Below are positions 1 through 64,000 of a DNA stretch of 64,000 nt, piece by piece. Position numbers and translations under genes: made by a program. Within the stretch, counting starts at the first letter, position 1, and every line of letters begins with the position of its first letter. Under the pieces are notes generated by a model. It was not told where the DNA came from. It saw nothing but the letters and a program-made list of their open reading frames with translations, and did not search any database. This DNA is from Thermoplasmata archaeon (GTDB lineage Archaea > Thermoplasmatota > Thermoplasmata > Methanomassiliicoccales > Methanomethylophilaceae), in NCBI GenBank assembly GCA_015063165.1, contig SUSZ01000005.1, positions 46,223 through 110,222 on the forward strand. Direction: 5' to 3'.

Positions 1-1
1 C

Positions 2-154
2 AACAAGATCCATTCCCGTGGTCCTGTGGGCATGGAGGGGCTGATGATCTACAAGTACGTCCTGATCGGGAACGGACAGGTCGTCAAGGAATACGTCGGA
101 AAGGACGCTAAGCCTTTCAAGCACACGCCTTCGGAGAAGGAGTATCCGTTCTGA
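2..154 (+). CDS. proA: Glutamate-5-semialdehyde dehydrogenase, C-terminal fragment (truncated by window edge)
   Basis: Frame 2 reads NKIHSRGPVGMEGLMIYKYVLIGNGQVVKEYVG...PF*, matching the ProA C-terminus (TNKIHARGPVGLEGLTTYK); directly followed by proB. Confidence 0.85.
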   Translation, partial: NKIHSRGPVGMEGLMIYKYVLIGNGQVVKEYVGKDAKPFKHTPSEKEYPF

Positions 155-162
155 GGGATGGC

Positions 163-1281
163 ATGTCGGAGAGGAAGGAGCTTCTGGGAGACGTCAGGCG
201 CGTCGTCGTCAAGATAGGCACCACGTCCCTGATCAAGGACGGGGCGGTGTCGAAGGATTTCATGGACTCGGTGGCGGATCAGGTCTCCCGTCTGAGGGAG
301 GAGGGCCGCCAGGTCCTTATCGTGACGTCCGGAGCCGTAGGCATCGGGTTGAAGGCCATGGGGGTGAAGCCCAAGCCCAAGGAGATGCCTATAAGGCAGG
401 CCGCGGCCTCCGTAGGCCAGAGCATCCTGATGCAGAAGTGGTCCGAGAGCTTCCAGAAGCATGGGATACTGGTGGCCCAGATCCTCATGACATTCGACGT
501 CTACTCCGACAGGGACAGCGCCAACAACCTCAACAACACGGTCGAGTCCCTTCTGGACAACTCGGTGGTTCCCATAATCAACGAGAACGACGCCGTGTGC
601 ATCAACGAGATCAAGTTCGGAGACAACGACACCCTGTCGGCCATCGTCGCCAGCAGGACCGATTCCGATCTCCTGGTGATACTCTCGGACATCGACGGCC
701 TCTATGACAGCAACCCCCGCGAGAACAAGGACGCCAAGTTCATCCCTGTGGTGACCAAGATAGACGAAACCGTCAAGGCCATGGCAGGCGGGACCGGCTC
801 CGGCTTCGGGACCGGAGGCATGAAGACCAAGATCGAAGCCGCCATGATCTGCAGGGATGCCGGATGCAATATGATAATCGCCTCCAGCAGCGTCTACGGG
901 GCCGTCTACCGTACCGTGGCGGGAGACGACGTGGGAACTCTGTTCGTCTCCGGAGACGAGGTCCCCAAGAAGCGCAGATGGATAAAATCGGCTCACGCCG
1001 GCGGTCGCATAACAATCGACAAGGGCGCCGAGAAGGCCGTCCTCGATCATAAGTCGCTCCTGCCCGTTGGGATACGCAAGGTCGAAGGCGAGTTCAAGAA
1101 GGGCGAGGTGGTTGACATAGTGTGCGACGGAGCGGTCATAGCCAAAGGCTCCCCCAGCTACAGCTCCAAGGAGCTCTCGGCCATCGCAGGGAAGCATAGC
1201 GAGGAGATCGAGAAGATCCTCGGCTACAGGCTGCACGCCGATGCAATCCTCTCGGAGAACATCGCGCTTCTGATAATCTGA
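163..1281 (+). CDS. proB: Glutamate 5-kinase
   Basis: VVKIGTTSLIKD, VTSGAVGIG, NENDAV, GTGGMKTKIEAA motifs; C-terminal PUA-like domain; adjacent to proA. Confidence 0.95.
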   Translation: MSERKELLGDVRRVVVKIGTTSLIKDGAVSKDFMDSVADQVSRLREEGRQVLIVTSGAVGIGLKAMGVKPKPKEMPIRQAAASVGQSILMQKWSESFQKHGILVAQILMTFDVYSDRDSANNLNNTVESLLDNSVVPIINENDAVCINEIKFGDNDTLSAIVASRTDSDLLVILSDIDGLYDSNPRENKDAKFIPVVTKIDETVKAMAGGTGSGFGTGGMKTKIEAAMICRDAGCNMIIASSSVYGAVYRTVAGDDVGTLFVSGDEVPKKRRWIKSAHAGGRITIDKGAEKAVLDHKSLLPVGIRKVEGEFKKGEVVDIVCDGAVIAKGSPSYSSKELSAIAGKHSEEIEKILGYRLHADAILSENIALLII

Positions 1282-1290
1282 ATAAAAAGA

Positions 1291-1307
1291 CGGGGGGTTC
1301 GCCCCCG
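1291..1307. terminator. Hairpin terminator between convergent proB and small membrane protein gene
   Basis: Perfect inverted repeat cggggg-gttcg-cccccg. Confidence 0.5.
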
Positions 1308-1316
1308 TAAATCGTT

Positions 1317-1541
1317 TCATTGCTTCTTCTGGGAATAGTCCTTCTCGTGGATCTTCCCGTACTCGTCGTTGTCCCTCTTCGTGATGAGCTGGTAGAAGAT
1401 AGCTATCACGACGAACCCTATCAACAGAGGGATGAACGCCAGGTTCACGTCGTCGGTGTGCCTCTCGATGTATGCCATGGAGATTCCGAGCGCGACGGCG
1501 ATCAGGCCTACTACGGCGATTGCGTTGCTTATCGGCTTCAT
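1317..1541 (-). CDS. Small two-TM membrane protein next to AGCS symporter (possible small subunit)
   Basis: MKPISNAIAVVGLIAVALGISMAYIERHTDDVNLAFIPLLIGFVVIAIFYQLITK...; immediately downstream of agcS, same strand. Confidence 0.65.
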   Translation of the reverse strand: MKPISNAIAVVGLIAVALGISMAYIERHTDDVNLAFIPLLIGFVVIAIFYQLITKRDNDEYGKIHEKDYSQKKQ

Positions 1542-1545
1542 GATA

Positions 1546-3015
1546 TCATCTCCACTCCGTGACTCCGCTCGAGTCCGAAAGGATGTCCTTGTGGAACTCG
1601 GGCTCTTCGATTCCGGCCTTCTTCTGGTTGCGCCAGTCCGCATAGGCTTCGAACACCTGCCTGCTGAGCAGCGCGACGATGACCATGTTGACCGAAGCCA
1701 TCGCCGCCATGAACGTGTCGCTGATGTCGTCCACGACGGTGACGTCCGCGATGATCGCGGCGACGAGCGCCGAGACGATGACGATGATGCGCACGAGGTT
1801 GATGGTGACCTTGCTGTCCTTGATGAACCTGGCGTTGGACTCGCTCATGGTGTAGTATCCGATCATGCTGGTGAAAGCGAAGATGAACATGAACACCGCG
1901 ATGATGTAGTTGGCGGCCTCTCCCATGGGAGTGCTGCTGATGACATCCTGGACGAGGACCGATCCCTTGTCTCCGAAGGCCATGATGGAGTCGAAGCTGC
2001 CGTAGGACAGGATGACGAGGGCAGTGACGGTACAGACCAAGAGGGTATCGACGAGGACACCGAAGGACTGGATCTTTCCTTGCTTGACGGGGTGCTTGAT
2101 GTCGGAGGTCGCAGCGACGTTGGCGATGGAACCCAGACCAGCCTCGTTGGAGAACACTCCTCTCTTCAGACCGGTGATGATGATCGTACCGATTCCACCA
2201 CCGATTATGCTGGGGATGTCGAACGCGTTGGCGAAGATCATTCCGATGGCGTTTCCGAGGTTCTCTACGTTGAAAGCCATGGCGATGATGGCGAAGATGA
2301 TCCAGAGGACCGCCATGATGGGGACGACGGTGGAAGAGAACTTTCCAATCAGCTTGAATCCGCCGAACACCAGGACCGAGGCGATGGCCGCGATGATGAC
2401 CGCGAAGATCATGTGGTTGTTCTCGAAGTCGAACGCTCCGCAGAGCGCGTTGGATGCGTTGCAGGACTGGACCATGACGAACCCGACTCCGAAAGTCAGG
2501 ACGAGCAGCATGGCGACGAAGATTCCGAGCTTTCTGCTCTTGAGTCCCTTCGTCGCATAATATGCGGGCCCTCCGTGATAGCCGCCGTCGGTCTTCTGCT
2601 CCTTGTAGATCTGCGCCAGGACGGATTCCATGAAGCTGCTCGCGGAACCGATGATGGCGAAGATCCACATCCAGAACACAGCACCGGGTCCTCCGGTGAC
2701 TATAGCTGTGGCCACTCCGGCGATGTTTCCTACACCGATACGAGCGCCCATGCTGATGCAGAACGCTTCGAACGACGACAGCTTCTTCTTTCCTTTCCCT
2801 TCGCTGACACCTGACAGCGCCAGCTTGGCGTTGCGCCCCAGGTGTGTGATCTGGATGCCCTTCAGCTTGATGGTGAAGACGATGCCCAGACCGATGAGGA
2901 AGACGAATGCGATGCGCCAGAAGTAAGCGTTCCAGACGCAGACCATTCCGTCTATTGCCGTGATTAGGTCGACCATTTTATCTCTCCCCATGCTCAGCAT
3001 GAGTGATTGCTCCAT
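1546..3015 (-). CDS. Sodium:alanine symporter family protein (AGCS)
   Basis: ARIGVGNIAGVATAIVTGGPGAVFWMW signature, multi-TM. Confidence 0.93.
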   Translation of the reverse strand: MEQSLMLSMGRDKMVDLITAIDGMVCVWNAYFWRIAFVFLIGLGIVFTIKLKGIQITHLGRNAKLALSGVSEGKGKKKLSSFEAFCISMGARIGVGNIAGVATAIVTGGPGAVFWMWIFAIIGSASSFMESVLAQIYKEQKTDGGYHGGPAYYATKGLKSRKLGIFVAMLLVLTFGVGFVMVQSCNASNALCGAFDFENNHMIFAVIIAAIASVLVFGGFKLIGKFSSTVVPIMAVLWIIFAIIAMAFNVENLGNAIGMIFANAFDIPSIIGGGIGTIIITGLKRGVFSNEAGLGSIANVAATSDIKHPVKQGKIQSFGVLVDTLLVCTVTALVILSYGSFDSIMAFGDKGSVLVQDVISSTPMGEAANYIIAVFMFIFAFTSMIGYYTMSESNARFIKDSKVTINLVRIIVIVSALVAAIIADVTVVDDISDTFMAAMASVNMVIVALLSRQVFEAYADWRNQKKAGIEEPEFHKDILSDSSGVTEWR

Positions 3016-3100
3016 GCTCGCCCATACGAAAGACGGACCAGACGCAGCAATTTATGGCTTTACCGTATCTTGACTATCCTTATAATGATTTTTCACCAGT

Positions 3101-3115
3101 CTACGAATTTCGTAG
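3101..3115. promoter_or_regulatory. Palindromic operator-like site 1 upstream of the AGCS gene
   Basis: CTACGAATTTCGTAG: 7-bp perfect arms around 1 nt. Confidence 0.6.
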
Positions 3116-3150
3116 AAATCAAGTCTAATTTCTAAGATAAAATATGTTTT

Positions 3151-3165
3151 TTACGAATTTCGTAG
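3151..3165. promoter_or_regulatory. Palindromic operator-like site 2 upstream of the AGCS gene
   Basis: TTACGAATTTCGTAG, exactly 50 bp from site 1. Confidence 0.6.
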
Positions 3166-3629
3166 CAGTTTTCATTTTGGTACCTTCTATTCATCAATAA
3201 TTGTCGATTATGCATCCAATCAGAATCCAAACTCGTTCTGTCGAACTGTCGAGGCTTCAGTTTGGACTGCATAGGGGATCAAAAGTGCTGCCGACGTTTC
3301 GCGTCATCCCGGGCGCAATCCCGATCACGAATCACCGAAGCGATATTGTCTACCATCGGAGGGAACGACCTTTGCCATTGGGATCGAAGTCCGGTACGCA
3401 TAGCGTTCTCGGGAAATGGAATCTAAAAGAGGTGGTCGTCGGCCAGACCTTGTGGGTCGAAGCCTCAGACCGTCCATGTTATCCTAGTATTGATATTTAA
3501 AAATATACACGGAAAACCTGGAATCTTTGCTTGAAACGATGGGTTCCCCCACACCAACGCATCGGAGAACGACTTGATTGAGACACAGAAACAAGCAGAA
3601 ATGACAAGAGTTGGAAGAGAAGAGATGAG

Positions 3630-3703
3630 TGGACCCGGCCGGATTTGAACCGGCGACCTCCGCCATGTCAAGGCGACGTCATAACCATCTAGACCACGAG
3701 TCC
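3630..3703 (-). tRNA. tRNA-Val(GAC)
   Basis: Cloverleaf on minus strand; anticodon loop TTGACAT; T-arm GGTTCAAATCC; acceptor ggactcg/cgggtcc. Confidence 0.93.
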
Positions 3704-3761
3704 GATAAGTGCAGTATAGAGCTGCATTATATAAGGTTTTCCCACAGCCAGCCTTGGCATA

Positions 3762-3968
3762 TCATACCCTGACGACTATCTTTCCGTTGGCTTTTCCGCC
3801 GTCCAGAACGGTGGGGGTCCTCCCCACGATGTTGTCTGGTCTCGTGAACATGTTCCTGATCCTCTTGGCCACCCGCACGGTTTCCTTGGAGGATTCCAAC
3901 CTGCTGTCCCATGGGATGATGAACGTCGGTTTGAGGACAGTCCTTCGCGACAACTTCGGGATATACAT
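3762..3968 (-). CDS. Hypothetical small basic protein divergent to Kae1
   Basis: 68-aa ORF from MYIPKLSRR...; could start further upstream at 4067. Confidence 0.4.
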   Translation of the reverse strand: MYIPKLSRRTVLKPTFIIPWDSRLESSKETVRVAKRIRNMFTRPDNIVGRTPTVLDGGKANGKIVVRV

Positions 3969-4050
3969 CGGATTCGTGTCGATGAAGCCGCTGGACCACA
4001 CGTGAACGGTTCCGACAGGTATTAAGGACGGTTCGCGGTACAGCAGGGCG

Positions 4051-5034
4051 ATGATAACGCTGGGCATCGAGGGAACTGCTCACACGCTGGGCGTAGGGAT
4101 TGTCGATTCGGACTGCAAGGTCTATGCTAACGAGATCGACATGTTCAAGCCCCCGACCGGAGGCCTCCATCCGAGGGAGGTGGCCAACCACCATGCGGAT
4201 GTCGTCGCCCGCGTCATATCGGAAGCCCTCGACAAGGCGGGGATGACGCCCAAGGACATCGATCTGGTGTCTTTCTCCATGGGTCCAGGCCTCGGGCCGT
4301 GCCTTCGCATAGCGGCTACAGCAGCCCGCGCCTTGTCCGGATACCTGAAAGTCCCCATCGTCGGCGTGAACCATTGCATAGCGCACATCGAGATCGGACG
4401 CGCCCAGACCGGATGCACCGATCCGGCTCTTCTGTACGCATCGGGAGGCAACACCCAGGTGATAGCCTACTCCGAAGGCCGCTACCGGATCTTCGGCGAG
4501 ACCCAGGACATCGGGATAGGCAACATGCTGGACAAGCTCGGGAGGGACCTCGGGATGGGGTTCTACGCCGGCCCCGTCTTCGAGAAGCTCGCCAAGGAGG
4601 GGGACAAGTACTACGAGCTCCCGTACTCCGTCAAAGGCATGGATGTGGCTTTCTCGGGCCTCATGACCGCCGCCCTGGCGCTTCACAAGAAGGGCGTCCG
4701 TCTGGAGGACATCGCGCTCTCCGTGCAGGAGACAGCGTATGCGATGCTCACGGAGGTCACCGAGCGCGCCATGGCCCACATAGGCAAGGACGAGGTCCTT
4801 CTGGGAGGAGGAGTCGTCCAGAACATGCGTCTGAGGGAGATGGTGGCCGACATGGCCCACGAGAGGGGAGCCGAGATGTTCGTTCCCGACCGCAGGTTCT
4901 GCATGGACAACGGCGCCATGATAGCCTGGCTCGGCAGCGAGATGTATTCTTCGGGGGTCAGGATGGACGTCTCAGACACGGCGGTGATGCAGAGGTTCAG
5001 GACCGACGAGGTCGAGGTAACCTGGAGAAGCTGA
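4051..5034 (+). CDS. kae1: tRNA N6-threonylcarbamoyladenosine synthase subunit Kae1 (no fused Bud32)
   Basis: GIEGTAHTLGVGIVD, NHCIAHIEIGR, LYASGGNTQVIAY, GDILD-like region, LGGGVVQNMRLREM. Confidence 0.95.
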   Translation: MITLGIEGTAHTLGVGIVDSDCKVYANEIDMFKPPTGGLHPREVANHHADVVARVISEALDKAGMTPKDIDLVSFSMGPGLGPCLRIAATAARALSGYLKVPIVGVNHCIAHIEIGRAQTGCTDPALLYASGGNTQVIAYSEGRYRIFGETQDIGIGNMLDKLGRDLGMGFYAGPVFEKLAKEGDKYYELPYSVKGMDVAFSGLMTAALALHKKGVRLEDIALSVQETAYAMLTEVTERAMAHIGKDEVLLGGGVVQNMRLREMVADMAHERGAEMFVPDRRFCMDNGAMIAWLGSEMYSSGVRMDVSDTAVMQRFRTDEVEVTWRS

Positions 5035-5036
5035 GC

Positions 5037-6383
5037 TCACTGGGAGGAAGCCAGCTGCTCGCCGATCTTCGCGTCGAGGTTCTTGAGGAACTGCTCGATC
5101 TTGTCCAGAGGAACCGATCCACCGGAAGCGATCTTGTGCCCTCCGCCGGACCCTCCGACGGATGCGCAGGACTCCCTCATGGCGATGGACAGGTCCACGC
5201 CCTTCTCGAGCTGGCACCACATCCCTCTGGACGACAGGTTCACAGGGTCGTTGGACATGTTCAGGCCGATGGTAGGCTTGTCGGGGTCACCGATGGACTG
5301 CATGGCGATTCCGCAGAGCATCCCAGTGAATCCGGAGTCGCTGGTGTCGAACCACTGGATGTGCTCCATCTGGTTGAGGCCCTTGTTGTCGAGCTCGACC
5401 ATGCTGGCCACAATCTGCGCGGCGGACTCCTTGGTGACCTCCTCTCCCTGAGCGAGGCTCTTCTGGTCTCCCATTCCGGCCGCAATCCCGACTCCTCCGA
5501 TCCCGGCGCGTCCGCAACTGTTGAGGACGGACGAGAGCACCTCCGCATCTATGTTAAGGCCTTTGAGGCGGTACCTGTTGCGGGCGACCTCGTTCATGGA
5601 GGACACCTGCATCCCCTGAGCGGTCAGCTTGACGGCTATCAAGGATGAAAGCTTCCTCTTCTCCTCCTCGTCTAGGCTCTCGTACGACCTTCCGCTGGAG
5701 ATTCCCGCGTCCTTCATCAGGGCGGCCACTCCATCGGTGTTCCCGCTGACCCCGCGTATGTACGGGTCGGTCATCAGGTACAGGCCGGTCATGATGTCCC
5801 CGGACGGGATGAGCGAGCCAGGCATCTCCTCGATGTATCCGCGCTTGACCCCTTCGGAAAGGAGGTAGGTGTTCAGGCCGGACAGGCCGTTGATGTGCTG
5901 CCTGTCTCCCGCAATTCCGGCGAAGGCGACCTGCACGAGGTCCCAGTTCCTCTCGTCGACGGTGACCGAGAACAGGAGAGACATGGTGGCTCCGCATCCC
6001 GAGGTCATCCCGTCGATGCCGTAGAGGTGGGGGTTGGCGTAGCAGACGCGCTTGGCTTCTGATATGATCGTGTGGTGGTCCAGGACGACGACGTCGAAAG
6101 GCATCTCGTCCAGCTGGGAGATATAAGACGCTCCCAGGTCGGTGATTATGACGCACTCGGACTTGCAGCCGCGTATGATGTCGATCCCGCGGTCGTTCAG
6201 CGTCGTGAAGAGGGTGACGCGGAACTCCTTTCCCAGGCGGAGAAGGGTCTTCGCGATGATGGCCGCGGAAGATACCCCGTCGGCGTCGTAATGAGAATAG
6301 ACTTGGATGAAATCATGGCCGCGGACGATATCCGCAGCCTTGGATAAGGTGGTAAGGAGTTTAGGTGGGACCTGGTTGTCCAT
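5037..6383 (-). CDS. DHH-family single-strand exonuclease/phosphoesterase (archaeal RecJ-like)
   Basis: SHYDADGVSSAAI, VVLDHHTI, GGSGGGHKIASGG (DHHA1); next to rps15 as in many archaea. Confidence 0.92.
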   Translation of the reverse strand: MDNQVPPKLLTTLSKAADIVRGHDFIQVYSHYDADGVSSAAIIAKTLLRLGKEFRVTLFTTLNDRGIDIIRGCKSECVIITDLGASYISQLDEMPFDVVVLDHHTIISEAKRVCYANPHLYGIDGMTSGCGATMSLLFSVTVDERNWDLVQVAFAGIAGDRQHINGLSGLNTYLLSEGVKRGYIEEMPGSLIPSGDIMTGLYLMTDPYIRGVSGNTDGVAALMKDAGISSGRSYESLDEEEKRKLSSLIAVKLTAQGMQVSSMNEVARNRYRLKGLNIDAEVLSSVLNSCGRAGIGGVGIAAGMGDQKSLAQGEEVTKESAAQIVASMVELDNKGLNQMEHIQWFDTSDSGFTGMLCGIAMQSIGDPDKPTIGLNMSNDPVNLSSRGMWCQLEKGVDLSIAMRESCASVGGSGGGHKIASGGSVPLDKIEQFLKNLDAKIGEQLASSQ

Positions 6384-6388
6384 TTGTC

Positions 6389-6844
6389 TCACTTGAGCAT
6401 GAGCTCCGCGTTCTTGAGAGAATATTTCCAATTAGCGGAAAGGACGCCATTCTTCTTGTAGTAGCGCTCGAGCCTTCTGATCTTTGCTTCGATCATGTTG
6501 AGGCCCCTCTTGTTGGAGACGTCTCCCTTGTTCTCCTTAAGGTGAACGTTGAGGGAGATGGCGCGCTTCATGAGGTTGGAAAGGTCCTCGGGAAGGGAAG
6601 GCTTGACTCCCTTCTCGTCCATGATCTGGGTGATGGTCTTGCCAGTGGCGAGCTTGACGCTGGGGACACCGTACTGGTCTCTGAGAACAAGCCCGATCTT
6701 GGCGGAGACGAGTCCATCCTTCGCGAGCTTCACGATGAGGTCCTCAATTTCGGTGGCGTTGAGAGGAACCCATTCGGGATTCTCGGAAATCATGGGGCGT
6801 TTCGAACAGGATTTACCTTTCCTTCTAGTGTGCATTCTTGCCAT
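6389..6844 (-). CDS. rps15: 30S ribosomal protein S15
   Basis: MARMHTRRKGKSCSKRP...ATGKTITQIM...MIEAKIRRLERYYKKNGVL. Confidence 0.96.
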   Translation of the reverse strand: MARMHTRRKGKSCSKRPMISENPEWVPLNATEIEDLIVKLAKDGLVSAKIGLVLRDQYGVPSVKLATGKTITQIMDEKGVKPSLPEDLSNLMKRAISLNVHLKENKGDVSNKRGLNMIEAKIRRLERYYKKNGVLSANWKYSLKNAELMLK

Positions 6845-7015
6845 AGTGTGATCCTCCGAATCATCTATATGGGGCGAGGCTGAACGAACCAATGACGACC
6901 CCTTATAATTAATTAACTGAACGGGCCGAGGCAAGGGCGCATATAAAAGGCTCGAGCATCCGTAGTGTTTTGCATAATATAAATTAGTAAACAACCTATA
7001 CGAGCCCGGGTTGGA

Positions 7016-8398
7016 ATGAAGCGGCTCAATCAGATCGTCTGGTACCTGGGGTATTTGATATCGATCATTCCGGTGTGCATGATAGTCATCTACAGCTTCG
7101 GCGCCGATATCCTGGTGTACATCCCTCTTGTGATAGGCATCGTAGGGACCCTGGTCCTGGTGGCTGTCGGCAACGGAGGCGACCTGAACATGGCCCCTCC
7201 GCCTGTCACGGACTATCCTGTGCCGTTCATCGGTCTGAGCAAGATCGGCGGGAGCCAGGTGTACTATCTGGCCAAGAACGGGTTCATGATGTTCGTGGTG
7301 CCATTCGGCGCTGTCAGCGCTCCGATCCTCGCGGTCCTCATAGCGCTCATCACCATTCCGATCGGGCTGGTCATGTTCATAATGGCCGCCTGCCTGATAC
7401 CATATCTCGCCGTCGTGGACGCGCTGTACCTTGCGACGCTGTTCCTTGCCAAGGTTATCGACAGGCACCAGTACAGCGTCAACACCTCCAGGTTCGTCTG
7501 TCCGGAGTGCGGGAAGAAGTCCTACCGTCCTGTGTACGATGTCGAGGGCAGGATGATCCAAGGCTTATGCCCCACAAACAAGGGGATATTCAGCCAGGAG
7601 ATGGAGGTCCGCAGCGTCCCGTGCTTCGGATCCAAGGGCGGAAGGAAGAAGCTCAATCAGTACTGTCCCGACTGCAAGGCCACCGTGGAGACCGAGGAAG
7701 GAAGGTCGTTCGTCGTGAGCATGGCAGGAGCCAAGTCCTCCGGCAAGACCAGCTTCTCTTTCTCCGTCCTGGGCGAGTTCATGTCCACCAACGGGAACCA
7801 CAAGGCCTCCAGCGAGAATTTCTACTTCTCCAGGGACGACGGCCTGCTCGACGACTACCGCAGAGGCATCTGCAATCCTACTCCGCTGAGCTACAACACG
7901 CCCCACATCCTGACATTCGAGGCCGGCCGTTTCGTCACCAAGAGGCACATCTTCATGTGCGACGTGAGCGGAGGCTTCTTCTCCAGCGACTACAGCACCG
8001 ACATCCAGCCTCAGTACGAGTACAACGACGCGATAGTGTTCACCCTGGACCCTACATGCTACAACGCCCAGGACGTCGCGTACGCGGCCTATGTGGGATT
8101 CATGGAGAAGTACCGCCTCTACAACAAGATGGACGCCTCCAAGAAGATCACCGTCCCTATCGCCGTGGTAGCAACCCGCGCAGACAAGCCGGGATCCTTC
8201 GGGAACCTGGTCGGAGCCGAGCTCAGGGAGAAGATGGTCGAGGAGGGCTACTTCCCTCTGATAAACATGATCGAGAAGGACTTCCTGGCGGTGACGTTCT
8301 ATTCCTGCGACGTGTCCAAGGAGGGAACGGCCTCGGAGATAATGAAGCATCTCAGTGATGCCACGGCCTACAAGATCGGGCCTCTCTTCAAAGAATGA
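7016..8398 (+). CDS. Membrane-anchored zinc-ribbon/P-loop GTPase (double-GTPase/TRAFAC-like, tentative)
   Basis: N-terminal TM helices; CPEC...CPDC ribbon; Walker A GAKSSGKTS; DVSGG; VATRADKPG (TKxD-like). Confidence 0.7.
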   Translation: MKRLNQIVWYLGYLISIIPVCMIVIYSFGADILVYIPLVIGIVGTLVLVAVGNGGDLNMAPPPVTDYPVPFIGLSKIGGSQVYYLAKNGFMMFVVPFGAVSAPILAVLIALITIPIGLVMFIMAACLIPYLAVVDALYLATLFLAKVIDRHQYSVNTSRFVCPECGKKSYRPVYDVEGRMIQGLCPTNKGIFSQEMEVRSVPCFGSKGGRKKLNQYCPDCKATVETEEGRSFVVSMAGAKSSGKTSFSFSVLGEFMSTNGNHKASSENFYFSRDDGLLDDYRRGICNPTPLSYNTPHILTFEAGRFVTKRHIFMCDVSGGFFSSDYSTDIQPQYEYNDAIVFTLDPTCYNAQDVAYAAYVGFMEKYRLYNKMDASKKITVPIAVVATRADKPGSFGNLVGAELREKMVEEGYFPLINMIEKDFLAVTFYSCDVSKEGTASEIMKHLSDATAYKIGPLFKE

Positions 8399-8402
8399 AT
8401 GG

Positions 8403-8431
8403 GGCCGGAGGGGGCAGATTCCCCCTCGGCC
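8403..8431. terminator. Bidirectional hairpin terminator between convergent GTPase and Hsp70 genes
   Basis: ggccggaggggg...ccccctcggcc inverted repeat. Confidence 0.55.
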
Positions 8432-8439
8432 AGAAGTTT

Positions 8440-10020
8440 TCATCCGACCAGATATCTTCTGGCGTTGCGGATCTGGTCGTCGTTCAGCAGACCCTTGGCG
8501 GAGAGCGTGTGGCTCTTCGTGATGTCCCTGAACGTGCAGGTGCATATGATGTCGGCCTTGTCGTTGGCCTCGATGGAGACCTGGACGGGCTCCCCTGCGC
8601 GGCTGTCCGAGGGGATGTCCACGATGAAGGACCCGACCTCCTCGCACTCCTCCTCGGCGACCTCGAGGTTCTCGTCGCTCTCCTCGAACTCGCTCTGGAA
8701 GATCACCACTCCGAGGGCGGTCTGTCCGTCCTTGTGGACGTAGTACTCCCCCTTGTTGGCGATCGGCAGGGTGCGGTTCTTGAAGATGATGTTGGAGATG
8801 AGGTACTTTTGCTGGCTCTCGTCCCAGACTTTGACCCCCATGGTGTGGGAGAGGACCTTCTCGATCTCGATGTCCCCGATCTTGGGGGCGAACTTGGACA
8901 GCTTCGCGTCGGCCTCTCCGACAGGCTGGCCGTCGGTTCCGGTCTCGACGACGACGTCGCGGGTGTTCTGATAGATGGCGGCTCCGGTGGCGATGGCCAG
9001 ATCGGGGTCGTGGAGAAGGATCTTGGACTCGCAGGAAGGGTACGTGGCGATGAGCCCGGCCTTGACCTGGGGCATGCGGGAGGACCCTCCGACCATGACG
9101 AAGTCGTCGATGTCGTCGATGGTGAGCTTGGCGCTCTCGAGGGCGCTGTCGATCTTCATCATGGTGGCCTGGAGCTCACCGGCGGTGGCCGCTTCGAACT
9201 CCTCGCGGGTGACCGTGTATCTGACGGTGGAGGTTCCGATGCGGATTCCTCCCTTGACCTCCTTCAGGGTGCTCAGGGAGATCTTCTGGCCCTCCGCCTT
9301 GGACTTGATGTCGGCGATGACGTCCTTGTCGGCCTCGAGCTCCTCCATGGTGATGTTGGCCTGCTCGCATATCTTGTCCTTGATGATCTGGATGAGGGCC
9401 GCGTCCCAGTCCTTTCCTCCCAGGTTGCAGTCTCCGTCCGTGGAGAGCACTTTGAACCTGTTGTTGTCGATGCTCATGATGGTGACGTCGAAGGTTCCTC
9501 CTCCGAGGTCGTAGACAAGGATGTTCTTCTTTCCGGTGCTCTTGAGGCCGTAGGAGATCGCTGCCGCGGTGGGTTCCTCGATGATGTTGACCTCCTCGAA
9601 CCCGGCGATGAGTCCAGCCTGGCGGGTGGCCTCCCTCTCTTTTGGTCCGAAGTAGGCGGGACAGGTGATGGTGGCGCTTTTCAGCTCCGCGTCGGGGTAT
9701 TTCTCGATGAAGTCGTCGACCAGCTTGCGGACGATCCTGGCGGACAGCTCGATAGGCCCGTATTCCACTCCGCCGATGTTTATGCGCCAGGTGTCTGCCT
9801 CGCTCATGTTCCTCTTGACCGCTTCCACGGTGATCTCCGCGAAAGGGGCCTGGTCCTTGGCGGTCTCTCCGACGCAGAACTCTCCGTTGTCGTAGGTGAT
9901 GACCGATGGAGTGGTGTCATGCTCCTGGTTGTTCTTCACCACGATCGGAGTGCCGGTCGCGTTCATGATCGAAAGGCAGGAATACGTAGTTCCCAGATCG
10001 ATGCCTATGTCGTATATCAT
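8440..10020 (-). CDS. Hsp70/DnaK-like ATPase with truncated C-terminus
   Basis: GIDLGTTYSCLSI, EPTAAAISYGL, VYDLGGGTFDVTI, VMVGGSSRMPQV; 526 aa, no obvious full lid. Confidence 0.93.
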   Translation of the reverse strand: MIYDIGIDLGTTYSCLSIMNATGTPIVVKNNQEHDTTPSVITYDNGEFCVGETAKDQAPFAEITVEAVKRNMSEADTWRINIGGVEYGPIELSARIVRKLVDDFIEKYPDAELKSATITCPAYFGPKEREATRQAGLIAGFEEVNIIEEPTAAAISYGLKSTGKKNILVYDLGGGTFDVTIMSIDNNRFKVLSTDGDCNLGGKDWDAALIQIIKDKICEQANITMEELEADKDVIADIKSKAEGQKISLSTLKEVKGGIRIGTSTVRYTVTREEFEAATAGELQATMMKIDSALESAKLTIDDIDDFVMVGGSSRMPQVKAGLIATYPSCESKILLHDPDLAIATGAAIYQNTRDVVVETGTDGQPVGEADAKLSKFAPKIGDIEIEKVLSHTMGVKVWDESQQKYLISNIIFKNRTLPIANKGEYYVHKDGQTALGVVIFQSEFEESDENLEVAEEECEEVGSFIVDIPSDSRAGEPVQVSIEANDKADIICTCTFRDITKSHTLSAKGLLNDDQIRNARRYLVG

Positions 10021-10205
10021 GTCGAATCCCCTGGTTCATTTGAGTAAAACGACCCGATTCCGCATGATTTACTTATCATAAAGCGGTTTCGGAACGCTAT
10101 CATGTTCGTAATGTGGGCATGTCCTGCCACCTGTCTGTTGCTCTTGTCCTATGGTGTTTTTCCTTGACAACATTAGTAAAATAATCGGAAAATGATAAGG
10201 GGTGC

Positions 10206-11414
10206 ATGGCCTTCATCTGTCCGTACTGTTTCGAGTCGATAGGAAGGATAGACGACGTGCATTACATGTGCACGGACGTCGGGCATAACAGCAGGTCAAT
10301 CCTCGAGGAAGATCCCGAATACGCGAGCTACCGCGGTCTCGAGACGTACACTCGCACCACCCATGTCGTCAGGGATTACAACAGGAGGGACCCCAGATGC
10401 GACGTGTGCGGTTCCCGTCTCTCGAGGATGCTGTGCCCGGTGTGCCACAACACGCTCCCGTACGGGATAGACAAGTGGGACCTGAACTTCTTCGCGATAT
10501 TAGGGCCTCGTGCCGTCGGAAAATCGCATTACATAGGCGTGCTGATCAAGGTGCTTGAACGTATGAGCAAGGAGTTCCAGTGGTCGATCAGCCCTATAGA
10601 CTCCAAGGTCAACGACCTGTACAACAAGAAGTACGCCAATTCGTTGTTCAACAAGAAGAAGGGCATAGACCCTACCCGCCGTGTGACGCTGGACATCTAC
10701 GAGCCCCTGGCGTACACGATCAAGGCCTACAACGGGAAGGTGGCGGGCCTGTTCTTCGTGGACACGGCAGGAGAGGACGTCTCCGCCGACGATTACGCCT
10801 ACACGATCCAGAAGTACATCGCGAACTCGTCCGGAATCATATTCCTGGTGGATCCGCTGCAGTTCGACTACGTCAAGGACAGGATAGGGGCCAGGGACAG
10901 CAACAGGGCGAACTACACCCATACTCTTTCGGTCATAAGCCAGGTCTACCGCGCTGGGAAGGGGATGAGCATCAACAAGAAGATCGGAATCCCCCTGGCA
11001 GTCGTGGTCACCAAGTGCGACGTCCTCATCAAGGAGCCCACCAACGAGATGGAGGAGGAGGTCTTCCTCGGGTCGGACTCAGCGATCAACAACCCCCGCA
11101 AGTACGGCGTGTTCGACGAGGAGAACAGCCAGCAGATAAGCGCGGAGATAGAGGCCTTCCTGGACCGCGTGAGCGAGGGGCAGTTCCCCCAGGCCGTCAA
11201 GAACGATTTCAAGGATTACAGGTACTTCGCCGTGTCCGCTTTGGGATCCGAGCCGGACGCCAGCGGGAGCATCAGCGGAGTGTCCCCGATAAGGGTCGAG
11301 GACCCGATGCTCTGGCTGATGGAGAGGGAGACCGCGGTTATCAAGGCTCAGAACACCCAGGAGTCGGTAAAGAAATCCTTCGGCGGATTCTTCAGGAGGC
11401 GTTTCGGTGTCTGA
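10206..11414 (+). CDS. Zinc-ribbon GTPase (TRAFAC-like, second GTPase of the locus)
   Basis: CPYC...CDVCGSRLSRMLCPVCHN ribbon; Walker A GPRAVGKSH; DTAGED; VTKCD. Confidence 0.72.
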   Translation: MAFICPYCFESIGRIDDVHYMCTDVGHNSRSILEEDPEYASYRGLETYTRTTHVVRDYNRRDPRCDVCGSRLSRMLCPVCHNTLPYGIDKWDLNFFAILGPRAVGKSHYIGVLIKVLERMSKEFQWSISPIDSKVNDLYNKKYANSLFNKKKGIDPTRRVTLDIYEPLAYTIKAYNGKVAGLFFVDTAGEDVSADDYAYTIQKYIANSSGIIFLVDPLQFDYVKDRIGARDSNRANYTHTLSVISQVYRAGKGMSINKKIGIPLAVVVTKCDVLIKEPTNEMEEEVFLGSDSAINNPRKYGVFDEENSQQISAEIEAFLDRVSEGQFPQAVKNDFKDYRYFAVSALGSEPDASGSISGVSPIRVEDPMLWLMERETAVIKAQNTQESVKKSFGGFFRRRFGV

Positions 11415-13788
11415 GCAGCTCGTCTACACCCTCTGCAGGAGCGGGGTCGGGGTGGTGGCCGGATACGGGGTGTATTCCGCCTCCGCAGGCATGGCGACCT
11501 CGGACAGGACAGAGATAGAGTCCAGGTACAGCACATACATCGCCCCCGAATCCATACCGGTCTCCGGAGGCGACGACCCAAACATCGCGAAGATGCCCCG
11601 CAGCCTCGGGTTCTCCAAGCTCGCTTCGGGTCACGAATGCATCACCCACCAGCTGTACACCGGAGCCGACTACGACAATCCTTCCAGGATGGGCAACTAC
11701 ATCTCGCATTCGATAGTCGACCCTTGCTTCGGCTTCTATCCTATCGAGGCCCAGGGATTCGACGGATTCTGCCTGGACATGCGCTACGACGAGATGGACT
11801 GCGATGTGGCTCCTCCGGTCTAGCCGGCTGTGGAGGTCGCCTGTCCTCCAATTATGGGCCGCGTCAAGGCGTTCGTAGGAAGCCACGACAAGATCTTCCT
11901 CCGCGAGCTGGCCTACAGGATTCTCGATTCAATGGACGACAAGCTGAAGAAGGTGTTCGTCGCGGAGAAGTACGACAACGCCGACTGGATGGCCGCAGCG
12001 ACACTCCTGTTCCCGCTGGAGATGTCCAAGCAGGTGTCGTTCGTGACGTACACCGGAAGCCCGGACAGATGCTTCCAGAAGCTCGCAGGGCTGTTCGATA
12101 CTGACGACCTCACGCCGACGGTCTCGCTGTTCGCCATATCCGTCAGGGATCCCAAGGAGTCCGCCAGGGACGAGCTGTTCGACTCCTATGTGGACAACGC
12201 CTATTCCGAAGGCTCCGACAGACAGGCGTTCTTCGACTTCCTGTCAAGGGTCGGATGGAAGGATATCGGGAAAGGGGTCATCGACGCGTACCACATGTTC
12301 GCTGTATGCGAGAAAGGTGTCGTCCCTCCGGAATCGGCCCGTCTGAGATGTCTGGACGCTCTGAAGCAGACTATGGTCTCCGCAAAGGACGATGACATCG
12401 CATCGGTGTATAATGTCGTCAAAGACCGCATGGACCCCGCCATGGCCGACTTTTTCGGCAGCGTGGCCGTGCCCAGGATGAAGGACAGGACGACCGCCGA
12501 AAGGATACTGGCGGAGGTGACGGCATACACGCTGGAACCGTCACGCAGCCTCGGCGTGGGATCCGAGGTCGTCGAGAATTACAGCAGATACAAGGATCCC
12601 GTTCTGAGATGCGTGGACCTGGGCGCCTTGGACCTCATCGACTATCCGGCAGCTAGGTATTACTGTTACAAGGCGTGGTCCGAGTCCAAGGATTCCAAGA
12701 TGGCGGACATCATCTCGGGATACGGCCCTCTGGATGACCTGTTCATAGACGCTTCCTGCAGCGACGGCAGATCCTGCATAGAGGCTCTGGACAAGCTATG
12801 CCCGCTATCGGATGCCGCCAAGGGAAGCATCAAGGACGGCATAGTGTCGCGTGCCGGAAGCCTTCCCAGCGCTCTTCTGAACGACGTGTACGGATTCGGA
12901 TTGACCGAAGACAAGGAACTGGCCGATCGTCTTTCCGAGGCGGTCTCGCAGAGGGACGACCGCCAGGCGATGGAGAGGTCGTTCGTGGACGTCGCGATAG
13001 AGAAGGGCGACAACACCGCCGCCACATCGCTGGCCAAGAAGATCGCGGACTCGTGCATGGAGAGCAACGGGGACATAGCCTCGACCATACGCTTCATAGG
13101 CCAGAGGGCCTCCTCTCTCGATTGGAAGTGCTCGGCCAGCCTGATCACCGCTCTTTCCAAATCCATCGATTTCACCGGGTTCGGCCCGCTGCCCGCTGTC
13201 AGGGAAGCTCTGGCCGCTTTCCCCGACATGGAGGGAATGGTCACCTCCGAAGAGGCTTCCCGCATACGCCTTCTCGACATGGCTGACAGGGTGACCAAGG
13301 ATAGCACCATGGTCGACCCTATGGACGTATCGTCTTTGAGTGCCGAAGACAGGGAAGCGTTCGTGAAGCTCTGCATGGGAAAGACGATTCCAAGGAAGGG
13401 AGGGGACAAGTGGGTCTCCGACCGCTTGAAGCTGTTCTCCGGATGTCCGGAAGAGGCCGCCAGACGTATGGGGACTATAGTCTCCCAATCGGTGCTGGAC
13501 AAGCTGGACGCCGAGATGGTCGCCGCGTTCATCGTCTCCGCGAAAGAGAACGGGGCGTCGGACGAATCCGTCTACGCCAATCTCAAGCTGGACGGCAAGC
13601 AGGCTTCCAAGGTGAGGAAGCTCTTGAAGGACGACATCTTGGAAGCGTTCAACAGCCACTTCAAGGAGGGGGACGCTGGCTCCCACAAGGGCCTGTTCTC
13701 CAAGCCGTCGGAGGAATCGGAAAAGAAAGATGACAAGCCCGAGAGCAAGCCCAAGAAAGGAGGGCTTCTTGGGCTCTTCAGGAGGTGA
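11407..13788 (+). CDS. GTPase-associated protein 1 (GAP1)-like, one reading frame interrupted by in-frame TAG at 11821-11823 (split in ORF track as 11407..11823 and 11830..13788)
   Basis: Both ORFs are in the same frame with one TAG between (GTC TAG CCG GCT GTG GAG); N-terminal QLVYTLCRSGVGVVAGYGVYSASAG and downstream FPLEMSKQVSFVTYTGSP suggest one protein; start overlaps upstream GTPase stop. Confidence 0.6.
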
Positions 13789-13792
13789 CGCC

Positions 13793-15820
13793 ATGAAGGT
13801 AGGGATAGACCTGGGTACGACATATTCGGCCGTCGCATACGTCAACAAGGACGGCCAGCCCGAGATAATCGAGAACGAGTTCGACGAGGAGACCACCCCC
13901 TCCATTGTGGCGTTCTGCGACGGCGATATCGTGGTGGGACGCGAGGCCAGGGAGCTCCAGGCCGCCGGGCTCAGCTCCGTCGTCTCCTCCTTCAAGAGGA
14001 ACATGGGGGACCCCGAGTACTTCTACGAGTACGACGGCAAGAAGTACAGCGCCACCGACCTCTCCGCGATACTCCTCAAGCATATGAAGGAGGTGGCGGA
14101 GCAGCGCATGGGACAGACGGTCGATTCCGCGGTCATCACCGTTCCCGCCTACTTCAACGATCTCCAGAAGATAGCGACCATGGAAGCCGGACGCGCCGCC
14201 GGGCTGAACGTGGAGATGCTGGTGCACGAGCCTACCGCCGCATCCGTGTGCTACGGGATGAAGAACTCCAAGAACAGTACCATGATGACATACGACCTGG
14301 GCGGAGGGACCTTCGACATCACCATCCTCCGCATCACGGACGGATCCATAGAGGTCGTAGGAACCCTAGGCGACCCCAACCTGGGAGGAAAGGACTGGGA
14401 CGAGGTCGTCAAGGAGATCCTGGCCGACCAGTTCATGGACGAGTTCTCGATAGACCTTCACAACGACGACGAGTTCGTCACGAAGTTCTCCGTCGAGGCA
14501 GAGAAGATCAAGAAGATGCTGTCGTTCAACTCCCCCATCCGCGTTCCGCTCAGGTTCTCCGGGAAGAGCATGGTCGCCGTCGTGACCAGGGAGGACTTCG
14601 AGTTCAGGTCCTCCGGTCTGGTGGATTCCACCGTCCAGATGTGCGAGCAGCTCCTGAGCGACCTGTCGATGACCTGGAGCGACCTCTCCGACGTGATCCT
14701 GGTGGGCGGTTCCACCCGCCTTCCTGCTATCAGAGAAGCCCTGAAAGCCTCCGGAGTCAACCTGATAATCAACGAGGACACCGACACCGCCGTGGCCAAG
14801 GGAGCGGCTCTGCTGGCGACCTCGGACGAGGGACGCATATCCAAGAGGAAGCCCGGGGAGGTGGACACCCGCATCATGAAGGTCAGCGACGCGATAGCGC
14901 ACAGCCTGGGCGCCCTCGCCGAGGATTCCTCCGGGACCCGTTACATCAACGACGTCATCATCCCCCGCTCGTCCAAGATCCCGGCGGTCGAGAAGCGCCC
15001 GTTCGAGATCAGGAAGGGGAACTTCACCGAGAAGATAGACATCTACACGCTTCAGGGGGAGAGCAAGCATCCCCTGGAATGCACCGTCTTGAAGATGGTC
15101 ACCGCCGAAGGGATAGAGAACGACGGCAGAGGGGTCAAGATCGAGATCGAGTACTCCTACGACAGGAGCGGCATGGTCAACGTCCAGGCCTTCCAGGACG
15201 GAAAGCCGCTGACCATGGTCAAGGGGGAGGTCCCCGAGGACGTCTCGTGGATGGGGAAGCCGATAGAGAGGCAGAAGATGGAGTCAGTCCCGGTGTATGT
15301 CATCCTGTCCATGGACCTCTCCGGCAGCATGTGCGGCAAGCCTATCAAGAACGCCACCAAGGCCGCCCACGACTTCGTGAGCATGCTCCCCAACGCGAGG
15401 TTCGCGGTCATAGGCTACGCCAACAAGACCAAGGTCCTCTGCACCGACAAGAGCGCCAAGGAGGTCGGACGCTACATCGACGCCCTCCAGGACACCGAGG
15501 TCGGAGGAGGGAACACCGCCCATCCGTTCGACGAGATCCTCCGCATAAGCCCTCGCGGAAAGTTCAAGGTGTTCGAGATAACGCTCACCGACGGGATGTG
15601 GAGCTGCTGTCCCGCCGCCATTGAATCGGCCAGCAAATGCATGGATGTCGGCATCGGATGCATCGCGGTGGGATTCGGGTCCGCCGACTACAAGTTCCTG
15701 AAGAAGATCTCCTCCATGGACGAAGGCGCCCTCATGAGCAGCGTGGACGGACTGTCGGCGACGTTCTCGACCATCGCATCCACGATCAGCACCGGCGGAT
15801 TCAACAGGTTCATCAGGTGA
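13793..15820 (+). CDS. Hsp70-like ATPase fused to C-terminal vWA domain
   Basis: GIDLGTTYSAVAY, EPTAASVCYGM, YDLGGGTFDITI; then vWA/MIDAS: VYVILSMDLSGSM...GGGNTAHPF...LTDGMW. Confidence 0.92.
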   Translation: MKVGIDLGTTYSAVAYVNKDGQPEIIENEFDEETTPSIVAFCDGDIVVGREARELQAAGLSSVVSSFKRNMGDPEYFYEYDGKKYSATDLSAILLKHMKEVAEQRMGQTVDSAVITVPAYFNDLQKIATMEAGRAAGLNVEMLVHEPTAASVCYGMKNSKNSTMMTYDLGGGTFDITILRITDGSIEVVGTLGDPNLGGKDWDEVVKEILADQFMDEFSIDLHNDDEFVTKFSVEAEKIKKMLSFNSPIRVPLRFSGKSMVAVVTREDFEFRSSGLVDSTVQMCEQLLSDLSMTWSDLSDVILVGGSTRLPAIREALKASGVNLIINEDTDTAVAKGAALLATSDEGRISKRKPGEVDTRIMKVSDAIAHSLGALAEDSSGTRYINDVIIPRSSKIPAVEKRPFEIRKGNFTEKIDIYTLQGESKHPLECTVLKMVTAEGIENDGRGVKIEIEYSYDRSGMVNVQAFQDGKPLTMVKGEVPEDVSWMGKPIERQKMESVPVYVILSMDLSGSMCGKPIKNATKAAHDFVSMLPNARFAVIGYANKTKVLCTDKSAKEVGRYIDALQDTEVGGGNTAHPFDEILRISPRGKFKVFEITLTDGMWSCCPAAIESASKCMDVGIGCIAVGFGSADYKFLKKISSMDEGALMSSVDGLSATFSTIASTISTGGFNRFIR

Positions 15821-15824
15821 TCGG

Positions 15825-18740
15825 GTGGGCACGGAATGCTTCAGGGAGCTCGGCGTGGATCCCTTCAAGACATACACGCCCTCGGAGCTGGACCGCATCG
15901 TCAGCGAGAAGAGGAGCGAGTACGAGGTCCTGAAGTCGAAGGCCCAGACCGTTCCCGAGAAGAACAAGATAGGGAGGGAGCTGGACGCCCTTCCCGGGTA
16001 CCGCAAGGACCTGGCCGACGCCGGGTGCCGTTCCAAGGCTCAGGAAGAGGTCCTGGCCATAGTCACGAAGGACCTGGAGCGCCATCTCTTCCACCGCATC
16101 GACGGATCCTCCGTGTTCTTCGAGAAGCAGATAGACGACATACTGGAGCCGGCTAGGAAGAAGAACTGGAACGTCGGACCGGAAGTCGTGGGCCACATCA
16201 AGGGAGCGTCCCTGGTCAGCGAGAGCGACTTCAAGGACATCCCCGCGGACAACGCGTTCAACATCCTGAAGCTCCTCGGAACCGACGATATCGTGTCTTG
16301 GACCAACGGGGCCATCAGCAAGCTGTACTCCGAAGGAAGCGACAAGGTCCCCGCGAAGGTGTCCGCCGAGACCTCTTTCCCGACGTTCAAGTCGACCATC
16401 ATGACCCTGGCCGCCAGGGCGCAGAAGTTCCAGAAGAACTCGCACTATCCGGATGCCGAGAAATACTCCGCCCTTCTGAAGAAGGTCACCCCGATGTTCA
16501 TGAACGAGGCCTCCTACACGAAGTTCAGGACCGCCATGGTCATGTACTCCGTCGAGGAGGAGCTCCAGTCCAGCACCACGTCCATGGACTTCCAGTCGAT
16601 CTCCTCCCTGATCAACACCAAGGTCGCCGGCAGGGGCGTGGATGTCAACGACGCCCTCCGCGAGCTTGAGAGGTTCTGCCTGTCCAAGGGTATAGTCGCC
16701 GACTTCTCCAAGGTGACCAAGGAATGCACCGTGTGCGGTTTCTGCGGGTGCAGGTTCGAGGCCGACAAGGAGACCAACTTCTGCCCTTACTGCAACAAGC
16801 CGATAGCGATAGACTGCCCTCGCTGCGGGGTCCGCAACCCCTCTTCCAATCTTCACTGCAAGGGGTGCGGCATCGATTTCTCTCTGATCTCCAACCTTCC
16901 GTTCATCGAGAAAGGCCTGAAAGAGGACATAAGGAACGGGAACCTGCTCTCCGTGAAGGAGACCCTGGCCAAGTTCGAAGGCTACGAGGATTTCGTGGAC
17001 AAGTCCCTGCTCAAGGAGGCGGACGGATTCCTGAAGGACACCAAGGCCCTGTTCGAGGAGCTGGATTCGATGGAGGCCGCCAAGAGGTACTGCGCCGCCT
17101 TGGAGAGGTGCGACGAATACCTCCGCGGACACTCCGCTTTCGACGAGATCAGCGACAGGAGGGCCGAGTACGCCGCCATAGTGGACGACATAGGCAAGAG
17201 GTTCAGAGCCGTCCCGGCGGGCTCCAGCGACCGCTACATAGCCCTCGTAGGGGAGTGCTCCGACCATCCCGACCTGATCAGATACTTCAACAGTAACCGT
17301 CCGCCCTCTCCCGCCAGCGTCACGGTGTCCCAGAACGAGGACGGCCATGTCCTCGTCTCGATGGACTCCCTTCCCCCGAAAGACGCCAGCTACCTCCTGG
17401 TCCGCAAGGAGGGCTCGTCCCCTCTGAACGAGAACGACGGGGTGCAGGTGGCGGAGACCAAGGACAAGGCGTACGTGGACCGCTCCATCTCGTTCGGAGT
17501 GGAGTACCGCTACGCCGTCTACGCCAAGCGCTGGGGGGTCACTTCCACTTCCGCCGCCCTTTCCAAGCCCATAGCGGTCTTCGCAGACGTCATAGACGCG
17601 TCCGCATCGCCTTCGGAGACAGGCATCCGTCTGGACTACAAGGTCCCGAAAGGATGCTCCAAGGTGCTGGTATACAGGTCGGAAGGGTCCGAGCCCTCCG
17701 CATCCGGGGTGCCTTACGCCGACAACGGGACGAAAAGCTTCTTCGTGGACAAGGACGCCCAGGACGACTCGACGACATACAGCTACAGGATCGTCGCCGA
17801 ATACTCGCAGAAGAGGGCCATACCCATGAGGACGAAGGGGGTCGTGGTCTCCTGCAAGCCGATGTCTCCGCCCGACCCGATATCGGACCTCTCGGTGAAG
17901 TTCGCTGGAGGGAGGTTCTCGGTCGGATGCACCTCCGAGGAGGACTACGAGCTGTACTTCTCCAAGGACGCAGCCGACATAGGCATGTCCACCTGCACGG
18001 TAGCGGATTTGGCCCACAGCGCGGAACGCATCGAGGGCATCATGAAGAGCGTGGAAGGGGTCCGCTCCTTCACCCTTCCCCCAGGGGCCGTCGGCAAGGT
18101 GTATCCTGTGGTCACGATAGGCGGCACGGCCATCATAGGCAACGGCGTCCACGTCTCCATGCTGGAGGACGTCTCGGACATCAGGACCGTGATGGACGGG
18201 GACGTCTGCAGCCTGACTTTCAAGTGGCCGAAGGACTGCGGGATGGCCAAGGTCGTCATGAGGTCCGACCGCTATCCTGCGGACGCTTCAGACGGCGAGG
18301 ACGACGTCACGATAATGCAGGAGAGGTACATCCGCGACGGGAACTTCAGGTTCAAGGTCCCGTTCCAGAGGACCTACGCCACTGTCTACGCCCAGTACGG
18401 ATCCAAGGGCAACTCCCAGGGATCCTCCATGATGCTGTCGTCCAGGCAGAACTTGCCCGAGATAAGGTACTCCTTCTCCTATTCGTTCCTAGGCAGGAAA
18501 TGCACCTGCAAGATTTCGGTATCGGACGATATCGACGCTCTGCCGGCGATGATCCTAAGAGGATTCGACAGGTCGATGCCGACGAAGAGCTCCATCGGGA
18601 AGACCTTGGAGGAGATCCCGGCGCAGGAGCTGCGCGGTTTCAATCTGGCCGTTCCCGTGGGAGCCCCGGCTAAGAACATGAAGCTGTTCTTCGTCGATGC
18701 GGACGATAACAGGAGATACCGCCTCATCCACCCTGTCTGA
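15825..18740 (+). CDS. 971-aa protein with N-terminal helical (possibly J-like) region, two zinc ribbons and C-terminal beta-rich (FN3-like) repeats
   Basis: CTVCGFCGCRF...CPYC...CPRCGVRNPSSNLHCKGCG; repeated PPSPASVTVS.../SYLLVRKEGS... beta segments; GTG start 5 nt after upstream stop. Confidence 0.7.
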   Translation: MGTECFRELGVDPFKTYTPSELDRIVSEKRSEYEVLKSKAQTVPEKNKIGRELDALPGYRKDLADAGCRSKAQEEVLAIVTKDLERHLFHRIDGSSVFFEKQIDDILEPARKKNWNVGPEVVGHIKGASLVSESDFKDIPADNAFNILKLLGTDDIVSWTNGAISKLYSEGSDKVPAKVSAETSFPTFKSTIMTLAARAQKFQKNSHYPDAEKYSALLKKVTPMFMNEASYTKFRTAMVMYSVEEELQSSTTSMDFQSISSLINTKVAGRGVDVNDALRELERFCLSKGIVADFSKVTKECTVCGFCGCRFEADKETNFCPYCNKPIAIDCPRCGVRNPSSNLHCKGCGIDFSLISNLPFIEKGLKEDIRNGNLLSVKETLAKFEGYEDFVDKSLLKEADGFLKDTKALFEELDSMEAAKRYCAALERCDEYLRGHSAFDEISDRRAEYAAIVDDIGKRFRAVPAGSSDRYIALVGECSDHPDLIRYFNSNRPPSPASVTVSQNEDGHVLVSMDSLPPKDASYLLVRKEGSSPLNENDGVQVAETKDKAYVDRSISFGVEYRYAVYAKRWGVTSTSAALSKPIAVFADVIDASASPSETGIRLDYKVPKGCSKVLVYRSEGSEPSASGVPYADNGTKSFFVDKDAQDDSTTYSYRIVAEYSQKRAIPMRTKGVVVSCKPMSPPDPISDLSVKFAGGRFSVGCTSEEDYELYFSKDAADIGMSTCTVADLAHSAERIEGIMKSVEGVRSFTLPPGAVGKVYPVVTIGGTAIIGNGVHVSMLEDVSDIRTVMDGDVCSLTFKWPKDCGMAKVVMRSDRYPADASDGEDDVTIMQERYIRDGNFRFKVPFQRTYATVYAQYGSKGNSQGSSMMLSSRQNLPEIRYSFSYSFLGRKCTCKISVSDDIDALPAMILRGFDRSMPTKSSIGKTLEEIPAQELRGFNLAVPVGAPAKNMKLFFVDADDNRRYRLIHPV

Positions 18741-18748
18741 GGACGGAC

Positions 18749-19399
18749 TCACTCTTCGTGCTTCCCGATGTAGCGGTACACGTTGACCTTCTCGGGCAGG
18801 AGAACCTTGTCGTCGAGCACGTATCCCGAGCTGACCACCTCGGCCACGGTCTTGTTCAGGGCGGGGTTCTCGGTGTCGATGACCTTCGCCTTGTTGTGCC
18901 TCGGGTACTCGTAAGGGGTGCCGGCCTCGTCGCGGAACCTGACCGCTCCGTTGACCAGGAGGATCTCCTCCAGCATGTCTCCGAAGTTGCACACCGCGTC
19001 TATGGCGTCATCGATGGTGACGCTGTCCCTGTTCTTCTCCATCCTCTCCACGAGGTCGTCCGCGGCCTCTCTGACGTTGGCAACCTTGATCAGGAGCGAC
19101 TTCACGGAGGACTTCTTGACGTCCGTGAGCTCGCCCTTCATGGTCTTGTCGAACTGGGACAGGACCTCGTAGGACATCATCCTCTCGGAGGCCAGGGAGG
19201 TCAGCTTGTCCATCTTGGCCAGGAGCTCGTCGATCCTTGCATCTGGGGCAGGCGCTGTCTCGGGGGCCGGAGTCTCCACGCATCCGGGGCATTCTTCGAC
19301 AGGAGTCTCGGTGGTCTCCTCGACCACGGGCTGCTCTTGGGGCTCTTCGCAGGGCGAAGCGGTGTTCTCGGGTTCGTTGTTGACCTGCATCTCTTCCAT
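18749..19399 (-). CDS. GrpE-like nucleotide exchange factor homolog (divergent)
   Basis: Acidic N-terminus, coiled coil, C-terminal VVSSGYVLDDKVLLPEKVNVYRYIG resembling GrpE beta-domain GYxLxDRVLRPAxVxV. Confidence 0.55.
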   Translation of the reverse strand: MEEMQVNNEPENTASPCEEPQEQPVVEETTETPVEECPGCVETPAPETAPAPDARIDELLAKMDKLTSLASERMMSYEVLSQFDKTMKGELTDVKKSSVKSLLIKVANVREAADDLVERMEKNRDSVTIDDAIDAVCNFGDMLEEILLVNGAVRFRDEAGTPYEYPRHNKAKVIDTENPALNKTVAEVVSSGYVLDDKVLLPEKVNVYRYIGKHEE

Positions 19400-19559
19400 G
19401 GGCTGTCATCGTCTAGCAGATTTAAACAAGGTCGCACGGGTTTCTCAGAATCTTAGGCTGAAAGGATCAGATTGACGATAACATTCCGAAGAGCATGGTC
19501 GTGCTGCCCAGGCTTATCGGCCTTGCCGAACGTTATTAGGATGCAACTGTTGCTGGATC

Positions 19560-19910
19560 TCAGCCCATTCTGTCAAGAACGCTTCTGGCCCAGGGTACGG
19601 TGTCCTCATATTCCTCCCTGTCGAACGAGAGCTGCTCGGGGATCTCGGAGAAAAGCTCGGACCTCATCTCGCATTCGCCGTCGGTCTTCCCGACTATGAC
19701 CGCTGCGCACACGTCGCAGTAGCCCAGGTCGCGGACTTCCAGGACCTTTATCCTGTATCCGGCCTCCTCCTCGAACTCGCGGACGGCCGCCTCTTCGGAG
19801 GTCTCCCCTTCCTCCACATGGCCGCCGGGCATCTCCCAGCCGCCGCGGCGCTCGTTGTAGACCATCAGGAAGCGGTCCTCGTCGAAAGCTACAGCGTAGG
19901 CGGTCCTCAT
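19560..19910 (-). CDS. NUDIX hydrolase
   Basis: Nudix box GHVEEGETSEEAAVREFEEEAGY. Confidence 0.9.
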   Translation of the reverse strand: MRTAYAVAFDEDRFLMVYNERRGGWEMPGGHVEEGETSEEAAVREFEEEAGYRIKVLEVRDLGYCDVCAAVIVGKTDGECEMRSELFSEIPEQLSFDREEYEDTVPWARSVLDRMG

Positions 19911-19911
19911 G

Positions 19912-20571
19912 TCAGCGCCTCTCGAACACGATCATCTCGTGGGACTTCTCGTAGGGCTCGATGGACTTGGCATCTAGGATATGGAAGCCTCTGTCGCGTA
20001 TCCTGGCCTCCGCCATGGAGAATATGCTCTCGGGCGAAGCGGTCACGTCCTCGGAGCGTGCCTTGACGGCCACCATCCCGAACTGGGCGTTGTACGCGTC
20101 CATGTTGTCGCAGATGATGTCCGCCTGTCTCTTCTGGGCCACGTCCTGGTAGACCACGTCCACGGAGTCCACGAAAACGGAGTACTCCTCGGGCTTGGTG
20201 GCGTCTCCGAGGATGGGCATCATGTTGGGACGGGTGTCGCAGGTCCCTACCAGGTCCCTGAACATCCTCTGGGCGAACTCCACACAGTAGACCTTGCCTT
20301 CCGGGCAGATGTCCGCCACATGTGAAGCCGTGGTCCCGCTGGAAGCTCCAAGATACAGGACCTTGCTGTCGCTTCTGAAGGGGAAGGCCCTTCCTCCCAC
20401 GGACAGGTATGCGGAGAGCTTGCTCCTCCTGGGATCCCACTCCCTGTATTCCGTCTTGGAGACGGTTACGAGTCTCTCTCCGTAGATCCTCTTCCCGGGC
20501 GAGAGCGATTCCGTGTACAGGCGCCCTCTTTCAGAGAAGACCCTTCCGAACGTGCGGTCGACAGCTTCCAT
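19912..20571 (-). CDS. flpA: Fibrillarin-like rRNA/tRNA 2'-O-methyltransferase
   Basis: VLYLGASSGTTASHVADICPEGKVYCVEF; VDVVYQDVAQKRQADI. Confidence 0.93.
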   Translation of the reverse strand: MEAVDRTFGRVFSERGRLYTESLSPGKRIYGERLVTVSKTEYREWDPRRSKLSAYLSVGGRAFPFRSDSKVLYLGASSGTTASHVADICPEGKVYCVEFAQRMFRDLVGTCDTRPNMMPILGDATKPEEYSVFVDSVDVVYQDVAQKRQADIICDNMDAYNAQFGMVAVKARSEDVTASPESIFSMAEARIRDRGFHILDAKSIEPYEKSHEMIVFERR

Positions 20572-20649
20572 TATGCTGGCCCATAGTTGCCCGAATATAA
20601 ACCGTTGAGGGAGACGTGAAAGATGAACGAGATGAAAGAGAAGAGAAAA

Positions 20650-20774
20650 GTGCAGACAGCGTGCCTGAGTTCCCGTACGCTTGCGCAGTACAGTACAGAC
20701 AGGTACGCGGGCGGACTTTACTGCCGGGTTCGGGATGGGACCGGGTGTTGCCCCGCCGCTATGGCCGTCTTGCA
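20650..20774 (-). rRNA. rrf: 5S ribosomal RNA (isolated copy)
   Basis: Minus strand carries ggccatagcggcggggcaacacccggtcccatcccgaacccggcagtaaag, the 5S core; 5'/3' ends pair (gcaagac/gtctgc). Ends approximate. Confidence 0.88.
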
Positions 20775-20953
20775 GATACGCGTATCATGCACCAATATTT
20801 AAAATTTGTGTAAGAAAAGGGTATCTGGATTCTGTTAAATTTGTTTTCAGGGAATCAGTTGGACGAGTTCCGATTCGATTTCTTGAGGGGCGTCCTCGCA
20901 TCCATTTTTCCTGCAGGGAAATGACCATCTATACGCACGTTATCGGGGTGCGC

Positions 20954-22564
20954 ATGATAACGATCGAGACGCTCTCCGGCATCGCAGATGCGGTGCAGGA
21001 AGCGATCGCCAAGATTCCCGATTCAGCTTCCAAGAGGGAGAAGGTCTGCATGGGCGCAGATGGAACTCCGACGTCGCAGATCGATAAGATTGCCGAGAAC
21101 GCTGCTCTGATGTACATAGAGCGCAACAGCATCCCTCTCAACATCCTCAGCGAGGAGATAGGCTTCGTCGACAACGGCTCCGAGGAGACGCTCGTCATGG
21201 ACCCCATAGACGGAACCTCCAACGCTATCGCCTCGATCCCTTACTACACCGTCTCTCTGGCTGTAGGGAAGTCCCGCCTCTCCGACATCCGTCTGGGATA
21301 CCTCCGCAACCTGGCCACCGGCGACGTCTACTGCGCCGAGAAGGGCAAGGGCGCATACAAGAACGGGGAGCCCATGCACGTCCGCAGGGCTGACCTCAAC
21401 GAGCTTTTCATGATGATATATCAGGGCAACTGCGCCCATCCGGACTCCGTCGCGCTTGCTAAGAGGGTGAAGTCGTCCCGCTCGTTCGGATGCGCCTCCT
21501 TGGAGATGGCCATCGTGGCCGAGGGAGAGTCCGACGGATACTACATGAACTCCGCCAGGTACACCCGCGCCATCAGGGTCGTCGACATAGCGGCGAGCTA
21601 CATCATCCTCAAGGAGGCAGGAGGAGAGGTCTACGACCTGGACGGAGCCGTCATGGACATGCCCTTCGACCTGGACCACAGGTCCAACTTTCTGGCCGTC
21701 GGAGACCGCAAGGTGTTCGACTTCGTGATGAAGAACGACGTCTTGCCGCACGACGGCCTAGTGTACGGGGTCTACACCAACGTGTCCATACGCAATGCCG
21801 CCGAATACACGAAGCAGGTCATAGACGCTCTGGAGGGCCAGGATTACATCGTGGACAGCGAGATAGCCGCTGTGCTGGGCATCCCCGGGACCCCCCTTCA
21901 GGAGATGGACGCCGATATCGTGATAGTGATAGGAGGCGACGGAACCCTTCTCAGAGCCATGCAGAATACCGACGTCCCTGTCATCGGGATAAACGGGGGG
22001 AGCGTGGGATTCCTTGCCGAGATAGATAAGGAGCACATCGCCGAGGGTATCTCCCGCCTGCTGGCAGGGGATTACGCCATGGACACCCGTTTCAAGATAG
22101 CCTCCTGGTACGACGGAGGGTACCTTCCGGATTCGGTGAATGAAGCCGTCGTCCACACCGACACCGTGGCCAAGATTCGCCATTACAGGGTGTACGTGGA
22201 CGACATCCTCGCAGCGGACTTCCGCGCGGACGGGGTGGTCATATCCACCCCTACCGGGTCCACCTGCTACGCCATGAGCCTGGGAGCGCCGTACATGGAT
22301 CCGAACGTGGAGGCCATGCTGATCGTCCCCATGGCGCCGTACAAGTACACCACCCGTCCGTTCCTGGTGCCGGCGACCTCCAAGGTCACGGTCGAGAACG
22401 TGATGAACAAGGGCTGCATGATTGTCCTGGACGGCCAGAGCGAGACCAAGATGCATGGCGAGTCTTCCATCCAGTTCATGATGTCGTCCAAGAAGGCGCG
22501 CCTCATCCGCTTCAAGGACGACTTCTACTCCCGTGTCCGCGAGAAGCTGGTGAACGGCGAATGA
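20954..22564 (+). CDS. Bifunctional inositol-monophosphatase-like (NADP phosphatase)/NAD kinase fusion
   Basis: MDPIDGTSNAIASIPYYTVSLA (IMPase) plus IGGDGTLLRAM, STPTGSTCYAMSLGAPYMDP (NAD kinase). Confidence 0.9.
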   Translation: MITIETLSGIADAVQEAIAKIPDSASKREKVCMGADGTPTSQIDKIAENAALMYIERNSIPLNILSEEIGFVDNGSEETLVMDPIDGTSNAIASIPYYTVSLAVGKSRLSDIRLGYLRNLATGDVYCAEKGKGAYKNGEPMHVRRADLNELFMMIYQGNCAHPDSVALAKRVKSSRSFGCASLEMAIVAEGESDGYYMNSARYTRAIRVVDIAASYIILKEAGGEVYDLDGAVMDMPFDLDHRSNFLAVGDRKVFDFVMKNDVLPHDGLVYGVYTNVSIRNAAEYTKQVIDALEGQDYIVDSEIAAVLGIPGTPLQEMDADIVIVIGGDGTLLRAMQNTDVPVIGINGGSVGFLAEIDKEHIAEGISRLLAGDYAMDTRFKIASWYDGGYLPDSVNEAVVHTDTVAKIRHYRVYVDDILAADFRADGVVISTPTGSTCYAMSLGAPYMDPNVEAMLIVPMAPYKYTTRPFLVPATSKVTVENVMNKGCMIVLDGQSETKMHGESSIQFMMSSKKARLIRFKDDFYSRVREKLVNGE

Positions 22565-22935
22565 ACCGCATCGTCGGCATCGACATAGACTTCATCGACG
22601 GGTTCAACCAGGCCGCCCGCTCCACCTATCCGGACGAGTTCCTCTGCATGACCCGCGAGATAGACGGGATAATCTCGGAGATGATTCTCCTCCCCGGCAC
22701 GGTCTACGGGGACAGCCACAGCTTCCTCAACCAGTGGATGGCCCCGATAGACTACAACATCGCTGGTTCCGCCCATTCCCATCCGGGGTACTCCAACCAG
22801 GCCTCGGACGCGGACCTGGACTGGTTCAGGAACATGGGCGGCGTGCATCTGATTACGTGCCAGCCGTACGACCGTCACAGCTGGAAGGCCTACGACTCCA
22901 GCGGCAACGTCCTGGACCTCGAGATAATTTACTGA
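22561..22935 (+). CDS. JAMM/MPN metalloprotease domain protein
   Basis: HSHPGYSNQASDAD = HxHx7SxxD; ATGA overlap with NAD kinase stop. Confidence 0.8.
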   Translation: MNRIVGIDIDFIDGFNQAARSTYPDEFLCMTREIDGIISEMILLPGTVYGDSHSFLNQWMAPIDYNIAGSAHSHPGYSNQASDADLDWFRNMGGVHLITCQPYDRHSWKAYDSSGNVLDLEIIY

Positions 22936-24242
22936 GTGCGGGAGCAGGACTTCACCAGGTCGGTCGCCGTCTCCATCAGGCCGATGAGGTAGGCCTTGTC
23001 GGTGGATTCGGCGAAGATCTCCACGGCGGACTCCACCGGAGGACCTACGAGGAACCATCCCTCGTCCATGTCCACGCGCCACCCGTCGGAGCATGCGTAT
23101 CTGAACCCTCCGGATTCCTTCATCCTCTCGTTCAGGGCGTGGACGAAGATGTTGTCCTCGCACTCCAGACGGATGCAGGCGGAGCTCCTGTAGAGAGCGG
23201 GCATGGATTCCGCCATCCTCTTCAGGCTTTCAGAGTTCGCTATGTGGGAGATGACAGCTGCGGTGTGGATCCCGTCGGGTGCAGGAAGGCCTTTGTAGAG
23301 AATCCTGTCCCCGCAGACGGCGAGGTCGGCGTTCTCCTTCACCATCGCGGAAGCTACATCGGCGATGTGGCGGGAGGAAAGAAGATATTCGGATCCGTCC
23401 ACGTTGTTCTCGGCGAACGCCATCTCCACCAGGGAGGAAGTGTCCATCGAGGCTATCATCCTCTTGGGCCTGAGGGCCTTGACGACCATGGACATGGCTT
23501 TGATCGGGTCCACGACATCTCCGTCCTCGTCTATGACGGTGGCTCTGCTCCCTATGCGGTCCAGCCCTATGCCGACGCATCCTTCCTTGTTGGAGATGAA
23601 GTCGTGGAGCCACTCGAACTCCTGGGTGTCGGCGCTGGGCTCCTTGGGCACGAAGTCCTCGTCGCAGTGAGCGTTGATCGAGATGACCTCTATCCCCGCC
23701 TTGGTCAGGATCTGGGGAGCGGATTCCGCTACGGCGCCGCATCCGCAGTCGATGACCACGGGGGCTCCGGTTATCTCTCCCAGGACTGATGCCATGTAGT
23801 CGTTGTAGTCCTTCACCGCGCGGGTGTAGAGGATCCTCTTCCCCAGATTGCTGTGGTCAGGAGACTTGAGTCCGCTGCTGATCGTGGAAAGGTGACGGAC
23901 CTGCTCCCCGGTGAAGGGGCTGCCGTCCTTGTTGAACATCCTGTATCCGCTCAGATGGCCGTAGACGCTGCTCTCGGTCACGAACACGGAGCAGTCGCAC
24001 ATCCTTGCAACGTAAGCTGCTGCTGGCTCCGGGGCGCATCCCGCGTCCATCACGTCCGTTCCCTGGGATAGTATCCCGGAGATCAGGGTCTCTTTCATCA
24101 TGCGGCTGCTCTTCATCCTGTCCGAGACCACCGCTACGCATCTGTGGCCAGAGGCTATGGCGCGGCCCAGCTCGATGCCCGATTCAGGGGTCATCGTGCC
24201 GCCTGGGGCGTACCTCAGCGGGAGGCTGACATTCTGAAGCAT
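22929..24242 (-). CDS. Phosphohexomutase (PMM/PGM)-like protein, divergent active site
   Basis: Overall alpha-D-phosphohexomutase layout; TESSVYGHLSGYRMF at the TASHNP position and GLDRIGSR at DGDGDR. Confidence 0.7.
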   Translation of the reverse strand: MLQNVSLPLRYAPGGTMTPESGIELGRAIASGHRCVAVVSDRMKSSRMMKETLISGILSQGTDVMDAGCAPEPAAAYVARMCDCSVFVTESSVYGHLSGYRMFNKDGSPFTGEQVRHLSTISSGLKSPDHSNLGKRILYTRAVKDYNDYMASVLGEITGAPVVIDCGCGAVAESAPQILTKAGIEVISINAHCDEDFVPKEPSADTQEFEWLHDFISNKEGCVGIGLDRIGSRATVIDEDGDVVDPIKAMSMVVKALRPKRMIASMDTSSLVEMAFAENNVDGSEYLLSSRHIADVASAMVKENADLAVCGDRILYKGLPAPDGIHTAAVISHIANSESLKRMAESMPALYRSSACIRLECEDNIFVHALNERMKESGGFRYACSDGWRVDMDEGWFLVGPPVESAVEIFAESTDKAYLIGLMETATDLVKSCSRTQ

Positions 24243-24424
24243 GGACCCGCCTATACTCCAATGTTCATATGCGTTTTGGTGGTTTATATGATAGAAAATG
24301 GATGTTACATCCAGTATTTAGTAAATATAATGCAGTTGGATTGATTCAACATCAATTTTTTTCTTTTATTGTTTTAACGATGTTTTTTATACTGAGTCTG
24401 GCCATATGTCTACGAGGTGTCCAA

Positions 24425-24685
24425 ATGTCTATGGAACTCATCAGCGTGGAGAAGGCAAAGAAGATAGCCGAAACAAAAGGATTGAAGCCTGGAAGAGTAA
24501 AGGGCACCGAGGGAATTCAGTTCACCAAGGGCAGCAACAACAGGCTCGAGGTGATTTCATGGGCCGATTTCGAGAAGATCCTCAAGAAGAGGAAGCTTGC
24601 GATCTACGAGTCTGGCGGCTGGATGAAGATCATGAACGCTCCCTCGGGAAAGTCTGCAACAAGTTCAAATAAGAAGAAACAATGA
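24425..24685 (+). CDS. Hypothetical protein, 86 aa, basic
   Basis: MSMELISVEKAKKIAETKGLKPGRVKGTEGIQFTKGSNNRLEVISWADFEKILKKRKLAIYESGGWMKIM... Confidence 0.7.
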   Translation: MSMELISVEKAKKIAETKGLKPGRVKGTEGIQFTKGSNNRLEVISWADFEKILKKRKLAIYESGGWMKIMNAPSGKSATSSNKKKQ

Positions 24686-24698
24686 GGGTGTCTGGACT

Positions 24699-24783
24699 GC
24701 AAGGGTATCCGAGCCTGGCCAAAGGAGATAGGTTCAGGGCCTATTCTCGTAGGAGTTCGAGGGTTCAAATCCCTTCCCTTGCA
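24699..24783 (+). tRNA. tRNA-Leu(CAG), long variable arm; CCA follows at 24784-24786
   Basis: Anticodon stem atagg/cctat, loop TTCAGGG; T-arm GGGTTCAAATCCC. Confidence 0.93.
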
Positions 24784-24967
24784 CCACTCTTTTGATTTCA
24801 CCGGATGCATTTCGACCAGTATCGACGTAGGAAACCTTACCGCATCCAGATCTCTTTATCTAACCCGGTTAGAATCGATGGATTGTTGGCAAATAGCTTT
24901 CAAACGATTTCGACAGCGCTGCCGCTCGCCGAGAGCATCTTGCACGCGGATCCTGCCATCCTGTTCT

Positions 24968-25234
24968 TCACAGCATCGCTATTCCGAGGCCCACGGCCGT
25001 TATCGCCAGCAGTATTGCGGCGATGGTGACCCAGTACCAGTCCTTCTCCTGTACCAGAGCGATGAAGGTGACTATGACCCCTGCGAACGGGGAGACGATG
25101 AGCACGAGGATCCCGGCGTAGAGGACGGCGTCTCCCATGTCCATGAGAGACATGGCCAGCCCTGCGACCATCATGGCTATTCCGATGACCACGAAGATGC
25201 GGAGGGTCAGCGCCGTCGCGTGGTTGAGATTCAT
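24968..25234 (-). CDS. DUF1634-like three-TM membrane protein
   Basis: MNLNHATALTLRIFVVIGIAMMVAGLAMSLM...; ATGA overlap with TauE-like gene. Confidence 0.75.
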   Translation of the reverse strand: MNLNHATALTLRIFVVIGIAMMVAGLAMSLMDMGDAVLYAGILVLIVSPFAGVIVTFIALVQEKDWYWVTIAAILLAITAVGLGIAML

Positions 25235-26055
25235 AGGATCCCTCCTGCCTGGAGAAGAACCAGGGTGGCGACGATTATCAGCAGGATCGAGAAGTATTTC
25301 CTCAGGTGCTTGGTATGGAGCTTCCTTGCCAGGGATGTCCCGACGATGGAGCCTGCGAAAGCGCCTATGGCGATGGCCGCGGCGTATTCCAGGAGGACCT
25401 GTCCGGCGATGAAGTAGGTGATGGCTCCGGAGAACGCGGTTATGCCTATCATGTAGCTGCTGGTCGGGCTGGCCGCCTTGATTGGCACGTGCATGTATAT
25501 ATTCATCAGAGGCACCTTCACGGCTCCTCCTCCGACTCCGGTCATGGACGAGATCATCCCTGCTACGGTGCACAGGGCCATTCCGCTCTTGACGTTCTCG
25601 ACCTTGTATCTCACGTGCTCCCCGTTGGCCTCGTCGTTGTACTCGAAGGAGAACCTGCTGTCATCGTCCTCGGACGGGGGTATGACCTTCTCGGGGTTCA
25701 GGATCATCCTGAGAGCGCTGTAGAAGACGATGACCGAGAAGATGCACATCAGTATCCATTCTTCGAGGAAGCCCGCCACGATGGCTCCCATGATAGCTCC
25801 TGCGGCCGTCGTGATCTCCATCAGGAGCCCGAGGCGAATGTTGGACAGCCCCTTGTCCACAAAGACCGTGGATGCGCCTACAGACCCGGCTATGATGCCT
25901 ATGAGGCTCACGGCCACGGCCTCCGTCGGAGCCAGTCCGAACACTAACATCAGCACAGGGACGAAGATGAAACCTCCGCCGAGGCCGAACAGTGCTCCGA
26001 GGATACCGGCTGCCGATCCTGTGAAGAGGAGACCGGCTAGTATGAGCGCTTCCAT
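25231..26055 (-). CDS. Sulfite exporter TauE/SafE family permease
   Basis: GILGALFGLGGGFIFVPVLMLVFGL and GMISSMTGVGGGAVKVPLMN repeats. Confidence 0.92.
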   Translation of the reverse strand: MEALILAGLLFTGSAAGILGALFGLGGGFIFVPVLMLVFGLAPTEAVAVSLIGIIAGSVGASTVFVDKGLSNIRLGLLMEITTAAGAIMGAIVAGFLEEWILMCIFSVIVFYSALRMILNPEKVIPPSEDDDSRFSFEYNDEANGEHVRYKVENVKSGMALCTVAGMISSMTGVGGGAVKVPLMNIYMHVPIKAASPTSSYMIGITAFSGAITYFIAGQVLLEYAAAIAIGAFAGSIVGTSLARKLHTKHLRKYFSILLIIVATLVLLQAGGIL

Positions 26056-26145
26056 ATCTCTGCGTATACAGGCATTTGCTTTATGGTTTGCTCGTGAACG
26101 TCGGCAGAACGACATCTTTTTCATATAGCGGGCGATGGAGATGGC

Positions 26146-26982
26146 GTGACTATACTCCTGTTGAGATACGCCGAGATCGGCCTTAAGAGCGAACCGGTCC
26201 GCAAGAGATTCGAGAATCAGCTGAAGGACAACATAGTGTCCATGCTGATGAAGGACGGGGTCGAGGCCTTCGTCACCAAGAAGGGCGCCAGGTTCTACGT
26301 CGAGGCCACCGACGCCGACGACGCCATAAGGTCGGTCAGGAAGGTGTTCGGGGTCGCGTCCATCTCCGTGGTCGAGACCTGCTCATCCGACATGGAGGAC
26401 ATCTGCAGGTCCGCGGCGGCGTATTCCAGGGGAAGGCTGTCGGAAGGCCAGACCTTCGCGGTGGACGCCCGCAGGGAGGGAAGCCATCCGTACACGAGCA
26501 TAGATGTCGCCCGGGAGGCCGGATCGGCTATCTTCCTGGAGAACGAGCATCTCGGGATCAAGGTGAAGCTCACCAACCCGGACGTGAAGATTTTCATCGA
26601 GGTCCGCGACAACATGGCGTACATCTTCCAGGACGTCATCGCATGCCACGCGGGGCTCCCTATAGGCACCCAGGGGAAGGTCATAGCCGATGTGGACGAC
26701 GACAGGGGTCTGGTGTCCGCCTGGCTCGTCATGAAGCGCGGATGCAGGGTCATATTCCGCGGCTCGGGGGACTTCGAGGCCCTCAGGAACTACGATCCCG
26801 AGATGAGGATGGTCGACGACAAGAACGTGAAGTACGCCCTCGCATACGTCCAGGGCAGGGATCTCCAGGGGCTCGAGGGCTTCGACGCTTCCGCGTACGA
26901 CCTTCCGGTGTTCTTCCCGACCGTCGCCATGTCCGATGAGGAAGTGGCCAGGATGGCCGACGGGATCAGGTCCGGATTCTGA
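26146..26982 (+). CDS. THUMP/ThiI-like protein with degenerate PP-loop
   Basis: LLRYAEIGLKS, THUMP region, HAGLPIGTQGKVIADVDDDRGLVSAWLVMKRGC (SGGxDS replaced). Confidence 0.85.
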   Translation: MTILLLRYAEIGLKSEPVRKRFENQLKDNIVSMLMKDGVEAFVTKKGARFYVEATDADDAIRSVRKVFGVASISVVETCSSDMEDICRSAAAYSRGRLSEGQTFAVDARREGSHPYTSIDVAREAGSAIFLENEHLGIKVKLTNPDVKIFIEVRDNMAYIFQDVIACHAGLPIGTQGKVIADVDDDRGLVSAWLVMKRGCRVIFRGSGDFEALRNYDPEMRMVDDKNVKYALAYVQGRDLQGLEGFDASAYDLPVFFPTVAMSDEEVARMADGIRSGF

Positions 26983-27031
26983 TCCTATGACCCTGTTTTT
27001 AATATGAAGATCAAAAAATAAAGAGGTTTTA

Positions 27032-27055
27032 CCGCCTGGAATTATGCCCAGGCGG
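27032..27055. terminator. Hairpin terminator between convergent ThiI-like and L15e genes
   Basis: ccgcctgg-aattatgc-ccaggcgg perfect 8-bp arms. Confidence 0.55.
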
Positions 27056-27063
27056 CATGAATC

Positions 27064-27687
27064 TCACTTGATTCTCCTGTTGTTGGCTCTGACGGAAGGC
27101 CTGGCCTTCTCAGCACCCTTTCCGGTGTGCCTCATTCCGCGGCCCTTCTGTCCGGCAGAGGTCTTTCCGCGGTACACACGGTTCTTGTGCTCGCTGTCGC
27201 AAATCCAGTTGATCTTCTTGTCAGATTTGATGACAGGGTGCGCGGGATCGACGAGGATGACCTCGTACCACTCCTGCTGTCCGTCGGCTCCTACCCAGTA
27301 GGAGTTAAGGACCTCAAGGTTGGGGTATCTCTTCGCAGTCCTCTCCTCAGCCATCCTCTGGAGGCTCTTTCCGACGGTAATCTGGTTGATTCCCTTCCTC
27401 TTGGCTCTCCTTCCGGTGACGATGGCCCTCTTCTGGAAGCTTCCCTTCCTGACCCTCGCCCTGACGATGACGTATCCCTGCTTGGCCTTGTATCCGAGAG
27501 CCCTGGCTCTGTCGAGGCGGGTGGGCTTCTCGATGCGGAGGAAGTTCTCCTCTCTCCTCCACATGATGCGGCGCTCGTAGTTGAGCTCCTTCACGTAGGA
27601 TTTCGAGGGAACGTCCCAAGCCTTTGCGATATAGCTGTACATGCTTTTCCCGTTGACCGGGCGTGTTTCCTGAGTCTCTTCGCTCAT
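27064..27687 (-). CDS. rpl15e: 50S ribosomal protein L15e
   Basis: [67 protein letters not shown]. Confidence 0.96.
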
Positions 27688-27868
27688 TTGATCACCTTTA
27701 CGGATTCACCCGAAGGCACATTTCCGTTCGCAGAACTAATCGTTCCACAAGGTGCGGATGGATGTGCTTTATTTAAAAGCGACGGTCGCTCGGAATAGAA
27801 GAAAGGGGAAGATATGGGGACGGGCCCCAAGGTTTTGCATAGGTGCTGCGGCGAAGGTTCCGGGGACG

Positions 27869-28045
27869 TCATTGGACGATCATCCAAGACTCGACCGCAT
27901 CCTTCACCGCTAACGCCGCTTCGACGACTTCCTCCTCCTCGTCACCAGCGGGTGCTCCGATGGTGTTGAACCAGACCACGAGGAAGATGACGATCAGCGC
28001 TACGACGATCACGATCTTCAGGATTGCTGCTTTATCCTTATCCAT
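27869..28045 (-). CDS. Small single-TM protein, 58 aa
   Basis: MDKDKAAILKIVIVVALIVIFLVVWFNTIGAPAGDEEEEVVEAALAVKDAVESWMIVQ* read on minus strand; below ORF-track length cutoff. Confidence 0.6.
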   Translation of the reverse strand: MDKDKAAILKIVIVVALIVIFLVVWFNTIGAPAGDEEEEVVEAALAVKDAVESWMIVQ

Positions 28046-28122
28046 ACGAATCTAAGGCGGTTAAACAGTCTGCATATTAATTATTTTAGTTGGTCCTAAA
28101 ATAATATAGGGTACACTAAATA

Positions 28123-30516
28123 TCAGAAGAAGTCGTCCAGCTTCGTCTTCTTGGTCGACGGCTTCCGCGGAGCCGTCCTGTTGCTCTTCTCTTTGGGCGA
28201 GAAGGCGAACAGGGTGGACTGCTGGTTCCCGACCACCAGGTCCTTCTCGGTCCATCCGAAGACCTCTGTGATGCGGGAGGCGGTCTGCGCGATGCGTTCC
28301 GCGTAGTACCTGTAGTCGGGCTTGGCGGTGAACGGGAATCCGCTGACGTAGGGCTCCACCTTCTGGGGAGCGCTTCCGCCGTCCGTGACTATCCATGAGA
28401 CCTTCATCCCGGGGATGAACTCGTATCCGAGGGCGATCATCTTCTTCGCTGCCTGGACGTTGGCCATTCTGTCGGGGTTCTCGTAGGCGTCCAGCCCCTT
28501 GCAGGTCCTGGATATCACCAGGCTCTCCAGCGGGACATTCCCGGACAGGGTGTTCTGGACGGTGCGCCTGACGGTGTCCAGCGCCTCGTCGTTCTTCTCC
28601 TCCAGGATCTTCTCGAACAGTCCGGTCAGGAGGTCGCTCTGGAGGTCGAACGAGTCCGAGCGGCGTATCTCGTATCCCCTGACCAGAAGCTCGTCGGATG
28701 CCGTGGGCCACACGACCTTGCCGACGTACCTCTTCTTCATCCCATGGGTGAACATAGGCTCCAGGAGCTTCTCGAACTCCAGCACGCCTCCATCTTTGGA
28801 GAAGCGGTCCGCCATCCTCGTCCCGAACTCGATGGACCCTTCGAGGGTGTGTTTCGGGGACTGCATGAAGACCGAGTCCGTATCGGAGTAGATCACGGGT
28901 ATCCCCTCCCCTTCGACCTCGGTGATTATGCCCTTGACGTTGGCTCTGGCGAAGGATGTGATCGCAGATCCGATGCTCTTGTCCGTGAAGCGGTAGAACG
29001 TGGATGCGAACACTCCGTAGAAGGTGTTCATCAAGACCTTGACTGCGGCCTGAAGACCGTCCAGATAGCGCCTCTCGTGCTCGTCGGTCGTCTGCTTCAT
29101 CCTCTTCTTGATGCTGTCCCTCTCCTCCATGAGGTCCGATAGCAGCCTCGGAAGCAGGCCTAGCCTTCTCTCCTTGGCCATGAACCTGGCTCCGGACGGG
29201 CTCTGTATCTCCCCGTCGGGCGAGAGCGTGGTGAAGCAGATGTTCTTCGCTATGATCAGCGAGGGATACATCGATTTGAAGTCCAGCACGCAGACCCAGT
29301 GGTACAGGCCAGGGTTCATGCTGTGCACGTATCCGCCCTCGATCTGGTCGGTGGACGCGGTGCGGTTCCCCATCGCCGGCACCCCGACCTTGTTCCTGTC
29401 CGCCATGCGTATCAGAAGGGAGTCGACCAGCTGGGAAGATCCCGAGGTCAGGACATCCTCCAGGGTGAGCTTGGAAACGGTGGAGAGGTCCATGCCCTTG
29501 CGGACGGTTCCCACCTCGATGAGTATGCGGAGGGCCAGCTCGGCGTCCTTGGTGCAGTACTCGAGGACCTTGTCCCTGTTCTCCGCCCATTCCGCATCCA
29601 TGCGCTTGGGGTCGACGTCCAGCTTCTGCTCTCCGAGGATCTCCATGGACACGGCGTTGAGGGTCTCCTGCTTCGGGCGGAGCTCCCTGCGGACCGCCCA
29701 CCAGGCGTCGCACACGACCCTTCCCTTGACCCTCCAGAACCTGTCTCCGACGAGCCTGGGCTGGCTGCCGTCGCGTCCCCAGGGCATGGCGTCCTTCAGC
29801 CTGTTGGCCTTGGCGCGCTCGTCTATCTTCCTGATGTCGTAGTTGTCGATGTTGTATCCTGTGATGACGTCCGGGTCCTCCTTCGCTATGAGGTCCCCGA
29901 AGGCTGCGATTATGTCCTTCTCGTCGCCGTAGATGGGCTCGCAGGCGCGAAGGCCGTCCTTGTCGGATATGACGCAGCATATCGTGTAGATGGTCTCGTG
30001 CTCGATGCTGTTCTCGATGTCGAACGAGAGCATCCTCAGGCCGGGGTCGAAGGGTTCTATGTTCTCGAACGACTCCATCTCGATGACCGCGTCGGTGCGG
30101 TACTCCCTCTCGACGGGATGCCCGGTCACCCGTATGCAGGCGCCCATGTCTTGGTCGTAGAAGAAGCGGTGGTGGTGGGGGATGTCGCCCGCCAGGATCC
30201 TGTTGGTCCTCCTGATGCGGTTCTTCCACTCCGCCAGCTTGCGAGGGTCCGAGAACACGACCTTCAGCACGTCGTGCATCTCCGACTTGTACAGGAGCCT
30301 GTCCGGAGTCGCAGACTCGATCCCCCCCTCTTTGGGGAGAAGATTCTCCAACGAGGGGTCCGGGTCCACTATGAAGAAATAGGGCTTGAAACCCGGGACC
30401 AGGACCGTCACCGACTCTCCGGTGCGGGCTCTTCCGTACAGTTCTATAACGGATTCGTCCCCGTCCTGCTGGAAGGAGGAGCTTATCAGCCTCAGGTCCC
30501 AGGTTCCCATGTCCAT
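28123..30516 (-). CDS. polB: Family B DNA polymerase
   Basis: FDIEN exo I, DFKSMYPSLI, KVLMNTFYGVF, YSDTDSVF. Confidence 0.95.
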   Translation of the reverse strand: MDMGTWDLRLISSSFQQDGDESVIELYGRARTGESVTVLVPGFKPYFFIVDPDPSLENLLPKEGGIESATPDRLLYKSEMHDVLKVVFSDPRKLAEWKNRIRRTNRILAGDIPHHHRFFYDQDMGACIRVTGHPVEREYRTDAVIEMESFENIEPFDPGLRMLSFDIENSIEHETIYTICCVISDKDGLRACEPIYGDEKDIIAAFGDLIAKEDPDVITGYNIDNYDIRKIDERAKANRLKDAMPWGRDGSQPRLVGDRFWRVKGRVVCDAWWAVRRELRPKQETLNAVSMEILGEQKLDVDPKRMDAEWAENRDKVLEYCTKDAELALRILIEVGTVRKGMDLSTVSKLTLEDVLTSGSSQLVDSLLIRMADRNKVGVPAMGNRTASTDQIEGGYVHSMNPGLYHWVCVLDFKSMYPSLIIAKNICFTTLSPDGEIQSPSGARFMAKERRLGLLPRLLSDLMEERDSIKKRMKQTTDEHERRYLDGLQAAVKVLMNTFYGVFASTFYRFTDKSIGSAITSFARANVKGIITEVEGEGIPVIYSDTDSVFMQSPKHTLEGSIEFGTRMADRFSKDGGVLEFEKLLEPMFTHGMKKRYVGKVVWPTASDELLVRGYEIRRSDSFDLQSDLLTGLFEKILEEKNDEALDTVRRTVQNTLSGNVPLESLVISRTCKGLDAYENPDRMANVQAAKKMIALGYEFIPGMKVSWIVTDGGSAPQKVEPYVSGFPFTAKPDYRYYAERIAQTASRITEVFGWTEKDLVVGNQQSTLFAFSPKEKSNRTAPRKPSTKKTKLDDFF

Positions 30517-31703
30517 CACTTGTTGGCTACGATCCTTATTATGTCGCCGTCCTGGAGCTCGTAGTCGGCTCCGACGGTGCGCTTGGTGCGGGCGTTCACC
30601 GCGCGGATGAACTTGTCCCCGAGGTCGGTGTGTATCTTGTACGCGAGGTCCTTGGCGGTGGATCCGCGGGGCACCAGGAAGGCGTCGGGCAGGACCCTCC
30701 CGAAGTGGTCGGTGAACTTGTTCTCGTCCTCCACGGGATATACGACGATGAGGTCCAGCATCTTGTACGCGGCGTCCTCTATGCACTGCTGTATGCCGGT
30801 GCCGCCGTACTTCTCCATGTTGGCCTTCATGTAGTCCAGGGCTTTCTTCTGGGCGTCGTTGAGGGTCTTCCCGGGAGCTATAGTGAACGTGGGGTCCCCG
30901 GGCACGTACTCTATCAGCCCTGCGGCGGCGGCCTTCTTGAGAGCCAGCTCGGTCTCCGCCATGGTGACGACGCACATCTCGTTGATGGCCTTCACCTTCT
31001 CGATGTTGCCTTCGGGCGCGATGTCAGCCTTGTTCATCGCGGCTATCATCGGCTTTGCCTTGGCCCTTATCTCGGTGCACAGCGCCAGGAGCAGGTCGTC
31101 GTCCCATTTGGTGGGGTCGTCGGGCAGGGAGACCACCTTGAGAGCCTCCTTCACCTGCGTTTCGGTGACGTTGAGCCCTGCGAGCCTCTCGTGGAGGATT
31201 AGCTCGGGCTTGCTTCCCTGCATCCTCGCCTGCCTGGCAATCTTGGAGAATCCGTTCTTGATGATCTCGCGCATCCAGCACTCGATCTCCCTCCTGAGGA
31301 ACAGGATGTCCTCGGTGGGGTCGTGGGTTCCGGGGTCGACCGGAAGGCCCTCTATGTCGGTGGATCCGCTGACGTCCACCACGTTGATGAGCGCATCGGC
31401 CTGCCTCAGGTCGTCCAGGAACTGGTTGCCCAGCCCCTTTCCCTGCCATGCGTCGGGGACGAGGCCTGCGACGTCCAGGAGCTCCACGGGGATCATCCTG
31501 GTGCCGTTCACGCAGAGTGAGTTATGCGGGGTGCAGGTGACTCCCAGCTCTTTGCAGGGGCACGGAGCGCGGACGTAGGCGACTCCTTTGTTGGGTTCAA
31601 TGGTTGTGAAGGGATAGTTGGCAATCTCCACAGGCGCCATAGTGGCCGCTCCGAAGAATGTGGACTTTCCAACGTTCGGCTTCCCTACTATTCCAATCTG
31701 CAT
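30516..31703 (-). CDS. YchF/OBG-family ribosome-binding GTPase with TGS domain
   Basis: GIVGKPNVGKSTFFGAATM, NYPFTTIEPNKG, LDVAGLVPDAWQGKGLGNQFLDDLRQAD. Confidence 0.94.
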   Translation of the reverse strand: MQIGIVGKPNVGKSTFFGAATMAPVEIANYPFTTIEPNKGVAYVRAPCPCKELGVTCTPHNSLCVNGTRMIPVELLDVAGLVPDAWQGKGLGNQFLDDLRQADALINVVDVSGSTDIEGLPVDPGTHDPTEDILFLRREIECWMREIIKNGFSKIARQARMQGSKPELILHERLAGLNVTETQVKEALKVVSLPDDPTKWDDDLLLALCTEIRAKAKPMIAAMNKADIAPEGNIEKVKAINEMCVVTMAETELALKKAAAAGLIEYVPGDPTFTIAPGKTLNDAQKKALDYMKANMEKYGGTGIQQCIEDAAYKMLDLIVVYPVEDENKFTDHFGRVLPDAFLVPRGSTAKDLAYKIHTDLGDKFIRAVNARTKRTVGADYELQDGDIIRIVANK

Positions 31704-31762
31704 ACGATCAGAGGTGTATGCCCATCGTCGGATTATATTGTATCGTTGGAACGAGTGATCTT

Positions 31763-32554
31763 TCAGGCGTCGGGATGCCTCTGCCTGTACACGGCATCGG
31801 CCAGCTCCCCGATCTCGGACGGGCGGAGCTGCTCTATCCTCATGTCCACGTAGGGGATCCCCTCGGTGGACCTCACCATGCCCGACGACTTCAGGGAGGT
31901 CCCGATCTTCTTCCTGCGGTGGTTGAAGGCGACCTCGGTGACCTTGAAGAACGTCCTCTCGTCCAGGACGTCGAACGGCGCCTTGCGGGGGGTTATCCTC
32001 ACTATGGCCGAGTCCACCTTGGGACGGGGATTGAACCTGGATGCGGGGACGTTCTCCATGATCTCGCAGTCCGCGCGGAAGAACAGGTTCACGGTGAGAC
32101 GGGAATAGTCGGGGCTTCCGACGTCCGCCACCATGCGGTCCGCGAACTCTTTCTGGACCATGACGACGGCCGTCCTGAAGTCGTGTTCCAGAAGCTTGAA
32201 GATGATCGGGGTGGAGACGCTGTAGGGTAGGTTGCTGACGAACACGTCGAACTCCGGGAAGGGCACCTTGACGGCGTCGCCGTGGATAAGGGTCAGGCGG
32301 CCCCCATAGTTCTTCTCGATGTACTCTGCCAGGATGTCGTCCAGCTCGATGCATGTGAGGCTGTCGGAGACCTCCATGAGCCTGGTTGTGAGGATCCCGA
32401 GGCCGGGTCCGACCTCCAGCACCCTGTCTCCCTTCTCGATCCCGGCGTAGCCGATGTGCCTCTCGGCAACGCGTTCGTCCGTCAGGAAATTCTGCCCCTT
32501 GCTCTTCTTGGGGACGATACCGGTGTCGGCGATCAGCCTGCCTGTGTCGGTCAT
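31763..32554 (-). CDS. rsmA: 16S rRNA dimethyladenosine transferase
   Basis: KSKGQNFLTDERVAERHI, LEVGPGLGILT, VSNLPYSVSTPIIFKLL. Confidence 0.95.
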   Translation of the reverse strand: MTDTGRLIADTGIVPKKSKGQNFLTDERVAERHIGYAGIEKGDRVLEVGPGLGILTTRLMEVSDSLTCIELDDILAEYIEKNYGGRLTLIHGDAVKVPFPEFDVFVSNLPYSVSTPIIFKLLEHDFRTAVVMVQKEFADRMVADVGSPDYSRLTVNLFFRADCEIMENVPASRFNPRPKVDSAIVRITPRKAPFDVLDERTFFKVTEVAFNHRRKKIGTSLKSSGMVRSTEGIPYVDMRIEQLRPSEIGELADAVYRQRHPDA

Positions 32555-33111
32555 TTGGACACGAACAGGTAGCGCTTGAGGTCGGGGCTCTCGATCTCCT
32601 CGACGATGCGCTTGGCTATGAGCTTCTCGGGGACCTTGACCTTCGCCCTCTCGGTGAGGTCGGCGAAGCTGGTGAACTTCTGCTTCTCCCTCTCCCTGAG
32701 GATCTCCTCCACGGATTTCTTCCCCAGTCCGGGGATCTCCTCCAGGAGGTGCTTGCGGACGCTGATCCCCTGGGCCTCGTTGAAGAACCTGAGGAACCTG
32801 GGCTCGTTCGCTTTGACGATGGTCGTGATGGCGAACTCCAGCTCCGCAAGGGCGTTGTTGGTGAGCTCGCTGTAGCTTATGCGGCTCTTGACATGGTCTA
32901 TGACGTCGCGCTTGTTCGTGGCGTTCTCCTTCCCGATGTATACCCTGTCTCCGACCCCGAACACGGCTTGAGGCTTGGGGACCAGGATGAAGAGCTTGAA
33001 CTCGTCGTCTCCGACAGCGTACACGACAGGCTCTTTCTTTCCCATTCCGGAGCCTGACATGCCAGTCGGCAGATAATCTAGGATGTATGCGAACTCTTCC
33101 ATTGCGATCAC
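32551..33111 (-). CDS. DUF655-family HhH/RNA-binding protein
   Basis: Position before rpoF; ISVRKHLLEEIPGLGKKSVEEILREREKQKF (HhH); ATGA overlap with rsmA. Confidence 0.85.
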   Translation of the reverse strand: MIAMEEFAYILDYLPTGMSGSGMGKKEPVVYAVGDDEFKLFILVPKPQAVFGVGDRVYIGKENATNKRDVIDHVKSRISYSELTNNALAELEFAITTIVKANEPRFLRFFNEAQGISVRKHLLEEIPGLGKKSVEEILREREKQKFTSFADLTERAKVKVPEKLIAKRIVEEIESPDLKRYLFVSK

Positions 33112-33120
33112 CTTGGCGGC

Positions 33121-33450
33121 TCAGTTCTCGTGCTCGATGTACTTCGCCACGATGTCCAGGATCTCCTGGATGTCATCGGCTGTGAGTTCGACTCTTTCCT
33201 TGTAGAAAATCGCACGGACATCGTTGGGGTATTTCGGCAGGATGTCCGCGATCTTGATCGCTATGCGGTCGGTGACCTTATCGAGTTTGCTTACTTCCTC
33301 GACAATGCTCTGGGTGTCCTCTACGGACAGGTAGGAGACTGCCTGAGCGTGGTCCAGCGCAGCCTTCTGCGACGTGAGAAGCTCTCTCTTGTCGCTTTCC
33401 TCCAGTAGGAGTCTCTTAACTTCAGCCAGTGTAACGTAACGCTCAGACAT
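33121..33450 (-). CDS. rpoF: DNA-directed RNA polymerase subunit F (Rpb4)
   Basis: RYVTLAEVKRLLLEESDKRELLTSQKAALDHAQ...; archaeal L21e-rpoF-DUF655-rsmA synteny. Confidence 0.9.
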   Translation of the reverse strand: MSERYVTLAEVKRLLLEESDKRELLTSQKAALDHAQAVSYLSVEDTQSIVEEVSKLDKVTDRIAIKIADILPKYPNDVRAIFYKERVELTADDIQEILDIVAKYIEHEN

Positions 33451-33463
33451 GTTCTTCCTTCCT

Positions 33464-33757
33464 TCAGTTGATGTTTCTTACGAGGTGCTCGGGGCGTGCA
33501 ATGACGGTCTTGGTCTTGTTCCCGTCCTTGACGCTGATCTCATAGGCGCTGCCCCTCTCTCCGATGACGACTCCGGTGAGTCCGTGGAATCTGGAGAAAG
33601 GCATGCCCTTGTGTACGCTGGGGTCAATGATGATGTTGACCTTCTCTCCGGCCTCAAAGGTCTGGAGACCTTTGGTTATAGGGGAGAGTCCGCGTGCCCT
33701 GACCTTCTTCTTCAGAAGGTTGCGGGTCTTGGTCCTTGTTCCTCTGGATGCCTGCAT
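33464..33757 (-). CDS. rpl21e: 50S ribosomal protein L21e
   Basis: MQASRGTRTKTRNLLKKKVRARGLSPITKGLQTFEAGEKVNIIIDPSVHKGMPFSRFHGLTG. Confidence 0.95.
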   Translation of the reverse strand: MQASRGTRTKTRNLLKKKVRARGLSPITKGLQTFEAGEKVNIIIDPSVHKGMPFSRFHGLTGVVIGERGSAYEISVKDGNKTKTVIARPEHLVRNIN

Positions 33758-33766
33758 TGCTATTCC

Positions 33767-34993
33767 TCATGGTTCGTGGTAGTTGATCGCCAGGACATCG
33801 AGGGTCTCGACCTTGCACTGTATCCCGAGCCTCTCGGAGAAGCTGGGAACGCTGCGCCCGTCGTCGCCGGACACGAATTCCTTGACGTAGGTTCCCGAAT
33901 CGGTCTCGAGCTCGAGATCGAAGGAGTCGTCGGTGATCGAGTCCGCCTTAACCCAGTGTATCATCCTCTTCCTCACAAGGTCGGCACGTCTGTGCTCGAC
34001 TCTGCGTGGAGTCCTCTGATCGATGGTGGCGTTCTTGAACGATAATGCAACGTCAATTACTAGTTCTTTATTAACTTTACCATCTGCTTTGACGTGCACG
34101 CGATAAACCTTGTCCGAAGCCGCTCCTTTGTATCTCTCGACCGCTTCGCGCTTTACGAAGTGCAGCTCCCTGTATCCGGCGAGCTCGTTGTCGTTGGCGC
34201 GTTCCGCCAGCTCGTCGAGGTCTATGTTCCTGACCTTGGGGTCGCTTATCTCGAGGACGAACGGCCTTCCGTCTCCCAGCATGCACGCGTCGATGTCCTC
34301 GCGTCCCATGCCGTGGAAGAAGTGCTCCTTGCCCCGGGTCATATCGAGCGCGATGTCCCCGATGATCTCCTGGACGGAGGTCTCGTACATCTTCCCCTTG
34401 CCGTGGCAGTGGTCGCAGCCCTTGCCGTGGCAGACCCTGCAGGGCCAGATGGTCTGGGGTATCTCCCTGCTGTACTTGTTGTAGCGTCCCGCTATGAACA
34501 GAGGGGCTATGTCGAGGGCGACGTCGGCGAAGCGGGTGTCCACGCACGCCACGACCTGGGGGTTCTTGAACTCCACCGGGCGGTGGATGGACTGTATCGC
34601 GATCTTTCCGATCTCGCGGTTGAGCTCCGATTTTATGCCTTCGGCGTTCTCCAGACCGAGCTCCTCTATGAGCTCCCTCTCCCTCTTGGCGACCTCCGGC
34701 TCCACCTTGGTGCCTATGAGGAAGTTGTCGGACTCCACCTCGTTGACCCTCTCGGCCGCGGCCTCGGCGAACCTTCCGATGAGGTCGAACACGTTCTCGC
34801 AGAGTGGGCAGAACTCGTCTGCAGGTGCGTCCGCTCCCTTCTCGGCGAGGGCCTCGCGTATCATTCTTCCGCGGACGTCGTTGGTCATGCACGTGCCGAG
34901 CTTCCCGAACATGCGTCCAAGGCAGCGGTCGCACAGCCCTCTGGAGGCTAGCTCCTGGGCTTTGTCGAGGTTCTCTTCGATCCAGGTCTCCAT
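33767..34993 (-). CDS. pus10: tRNA pseudouridine synthase Pus10
   Basis: CDRCLGRMF, THUMP-like region, GREDIDACMLGDGRPFVLEI, GTYVKEFVSGDDGRSVPSFSERLG. Confidence 0.94.
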   Translation of the reverse strand: METWIEENLDKAQELASRGLCDRCLGRMFGKLGTCMTNDVRGRMIREALAEKGADAPADEFCPLCENVFDLIGRFAEAAAERVNEVESDNFLIGTKVEPEVAKRERELIEELGLENAEGIKSELNREIGKIAIQSIHRPVEFKNPQVVACVDTRFADVALDIAPLFIAGRYNKYSREIPQTIWPCRVCHGKGCDHCHGKGKMYETSVQEIIGDIALDMTRGKEHFFHGMGREDIDACMLGDGRPFVLEISDPKVRNIDLDELAERANDNELAGYRELHFVKREAVERYKGAASDKVYRVHVKADGKVNKELVIDVALSFKNATIDQRTPRRVEHRRADLVRKRMIHWVKADSITDDSFDLELETDSGTYVKEFVSGDDGRSVPSFSERLGIQCKVETLDVLAINYHEP

Positions 34994-35002
34994 CCCTGTC
35001 CC

Positions 35003-35551
35003 TCAGAGGTCGAATCCCATCTCGGTGATCCTAAGCATCGGGCGCTGGCTCTCAAGATAATGGTATACTGTGGCGTGCTCGCTTCCGCCGAGGAGCAGCT
35101 CCACCGCATGCTTGGCCACGGGGAGGCTCACGCTGTTGCCTATGAGCGCCACGGTGTTCCCGTAGACGACCATGTCGCATCCCGTGAGCTCCTCGATGAT
35201 CCTGCGGGTCTTCCCGTTCTTGCCTATCAGGCGGCCCCTAACGCGGGACACCTGGCTGGAGCGGTCTCCTACGAACTCCTTTATGTCTACGACTTCGAGG
35301 TACTCGTCGTCGTCGAACAGCCTCATGGCCTTCTCGGGGTTGAATCCCCTGCCCACGGCCTTTATGACATCGAGGATCTTCAGCGCCATGACGGGGTCTT
35401 CCAGCTCCACGTCGTCGTGGATGGTGACCTCCCCTTCCTCGGTGTCTATGTCAATCTTGATTCCGGAGATGCTTTGAAGGGTCTTCTTGGTCTCCCCGTT
35501 CTTTCCTATAAGGGTGCCCACTCTGTCTGCCGGGACCCTGATCGATCTCAT
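35003..35551 (-). CDS. KH-domain protein (Pno1/Dim2-like)
   Basis: RVGTLIGKNGETKKTLQ and RGRLIGKNGKTRRIIEELTG KH motifs; next to RIO kinase. Confidence 0.9.
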   Translation of the reverse strand: MRSIRVPADRVGTLIGKNGETKKTLQSISGIKIDIDTEEGEVTIHDDVELEDPVMALKILDVIKAVGRGFNPEKAMRLFDDDEYLEVVDIKEFVGDRSSQVSRVRGRLIGKNGKTRRIIEELTGCDMVVYGNTVALIGNSVSLPVAKHAVELLLGGSEHATVYHYLESQRPMLRITEMGFDL

Positions 35552-36342
35552 TCCTCTTCCTCCTCGTCGTCTTTTCCGTTCAGGGTCTCATCCAGTATGA
35601 CCGCGTCGTCGATGATGTCTGCTCCCCTGTTTCTGAAGAATCTGTTGATGTTGCGTATGTCCCTCTCCAGGTACTCCTTGGCGTTGTAGAAATCCGAAGT
35701 CATGGCCTGGCCCACGTCTATCATGATGGGCTGGTCGTCGAGCATCAGTATGTTGTACTCGCTGAGGTCCCCGTGGACGAGATGGGCCTTCTGCCATCCG
35801 TCTATGATGAACGACACGACCTCGTCATAGGTGTCCGTAGGATCTTCCAGGACGCAGTCCTTCAGCTGAGGGGCGGGGCCTGTCTCGTCGCCTATGTACT
35901 CCATGAGGAGGCAGTTGTTGTCGAACGCTATGGGTTCGGGGACGGGGATCTCCGCGTCGTAGTACCTGATGAGGTTCTTGTACTCCTTGTTCACCCATGC
36001 GTAGATCATCTTCCAGCGGTTCCCCCTGACTCCTCTGAATCTGGGGTCGCCCTCCACGTACTGGGACACCCTCTTGAACGTGGATGTGGAAGTCCTGAAT
36101 ATCTTCAGGGCGAGGGGGTCCTCGTCCTCGTCGGTAGCATAGAAGACGTTCCCTTCCTTGCCTGTGGAGATGGGGTAGTGGACCCTGTCTATGAGGCCGT
36201 CGGTCATGAACCCGTAGATGGTCATGAGGGTCTTCTTGTCGAATACCTCGCCGTCGGTCTGCCTCTCGTCCCCGGTCTTGTTGGTCTTGAGGGCGTCCAC
36301 ATGCTTTTCCAGATATGCGTACTTCTCTTCGTATGAAGGCAT
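35548..36342 (-). CDS. rio1: RIO1-family serine protein kinase
   Basis: STGKEGNVFYA, VHGDLSEYNILM, MIDVGQAM. Confidence 0.95.
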   Translation of the reverse strand: MPSYEEKYAYLEKHVDALKTNKTGDERQTDGEVFDKKTLMTIYGFMTDGLIDRVHYPISTGKEGNVFYATDEDEDPLALKIFRTSTSTFKRVSQYVEGDPRFRGVRGNRWKMIYAWVNKEYKNLIRYYDAEIPVPEPIAFDNNCLLMEYIGDETGPAPQLKDCVLEDPTDTYDEVVSFIIDGWQKAHLVHGDLSEYNILMLDDQPIMIDVGQAMTSDFYNAKEYLERDIRNINRFFRNRGADIIDDAVILDETLNGKDDEEEEE

Positions 36343-36358
36343 GCGGACACCTCCTGGA

Positions 36359-36688
36359 TCAGAAAATGTCCAGGTTCTTCGGGACCTTGTTCCTTCTGCT
36401 GAGGTTGACCGCCTGCGTCTTGGTGTATCTGAACCTGATGTCGCATTTGTCGGGCTGGAAGTCCCACACGGATATGATCAGGAGGTCTCCCTCTCTTATC
36501 CACATGCGCTTCTTGATCTTGCCGGGAATGCGGCCGACGCGGGACACTCCGTCCTCGCACATCACTTTGATCTTAGATGCTCCCAGAAGCTGGTCTGCTA
36601 TGCCGAACATCTCCCCCTCTTTGATGTTGGGGAGACGCACGCGCGTGACATCCTCGTCTGGGGATTCCAACGGTTGATTGTCGCTCAT
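36359..36688 (-). CDS. eif1a: Translation initiation factor aIF1A
   Basis: VRLPNIKEGEMFGIADQLLGASKIKVMCEDGVSRVGRIPGKIKKRMWIREGDLLII. Confidence 0.95.
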   Translation of the reverse strand: MSDNQPLESPDEDVTRVRLPNIKEGEMFGIADQLLGASKIKVMCEDGVSRVGRIPGKIKKRMWIREGDLLIISVWDFQPDKCDIRFRYTKTQAVNLSRRNKVPKNLDIF

Positions 36689-36823
36689 CTTATCTACTCC
36701 AATAATCGCACCATGTAAACTCCTTTTATAAAAATATGCCTTTTTACGGAACCCTCCGCCGGGCTCTGCCAACAAGGTTTTCCTTTGCAAATGATTATAA
36801 ATGATAGGTCGATGAGGGTCTAG

Positions 36824-36896
36824 GCTCCGGTAGTGTAGTGGCCAATCATTCAGCCCTTTCGAGGCTGACACACGGGTTCGAATCCCGTCCGGAGCA
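36824..36896 (+). tRNA. tRNA-Glu(TTC)
   Basis: Anticodon loop CTTTCGA in cagcc/ggctg stem; GGGTTCGAATCCC; acceptor gctccgg/ccggagc. Confidence 0.94.
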
Positions 36897-36897
36897 C

Positions 36898-38001
36898 TCA
36901 CTTTCCTAAGATTCTCTCACGCGACTTCTCGCACTTCTCGGTGAGCTCGTCGATGTCCTCGTTCTCGGTGATGTAGACCTCCGGGAACGGCGTCTTCTCG
37001 CTGAGGAGCTTGTCCCCGAGGTTCCTGTCCGGGAAGTCCCCGCTGTCCAGGAACCCTCTGTCCCAGGCGTCGGCCAGGTCCAGGACGGCCTGAATGCCCT
37101 TGTCGTAGAACACATGGGCGAACACGGCCCCCACGGTGGCGCTCTCGGATATGATCGCGATGTTGCTCCCCCTGATGGCGAAGTCGGAGCCGTTGAACGC
37201 GATGGCCAGGCCGGACCCGTCCCTGACGAGGTCCATCGTCTGGTAGTCGGTGTGGTCCCCTCCGATGTAGACGGTGCCGTCCAGGTCGACGCTGTTCTGC
37301 CTCCTGAGGTCCAGCAGCCTGTAGGCCTTCTTGCTGGAGTTCATCGGGACGCAGGACTCCATGAGGGCCCTCCCCGGCTCGATCATGTTGTCCGCTAGGG
37401 CGCTGTCCAGGGTGTTGGTGATCTTGATGTCCTTCCTGTCGAGGCTCATGGGGACGTTCAGGCGGTACTTCACGTCGGGGATCTCCAGGGAGCATATCTC
37501 CTCGGCGACCTCCCTGAGCTCCTTCGAGGCGACGCGTCCGAGCATGCAGTGGTCGATGTCGGACTCGGTGCAGGCAGATTCGCAGAGGGGCACGTCCAGC
37601 TCGATCTCCAGCGCCAGCATGCTCTGCTCGTAGGCGGAGGTGGTGATGAACGTGGGCATGAGGTTCGAAAGGTACTCCATGGACTCCTTGGCCTCGGGCA
37701 TCAGGGTGAGGGCGTCCTTCGAGTACTCGTACAGGAGGTTGTTCGTGGCTCCGTGCGCCTTGAGGAACGGGATGGCGAACTTCGGGACGTTCCCGGCGAC
37801 GGCCTCCTCCCTTCCCAGGACGTAGGTGACCAGGTTGTCGTATCTGGTCAGGACGTCGTAGAAGTGCCTTCCGTTCGGGATTATCCTCTCGCAGAGGTCC
37901 CTGACGCTGTCGTTACGGGTGAGGAATCCCCTGCTCCCGCAGATGAACATCTTGTCGTTAGGCAGTCCCAGCTCAAGCGTCGGATCGAATTCTCCTGACA
38001 T
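36898..38001 (-). CDS. HAD-like protein related to EhaR (energy-converting hydrogenase-associated), first-motif Asp missing
   Basis: FLTRNDSVRDLCERIIPNG...PFLKAHGATN...MPTFITTSAYEQ and GGDHTDYQTMDLV; FICGSRGFL at DxEGPL position. Confidence 0.6.
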   Translation of the reverse strand: MSGEFDPTLELGLPNDKMFICGSRGFLTRNDSVRDLCERIIPNGRHFYDVLTRYDNLVTYVLGREEAVAGNVPKFAIPFLKAHGATNNLLYEYSKDALTLMPEAKESMEYLSNLMPTFITTSAYEQSMLALEIELDVPLCESACTESDIDHCMLGRVASKELREVAEEICSLEIPDVKYRLNVPMSLDRKDIKITNTLDSALADNMIEPGRALMESCVPMNSSKKAYRLLDLRRQNSVDLDGTVYIGGDHTDYQTMDLVRDGSGLAIAFNGSDFAIRGSNIAIISESATVGAVFAHVFYDKGIQAVLDLADAWDRGFLDSGDFPDRNLGDKLLSEKTPFPEVYITENEDIDELTEKCEKSRERILGK

Positions 38002-38006
38002 CTTCC

Positions 38007-38828
38007 TCACTCCAGAGCGGCGTCCACCTGCTCCGACAGGTCGTAGGGCCCGTCGATCGGCTTCCCGTCGGCGTACAGCTTCTTGTCCTTCATGGACACC
38101 TTCCCGTCGGCGAAGGCCTTGATCGTGGCCACGATGAGGGGGAGCTCCCTTCTGGAGCCGTCCTCCCTGATCTTCTTGAACAGGGGCTCCTCGGCCCCCT
38201 CGTTCTTCTTTATATCCTCGAGGGTGGACGTCTCCAGCTTCCTCTCCATGTCCTCCCAGAGGCGGTCGTACTCCCCGCCGCGAATGGGGAACTCGCAGTA
38301 GGTGAGCGCGGCTCCCCTGTCCCACTCCTCGGTGCAGATGTGCATCATGGCGCCCTGGCTATCCGCCTTCTCGGCTATGAGCTGCCAGATGACCTCCTGC
38401 CAGGTCCCCTTGGGCCCGTCGGGAAGGGCGGGATGCAGGTTGAGCATGTCGAACGCCCTGCAGGTCTCGTCGTCCATCCACATCATGTATCCTGCCAGAA
38501 TGCCCAGGTCGAACTCGTAGGGTGAGGTCTTCTCTCTCAGGAGCTTGCCGTACTCCGCCCTCCACGCGTCCTCGTCCTCCTTGCGGAGCTCCGGCTCGAA
38601 CCTCTTCCAGGACGCGGTCACCAGCGGGATGCCGTATCCCTCGACCATGTCGAAGAAGATCTGCCTCTGCTCCTTGCGGGGGTTGTCTTCCTCCTTGTTA
38701 TCCCAGTTGCAGAAAACGAACGGAATTTCGATATCTAGGGCTCCTTCGGCCTTCTTGTCCATGACCGCTTTGAGGAGATTGCGGGACCCTGGGCCCCTGC
38801 CTGTGGAGAACCAACCTAACCTGAGCAT
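38007..38828 (-). CDS. purN: Phosphoribosylglycinamide formyltransferase-like protein
   Basis: GWFSTGRGPGSRNLL, LGILAGYMMWM, NLHPALPDGPKGTWQEVIWQLI. Confidence 0.82.
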   Translation of the reverse strand: MLRLGWFSTGRGPGSRNLLKAVMDKKAEGALDIEIPFVFCNWDNKEEDNPRKEQRQIFFDMVEGYGIPLVTASWKRFEPELRKEDEDAWRAEYGKLLREKTSPYEFDLGILAGYMMWMDDETCRAFDMLNLHPALPDGPKGTWQEVIWQLIAEKADSQGAMMHICTEEWDRGAALTYCEFPIRGGEYDRLWEDMERKLETSTLEDIKKNEGAEEPLFKKIREDGSRRELPLIVATIKAFADGKVSMKDKKLYADGKPIDGPYDLSEQVDAALE

Positions 38829-38863
38829 CGTCCCACCATTGTCGAGCATATAGATAAAAAGAA

Positions 38864-39271
38864 TCAGACATCGAAGACCACGGTGACCGAAGGAGCGGTC
38901 CTGTCGACCTCCATCATGTGGTAGGTCACCGCCTTGATCTCCGACCTGGTCCTGTGCTTGGACCTGTCGAGCTTCTCGCCTCTGCCGTCGCAGACGACCT
39001 TATTCCCATCGAAGCCGACTTTCAGCTCCTTGAAGATCATCTCGTCGCAGTCCAGCATGAACAGGAGCTCCGAAAGGAAGGAGTACAGCATATCCTCGTC
39101 GTCCATCCCCTCCACCTCGAAGCGGACCTCTTCCGAAGTCCCGACGTTGGCTAGGTCTACGGTCTGGTCGAACAGGGCGAACCCGGCGTTGGCGAAGCAT
39201 TCCTCGACGGTGCTCCCGAACGCCTTCACCATAAGGTCCGCGGTGTGGTCGATGAGGATGTACCTTTCCAT
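38864..39271 (-). CDS. Archease
   Basis: MERYILIDHTADLMVKAFGSTVEECFANAGFALFDQTVD... Confidence 0.95.
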   Translation of the reverse strand: MERYILIDHTADLMVKAFGSTVEECFANAGFALFDQTVDLANVGTSEEVRFEVEGMDDEDMLYSFLSELLFMLDCDEMIFKELKVGFDGNKVVCDGRGEKLDRSKHRTRSEIKAVTYHMMEVDRTAPSVTVVFDV

Positions 39272-39341
39272 GATATACCGAATTTCAAGGTCCGATATCA
39301 ACGTTGCCGACGAAATCAGGTCGGGGCGGGTAAATATCCGT

Positions 39342-40010
39342 ATGTCGTGCGCGACAGGGATGGAAGAAGAAGCGTTCGAGAGGGCCAAGGAGTTCGCGGA
39401 GAAGGTGTTCGAGGGGGATTCCAGCGGGCACGACATCCACCACACCCTGAGGGTCCATTCATTGGCGAGGTCCATATGCGCCGAGGAGGGAGGCGACGAG
39501 GACGTCGTCCGTATGGCCGCTCTTCTCCATGATGTCGACGATCCGAAGCTGTTCCATTCCACCGGATATCCCAACGCCCGCAGGTTCATGGAGGGGGAAG
39601 GTATGGACTCGGAAACGATCGAGAGGGTCGTCAGGATAATCACCCAGATCTCGTTCAAGGGCACAGGCACCGTCGTTCCGGACAGCTTGGAAGGCAGGAT
39701 AGTCCAGGATGCCGACAGGATGGACGCCATCGGCGCGATAGGCATAGCCAGGGCGTTCGCCTACGGAGGCAGCCGCGGGCGTCCCATGCACAATCCCGGG
39801 GAGAAGCCGAAGGAGAACATGACCGAGGCCGAGTACCGCGTGAACCAGGGCACGACGGTCAACCACTTCTACGAGAAGCTTCTGAAGCTGAAGAATCTGA
39901 TGAACACCGATGCCGCGAAGAGGATGGCCGAGGCCCGCCACAGGTACATGCAGGGCTTCCTGGACGAGTTCATGGACGAGTGGGACGGAAAGCGCCGATT
40001 TCTAGCATAG
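39342..40010 (+). CDS. HD-domain phosphohydrolase (ends in TAG)
   Basis: GHDIHHTLRVHSLARSI, LLHDVDDPK, VQDADRMDAIGAIGIARAF. Confidence 0.92.
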   Translation: MSCATGMEEEAFERAKEFAEKVFEGDSSGHDIHHTLRVHSLARSICAEEGGDEDVVRMAALLHDVDDPKLFHSTGYPNARRFMEGEGMDSETIERVVRIITQISFKGTGTVVPDSLEGRIVQDADRMDAIGAIGIARAFAYGGSRGRPMHNPGEKPKENMTEAEYRVNQGTTVNHFYEKLLKLKNLMNTDAAKRMAEARHRYMQGFLDEFMDEWDGKRRFLA

Positions 40011-40044
40011 CCGGTTTTTAGTAGTTCGATTAAAAGTAGAAATT

Positions 40045-40059
40045 CTACGAATATCGTAG
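40045..40059. promoter_or_regulatory. Third copy of the TACGAA palindrome, upstream of nadX
   Basis: CTACGAATATCGTAG, 14/15 identical to site 1 at 3101. Confidence 0.6.
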
Positions 40060-40147
40060 ATAAACTGTGATTATCGAACGAATTATGGGTATTTTTCTGT
40101 CAGTATCCCGTAAGTGCTTAATATGGATAACAATTTAAGCCGTCCTC

Positions 40148-40954
40148 ATGCGTATTACGATCGTAGGATGCGGCTCAATCGGGTCCAGGCTTGCTTTGGC
40201 CGCAGATGAGATGGCCGAGGTCAAGAGGATATATCTGACGGACAGCGTTCCCGGAATCGCCGAGGAGCTCGCCGCCAGGATGAAGAAAGCCATCGTCGTC
40301 GAGGACGTCGAGGAGGAGCTCTACCACTGCGACCTCGTCATCGAGTCCGCCACCCAGGCTGCCGCCAAGCAGATCCTGCCCAAGGTGGTCTCCAGAGGCG
40401 TGGACATCATGGTGACGTCCGTCGGAGCCCTGGTGGACGACGAGTTCCGCGAGATGGTCATGCAGAAGGCCAGCGAATGCGAAGCCAAGGTGTACATCCC
40501 GTCTGGAGCCGTCTGCGGAACCGACGGCCTGAGGTCCTCTTCCGTAGGAGAGCTGGAAGAGGTCGAGCTCATCGTCACCAAGGGACCCAAGAGCTTCCAC
40601 AACGTCCAGTATGTCATCGACAAGGGGATCGACGTCGACCAGGTGAAGGAGAAGACCGTCATCTACTCCGGCCCTGCAAGGGAGGCGGTCAAGGACTTCC
40701 CCAAGAACGTGAACGTCGCGGCTACCGTCAGCCTTCTGGGAATCGGATTCGACAGGACCAAGGTCACCATCGTTCTGGATCCCGAGACGCACAGCAACTC
40801 CCACGAGCTCAAGCTCAAGGGCGAGTTCGGGGAGATGGACTGCCACACGTTCAACGTTCCATATCCAGACAACCCCAAGACCTCGTATCTCGCGGCGATG
40901 TCCACGATATCCGCGCTGAAGAGGATCGTCAGGAACGAGTGGATCGGAATCTGA
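40148..40954 (+). CDS. nadX: L-aspartate dehydrogenase
   Basis: RITIVGCGSIGSRLA; GAVCGTDGLRSSSVGELEEVELIVTKGPKSF. Confidence 0.92.
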   Translation: MRITIVGCGSIGSRLALAADEMAEVKRIYLTDSVPGIAEELAARMKKAIVVEDVEEELYHCDLVIESATQAAAKQILPKVVSRGVDIMVTSVGALVDDEFREMVMQKASECEAKVYIPSGAVCGTDGLRSSSVGELEEVELIVTKGPKSFHNVQYVIDKGIDVDQVKEKTVIYSGPAREAVKDFPKNVNVAATVSLLGIGFDRTKVTIVLDPETHSNSHELKLKGEFGEMDCHTFNVPYPDNPKTSYLAAMSTISALKRIVRNEWIGI

Positions 40955-41263
40955 TCCTGGTAAACTATTCCGGAGCGGCCTTCCGCTCCGATTCGCGCCC
41001 TCGTACGGTGGCAAGGGCCTTCCCATGTCCATGACGGTGTACGCGTCTCCGAGAACGTGACGGAACCGGACGGCTGCGCCTATGTCGCAGCAGACCTCGG
41101 CCCGATTGTCTGCGCGCTGGCGATCCTCGCCCTTGTGCACCACGGCAGAAGCCCTGGATGGGACTGAGGGGATGACCCTCTCGGTCCTCCCGGATGGACG
41201 ATTTACGAAGCGTATGGACCAGTCTACCGACATGGTTATTTTCCACATTTAGATTACCCTAAC

Positions 41264-42352
41264 ATGGCAAAATCAAGGGCCGAGAGGCTCATATCGAACG
41301 CTGAAGGCATGGATGCCGTCGTCATAGCCAACGACGGGGAGCCCTTCCTGGACTCCACGTTCTGGTATCTCACGGAGCAGTCCTCCGGAACCTTCGAAGG
41401 CTCCTTCGCCATCGTCAGGAAGGACGGGACGCTGGACGTCATAGTAAGCATCCTCGAGGAGGAGTCCGCGAACGACGGAGTCGGGGATGTCCACGTGTAC
41501 CACGACCGCGAGGAGAGGGAGAAGTACATCAGGGACGCCCTTTCCGGATGCTCCAAGGTAGGGTTCAACACCCATTCCGCCACCTACGCCGCCGTCCAGT
41601 ACGTCAAGAAGGTAGCCGCGGACATAGAGCCCGTGGACGCCGGGAACGCCATCGATGCGACGGTATCTGTTAAGGACGCCAAGGAGATCGAGGCCACAAA
41701 GCACGCATGCAAGATATCCTCCCAGGTCGCCGCGGAGATCCCCGACTATCTGTCCGAAGGCGTCTCCGAGAAGGAGGTCGCGGCGAGGATGGACAGCAGG
41801 ATGCGCGAGCTCGGAGGCACCGGCAACGCCTTCGACACGATCGCGGCTTTCGGAGCATATTCCTCCCAGCCCCACCACATGCCCTGCGACTACAGGCTCA
41901 AGAAGGGCGACACCGCTCTGTTCGACTTCGGTTCCAAGTACGACAGGTACTGCTCGGACATGACCCGCACCGTGTTCCTCGGGAAGCCCCCGGAGATCCT
42001 GGAGAGGGCGTACGAGGTCGTCCGCGAGGCCCAGCTGGCCGGGATCGCGGAATACCACGACGGAGCCAAAGCCAACGCCGCGGACCTCGCCGCCAGGAAG
42101 ATCATAGACGAATCCGAGTTCAAGGGCAAGTTCATCCATTCCTTCGGGCACGGCATCGGCATGGACGTCCACCAGGCCATATCCGTCTCGCCCAGGTCCG
42201 ACCAGATCCTCCACGCCGGCAACGTCATCTCCGCCGAGCCCGGGATCTACATCCCCGGAGTCGGCGGCATAAGGATCGAGGACACCTGTCTTGTGACCGA
42301 GAACGGGTGCGAGGTACTCACTTCGTTCGACCATTCCTTCACGGTGGTATGA
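41264..42352 (+). CDS. M24-family metallopeptidase (Xaa-Pro aminopeptidase-like)
   Basis: DFGSKYDRYCSDMTRTVFLG, IHSFGHGIGMDVHQ, ISAEPGIYIPGVGGIRIEDTCLV. Confidence 0.94.
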   Translation: MAKSRAERLISNAEGMDAVVIANDGEPFLDSTFWYLTEQSSGTFEGSFAIVRKDGTLDVIVSILEEESANDGVGDVHVYHDREEREKYIRDALSGCSKVGFNTHSATYAAVQYVKKVAADIEPVDAGNAIDATVSVKDAKEIEATKHACKISSQVAAEIPDYLSEGVSEKEVAARMDSRMRELGGTGNAFDTIAAFGAYSSQPHHMPCDYRLKKGDTALFDFGSKYDRYCSDMTRTVFLGKPPEILERAYEVVREAQLAGIAEYHDGAKANAADLAARKIIDESEFKGKFIHSFGHGIGMDVHQAISVSPRSDQILHAGNVISAEPGIYIPGVGGIRIEDTCLVTENGCEVLTSFDHSFTVV

Positions 42353-43755
42353 TGCAGGAGCTCGTCAAAGCGGAGCAGTCCCAGGACGTCCTGTACAAGG
42401 CCGTCGAGAGGATGCAGGACATGGGCGCGGAGTTCGCCGACGCCAAGTCCCAGACCATCAGGAACGTCGGCGTAAGTTCTATGAACGGGGAGCTCAGGCA
42501 GCTCGTCCAGAAGAGCTCCGGCGGGGTCTGCATGAGGGCCTGGATAGGCGGGAGATGGGGATACGGCACCGTCGCCTCGTTCGACAAGGACGCTGTGTTG
42601 AAAGCGGCAGAGGATGCTGTGAAGAACGCCTCGGGAGAGAGGAAGTCAGACCTGGTGCTGGAGCCTTCCGCCATCAGGAAGCATATGCCCGCCCAGGTGA
42701 AGATCCACCCCGACAAGGTCGACATGTCCGAGAAGATAGACGTCGTTCTGGACCTTGACCGGGCGCAGACCATCGACGAGCGCATCGCCAACCGCGTGGG
42801 GGCGTATTCCGAGGAGATCAAGGAGAACCTCCTGGTCAACTCAGCCGGCTCCGACTTGGGCTGGGAGGAGGTCCGCACCCTGTGCAGGGCCATGTCCGTC
42901 GCGTTCGACGGAAGCGTAATGGAGCGCTACTACGACGGTCCTGACAGCACTCTGGGATACGAGGTCGTGAAGGACGCGGACATCGAGAAGATCGGAAGGA
43001 CCGCCGCGGAGGAAGCCATCAAGACCCTCGCGGCTAAGAGGGCCCCTTCCGGGAACCTCACGGTCATCTCCGATCCGATGGTCTCCGGACTGCTGGCTCA
43101 CGAGGCCATGGGACACGCCTCCGAAGGGGACGAGATCACCAAGAAGCGCTCGTTCCTCACCGGAGCGGTCGGCAGGAAGGTGGCCTCCGAGATAATCACC
43201 ATGTACGACAACGGGACCGTTCCCGGAGCCCACGGGTCCATCCCGTTCGACGACGAGGGGACGCCCTCGTCCTGCACCAAGATCATCGACAAGGGGGTCT
43301 ACAACGGCTACATGCACAGTCTGGAGACGGCATCTCAACTGGGATGTAAGCCCACCGGCAACGGAAGGGCGGAGAGCTTCGGGAAGAGGACCTGGGTCAG
43401 GATGACCAACACGTACTTCGGTCCTGGGGACTGGGACAAGGACGACCTTGTCGCCGACACCAAGCACGGCATCCTGTGCGACAAGATGGTTAACGGCATG
43501 GAGGACCCTGTGGGAGGATGCTTCGAGGCCAAGTGCCTGAGGGGGTTCCTCATCGAGAACGGGGAGATCACCGACATGCTCCAGTCGTTCACCCTGACCG
43601 GAAGGTCGGTTGAGATCCTATCTTCCGCTGACGCTCTGACCAAGGAGGTCATCCTCGACGGAGGCATGTGCGGAAAAGGGATCGAGGACTGGGTCCGCGT
43701 GTCGTCCGGAGGGCCTTACATGCGCGCCAGGATGATCGTGGGGGGAGGACAGTGA
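42349..43755 (+). CDS. tldD: TldD-family metalloprotease
   Basis: LLAHEAMGHASEGDEI; ends GKGIEDWVRVSSGGPYMRARMIVGG; ATGATG start overlaps upstream stop. Confidence 0.93.
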   Translation: MMQELVKAEQSQDVLYKAVERMQDMGAEFADAKSQTIRNVGVSSMNGELRQLVQKSSGGVCMRAWIGGRWGYGTVASFDKDAVLKAAEDAVKNASGERKSDLVLEPSAIRKHMPAQVKIHPDKVDMSEKIDVVLDLDRAQTIDERIANRVGAYSEEIKENLLVNSAGSDLGWEEVRTLCRAMSVAFDGSVMERYYDGPDSTLGYEVVKDADIEKIGRTAAEEAIKTLAAKRAPSGNLTVISDPMVSGLLAHEAMGHASEGDEITKKRSFLTGAVGRKVASEIITMYDNGTVPGAHGSIPFDDEGTPSSCTKIIDKGVYNGYMHSLETASQLGCKPTGNGRAESFGKRTWVRMTNTYFGPGDWDKDDLVADTKHGILCDKMVNGMEDPVGGCFEAKCLRGFLIENGEITDMLQSFTLTGRSVEILSSADALTKEVILDGGMCGKGIEDWVRVSSGGPYMRARMIVGGGQ

Positions 43756-45071
43756 CCGTCTATCCCGACGACAGGGCGATCCAGGCTCTGAAGAGGTACG
43801 ACCAGGCCGAGACCTACGTGTCGGAGACTGTAGTGAACACGGTCTACATCGACGACTCCAAGATAAGCAACATCGAGACGAAGACCGAGTCGGGGATGAT
43901 GTTCCGCATGGCCAAGGACGGCAAGATGGGGAAGTCCTCCGTCTCGCTCAACTCCCCAGGCTCGGTGGACGACTGCCTGAGGATGGCCGAGACAGTTCTG
44001 AAGTATTCTCCGGTGAACAACGTCTTCCAGGGATACGCCCAGCCTACCCAGGCCAAGATCTCCGCTCCCGACGTGTGGGACAAGAAGGTCGAGAACATCA
44101 CCCCCGACGAGCTCAGGGAGCTTGCCAAGATCCTCATAGGGAGCTGCAGGGTGAACATCCCTCGCGCCCAGATACGTGTGTCCTGCACCGAGACCCGCAC
44201 CGTGAACAGCAACGGCGTGGACGTCGGCCACAGGAGCACCCTGGTCTACGGACATTTCACCTCGATGACCGTCAGGGACCACCCCGGAGAGGGGATGGAG
44301 ACCTACCATGGCTCCCATCTATGCCTGGACCCCGTGTTCATCGGGCAGGAGCTGTCCCGCAAAGCCGAGGCCGCCGCCGTCTGCAGGGAGTTCAAGGGCA
44401 CCGAGAAGCTCTCGATGATTCTGCCCCCCAGCGAGCTCGGCGACATGCTAACATCGTCTGTGGGATCCGCCATCAACGGCGAGAACTGCAAGTACGGACG
44501 CAGCATGTGGAAGGACTCTATCGGCAAGGAGGTCGCATCCGGATGTCTGGACATCGTCGACGACCCTACCGTCAAGGCTCCCCTCTCATGCGTGTTCGAC
44601 GACGAGGGGGTCCCTGCCGAGAGGAAGCCCGTCATCGAAGGGGGCATCCTGAAGGGGTTCCTGAAGGACACCTACTGCGGCGGAAGCACCGGGAACGGCA
44701 TGCGCAGGTCCAGTGTGGAGGCCCAGGGAGCCTATGAGAGGACCCCCACCATCAAGCCTCTGAACCTTGTGGTGAAGCCCGGAAAGCTCACCAGGGAGCA
44801 GATCATCGAGCAGACGGACAACGGGATTCTCGTGGAGAAGTTCGCCTGGCCGGAGGCCGACGAGCTCACCGGAAGGTTCGGTCTCAACGTCAGGAGCGGG
44901 TACATAATCAGGAAGGGAGAGATCGCCGGAGTGGTGAACAACGCCCTCCTGATGGGAAACATGCTCGAAGCTGTGAAGGGGATCGAGGCCATAGGCAACG
45001 ACCCTGCCCAGATGGGTGTCATAACCGTCCCCACGATGAGCTTCTCTGGAACGGAGCTCGTAGGGAACTGA
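43752..45071 (+). CDS. TldE/PmbA-family protein
   Basis: TldD/PmbA fold sequence and overlap with tldD; GTG start. Confidence 0.9.
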   Translation: MTVYPDDRAIQALKRYDQAETYVSETVVNTVYIDDSKISNIETKTESGMMFRMAKDGKMGKSSVSLNSPGSVDDCLRMAETVLKYSPVNNVFQGYAQPTQAKISAPDVWDKKVENITPDELRELAKILIGSCRVNIPRAQIRVSCTETRTVNSNGVDVGHRSTLVYGHFTSMTVRDHPGEGMETYHGSHLCLDPVFIGQELSRKAEAAAVCREFKGTEKLSMILPPSELGDMLTSSVGSAINGENCKYGRSMWKDSIGKEVASGCLDIVDDPTVKAPLSCVFDDEGVPAERKPVIEGGILKGFLKDTYCGGSTGNGMRRSSVEAQGAYERTPTIKPLNLVVKPGKLTREQIIEQTDNGILVEKFAWPEADELTGRFGLNVRSGYIIRKGEIAGVVNNALLMGNMLEAVKGIEAIGNDPAQMGVITVPTMSFSGTELVGN

Positions 45072-45119
45072 AACCGGGGGCGGGTCTCCCGCTCTCATTT
45101 CTTATTTCAATCAGAAAAA

Positions 45120-45500
45120 TCAGAGCATCGGTTGGACGATGATCCTCTGTCTGTCCCCGATGTCGTCCATGCGGGAGCAGTCTCCGATCATCTTTCCGAT
45201 CCTGATGACAGGATAAGGTGCGACAGGCTTTCCGTCCTCCCCGCTGAGGGGGGTAGGTCCGAAGAACACGCAGAAAGCGCTGGGACCGGGCCAGTACGCT
45301 ATGTCCCCGGTTTCAAGTTCAGTGATGCGGCCCTCTTTGGGCAGTATGACGTCCAAGGGGAGCTCGCAGTACATCATCCCCCCGAGCATGTTCGTCTCGA
45401 GGGTGATGGGCGGGGAGAGCCAGATAGCGTTCGAGATGTCCGACTGGTCGAGGTCTCCTATGAACTCTCCAGCGTGGCTCCTTATGGATATCCTGCTCAT
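45120..45500 (-). CDS. Cyclophilin-like domain protein
   Basis: GDIAYWPGPSAFCVFFGPTP. Confidence 0.75.
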   Translation of the reverse strand: MSRISIRSHAGEFIGDLDQSDISNAIWLSPPITLETNMLGGMMYCELPLDVILPKEGRITELETGDIAYWPGPSAFCVFFGPTPLSGEDGKPVAPYPVIRIGKMIGDCSRMDDIGDRQRIIVQPML

Positions 45501-45518
45501 CCTTCCGCCCCTTCAGGT

Positions 45519-46505
45519 TCACTTCTTCCTCTCGAAGAGCCTGCGGATCTCTCTTCCGGTGACCTCGAGCTGGAGCTGCTTCTCCTTCTCCTCCATCGCC
45601 TTGAGGTTGACGAGGCCGTCGGCCCACTCCTGCCTCCACTGGGTCTTGAAGGTGCCGTCCTCGATCTCCTTGAGGATCTGCTTCATGTTCTGCTTGGACT
45701 GCTCGGTGACGACCCTCTCCCTTCTGGTCAGTCCGCCGTACTCGGCGGTGTTGGAGACGACGTGCCACATGAGCTCGAATCCGCCCTTGTTGATCAGGTC
45801 TACGATGAGCTTGGTCTCGTGGAGCACTTCGAAGTAGGCCATCTCGGGAGGGTATCCGCCCTCGACGAGGGTCTCGAACCCGCGCTTGATGAGCTCGGTC
45901 TGTCCGCCGCAGAGGACCGCCTGCTCTCCGAAGAGGTCGGTGTAGGTCTCGTTGTCGAAGGTGGTTTCGAAGACTCCTGCACGGGTGGCTCCAAGTCCCT
46001 TGGCGAGGCCGAGAGCGATCTTCTTGGCGTTGCCGGTGACGTCCTGGTAGACGCAGATGAGGGCAGGGACTCCGAATCCCTCGGTGAAGACGAGCCTCTC
46101 CATGTCTCCGGGAGCCTTGGGGGCCATCATGATGACGTCCACATCCTTGGGAGGGACGATGAGCTTGTAGGTGATGGCGAATCCGTGAGCGAACTCGAGA
46201 GCGGCGCCCTTCTTAAGGTTGGGCTCGACGTACTCCTTGTAGATGTCGGGCTGGATCTCGTCGGGGAGGAGCATGAGCACGACGTCCGCGTCCTTGACCG
46301 CGTCGGCGAACTCGGCAACCTTGAGTCCGTCCTCTTTCACTTTCTCCCAGGACTTTCCAGTCCTTCTCGCTCCTACCGTCACGTCGATACCGGAGTCGTG
46401 GAAGCAGAGGGCCTGAGCCCTTCCTTGGGCGCCGTATCCGAGCACAGCGACCTTTTTTCCATCGAATATCCCGAGGTCGACGTCTTTGTCGTGGTAAAGT
46501 TGCAT
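45519..46505 (-). CDS. ilvC: Ketol-acid reductoisomerase
   Basis: VAVLGYGAQGRAQALCFHDSG; LFGEQAVLCGGQTELIKRGFETLVEGGY. Confidence 0.96.
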   Translation of the reverse strand: MQLYHDKDVDLGIFDGKKVAVLGYGAQGRAQALCFHDSGIDVTVGARRTGKSWEKVKEDGLKVAEFADAVKDADVVLMLLPDEIQPDIYKEYVEPNLKKGAALEFAHGFAITYKLIVPPKDVDVIMMAPKAPGDMERLVFTEGFGVPALICVYQDVTGNAKKIALGLAKGLGATRAGVFETTFDNETYTDLFGEQAVLCGGQTELIKRGFETLVEGGYPPEMAYFEVLHETKLIVDLINKGGFELMWHVVSNTAEYGGLTRRERVVTEQSKQNMKQILKEIEDGTFKTQWRQEWADGLVNLKAMEEKEKQLQLEVTGREIRRLFERKK

Positions 46506-46589
46506 TAAATCGCCAGACTCCCGTACCGTCAACGAACTCTTATATCTTTCATATCAACTTAAATAACTCTTAATGTGTTAGTGCATTAT

Positions 46590-47039
46590 ATGGAGCAGGA
46601 ACACTCCGTCAGATTTCATCAGTTTCTAGATAAAGCCACCCGTTTCGTGAGGAATTCGGCAGCGGGAGACGCGGATGGCCAGGGGTTCAGGCATTACCAC
46701 ATCCCCTTCCTGGTTTCCATAGCCCGCTCCCCCGGAATATCCCAGAAGGGGCTCTGCGAAAGGGTTCCGCTCGACAAATCCAGAGTGTCGATCGTCGTTC
46801 GCGAGCTGATCAGCCTGGGCCTCGCCGTCAACAGCAGCACCGGCAAGGTATGGGCGCTGAATCTCACCCAGAAGGGCATGGATGCTTACAAGACCGCTAT
46901 GGAGATCACCATCAGGATGGACGATTCGATATTCTCAGTTCTGACAGAGGAGGAGACGAAGACCTTCCTGGCTCTCACCTCGAAAATCTCTCAGCGCATA
47001 GACGAGTTGTCGGGGGAAGATAAGCTCAAAGACCCTTGA
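46590..47039 (+). CDS. MarR-family transcriptional regulator
   Basis: wHTH GISQKGLCERVPLDKSRVSIVVRELISLGLA; upstream of MFS efflux gene. Confidence 0.88.
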   Translation: MEQEHSVRFHQFLDKATRFVRNSAAGDADGQGFRHYHIPFLVSIARSPGISQKGLCERVPLDKSRVSIVVRELISLGLAVNSSTGKVWALNLTQKGMDAYKTAMEITIRMDDSIFSVLTEEETKTFLALTSKISQRIDELSGEDKLKDP

Positions 47040-47106
47040 TTCGTAGGTTGCATCATAAACCACCCTTTCTTTTATATACAATAACAGATTGCGCAACAAA
47101 GTTGCT

Positions 47107-48702
47107 ATGGCTGTAGAACAAATCACTTACAAGAACATAGACCCCAAGGTCCGCAGGATGATAATGCTGGGCCTCGGGCTCGCTATGTTGATCGCTTGTT
47201 TCGACGGTACCATCGTCGGTACTTGCGCACCTAGAATCATTGAGGATCTCCACGGCGCCGAGCTCTACGCCTGGATGATCACGGCCTATATGCTCTGCGA
47301 GACCGTGATGATACCCATCTCAGGGAAGCTCTCCGACCTGTACGGGAGGAAGCCCCTCTTCCTAATCGGACTCGGGCTGTTCGTCGCCGGGTCCTTCGTA
47401 GCGGGTCTCTCCACCAGCATGGAGATGTTCATCGTCTGCCGTGCCGTGCAGGGTCTCGGCGGAGGTATCCTCATACCCGTCGCCACCGCCGCTGTGGCCG
47501 ACCTGTACTCTCCTCGCGAGAGGGCGAAGATGCAAGGGATTCTCGGAGCCGTCTTCGGGATCGGAAGCGGAATCGGGCCCTTGATCGGAGGATACATCAC
47601 CGAGTACATCAGCTGGCACTGGATCTTTTACATCAACATTCCCATGGCCATCGTGTCCACGATCCTTACGCTCAAGAAGTTCCCGACTCCCATCAACAAC
47701 GACAGCGAGGTCCATATAGACAAGGCTGGAATCCTCCTGCTGTCCGTGATGCTGATCGACGTCCTTCTGTTCTTCCAGTTCGGCGGGGACAAGTTCGAGT
47801 GGGTCAGCGTCACGTCCTTCGCCATGATCGCGCTCGCGCTGGTGCTTCTGGTGCTGTTCGTAAAGGTGGAGAACAAGGCTGTGGAACCCATCATCGCTCC
47901 TCACCTTATCCACAACAAGGTCGTCGTCAAGGCAGCCCTGTTCATGTTCATCTTCGGACTGGCCATGATGGGAGGTATGACATATTCGTCCATGTTCTCC
48001 ATCTATGTGCTCGGGTTCTCCGTCCTGGACTCCGCATATTACTCCTTGGCTCTCGTTGCGGGAATGATGATCACCGCCCTTTCCAGCGGTGCTCTCCTCC
48101 TGAGGACCGGATACAGGATCTGGGTCATCGTCGGGCCTATCGTGTCCTTCATCGGAATGTACATGCTTTCCCAGATGACCTTGGGGACCACCGTGGAATA
48201 CTACATATTGTGCCTGTTCGTGTTCGGACTCGGCCTCGGATGCATGATGGGAGTTATCATGACGGCTGTCCAGAACAGCTCCAAGCAGTCCGAGATCGGA
48301 ATGACCACATCCGCCGTCAACCTCATCAGGTCGGTCGGAGCCACCATCGGTACCGCGGTCTTCGCGATGCTGATCGCCAACAAGATAAACGGAGAGCTCC
48401 AGACGCTGCTCCCGCCCGAGGTCTACGATCTGGTGCCCCACAACTCCGGGGTCCTGGACATGCTGGCTCCTGACGCCTCCGGGATGCCACAGCTGTTCAC
48501 CTTGCTCTACACCCAGCTGCACTACACCGCAGATCAGATAGCGCAGACCGTCCACGACATCCTCCTGGCTTTCGCCAACAGCGTGGACTTCGCGTTCATC
48601 GCAGGCGGATGCCTGATACTTCTCCTGGCTCTCATCGGGCTCGTCTTCAAGGTCGAAGAGAACCACGACGAGGACAACGAGGTCGTGCTCCCCGAGGATT
48701 GA
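47107..48702 (+). CDS. MFS multidrug efflux transporter (DHA2/EmrB-like)
   Basis: CFDGTIVGTCAPRIIEDL, DLYGRKPLFLIGLGLF, VQGLGGGILIPVATAAVADLYSPRERAK. Confidence 0.94.
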   Translation: MAVEQITYKNIDPKVRRMIMLGLGLAMLIACFDGTIVGTCAPRIIEDLHGAELYAWMITAYMLCETVMIPISGKLSDLYGRKPLFLIGLGLFVAGSFVAGLSTSMEMFIVCRAVQGLGGGILIPVATAAVADLYSPRERAKMQGILGAVFGIGSGIGPLIGGYITEYISWHWIFYINIPMAIVSTILTLKKFPTPINNDSEVHIDKAGILLLSVMLIDVLLFFQFGGDKFEWVSVTSFAMIALALVLLVLFVKVENKAVEPIIAPHLIHNKVVVKAALFMFIFGLAMMGGMTYSSMFSIYVLGFSVLDSAYYSLALVAGMMITALSSGALLLRTGYRIWVIVGPIVSFIGMYMLSQMTLGTTVEYYILCLFVFGLGLGCMMGVIMTAVQNSSKQSEIGMTTSAVNLIRSVGATIGTAVFAMLIANKINGELQTLLPPEVYDLVPHNSGVLDMLAPDASGMPQLFTLLYTQLHYTADQIAQTVHDILLAFANSVDFAFIAGGCLILLLALIGLVFKVEENHDEDNEVVLPED

Positions 48703-48766
48703 TCCAGGGGGCCGCCTCCTAAACCTCTTTCTTTTTACCTTTTGCAAGCATTCCGAAGCCGATCAG

Positions 48767-49567
48767 ATGAAGGATTTCAGGCTTGCGACCGTATGCATGC
48801 GCTCCATCGCAGAGGATGCCGAAGCGAATCTCCGCTCCATGCTGGCTTACATCGACAAGGCAGAAGCGGTAGGCGCCGGCATGGTGGTATTCCCGGAGAT
48901 GTCGCTCTCGGGCTATTCCATGGCTTCCCCTCCGGAGGGGCTGTCCTTCGATTCGGAGGAGGTCCGTGCGGTGTCCGAGGCCTCGAAAGGGACGATCGTA
49001 TGCTTCGGATTCGCGGACGACGAAGGTTACATAACGCAGGCCGTGGCCGAGGACGGAAGGATAGTCGGGGTCTACAGGAAGACGCATCTCGGGTACAGAG
49101 AGGCGGAGGTCATGAGGCAGGGGGATTCCCTGGACGTGATCCGCACCTCCGTCGCCGATATAGGGATACAGCTGTGCTGGGAGTCCCATTTCCCCGACAT
49201 AACCCGTACCTACGCTATGCGCGGAGCGGACGTCGTCCTGATGCCGACCGCGTCCGGGCTCTCCAAGGAGCGCAGGGCGGAGGTCTGGGGCAGGATACTC
49301 CCTGCCCGCGCGTACGACAACTCGGTTTTCGTGGCGTCCTGCAACGCCGTAGGGGACAACGGGGCCGGAGTGGTGTTCGGAGGCGGGTCCATGGTATTCG
49401 ATCCTCTGGGGCGCGTCTTGGCGGAGACGCACGGCGACGTCGAGAGCATGGTCGTAGCGGACCTTCGTGCTGAATCTTTGGACAGGATAAGGAACGGCGA
49501 CGGGTACAGGAGCATGAGGAACGTGCACTACCTTTCCAAGCGTCGTTCAGAACTGTATGAGAAATGA
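48767..49567 (+). CDS. Carbon-nitrogen hydrolase (nitrilase superfamily)
   Basis: VVFPEMSLSGYS, YRKTHLG, IGIQLCWESHFPDITR. Confidence 0.93.
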   Translation: MKDFRLATVCMRSIAEDAEANLRSMLAYIDKAEAVGAGMVVFPEMSLSGYSMASPPEGLSFDSEEVRAVSEASKGTIVCFGFADDEGYITQAVAEDGRIVGVYRKTHLGYREAEVMRQGDSLDVIRTSVADIGIQLCWESHFPDITRTYAMRGADVVLMPTASGLSKERRAEVWGRILPARAYDNSVFVASCNAVGDNGAGVVFGGGSMVFDPLGRVLAETHGDVESMVVADLRAESLDRIRNGDGYRSMRNVHYLSKRRSELYEK

Positions 49568-49696
49568 TCTTCGGGTTTTGTGGTATACGGCGCCGGTCCG
49601 TGTGATACTACTTTATGCCACTGGACTTCTACGGACCGGCTGGTTTTTCGGCATCGGCATCGGTTTTTCCCTATGCACCTCCTCGGCTTATCTTGT

Positions 49697-49714
49697 ATTT
49701 AGGAATGGCTAAAT
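49697..49714. promoter_or_regulatory. Palindromic operator-like site A upstream of ATPase gene
   Basis: ATTTAG-gaatgg-CTAAAT perfect 6-bp arms. Confidence 0.5.
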
Positions 49715-49724
49715 CATATTTAAA

Positions 49725-49740
49725 TTTAGGCTTTCCTAAA
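49725..49740. promoter_or_regulatory. Palindromic operator-like site B upstream of ATPase gene
   Basis: TTTAGG-cttt-CCTAAA perfect 6-bp arms next to TATA-like tttaaat. Confidence 0.5.
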
Positions 49741-49798
49741 AATCGAATCTTTCGCGGTCCGTGTGTATGTTTAAGAAATATGATTCCGATTACAGGAC

Positions 49799-51145
49799 AT
49801 GGACGGGTTCGTAGGTCGCGAGGAGCAGCTGAAGATGCTCGAGGAGCTGTACAAGGCGGTTCCGCAGAGCTGCGCGGTGTATGGGAGGATGCGTCTGGGC
49901 AAGACCGCTCTCCTGCAGAAGTTCTGTGAGTTCAAGCGCCACATCTACATCTCCGGATCCAACATGCTGCCGGAGGACTGCCTTCGCAATATCTCCGAAG
50001 CCGTCAGCAGGTACACCGGCACCAAGGAGAGGCTCGAAGACATACAGGACCTGTTCTATCTCATAAAGAAGCACTGCGTCAAGAAGACCGTCGTCATCCT
50101 CGACCATTACTCCGACCTCCTGGAGGTGTTCCCGGACCTGTACAACCACGTGAACCGCTTCGTCTCCCGCGACATCCGCGACACCAGGGTCCTGTTCATA
50201 GCCTGCGATTCCGATGTATCCGTGTTCGGGAGGTTCTCCAACCTGATCGAGGTCAGGCCGATGAGCTATCTGGAATGCACTGGGTTCCATCCGGAATACA
50301 CGCCTTTGCAGCATCTTCAGGCTTACGGGATGGTGGGAGGGACTCCCGAGTACCAGGAGATTGTGAAAGGCGACCCCGTCGAATCCATCAAGGGATGTTT
50401 CCTGGAGCAGATGTCGCCGCTGTTCATGGAGGCCGAGTCCATGGTGAACTCGGAGATCTCCGTCAGGTCGGACAGCATCAGGATCATGCATGCCATGGCC
50501 TCAGGAGCTGACAACCTCCGTAACATATCGTCCATTTCCGGGCTTCCGCCGTCCTCCTGCACCAGAGCGATAGGGGAGATGGAGAACAAGGGGCTTGTCG
50601 TCAGAGAGTCCTCCAGCTCTGTTCAGAGGAACTGGATCTGCTCCTTCGACAGCAACATACTGAGATTCTACTACAGCGTGGTGGCCGAGGCGAGAGCCCT
50701 TCCTGACTTCTATTCGGTCGACAAGGCGTTCGTCGTGGCCAAGGGGCGCATCCCCGGATACATGGAGGGCACGTTCAAGACCGTCTGCGCGGAATACATA
50801 CGTATGCGCTGGTCGGCCACGTCCATAATGAAGGTGCGCAGCAACGGAGGGGCGGTCAGCTCCGATGTGGATTTCATGGCCAGCGTCGTCAACCTCGAAG
50901 GGAGGAAGAGGGCCGCGTTCATAGTCTGCAGGCTGTCGGGCGAGCCGATGGCCATGGCTGACCTGAACAAGATGATAGCCAAGTCCAGGGCCCTGAAGTC
51001 CAGGGACAAGAACTGCTTCATGATGTTCTCCGGATGCGGATTCACGGACGAGCTCAAGGCCGTGTCCGTTCCTGACGCCGAGGTGGAGCTGCTGAGCTTG
51101 GAGGACGTTTACGAGCCTCTTCCGAAGAAGGAGGTCTCCTCATGA
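49799..51145 (+). CDS. Archaeal ATPase with DUF234-like C-terminal domain
   Basis: FVGREEQLKMLEELY, Walker A GRMRLGKTAL, MVGGTPEYQ, wHTH, C-terminal nuclease-like region. Confidence 0.88.
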   Translation: MDGFVGREEQLKMLEELYKAVPQSCAVYGRMRLGKTALLQKFCEFKRHIYISGSNMLPEDCLRNISEAVSRYTGTKERLEDIQDLFYLIKKHCVKKTVVILDHYSDLLEVFPDLYNHVNRFVSRDIRDTRVLFIACDSDVSVFGRFSNLIEVRPMSYLECTGFHPEYTPLQHLQAYGMVGGTPEYQEIVKGDPVESIKGCFLEQMSPLFMEAESMVNSEISVRSDSIRIMHAMASGADNLRNISSISGLPPSSCTRAIGEMENKGLVVRESSSSVQRNWICSFDSNILRFYYSVVAEARALPDFYSVDKAFVVAKGRIPGYMEGTFKTVCAEYIRMRWSATSIMKVRSNGGAVSSDVDFMASVVNLEGRKRAAFIVCRLSGEPMAMADLNKMIAKSRALKSRDKNCFMMFSGCGFTDELKAVSVPDAEVELLSLEDVYEPLPKKEVSS

Positions 51146-51696
51146 TGGTAGACATGATATGGGGGAAGAAGATGGCACTGGTCATCGTCGATCCCCAGCG
51201 CAAGTTCTCGCTGAAGGTCCCGGACTGGGACGAGAGGATGGGCTCCGCGGTGGAAGGGATGAACATGTTCTCGAGGATATTCCGCAGATACGGCGCTCCG
51301 GTGATCCTGGTCCGCTTCGAGGGGGCTTCCCACTGCAGCTACGAGGGCGACGACGGAGACGACTGGCTTCCCGGTCTGGAGACATCGCCGTCGGATATCG
51401 TCGTGTCCAAGAGGAACATGAGCTGCTTCAAGGAGACGGACCTTCTGAAGGTCATGCAGGAGAACGGCATCGACTGCGCCCTGTACACAGGGATGCTGAC
51501 GGAGTTCTGCGTCATCAGCACCTACTACGCGTCTTCGGAGAGGGGCGTGATGCCATATATGGGCAAGGGAGCCACGATCGCGTACAATTCCAATGGCAAC
51601 GAGGCCGCCCAGGTGGTCTGCAGCACCGTGGACGAGAAGACCGTGGAGAGGCTCCTGTCCGGGGAGCAGCCAGAGCCTGTGATGCCATTCGAGTGA
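51142..51696 (+). CDS. Isochorismatase-family cysteine hydrolase
   Basis: LVIVDPQRKFS, CALYTGMLTEFCVISTYYAS. Confidence 0.9.
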   Translation: MMVDMIWGKKMALVIVDPQRKFSLKVPDWDERMGSAVEGMNMFSRIFRRYGAPVILVRFEGASHCSYEGDDGDDWLPGLETSPSDIVVSKRNMSCFKETDLLKVMQENGIDCALYTGMLTEFCVISTYYASSERGVMPYMGKGATIAYNSNGNEAAQVVCSTVDEKTVERLLSGEQPEPVMPFE

Positions 51697-51772
51697 CAGG
51701 ATGTAGTCTATCCTGTGATAAGTTATTAATCGGGGATGGCCTACCATCCTGCGTATTCGGGCAGGTGAACGG

Positions 51773-53398
51773 TTGACATCTAATGGACCCAATGGCATTT
51801 TCAGGATAGATTCGATCAAGAAGAGCTCCAGCAGGAAATCATCCAGACTCACGGCTGCTGTCACCGTCATCAAAGATTCCAAGTCAGGCCATGTTCAGAA
51901 CACGATGGAGCTGTTCTTCGAGGTCCCCAAGGAGTACGGCAAGTACCTGTTGACCGAAAGATGCGATGCTTTCGTGATCCTGTTCCTGCATCGCGCCGTA
52001 TCGAAAGGCTACGACATAGTATCCTCGGTGCCGATGTCCTCCGACCTCTATTACAACATCTCCGCGCATCTTCTTCCGGTGATGAACAAGAACAGCGAGT
52101 TCTCCGCGAGGCTAGATGTACCCGTAGCCGATCCTCCGGAAACGGGATCCGCCGTAGGAACGGGGCTGTCATGCGGCGTGGACTCACTGAGCACCATCAA
52201 GATGTATGTCGACCATCCGGACGAGGACCTGAGGCTCACCCACCTGTGTATAAACAATGTCGGTGCGTTCAACGTTATATACTCCGAGGCAGGCATCGAT
52301 AAGGTCAGAAAGGCGTCGTATGCCAGGTCTAGGAAGGCTGCAGAGATGATAGGCCTCCCTTTCATCGAGACGAACTCCAACGTCCATGACCTGTTCCCTC
52401 AGAATCATTCCTACACCCATTCGTTCTCGTCGATGTTCGCCGTGTTCTGTCTGAGCAAGCTCTGGAAGACCTATCATTACGCCTCTTCGGGCGTGGATCA
52501 TGCCTCCAGCATGAACATGAAAGGCTGGAGCACGAAAGATTCTTCGACATACGAGCTCCTTCTGTTCAGATACCTGTCCACGCGCAGGCTCATGATAAAC
52601 TCGGCAGGCGAGCTGTATTCCAGGCTGGACAAGGTCCGCCTGATAAGCGATTACGATGTCGCCCAGAAGTTCCTCTACTCATGCACGGCATCGGAAACCA
52701 ATTGCGGCAACTGCGACAAGTGCATGAGGAACCTCACGGCCCTGGACTGCATAGGGAAGCTCGACGGATTCTCCGAAGCCTACGACCTCAACAGATATAG
52801 GAACGTGCGCCAGTATTGCCTTGCGTACATCTTCTCCCGCAGATTCGAAGAGATGTATAAACCCGTATTCGACGCCTTTGTCGATTCCGGCGATCCGGAT
52901 ATGGATAAGATTAGGGCCGCCAATGTGGCGGTGGAGATATTCGATAGGCTCTGGAACGAGAACAACGAGGAGTCCGATGTTCTCGCCTTCAAGGCCGTCT
53001 TCCCGTACAGATACACTTCCACAAGGGCTGGTCTGAGGATAGCCAAGGCGTATTCTCTCGGGAGAGGGGTGGAAAGGAATCCGGCGATGAGCCGTAAATG
53101 CCTTCATGTCATAGAGCTCCGCTATCGCAAGGAGATCAAGAACGGGATAGAAAGGTCCAGGTACCAGCTGTTCGACTTCCTGTGGGGTCAGAAAAGGTAT
53201 GACGAGCTCGTTCCGACGATCGAGCCCCTGAAGGACACCGATCTCGGAAAGCTGCGCTATGCTAAGATGTACAGGTACGGGGTCGGTCTCGAGAAGGACG
53301 AGAAGAAGGCCCGCGAGATCATGGAAAGGCTGGTCAGGAAGGATCCGAAGTTCAAGGATAACTACAAGGCGATGTTCCCCGAGACCAAGAAGGATTGA
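51773..53398 (+). CDS. PP-loop (adenine nucleotide alpha hydrolase-like) protein with Cys cluster and C-terminal Sel1-like repeats
   Basis: TGLSCGVDSLSTI; NCGNCDKCMRNLTALDCIGKL; AKAYSLGRGVERNPAMSRKC / AKMYRYGVGLEKDEKKAREIM; TTG start. Confidence 0.65.
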   Translation: MTSNGPNGIFRIDSIKKSSSRKSSRLTAAVTVIKDSKSGHVQNTMELFFEVPKEYGKYLLTERCDAFVILFLHRAVSKGYDIVSSVPMSSDLYYNISAHLLPVMNKNSEFSARLDVPVADPPETGSAVGTGLSCGVDSLSTIKMYVDHPDEDLRLTHLCINNVGAFNVIYSEAGIDKVRKASYARSRKAAEMIGLPFIETNSNVHDLFPQNHSYTHSFSSMFAVFCLSKLWKTYHYASSGVDHASSMNMKGWSTKDSSTYELLLFRYLSTRRLMINSAGELYSRLDKVRLISDYDVAQKFLYSCTASETNCGNCDKCMRNLTALDCIGKLDGFSEAYDLNRYRNVRQYCLAYIFSRRFEEMYKPVFDAFVDSGDPDMDKIRAANVAVEIFDRLWNENNEESDVLAFKAVFPYRYTSTRAGLRIAKAYSLGRGVERNPAMSRKCLHVIELRYRKEIKNGIERSRYQLFDFLWGQKRYDELVPTIEPLKDTDLGKLRYAKMYRYGVGLEKDEKKAREIMERLVRKDPKFKDNYKAMFPETKKD

Positions 53399-53524
53399 GC
53401 CGGTACGGTACGTTTTCGATTCTTTGTCCAGCAGCCGCGGCCGAGATTGGACTATCCGATTCTACAGAAGTAGCCAGACTCCATGTCACGAGTCATAAGC
53501 GCTTGTCTTCAGAATATGATAGGA

Positions 53525-53538
53525 GTGGGCCTGCCCGG
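53525..53538. repeat. attL direct repeat
   Basis: GTGGGCCTGCCCGG, identical to 62374-62387. Confidence 0.85.
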
Positions 53539-53740
53539 GTCCACACTGAAAGCAGCCAGATAGTCACGACAGAACGGAATGCGACAGGGTTCTCTTGTCG
53601 ATTAGCATATTTCGTGACCGTGGGCGCATACACCTTGTTTTTAAACGGTCCGCCAGACGTCGGAAGGCAATCTGCCGCAGCAACGGCAGTCGCTGGCCCG
53701 GAGGCCGATGTCTGAGCCGGCAATCCGGCAGGACTGAAAC

Positions 53741-54106
53741 ATGACAGAAAATGAGATCAGAGAGAAAGCGGTGGAGCTCTTCGGTGCCGCACAGCCGGTT
53801 TCGAAACCCACTAAGAAAGAGAACATACTCTCGTTCAGGAAGGGGCACGTGTTCGTGGCCTTGAAGATGGTGTCCCCTTACAACAAAGAGGAGCAGAGGT
53901 ACGAGGAACCCATCCCGAAGATAACCTTCCTCGTGGACGGCAAGTACGTGAGGATGCCGATAGACAGCTCCCTGCTGAAGTCCCTGGGCAAGTTCCTGGA
54001 GGACCTCGGGGACATACTGGAAGGCGTGGACGTCCCGGAGCAGAGGGTCGACATTGACGCCGCCAAGAGGCTGATGTCGTCGTATGTGGAGAGGGCGTCT
54101 TCATGA
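53741..54106 (+). CDS. Hypothetical element protein, 121 aa
   Basis: MTENEIREKAVELFGAAQPVSKPTKKENILSFRKGHVFVALKMVSPYNKEEQRYEEPIPKITFLVDGKYVRM... Confidence 0.75.
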   Translation: MTENEIREKAVELFGAAQPVSKPTKKENILSFRKGHVFVALKMVSPYNKEEQRYEEPIPKITFLVDGKYVRMPIDSSLLKSLGKFLEDLGDILEGVDVPEQRVDIDAAKRLMSSYVERASS

Positions 54107-54236
54107 CATCTTCTTTTGGAAAGGAGCGGCCATGCCTGACGGCGGGCCGCCAGGCGCAAGCCAAGGCCGCCGAGGGCATGGACGCGACCACCCCTACCAA
54201 ATGCTTTGAGAGCGGTGCTTCCTGGAGATCCTGACC

Positions 54237-55607
54237 ATGGCCGCCGAAACCTCTTACGAGGGGGGTTCCCCCTCGGATATCGATTTCGACGAGCTGTCGT
54301 ACAGGATCACGTCCAGGAACGAGCACCCGGTCGTCCAGTACGTCCGCGAGCTGCCCTTCGAGAGCGCCGTGTATCCTGCCAATATGTACCATGGATTATC
54401 GGATGGCAGTAATGGCTGCAGGAAGGGCCTGATCACCTGGTGCCCTCCCGGCCACGATCCGGAGCGCCCGAAGAGGAAGGGATGCGGGTTCATCAGGGAG
54501 AAGGGCTCCGTCGGCGACGAAGGGATTCGCTACACCGCCTGCACCGAAGACAAGACCCATTATGCGAGGGGCAGGAGGTCCCACTGCTGGTCGCTCCACT
54601 GCCCCGAGTGCATGAACGACGCCGTCCTCAGGGCGGGGACGAGGGTGGAGGAGCAGCTGAACGCCTACCGCATCCTAACGGAGAAGCAGGGAGGCGATCC
54701 GGGACCGCTGGGACATTGGGTGGTCTCCCCTCCTCAGGAGGAGGCCAAGGGATGGGTGCAGACCATCGGCGCGTTCGGCGCCCTCAGGAAGTATGTGGAA
54801 GGCTGTCTCCAGGACGTGGGGGCGAAGGCCGGCTGCCTGGTCTTCCATCCCTGGAGGCAGACCCCGGACCTGTGGGAGTTCTCCCCGCATTTCCATTCGA
54901 TACTGTTCGGCTTCCTCGACACGGACAGGTTCAGGCGCGATAACCCTGGATGGATCATCAAGAAGGTGCATGCCGGCGAGGAGGTCGAGTCAATCGGCCA
55001 GACGGCCGCGTACCTAATGACGCACATGGGCCTGGGCATGGTTGAGAGGGACCCCTTGGACGTGGACTACGACTTCAGGTTCCTGTGCCACATGCTCCCT
55101 GGGCTGAGCGACGACTGCAGCAGGGCGGAGGAAGACGAGCCTTTCAGGTTCACGGATCAGGACGAGTCCGACGGGGCGGAGGGGAAGGGCAGGATGGCGG
55201 GGGACGTCTCTGGCATGGACTGGCTGGAGTTCGCCGCGCGCCCCCTGAGCTACCCCACGCGCATGACATACTTCGGCCTCGCATCCCACAGGAACATCCG
55301 CACCGTGGCCGTCGAGAGGGAGTACCGCACGCGCGTGTGCAGGGAGTGCGGGATGCCGCTGAACGTATACGGCGGCATGTGCGACCACGAGGGTGAGCCG
55401 GCTAGGTTCCTGTTCGAAAACCCCATCAGGACGTTCAGGAAGGACTATAGTATAGTTGAGGGTGGCATCCGTCTTCTGTCGTCAAGCTTGGGCCAGAGGA
55501 AGAAGCTGAGGCTCTCGGAGATCTCCCCGGACGTCAGTCTGATAGTGTCCAGGGACGAGGTAACTTCCCAGACACTGGGGCAGAAAGACAGGGAGCAAAG
55601 AGAGTAA
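54237..55607 (+). CDS. rep: HUH-type replication initiator/relaxase-like protein
   Basis: Cys/His region HCWSLHCPECMND, HUH motif FSPHFHSILFGF, following AAYLMTHMGLG and C-terminal CRECG...CDHEGEP. Confidence 0.72.
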   Translation: MAAETSYEGGSPSDIDFDELSYRITSRNEHPVVQYVRELPFESAVYPANMYHGLSDGSNGCRKGLITWCPPGHDPERPKRKGCGFIREKGSVGDEGIRYTACTEDKTHYARGRRSHCWSLHCPECMNDAVLRAGTRVEEQLNAYRILTEKQGGDPGPLGHWVVSPPQEEAKGWVQTIGAFGALRKYVEGCLQDVGAKAGCLVFHPWRQTPDLWEFSPHFHSILFGFLDTDRFRRDNPGWIIKKVHAGEEVESIGQTAAYLMTHMGLGMVERDPLDVDYDFRFLCHMLPGLSDDCSRAEEDEPFRFTDQDESDGAEGKGRMAGDVSGMDWLEFAARPLSYPTRMTYFGLASHRNIRTVAVEREYRTRVCRECGMPLNVYGGMCDHEGEPARFLFENPIRTFRKDYSIVEGGIRLLSSSLGQRKKLRLSEISPDVSLIVSRDEVTSQTLGQKDREQRE

Positions 55608-55983
55608 CACTATAGCGGTATCCTATTTGTTCGGAAGTTCTGGACAGTCGGCATACTACAGTCGTTTCGTCATCGATGGGAGTTCAAATGGGACGACACG
55701 ACCCACTCCCAAGATGGTCTGCCATTCCATTGAGACGGGGGATGTTACACACGAGCCGGTCTGTGCTCGTACATCGTTCAGAACGAACCAACGAGGTTCA
55801 GAAGCAGCATCTAATTCAATGCCTATCTGCGCATAGGCCGAACACATCACTTTGAATATGACGTAAAAAAAAGAGGTTTGCTGCCATACCTTCGATGCTG
55901 GGTACGGCAGTCTGAGGAGATCGACGGAGCGGTCATATCCATTTTCCCACTCCATCTCCGATCAAGGTTTCAGAGCAAATACG

Positions 55984-56574
55984 TCATATTCCTTCGCTGA
56001 AATGTGAAATGAACTCAGCATATTCTTCCAATGAGATACATGAGTCGGCGCCGATAGCCCACCTGATGGAGCATTCTGCGGCGGTTTCCAACGGACAGCC
56101 GTCTATCATGGTGTGCTTACAGACCATGCCCTCGATGAGCGCATAAGATTTTGACAGGGAGGATTCCGTCGTTACCGACACAGGTCCAGTTAATTCGGAA
56201 TCTAGAGAGTCGATTGCTGCACCCATCACTATAACAGGCACATCGTTGTAGATCTTTTCGGCTATGTCTTTGCTCAATTCAGGCCCCAGTTCTTCCTCGC
56301 TCTGGACGATTATCAGATCCAAGTCGCTGTTCAGATCGTTTGTCAGGATCGCATCCGGTAGAAGAATCTTGATGGTTCTTTCAAGATCCTCCTTGTCGGA
56401 CTGAATGTAAACCTTGTAGTTCGCATCGGACAGCGGGTTGAGGACATTATCGACAGCATCAACGTCTGTCTGAACAGCCCTATCTCCGTTCTCCGAGGGT
56501 AAAAGGCACAAGATACCGGCACCGATTATCGCTATAGCGATTAATGACAGGCATATTGCATTTAGTTTGTTCAT
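55984..56574 (-). CDS. Hypothetical secreted/membrane-anchored protein (paralog of 56625..57854)
   Basis: Signal-anchor MNKLNAICLSLIAIAIIGAGIL; shared VPVIVMGAAIDSLD...GPVSVTTESSLSKSYALIEGMVCKHT. Confidence 0.75.
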   Translation of the reverse strand: MNKLNAICLSLIAIAIIGAGILCLLPSENGDRAVQTDVDAVDNVLNPLSDANYKVYIQSDKEDLERTIKILLPDAILTNDLNSDLDLIIVQSEEELGPELSKDIAEKIYNDVPVIVMGAAIDSLDSELTGPVSVTTESSLSKSYALIEGMVCKHTMIDGCPLETAAECSIRWAIGADSCISLEEYAEFISHFSEGI

Positions 56575-56624
56575 ATCTATACCTCCTTGTTTTTATTAAA
56601 AAATGTATTTCAATCACTTTCATT

Positions 56625-57854
56625 TTAATGTTGATAGAATGTTACGTCGTCTTGATTAATATCAATTGTAATATTAAATGTGTCAGTAACTTCACTATCG
56701 TATGTCTGGAAAAACATATAGTCATGACGGACATAAGTTCTCATGGAACATACGGTATCCAGAATCACCCTGCTCTGATCGGATTCGGAGCGAACTAATA
56801 CTCCAGGTTCGACAGTACAGGCAATTCCAACATTATGAGTCTCATTAACGTTATGCCAAGCTGTCGATCCGTAGATGGTGTAATCAGTTACAACTGGAAT
56901 GTCTACTATCTCATAATTCCAAGTATATGCGGCACCGCCCTGTATGAATGAACCTGTAGAGAAGCTGGTACCAACTAATAGGTCAACTGTGGCAGTTGTA
57001 GTGTTAGTGCCGGATGTTGAACTTGGACCTGCACACATCATTTTACCAACTGACATGTTGGTATTAAGGTACAAATCTCCAATTCTTATATCCGAATGAC
57101 CGTTTGTCGATCCATTCTGTAAATAATGAATGGAGTAGTATTTGTAATCAGACTCTCCTACAGGAGTCAAAGGATACACAGCGCATGTTACGGTATCTGT
57201 GCCCCGACTGGGGTTGACATCAGTAAAAGCATCTAATGCAATGAAGCCACTGCTTATTTCATCGAGAACAGATTGCTCCGACGATATGCCCCCAGTGCCT
57301 CCTGCAGACATTAGCCTATTGATAATAGACGAATTTTCGTATTCTTCGAAACTAGCAATCCATGTCGCTAGGTAGTTAGTTGCTTCTTCCAAATCGTCGC
57401 ATATCACCGAATGTGTGTGAACGAAACCGTCAATAGAAACGTATCCTTTGGCCACAGTTCCATCGACCGATGCGATTACTGGTTTCTCCATTATGTTATC
57501 TAGTGCATCGAAATCAGAACCGATAACTATCACAGGAATCAATCTATCTAAGCAATCAATTGCCATTTTCGCCTTATCATCACTGATAAGACTACCCTGC
57601 ATAATAACAAGGTTCGATTCAATCGAAATATCATCAGAAATCTGAGCATTTGGAACTGATGAGCTGATGATTTTATTAATCTCGCTACTGGCTGAGATGA
57701 TGCTGACACGGTTATCATCTTCAACCAATGAAAGTGCACCAGGATCTGAAGCATCATGACTATTCGCATCAGTTATTGTGAATGACGCTGCAATGCCACA
57801 GATTAGTACCATTAGCACGAATGAAACCATCAGGCCACTTTTACCTATTGCCAT
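56625..57854 (-). CDS. Hypothetical secreted protein, 409 aa, with beta-rich C-terminal domain
   Basis: Signal-anchor MAIGKSGLMVSFVLMVLICGIAASFTI; shared IPVIVIGSDFDALDNIMEKPVIASVDGTVAKGYVSIDGFVHTHS. Confidence 0.75.
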   Translation of the reverse strand: MAIGKSGLMVSFVLMVLICGIAASFTITDANSHDASDPGALSLVEDDNRVSIISASSEINKIISSSVPNAQISDDISIESNLVIMQGSLISDDKAKMAIDCLDRLIPVIVIGSDFDALDNIMEKPVIASVDGTVAKGYVSIDGFVHTHSVICDDLEEATNYLATWIASFEEYENSSIINRLMSAGGTGGISSEQSVLDEISSGFIALDAFTDVNPSRGTDTVTCAVYPLTPVGESDYKYYSIHYLQNGSTNGHSDIRIGDLYLNTNMSVGKMMCAGPSSTSGTNTTTATVDLLVGTSFSTGSFIQGGAAYTWNYEIVDIPVVTDYTIYGSTAWHNVNETHNVGIACTVEPGVLVRSESDQSRVILDTVCSMRTYVRHDYMFFQTYDSEVTDTFNITIDINQDDVTFYQH

Positions 57855-58264
57855 CTTTTTACCTCCTTTATGATTGTCGCGGAACTCGAATCCGCAAGAT
57901 TTAATTGATTATGACAGTATTTAATTGTTTGGTTTATTATTATTATTTTACGATAATAGATTAAAATAAAAATATAATCTATTAATATAAAACATTAATG
58001 ACATTTGAATAGTACCGATGAGGGGGGACGAGGTCGATCACGATGTGACCCGAGCAACAATAGGGATTAAGGGCCCCGGACATGCGGGCCATAAAAAATG
58101 ATGGCGACAGAACGATCACCAGGAGCGATGACGCTCGTCGAAAAACAGATAAGATGCTTGGTTCTGGAAAAAGGCTGGACGAATATACGATCGTTACGGT
58201 CATCCTCCAGGGCAGCTCGCCCGGCACCATTCTGTCGCAATGGGGTTGGGGTGATCCCCAGCAT

Positions 58265-58879
58265 TCACCCGGTCCTGTTCAGACGGTATTCGAAGCTCCG
58301 AACATACTCGTTGATCACGCCGTTCTCGGAGACGCCGAGGGTGCATTTGATCAGGAACGGGTCGTTGGAATCGACATTCTCTTTCCACATCATATTTCCA
58401 GAAAAGTGGAGATTGGTACCAGACTCGAACGAGCCTCCCCTATCGATTCCATATCTGACGGTCGATTGATTCGGATTCGAGGATTCAACGATCTGTTTCC
58501 AGCTGACCTGCGGACAGTAACCCCAGCTGCTCGCCATGGTTTTCGCGCCGTCGGGAGCAGTCCATTCGATCTCCATGTATCTGAAACATTTTTGCGGCGA
58601 CGGATAGGTAGCCAGACTGAAAACCATATTCACCACCCTCTCGTCATCCTCAGTTGTTGAGGATGAACTCCCCCAGACGTTCTGGTTCCATAGGTCAGTA
58701 AAAATGAAGTTATCGAAATCGGACAACTTGACATCGGCGGTTTTCGTCTCCAGGATCGTGGTATCGCCCGGCTTCTCCTGATCGATAATGGTGAAACCAA
58801 TGGTGAGCACGGTGAACACGAGGATTGCCGCGATGCCTGCAATGGCAACATATCTGTTCATAGGGTCCATGACGGTCAC
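58265..58879 (-). CDS. Hypothetical secreted/membrane-anchored protein, 204 aa
   Basis: MNRYVAIAGIAAILVFTVLTIGFTII anchor followed by extracellular-like domain. Confidence 0.7.
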   Translation of the reverse strand: MTVMDPMNRYVAIAGIAAILVFTVLTIGFTIIDQEKPGDTTILETKTADVKLSDFDNFIFTDLWNQNVWGSSSSTTEDDERVVNMVFSLATYPSPQKCFRYMEIEWTAPDGAKTMASSWGYCPQVSWKQIVESSNPNQSTVRYGIDRGGSFESGTNLHFSGNMMWKENVDSNDPFLIKCTLGVSENGVINEYVRSFEYRLNRTG

Positions 58880-59042
58880 ATCCGTGATTATGAACGCACA
58901 GAAAGCGCATTCGATATGGATAAGATTGGTGATGTGATATATAATTATAATTGATTGTTATATCGTAAAATGATAATTATTTAAACTATTATTATAATAA
59001 ATTAGCATAAATCATTAATAGTCTCTTCTATATACAGAATCC

Positions 59043-59531
59043 ATGGACGAATGTTATCCTGATGAGGGTAAAAAGGCAGGGCACAGATGGGGTGGCATAA
59101 CACTGCTGGTGTCGGCCGCCATAGTAATCGTAGCATTAGCGGCACTATTTGCAGTGGAGGCTGTACAGGACATCCAGAATCTGAGTAAGTTCGGGACCCT
59201 GGAGCCGGCTGCTTCGGATTACCTGTTGAATCTTATCGTCATGATGCTATCGATTGCAATCCTATGCTCGGTGATAAGAGATGTGATGAAAGGAAAGAGT
59301 TTTTTCACAAGTGCCAATGCCGAGAGGTTTCTGATCATAGGCGTTCTGATCATCCTGAAGATTGTCATGTCGATTGTCATCCAATTGGTAATCTTTTCAG
59401 TTTATCCCCATTTGAACAATGGAGTGGTCTTCCCGATAGTGGTGGTTCTATCGGTATTTGTGGTGTTCATACTGTATTATATCTGTAAACAGGGTTCAAG
59501 GCTGCAGGAGGATGTAGACAACATCGTTTGA
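59043..59531 (+). CDS. DUF2975-like four-TM membrane protein
   Basis: Multi-TM, FFTSANAERFLIIGVLIILKI; paired with XRE regulator. Confidence 0.75.
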   Translation: MDECYPDEGKKAGHRWGGITLLVSAAIVIVALAALFAVEAVQDIQNLSKFGTLEPAASDYLLNLIVMMLSIAILCSVIRDVMKGKSFFTSANAERFLIIGVLIILKIVMSIVIQLVIFSVYPHLNNGVVFPIVVVLSVFVVFILYYICKQGSRLQEDVDNIV

Positions 59532-59535
59532 TACC

Positions 59536-59775
59536 ATGCCGATCGAGATTCATCTGGACCGCATCCTTGTCGAAAGGAAGATGACGTTGTTAGAGCTATC
59601 CAGGAGGGTGGGAGTGACCAATGTCAATCTTTCCAAGCTCAAGACAGGGAAGGTCAACGGCATCAGGTTCTCCACGCTGGAAGCGATCTGCGACGTGTTG
59701 GATTGTCAACCGGGCGACATAATGGAGTTCCGCAGGGACAGCGATGACGAGAAAGAAGGAAAGACTCAGCTGTAA
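59536..59775 (+). CDS. XRE-family (Cro/CI) HTH regulator, YozG-like
   Basis: VERKMTLLELSRRVGVTNVNLSKLKTGKVNGIRFSTLEAICDVLDCQPGDIMEF. Confidence 0.9.
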   Translation: MPIEIHLDRILVERKMTLLELSRRVGVTNVNLSKLKTGKVNGIRFSTLEAICDVLDCQPGDIMEFRRDSDDEKEGKTQL

Positions 59776-59904
59776 TCAGCGTGAGCACTCTAAATATCCA
59801 ACGAATGTCAAAACATTCGATTCAGGGATCGGGCATCCGATGGGATAAGGCCGTATGGGAATCTGGATGACGGTTCCAGAATATAGGGTTTGACGCAGGT
59901 TGTA

Positions 59905-60165
59905 TTCTGCCTATGACGTCGGATTCAGGAAAGGTCTGATAACATGATACCCTTCCTGCCACGATCCGGGGCGCCCGAAGAGGAATGGGTGCGGGTCCAT
60001 TAGGGAGAAGGGCCCCGTCGGCGACGAGGGCATACTCTTCACCGCCTGCTCCGGGAACGCTGAGCATTACTCCAGGAGGAGGGGATCATACTGACGGTCG
60101 CTCTATTGCCCCGGGTGCATGAACGAGACCGTATCGTTCCTGGCGGAGACCGAGGCCAGGGCGAC
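59905..60165 (+). pseudogene. Decayed partial copy of the rep gene
   Basis: Extended nucleotide similarity to 54390-54640 (e.g. cacgatccgg.gcgcccgaagaggaa.gg, gggagaagggc.ccgtcggcgacga.gg, gccccg.gtgcatgaacga), reading frame broken. Confidence 0.8.
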
Positions 60166-60428
60166 TTCTTCCGCGGGTGCGGGCCGTATGCCCGGGTCCC
60201 GATGAGAGGATAGACTGGCGACGGCGTCTGTTTGTTTCAATGACATAGGGGACGGGAATCGAAGAATCGGAACGCGTCGCGAGGCGCCCTCCAAGGATGT
60301 GCCCGTCGGCAAGAAGGTCGGCAGGTAAACGGGTTCTACAGGAGGAGGTCAGAACCGAAGGGGCGAAACCCGCCTTGACAGCCGGTCTCGTCAGCATCTT
60401 GTCGGCCAGGCCCATCAGCCCTCCGCAT

Positions 60429-60905
60429 TCAGGGAATCCTCTTCATCCTTATGTTCTCCACGAAGTCCCTCTCCATCCTCAGGGTGCGGAGCTCGGCGAC
60501 GGCGGCGATCCGGGCGTAGTCCTGCAGGTTCCTGACGGCTCCGCCCGGCATCACGAAGCAGGAGTAGATGCAGTCCAGCTGGTACTGCGTTATGTAGACG
60601 GTTATCGGCGTGCGCTCCTCCATCTCGTACTTGTCGCTCCTGTCCTTCAGCCTCTTGAGGCTGTTCTGGGACTTCGCGAGGGCCACCGCAGCCAGTTCCT
60701 CCCCGTCGTAGTCGTCCTGGAGCCCCTCTATCATCACGCGGTCGTGGTTGATCCTCAGGCGGGTGAACGAGCGTATGGCCTCGGTCAAGAACTCCGACCT
60801 GTTGCTGTAGATCCCGATCGCGATCTCGTCTATCTCCGCCACGAGCTTGTCGGACAGGTTGACTATCTTCTTCACCGTCGGCTCCTTCCTCACGCTCTTC
60901 AACAT
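60429..60905 (-). CDS. Ribbon-helix-helix (CopG/NikR-like) regulator
   Basis: VKKIVNLSDKLVAEIDEIAIGIYSNRSEFLTEAIRSFTR. Confidence 0.82.
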   Translation of the reverse strand: MLKSVRKEPTVKKIVNLSDKLVAEIDEIAIGIYSNRSEFLTEAIRSFTRLRINHDRVMIEGLQDDYDGEELAAVALAKSQNSLKRLKDRSDKYEMEERTPITVYITQYQLDCIYSCFVMPGGAVRNLQDYARIAAVAELRTLRMERDFVENIRMKRIP

Positions 60906-60948
60906 GCGGGGCCTATGTCCGTCTCGGATGATAACGGTTTCGTCAATC

Positions 60949-60964
60949 TATGCTCATAAACATA
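60949..60964. promoter_or_regulatory. Operator-like motif copy 1 between RHH and int genes
   Basis: TATGCTCATAAACATA. Confidence 0.5.
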
Positions 60965-60994
60965 TGATGACTGACGTGACACATGACACAATAT

Positions 60995-61010
60995 TATGTT
61001 GATAAGCATA
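60995..61010. promoter_or_regulatory. Operator-like motif copy 2 between RHH and int genes
   Basis: TATGTTGATAAGCATA, just upstream of TATA-like tttatata. Confidence 0.5.
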
Positions 61011-61117
61011 TTTATATACGCATTCCGCCTTTCTTTTCATGACATTGGCTTACCGGGCCAGCGTCGTCAAACGGCTTCTCCGCGCGGGTCGAGGCCCGAA
61101 CGGAGAGGGAGGTCCAC

Positions 61118-61279
61118 ATGAGATCGAGAAACAAGGAAAAGCAGGCAGCAAGGCGCTGCAGTGCGGCGTCCGGAGGTACCTTCGGGAATCCCGTATCCGG
61201 ACTCCGCGCTCACGAGAGAGGTACCGCAGAAACAGAGTTTGAAACTAGAAAGAACAGGCCAGGGAGGGTCCGCGCATGA
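61118..61279 (+). CDS. Small basic protein, 53 aa, translationally coupled to integrase
   Basis: GGAGGT 5 nt before ATG; MRSRNKEKQAARRCSAASGGTFGNPVSGLRAHERGTAETEFETRKNRPGRVRA*; stop overlaps int ATG (ATGA). Confidence 0.5.
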   Translation: MRSRNKEKQAARRCSAASGGTFGNPVSGLRAHERGTAETEFETRKNRPGRVRA

Positions 61280-62229
61280 CTAAGAACCAGTTCCGCACGG
61301 ACTCCGAGAGGTTCCTGGAGGCCATCAAGGGCAACTACAAGGACTCCACTTTCAACGAGAAGAGGCGGAAGCTGAGCTACTACTCGGACGTCTTGTTCAA
61401 GCTGTACACGGACGGGAAGATATCGTCGTGCAATCCGAAGACCCTCACGAAGGAGGACATAGCCGCGTACGTCGCGTTCAGGCGCGCGACCGGCAAGAAG
61501 GACTCGACCATCAGGAAGGACCTCTCCATGATAGGGGAGCTCCTCACGTTCGTCGGGAACGACGCCATGGACCTGTACAAGGTCGTGTACGGGAACAAGA
61601 GGCCGAAGAGCTACAACGGAAGGCTCGACCCCCTCCCGGACGAGGTCATAGAGAAGGTCTACGCCCTCGCCAGGTCCACCGACAGCTGGAAGGTCATGGA
61701 GGGCTGCATGGCGATCATCCTGGGATGCGCCGCGGGCCTCAGGCCGCAGGAGGCCAGGCAGCTGTACGCCTCGGACGTCCACCACCTGGAGGAGGAGCCC
61801 TACATCCATGTGAGGCATGTCAAGGGGGAGGACTCCTGGGGTCGCCACAGGAGCGTCCCGCTCAACGACGGCGTCTCGGACATCGTCGAGAAGTACATGG
61901 GCATGCGCCTGGAGAAGATGAGGGGCAGAGGAGTCGTCAGCGACGCCATGTTCCCTCCCCTGAGGTCGAAGAAGGAGTTCGTCTCCCAGCAGTCCATGAG
62001 CCGCTTCAAGATGGACGTGGCGAGGATCATCGGGTCGGACTTCGTCCTGAAGGACGGACGCAGGGCGTACGGGCAGAGGATGCTTGACAGGGGCGTGCCG
62101 ATAGAGTACGTGTCGTACTGCATGGGCCACGACTCCGTGGAGACCACCCAGAAGTACTACGCGAGCTACAGGGACAAGTCGGTCCTTAGCGAGGTCCACG
62201 AGATCCTGAGGCGCGGGTCCAAGACGTGA
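61276..62229 (+). CDS. int: Tyrosine recombinase/integrase
   Basis: CAAGLRPQEARQLYASDV, HVKGEDSWGRHRSVPL, GQRMLDRGVPIEYVSYCMGHDSVETTQKYYASY. Confidence 0.9.
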   Translation: MTKNQFRTDSERFLEAIKGNYKDSTFNEKRRKLSYYSDVLFKLYTDGKISSCNPKTLTKEDIAAYVAFRRATGKKDSTIRKDLSMIGELLTFVGNDAMDLYKVVYGNKRPKSYNGRLDPLPDEVIEKVYALARSTDSWKVMEGCMAIILGCAAGLRPQEARQLYASDVHHLEEEPYIHVRHVKGEDSWGRHRSVPLNDGVSDIVEKYMGMRLEKMRGRGVVSDAMFPPLRSKKEFVSQQSMSRFKMDVARIIGSDFVLKDGRRAYGQRMLDRGVPIEYVSYCMGHDSVETTQKYYASYRDKSVLSEVHEILRRGSKT

Positions 62230-62231
62230 AC

Positions 62232-62270
62232 GCAGGAGGGCGTGGGCCCAACGACAAAAATCCGGACCCA
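62232..62270. terminator. Hairpin terminator downstream of int
   Basis: ggcgtgggccc...ggacccacgcc inverted repeat (one mismatch). Confidence 0.5.
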
Positions 62271-62349
62271 CGCCTTCCCGAAGACCCAAAAAACGACTTA
62301 GAAAAACGCAAACGCCATTAGCCAGACCGCGAGAAACAAGGTCATAAAT

Positions 62350-62365
62350 TATGCTGAATAGCATA
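62350..62365. promoter_or_regulatory. Operator-like motif copy 3 next to attR
   Basis: TATGCTGAATAGCATA. Confidence 0.45.
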
Positions 62366-62374
62366 AATATATGG

Positions 62375-62447
62375 TGGGCCTGCCCGGATTTGAACCGGGG
62401 TCAACGGCTCCCAAAGCCGCAAGTATACCAAGCTAGCCCACAGGCCC
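62375..62447 (-). tRNA. tRNA-Pro(TGG), integration target; CCA encoded at 62372-62374
   Basis: Anticodon loop TTTGGGA in gcggc/gccgt stem; GGTTCAAATCC; acceptor gggcctg/caggccc. Confidence 0.94.
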
Positions 62448-62494
62448 ACAGTTTGGCTCATCCGCTAATCGGTATTAATGGATTCGCATCCAGC

Positions 62495-63817
62495 TCATTC
62501 GATCTCCCAGGGAAGCTTGGGGACCAGCAGCTCCGTCATCATCAGAGCGTCAGCAGACTCCAGCGTCCTGGCGTGATCCAGAACGGTCATCTTCTCGGGA
62601 TCTATGTCCCTTCCTATACCTGCGACGGCGGCTTCGTCCTCCATCATCTCCTTCGCGGTGAAGTACAGCCTTTCCGCTATGACCGTCCACGCGCCGTCCT
62701 CTATGAAGGGCTCCCCGTACTCGTTGTCTTTCCATTTCTCCATGAAGGACTCGGACTTCACCCATACCGGCGGACCGGGGTGCTTGTAAGTCTTCGACAG
62801 GACGTCGCGTTCCAGCTCGAACATTATCACGAGCTTGTCGTCCTTCATGTCGTGGACCGCGCGAAGCACGTTGAACGAGAACTAGTTGAGCTTCCTTCCC
62901 AGCGCGTACTGGGTCTTCCACAGCTGCGAGTACAGCACGTCGTCCAGGACGTTCGGCTTCTCGAATATGACGGTCAGGAGCCTGGATCCGTGGTTCTCCG
63001 CTTTCGAGGCGAGCTCCCTCTTGGACATGGGCGATCTCTCCTTGGGGAAGAAGAACCTCATGTCGGGGTTAGCCAGATAGGCTTTGGCCGCCGCTATGAA
63101 CAGCGCCATGGTATCCTCGTGCACCGCGGAAGCCACGTTCCTGCGGGAGTCCACCGGGTCGTACACCACCAGGGGCGAGACCATGGACGGGCCTTTGCTC
63201 TCTATTATCAGAGTGGCGTTGTCCTTCCACTTCTGCGATCCTTCCAGAACTCCGCGGAACGTCCCGTAGTACACCACCAGGATCTCGCACAGGTACCCGG
63301 AGAATCCTCTGGCATCCTGCTCCGCGCCGTACGCGCCTATCCCTTTCATGAACTTCTTGAGCAGACGGACCTCGTTCTTCTGCTCGTCCGCGAGGTGGGA
63401 CAGTATGTACTGCGTGTGGAAGGGCGTCCTGTCCACTGCGCTCTGGAGCTTAGCTGTGCTCTCCAGGCGGTAGCATGGGACCAGGTCGACCTCTATGCCC
63501 TCGAACTCTCCCCTGGTGTAGGGATGGTCGGAGAACATGCGCACTCCGTGGAGGACGTCCTCGCCTATCTTCAGGCCTATGCGCTCCAGCTCGTCGTGCG
63601 GGACCGTGTCCGGAAACATCATGAACACGTCGAAATCGGGATTCGAGAGGAAGGTTCCTTTGGAGAACGACCCGGCCATCCTGACCTCTACGTCGATGCC
63701 GTGCTCTGCCGCATACCTTATGACGATGGCTTCAAGGCGGTCCGCCTTGTCCTGCAACGATGCCACCACCTCTGCGGAGGGCACGATCATCTCCAATACC
63801 TGCTCCTCTAGATTCAT
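62495..63817 (-). CDS. cca: tRNA CCA-adding enzyme (class I), one frame interrupted by in-frame TAG at 62882-62884 (split in ORF track as 62882..63817 and 62495..62869)
   Basis: N-terminal GSFSKGTFLSNPDFDVFMMF, VDLVPCYR; C-terminal HPGPPVWVKSESFMEKW...GEPFIEDGAWTVIAERLYFTAKEMM lies in the same frame after TAG (KLN-TAG-FSFNVLRAVHD). Confidence 0.85.
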
Positions 63818-64000
63818 AAAGCCTCGTAGATGGATACCTAATTTAATGGTTGGGGTTTTTCTTTAAACTCTAGCTCCTGGATTTTATGGTATAAGTCCGG
63901 AAGCCTACCTGCGGCCTTCTGGGCCGGATCCGCAGGACCGTGCCGACCGGCGGGGCGATTCGGCCCTCGGACGGGGCCGGGGTCGCGAGCCGACCCCCGT

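What the first reader, a model, noticed from the sequence alone, without database searches (positions are those of the whole stretch)
7016..19399. Candidate undescribed GTPase-Hsp70-GrpE system
Sequence shows a contiguous block: TM/Zn-ribbon GTPase, stand-alone Hsp70, Zn-ribbon GTPase, GAP1-like protein, Hsp70-vWA fusion, a 971-aa Zn-ribbon/beta-repeat protein and a GrpE-like protein. Four of the plus-strand genes (10206-18740) have overlapping or near-abutting ends, implying one transcript and translational coupling. Paired GTPases with GAP1 are known to me as a predicted conflict-system core; linkage to two Hsp70 paralogs plus a dedicated GrpE-like factor suggests a self-contained sensing/remodelling machine. 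Function (defence, stress or envelope) is inference; no obvious toxin effector is visible.
Basis: partly seen in the sequence, partly recalled or inferred. Interest (0 to 1): 0.85.

Follow-up and report, generated by a model that had tools for sequence, protein, structure and literature searches.

The report
Archaeal GTPase-gated Hsp70 gene block
A rumen methane-producing archaeon carries a rare archaeal version of a previously predicted bacterial "GTPase + Hsp70 chaperone" system. One of its genes must be read through a UAG codon, probably as the rare amino acid pyrrolysine, and its closest relatives all carry a stripped-down sister operon whose universality argues against a purely anti-virus role.

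Summary
The gene block is real at the stated coordinates. It is not an undescribed system: it matches the GAP1-N2 double-GTPase systems of Kaur et al. 2020, "HSP70 + GrpE" theme. Pfam finds DO-GTPase2, GAP1-N2, GAP1-M, HSP70, VWA and GrpE. The 971-aa protein is a zinc-ribbon/fibronectin-III array with a J-like N-terminus lacking HPD.

New points:
(1) Intact GAP1 requires reading an in-frame UAG (codon 139). The genome has PylS, tRNA-Pyl and UAG-containing mtmB. A 52%-identical homologue has UAG in the same column. The single-copy CCA-adding enzyme also has an in-frame UAG, so this pyrrolysine is probably incidental.
(2) The seven-gene block is sporadic (7 of 147 genomes of the order) and fills a clean rpsO/Nudix slot that is empty in many congeners.
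(3) A GAP1-less five-gene sister operon (Hsp70-vWA, FNIII, GTPase, GrpE, Hsp70) was complete in the sampled neighbourhoods of five genera, except GrpE in one. Its GTPase marks 31 of 31 genomes of the genus.

The sister operon favours a constitutive GTPase-gated chaperone over toxin-type defence. No effector was found. Novelty: new variant of a known kind.

The parts
7016..8398 (+). TM + zinc-ribbon GTPase (GTPase1), 460 aa; four N-terminal hydrophobic segments, Walker A GAKSSGKT
   Evidence: Pfam DO-GTPase2 only weak here (12.5 bits), but the related genes in L151 and L152 score 25.7 and 33.9 bits
8440..10020 (-). stand-alone Hsp70 (526 aa), no lid, no fusion
   Evidence: PF00012 E 8e-86; conserved at about 80% in four congeners
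10206..11414 (+). zinc-ribbon DO-GTPase (GTPase2), Walker A GPRAVGKS, DTAGE
   Evidence: PF19993 27.5 bits, over its 27.0 cut-off; Walker A in all 21 homologues
11407..13788 (+). GAP1 (GAP1-N2 + GAP1-M + helical-repeat C-terminus), 793 aa with UAG read through
   Evidence: PF20013 E 2e-13, PF20014 E 5e-10; AF2 C-terminal helical repeat pLDDT about 90
11821..11823 (+). in-frame TAG, codon 139 of GAP1, putative pyrrolysine codon at the N2/M boundary
   Evidence: tRNA-Pyl and PylS in genome
13793..15820 (+). Hsp70-vWA fusion (675 aa) with intact MIDAS (DLSGS, TDG)
   Evidence: PF00012 E 8e-103 + PF00092 E 2e-8; MIDAS conserved in 20 of 20
15825..18740 (+). J-like (no HPD) / zinc-ribbon / helical / FNIII-array protein, 971 aa
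   Evidence: AF2 model m8379a0109fb7; Foldseek FNIII arrays prob 1.0; J-like alignment
18749..19399 (-). divergent GrpE dedicated to the block
   Evidence: PF01025 E 2e-11; housekeeping GrpE elsewhere scores 145 bits
6432..6875 (-). rpsO (S15), left flank of the insertion slot
19560..19910 (-). Nudix hydrolase, right flank; directly adjacent to rpsO in many congeners lacking the block

Best explanation
The block is an archaeal, chromosomal member of the GAP1-N2 double-GTPase/HSP70-GrpE systems. Shown: domain content, gene order, conserved motifs, distribution. Inferred: a membrane-anchored GTPase and a soluble zinc-ribbon GTPase, bridged by the helical-repeat scaffold GAP1, form a nucleotide switch at the membrane. 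The FNIII/J-like protein binds the client or ligand and hands it to the Hsp70-vWA fusion, whose vWA holds an extended peptide; the second Hsp70 and the dedicated GrpE complete the ATP cycle. GTP hydrolysis gates assembly or disassembly of this chaperone on its target. The machine is a remodelling or quality-control device whose core (the GAP1-less sister operon) is present throughout the genus and in four related genera. The GAP1/TM-GTPase version is an accessory copy that may sense envelope damage or infection. UAG 139 in GAP1 is translated, most likely as pyrrolysine, and is probably neutral.
For: Domains. Co-conservation of the seven genes in five species at one site, and in single-strand order in two more. 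Co-conserved GAP1-less operon in five genera; its GTPase in 31 of 31 genomes of the genus. Separate housekeeping DnaK/DnaJ/GrpE, so the block's GrpE is dedicated. No toxin or effector domain; no PADLOC match. UAG decoding: PylS, tRNA-Pyl and mtmB with TAG; purifying selection downstream of the UAG; UAG in the single-copy CCA-adding enzyme.
Against: No experiment. The order of action is inferred. The J-like domain lacks HPD, so canonical stimulation of Hsp70 ATPase is doubtful. GTPase1 scores below the Pfam cut-off in this genome. The GAP1 AF2 model is poor in residues 1-150. The sporadic insertion and the divergence of GTPase1, GAP1 and FNIII would also fit a conflict system.
Confidence: 0.5

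Rival explanations
1. Anti-virus or conflict system as proposed by Kaur et al.: the FNIII protein or GAP1 senses invasion, the GTPase pair sets a threshold, and Hsp70 multimers or vWA act as the effector assembly.
For: Same family and grammar as the predicted conflict systems. Sporadic distribution, 7 of 147. Clean insertion in a slot that holds other cargo in some congeners. GTPase1, GAP1 and FNIII at 52-62% identity to the window's copies while most flanking genes are at 75-96%.
Against: No effector gene. Not in PADLOC. The core without GAP1 is in every genome of the genus and in four other genera. No plasmid copies. No experimental test in the papers found.
Confidence: 0.33
2. GAP1 is a broken pseudogene, or the TAG is an assembly error, so the block is decaying.
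For: An in-frame TAG.
Against: TAG in the same column in an independent species' MAG (G084), where the proteins are 52% identical; pN/pS below 1 on both sides of the TAG. The genome decodes UAG.
Confidence: 0.03
3. Split gene: UAG is a real stop; a free GAP1-N2 domain and a separately initiated GAP1-M/C protein are made.
For: The stop falls at the N2/M boundary and a GTG follows 6 bases later.
Against: The frame is uninterrupted in G092 and G090 and in the partial G093 copy. In the UAG-bearing homologue (L016) the codon at the place of that GTG is GTA. No ribosome-binding site is apparent before the GTG.
Confidence: 0.06

Closest known systems
GAP1-N2-type double-GTPase systems, HSP70/GrpE theme (Kaur, Burroughs, Iyer, Aravind 2020, PMC7159879)
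   Same: DO-GTPases with zinc ribbons, one with four N-terminal TM segments; GAP1-N2/M protein downstream of a GTPase; HSP70, GrpE and a second HSP70; FNIII protein, probably with a J-like N-terminus
   Different: Archaeal; one Hsp70 carries a C-terminal vWA domain (not mentioned for this theme in the passages read); J-like region lacks HPD; no C-terminal TM on GTPase1; no effector; a GAP1-less core exists; UAG in GAP1
Pyrrolysine proteins of Methanomassiliicoccales other than methylamine methyltransferases (Borrel et al. 2014, PMC4153887)
   Same: In-frame amber codon in an ordinary gene whose relatives have a sense codon; few genes end in TAG
   Different: A different gene (GAP1); the codon is shared with one other species
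Housekeeping DnaK-DnaJ-GrpE
   Same: Hsp70 + J-like + GrpE logic
   Different: Hsp70-vWA fusion and GTPases; J-like region without HPD; separate paralogous genes

Membership tests
GAP1-N2-type DO-GTPase system (HSP70/GrpE theme) | DO-GTPase of the TRAFAC class with conserved Glu in the Walker B motif | tested here: met
   GTPase2 PF19993 27.5 bits against cut-off 27; DTAGE in 19 of 21 homologues. GTPase1 below cut-off in the window
[quoted passage not shown]
   Hydropathy: two double hydrophobic stretches at 6-57 and 89-149 (about four TM), no C-terminal TM
GAP1-N2-type DO-GTPase system (HSP70/GrpE theme) | GAP1 with N2, M and C domains | tested here: met
   PF20013 and PF20014 over cut-off, with UAG read through. 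The C region is a helical repeat, not matched by a Pfam model, so the C domain itself is not confirmed
GAP1-N2-type DO-GTPase system (HSP70/GrpE theme) | FNIII-repeat protein | tested here: met
   Foldseek hits to FNIII arrays, prob 1.0, E 1e-10
GAP1-N2-type DO-GTPase system (HSP70/GrpE theme) | FNIII protein fused to a DnaJ domain (or TPR) | tested here: inconclusive
   J-like N-terminus aligns end to end to DnaJ (hhalign score 21.6 against a maximum of 12.1 in 20 shuffles) but has no HPD; Pfam silent
GAP1-N2-type DO-GTPase system (HSP70/GrpE theme) | HSP70 and GrpE in the neighbourhood | tested here: met
   conserved in relatives
GAP1-N2-type DO-GTPase system (HSP70/GrpE theme) | Variable effector gene or domain | tested here: not met
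   No effector domain among the seven genes; the paper counts HSP70 itself as a possible effector in such systems, so this is not decisive
Known anti-phage defence system (PADLOC 2.0.0) | Match to any defence model | tested here: not met
   No match for any of the seven proteins at E 0.01
Known anti-phage defence system (PADLOC 2.0.0) | Protects against virus when expressed | not testable with these tools
   needs experiment
Pyrrolysine protein | In-frame UAG in a gene of an organism with pylS and pylT | tested here: met
Pyrrolysine protein | Pyrrolysine present in the protein | not testable with these tools
   needs mass spectrometry

The most novel reading that the evidence does not exclude
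The UAG at the GAP1-N2/M boundary is a deliberate switch. When pyrrolysine (that is, methylamine metabolism) is available, full GAP1 is made; when it is not, only the free GAP1-N2 domain is made, so the chaperone/GTPase machine is tuned to the archaeon's energy source. The UAG in the same column of a second species is what keeps this open.
Probability: 0.06. Interest if true: 0.8.

Novelty: new variant of a known kind. Interest (0 to 1): 0.52.

Why it matters
In the papers found, double-GTPase/GAP1 systems are known only as predictions, and the passages of Kaur et al. read here state only that they are present in "a few archaea". Here one sits in gut methanogens that also carry a GAP1-less sister operon, found throughout the genus and in four related genera. 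That splits the machine into a conserved core (Hsp70-vWA, FNIII, GTPase, GrpE, Hsp70) and an optional GAP1/TM-GTPase layer, and makes the core's function testable without assuming phage defence. The UAG codons in GAP1 and in the CCA-adding enzyme add to the evidence that these archaea use UAG as an everyday sense codon. Gene callers that stop at UAG would split GAP1 in two here.

Tried and rejected
GAP1 on plasmids: none. Hsp70-vWA against plasmids: only the DnaK part matched. GAP1 in viral contigs: tool gave no answer twice, so untested. Weak PF20013 hits in two other Thermoplasmatota genomes (G298, G362) lie in neighbourhoods that match none of the block's proteins, Hsp70 included, so not counted. 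GAP1 AF2 model: N-terminal 150 residues unreliable, Foldseek gave only generic helical repeats. J-domain by Pfam: no match. G312 DO-GTPase hit is a 39-residue match at E 1e-3, rejected. Pyl-code paper: none held. Pseudogene reading rejected.

Full report
Observation. Pfam on the seven predicted proteins gives HSP70 (8440-10020 minus, and 13793-15820 plus with a C-terminal VWA), DO-GTPase2 (10206-11414), GAP1-N2 and GAP1-M (11407-13788) and GrpE (18749-19399 minus). The 7016 protein has about four N-terminal hydrophobic segments, CxxC pairs and a Walker A motif. It is below the Pfam cut-off itself, but TM-GTPase genes related to it by tblastn in other genera (L151, L152) score 25.7 and 33.9 bits against DO-GTPase2, the second over the 27-bit cut-off. 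The 971-aa protein has zinc ribbons. An AF2 model of moderate confidence (mean pLDDT 69) matches fibronectin type III arrays in the PDB with probability 1.0. The family's N-terminal region aligns end to end with the J-domains of these genomes' own DnaJ proteins far better than with shuffled controls (score 21.6 against at most 12.1), but lacks HPD; Pfam does not call it.

Known kind. Kaur et al. 2020 describe GAP1-N2-type double-GTPase neighbourhoods whose second theme has HSP70, GrpE, sometimes a second HSP70, and an FNIII protein fused to DnaJ or TPR, with zinc-ribbon GTPases, one of them with TM helices. The block fits this theme. The claim "undescribed" therefore fails, although no experimental study of such a system was found and the passages read mention only "a few archaea".

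The UAG. GAP1 is split by an in-frame TAG at codon 139, between GAP1-N2 (1-121) and GAP1-M (155-236). The genome has PylS over its cut-off, a tRNA-Pyl with CTA anticodon next to it and two mtmB genes each with one TAG. In G084, whose GAP1 is 52% identical, the TAG is in the same column; G092, G090 and G093 have Leu (CTG or CTT) in the motif APPV-L-P. pN/pS is about 0.2 upstream and 0.3-0.7 downstream of the TAG, so the downstream part is under constraint. In the same window the CCA-adding enzyme (62495-63790 minus), found once in the genome, has a TAG at codon 303 where congeners mostly have Glu or Asp. Of about 50 model-called genes in the window, after setting aside GAP1 and the CCA-adding enzyme, one ends in TAG. 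This is in line with the low TAG-stop usage reported for M. alvus (1.6%, PMC4153887). I conclude that UAG is read as sense, most likely Pyl, and that GAP1's Pyl is probably incidental. The shared column in G000 and G084 is not explained by the tree of the flanking genes: parallel gain, recombination within the genus, or an ancestral TAG lost more than once all remain possible.

Distribution. GAP1 of this kind occurs in 7 of 147 genomes of the order, all in one genus. In five of them the block lies between rpsO and a Nudix gene (in G084 and G093 the two ends are on separate contigs). In many congeners rpsO and Nudix are next to each other with about 50 to 200 bp between them, and in several the slot holds other genes. 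In G091 and G083 a second form lies elsewhere, next to arginine-biosynthesis genes (my reading of the sequences), with two TM-GTPases, and there GTPases, GAP1, Hsp70-vWA, FNIII, GrpE and Hsp70 all run on one strand (GrpE in G083). This independent arrangement shows that the stand-alone Hsp70 and GrpE belong to the system. The named records found are Methanomethylophilaceae or Methanomassiliicoccaceae MAGs, three of them from sheep or water-buffalo rumen or omasum.

The sister operon. The same genome carries, on contig C15, Hsp70-vWA, FNIII, zinc-ribbon DO-GTPase, GrpE and Hsp70 in one direction without GAP1 or TM-GTPase. The DO-GTPase is in 67 of 147 genomes of the order, in 31 of 31 of the genus, and in five genera, all of one family. 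Twelve of twelve neighbourhoods fetched from those genera have the operon in the same gene order, GrpE being undetected in the two from g14. In five of them, from g6, g7 and g9, a TM-GTPase-like gene lies a few kilobases away. In a sample of 392 genomes of the phylum the GTPase is otherwise absent, apart from one 39-residue match. In a tree of the Hsp70-vWA proteins and in one of the GTPases the GAP1-bearing copies form one clade, apart from the GAP1-less copies.

Mechanism. Shown: domain content, motif conservation (Walker A in all GTPases aligned, MIDAS residues in 20 of 20 vWA domains), a dedicated GrpE beside a housekeeping set, co-inheritance. Inferred: a GTPase switch at the membrane, scaffolded by GAP1, gates an Hsp70-vWA machine that is fed by the FNIII/J-like protein and reset by GrpE. 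The GAP1-less core, present in every genome of the genus, argues for a constitutive remodelling role. The sporadic GAP1 version, whose GTPase1, GAP1 and FNIII proteins are at 52-62% identity while most flanking genes are at 75-96%, may be specialised for envelope damage or conflict. I found no effector and no PADLOC match.

Limits. Genomes other than the named records are unnamed; several are incomplete MAGs (G084 82%, G093 61%), so absence of PylS in those two is not evidence. J-like and TM assignments are weak or hydropathy-based. Bacterial relatives of the block were not compared directly, so the claim that the Hsp70-vWA fusion is new to this theme rests only on the passages of Kaur et al. 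that were read. The viral-contig scan did not run.

Noticed in passing
window 62495-63790 (-), TAG at codon 303: The single-copy CCA-adding tRNA nucleotidyltransferase has an in-frame TAG, where congeners have mostly Glu or Asp; an enzyme expected to be essential would depend on UAG decoding.
   Followed up: yes
L116 3415-12054 (G000:C15), L117, L119, L151-L162: GAP1-less sister operon Hsp70-vWA / FNIII / DO-GTPase / GrpE / Hsp70, conserved across five genera of the family.
   Followed up: yes
rpsO-Nudix interval in L076, L078, L080, L081: The slot that holds the block in five species holds other genes elsewhere (an AAA/DUF4143 ATPase, an MFS-like transporter, membrane proteins): a possible insertion hotspot.
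   Followed up: partly
L013 end of the FNIII gene; L015 end of the FNIII gene: The FNIII gene's C-terminal end differs between species: in G092 the frame runs on about 95 codons past the alignment end, over the opposite-strand GrpE gene.
   Followed up: partly
L151 4047-5105, L152 4674-6245, L157 17014-18630, L158 14041-16011: TM-GTPase-like genes a few kilobases from the GAP1-less operon, next to pirin-like and pseudouridine-synthase-like genes, without GAP1.
   Followed up: partly
L114, L115 (G362, G298): Weak GAP1-N2-like proteins in other Thermoplasmatota beside coiled-coil and membrane proteins and no Hsp70: perhaps another GAP1-type system.
   Followed up: no
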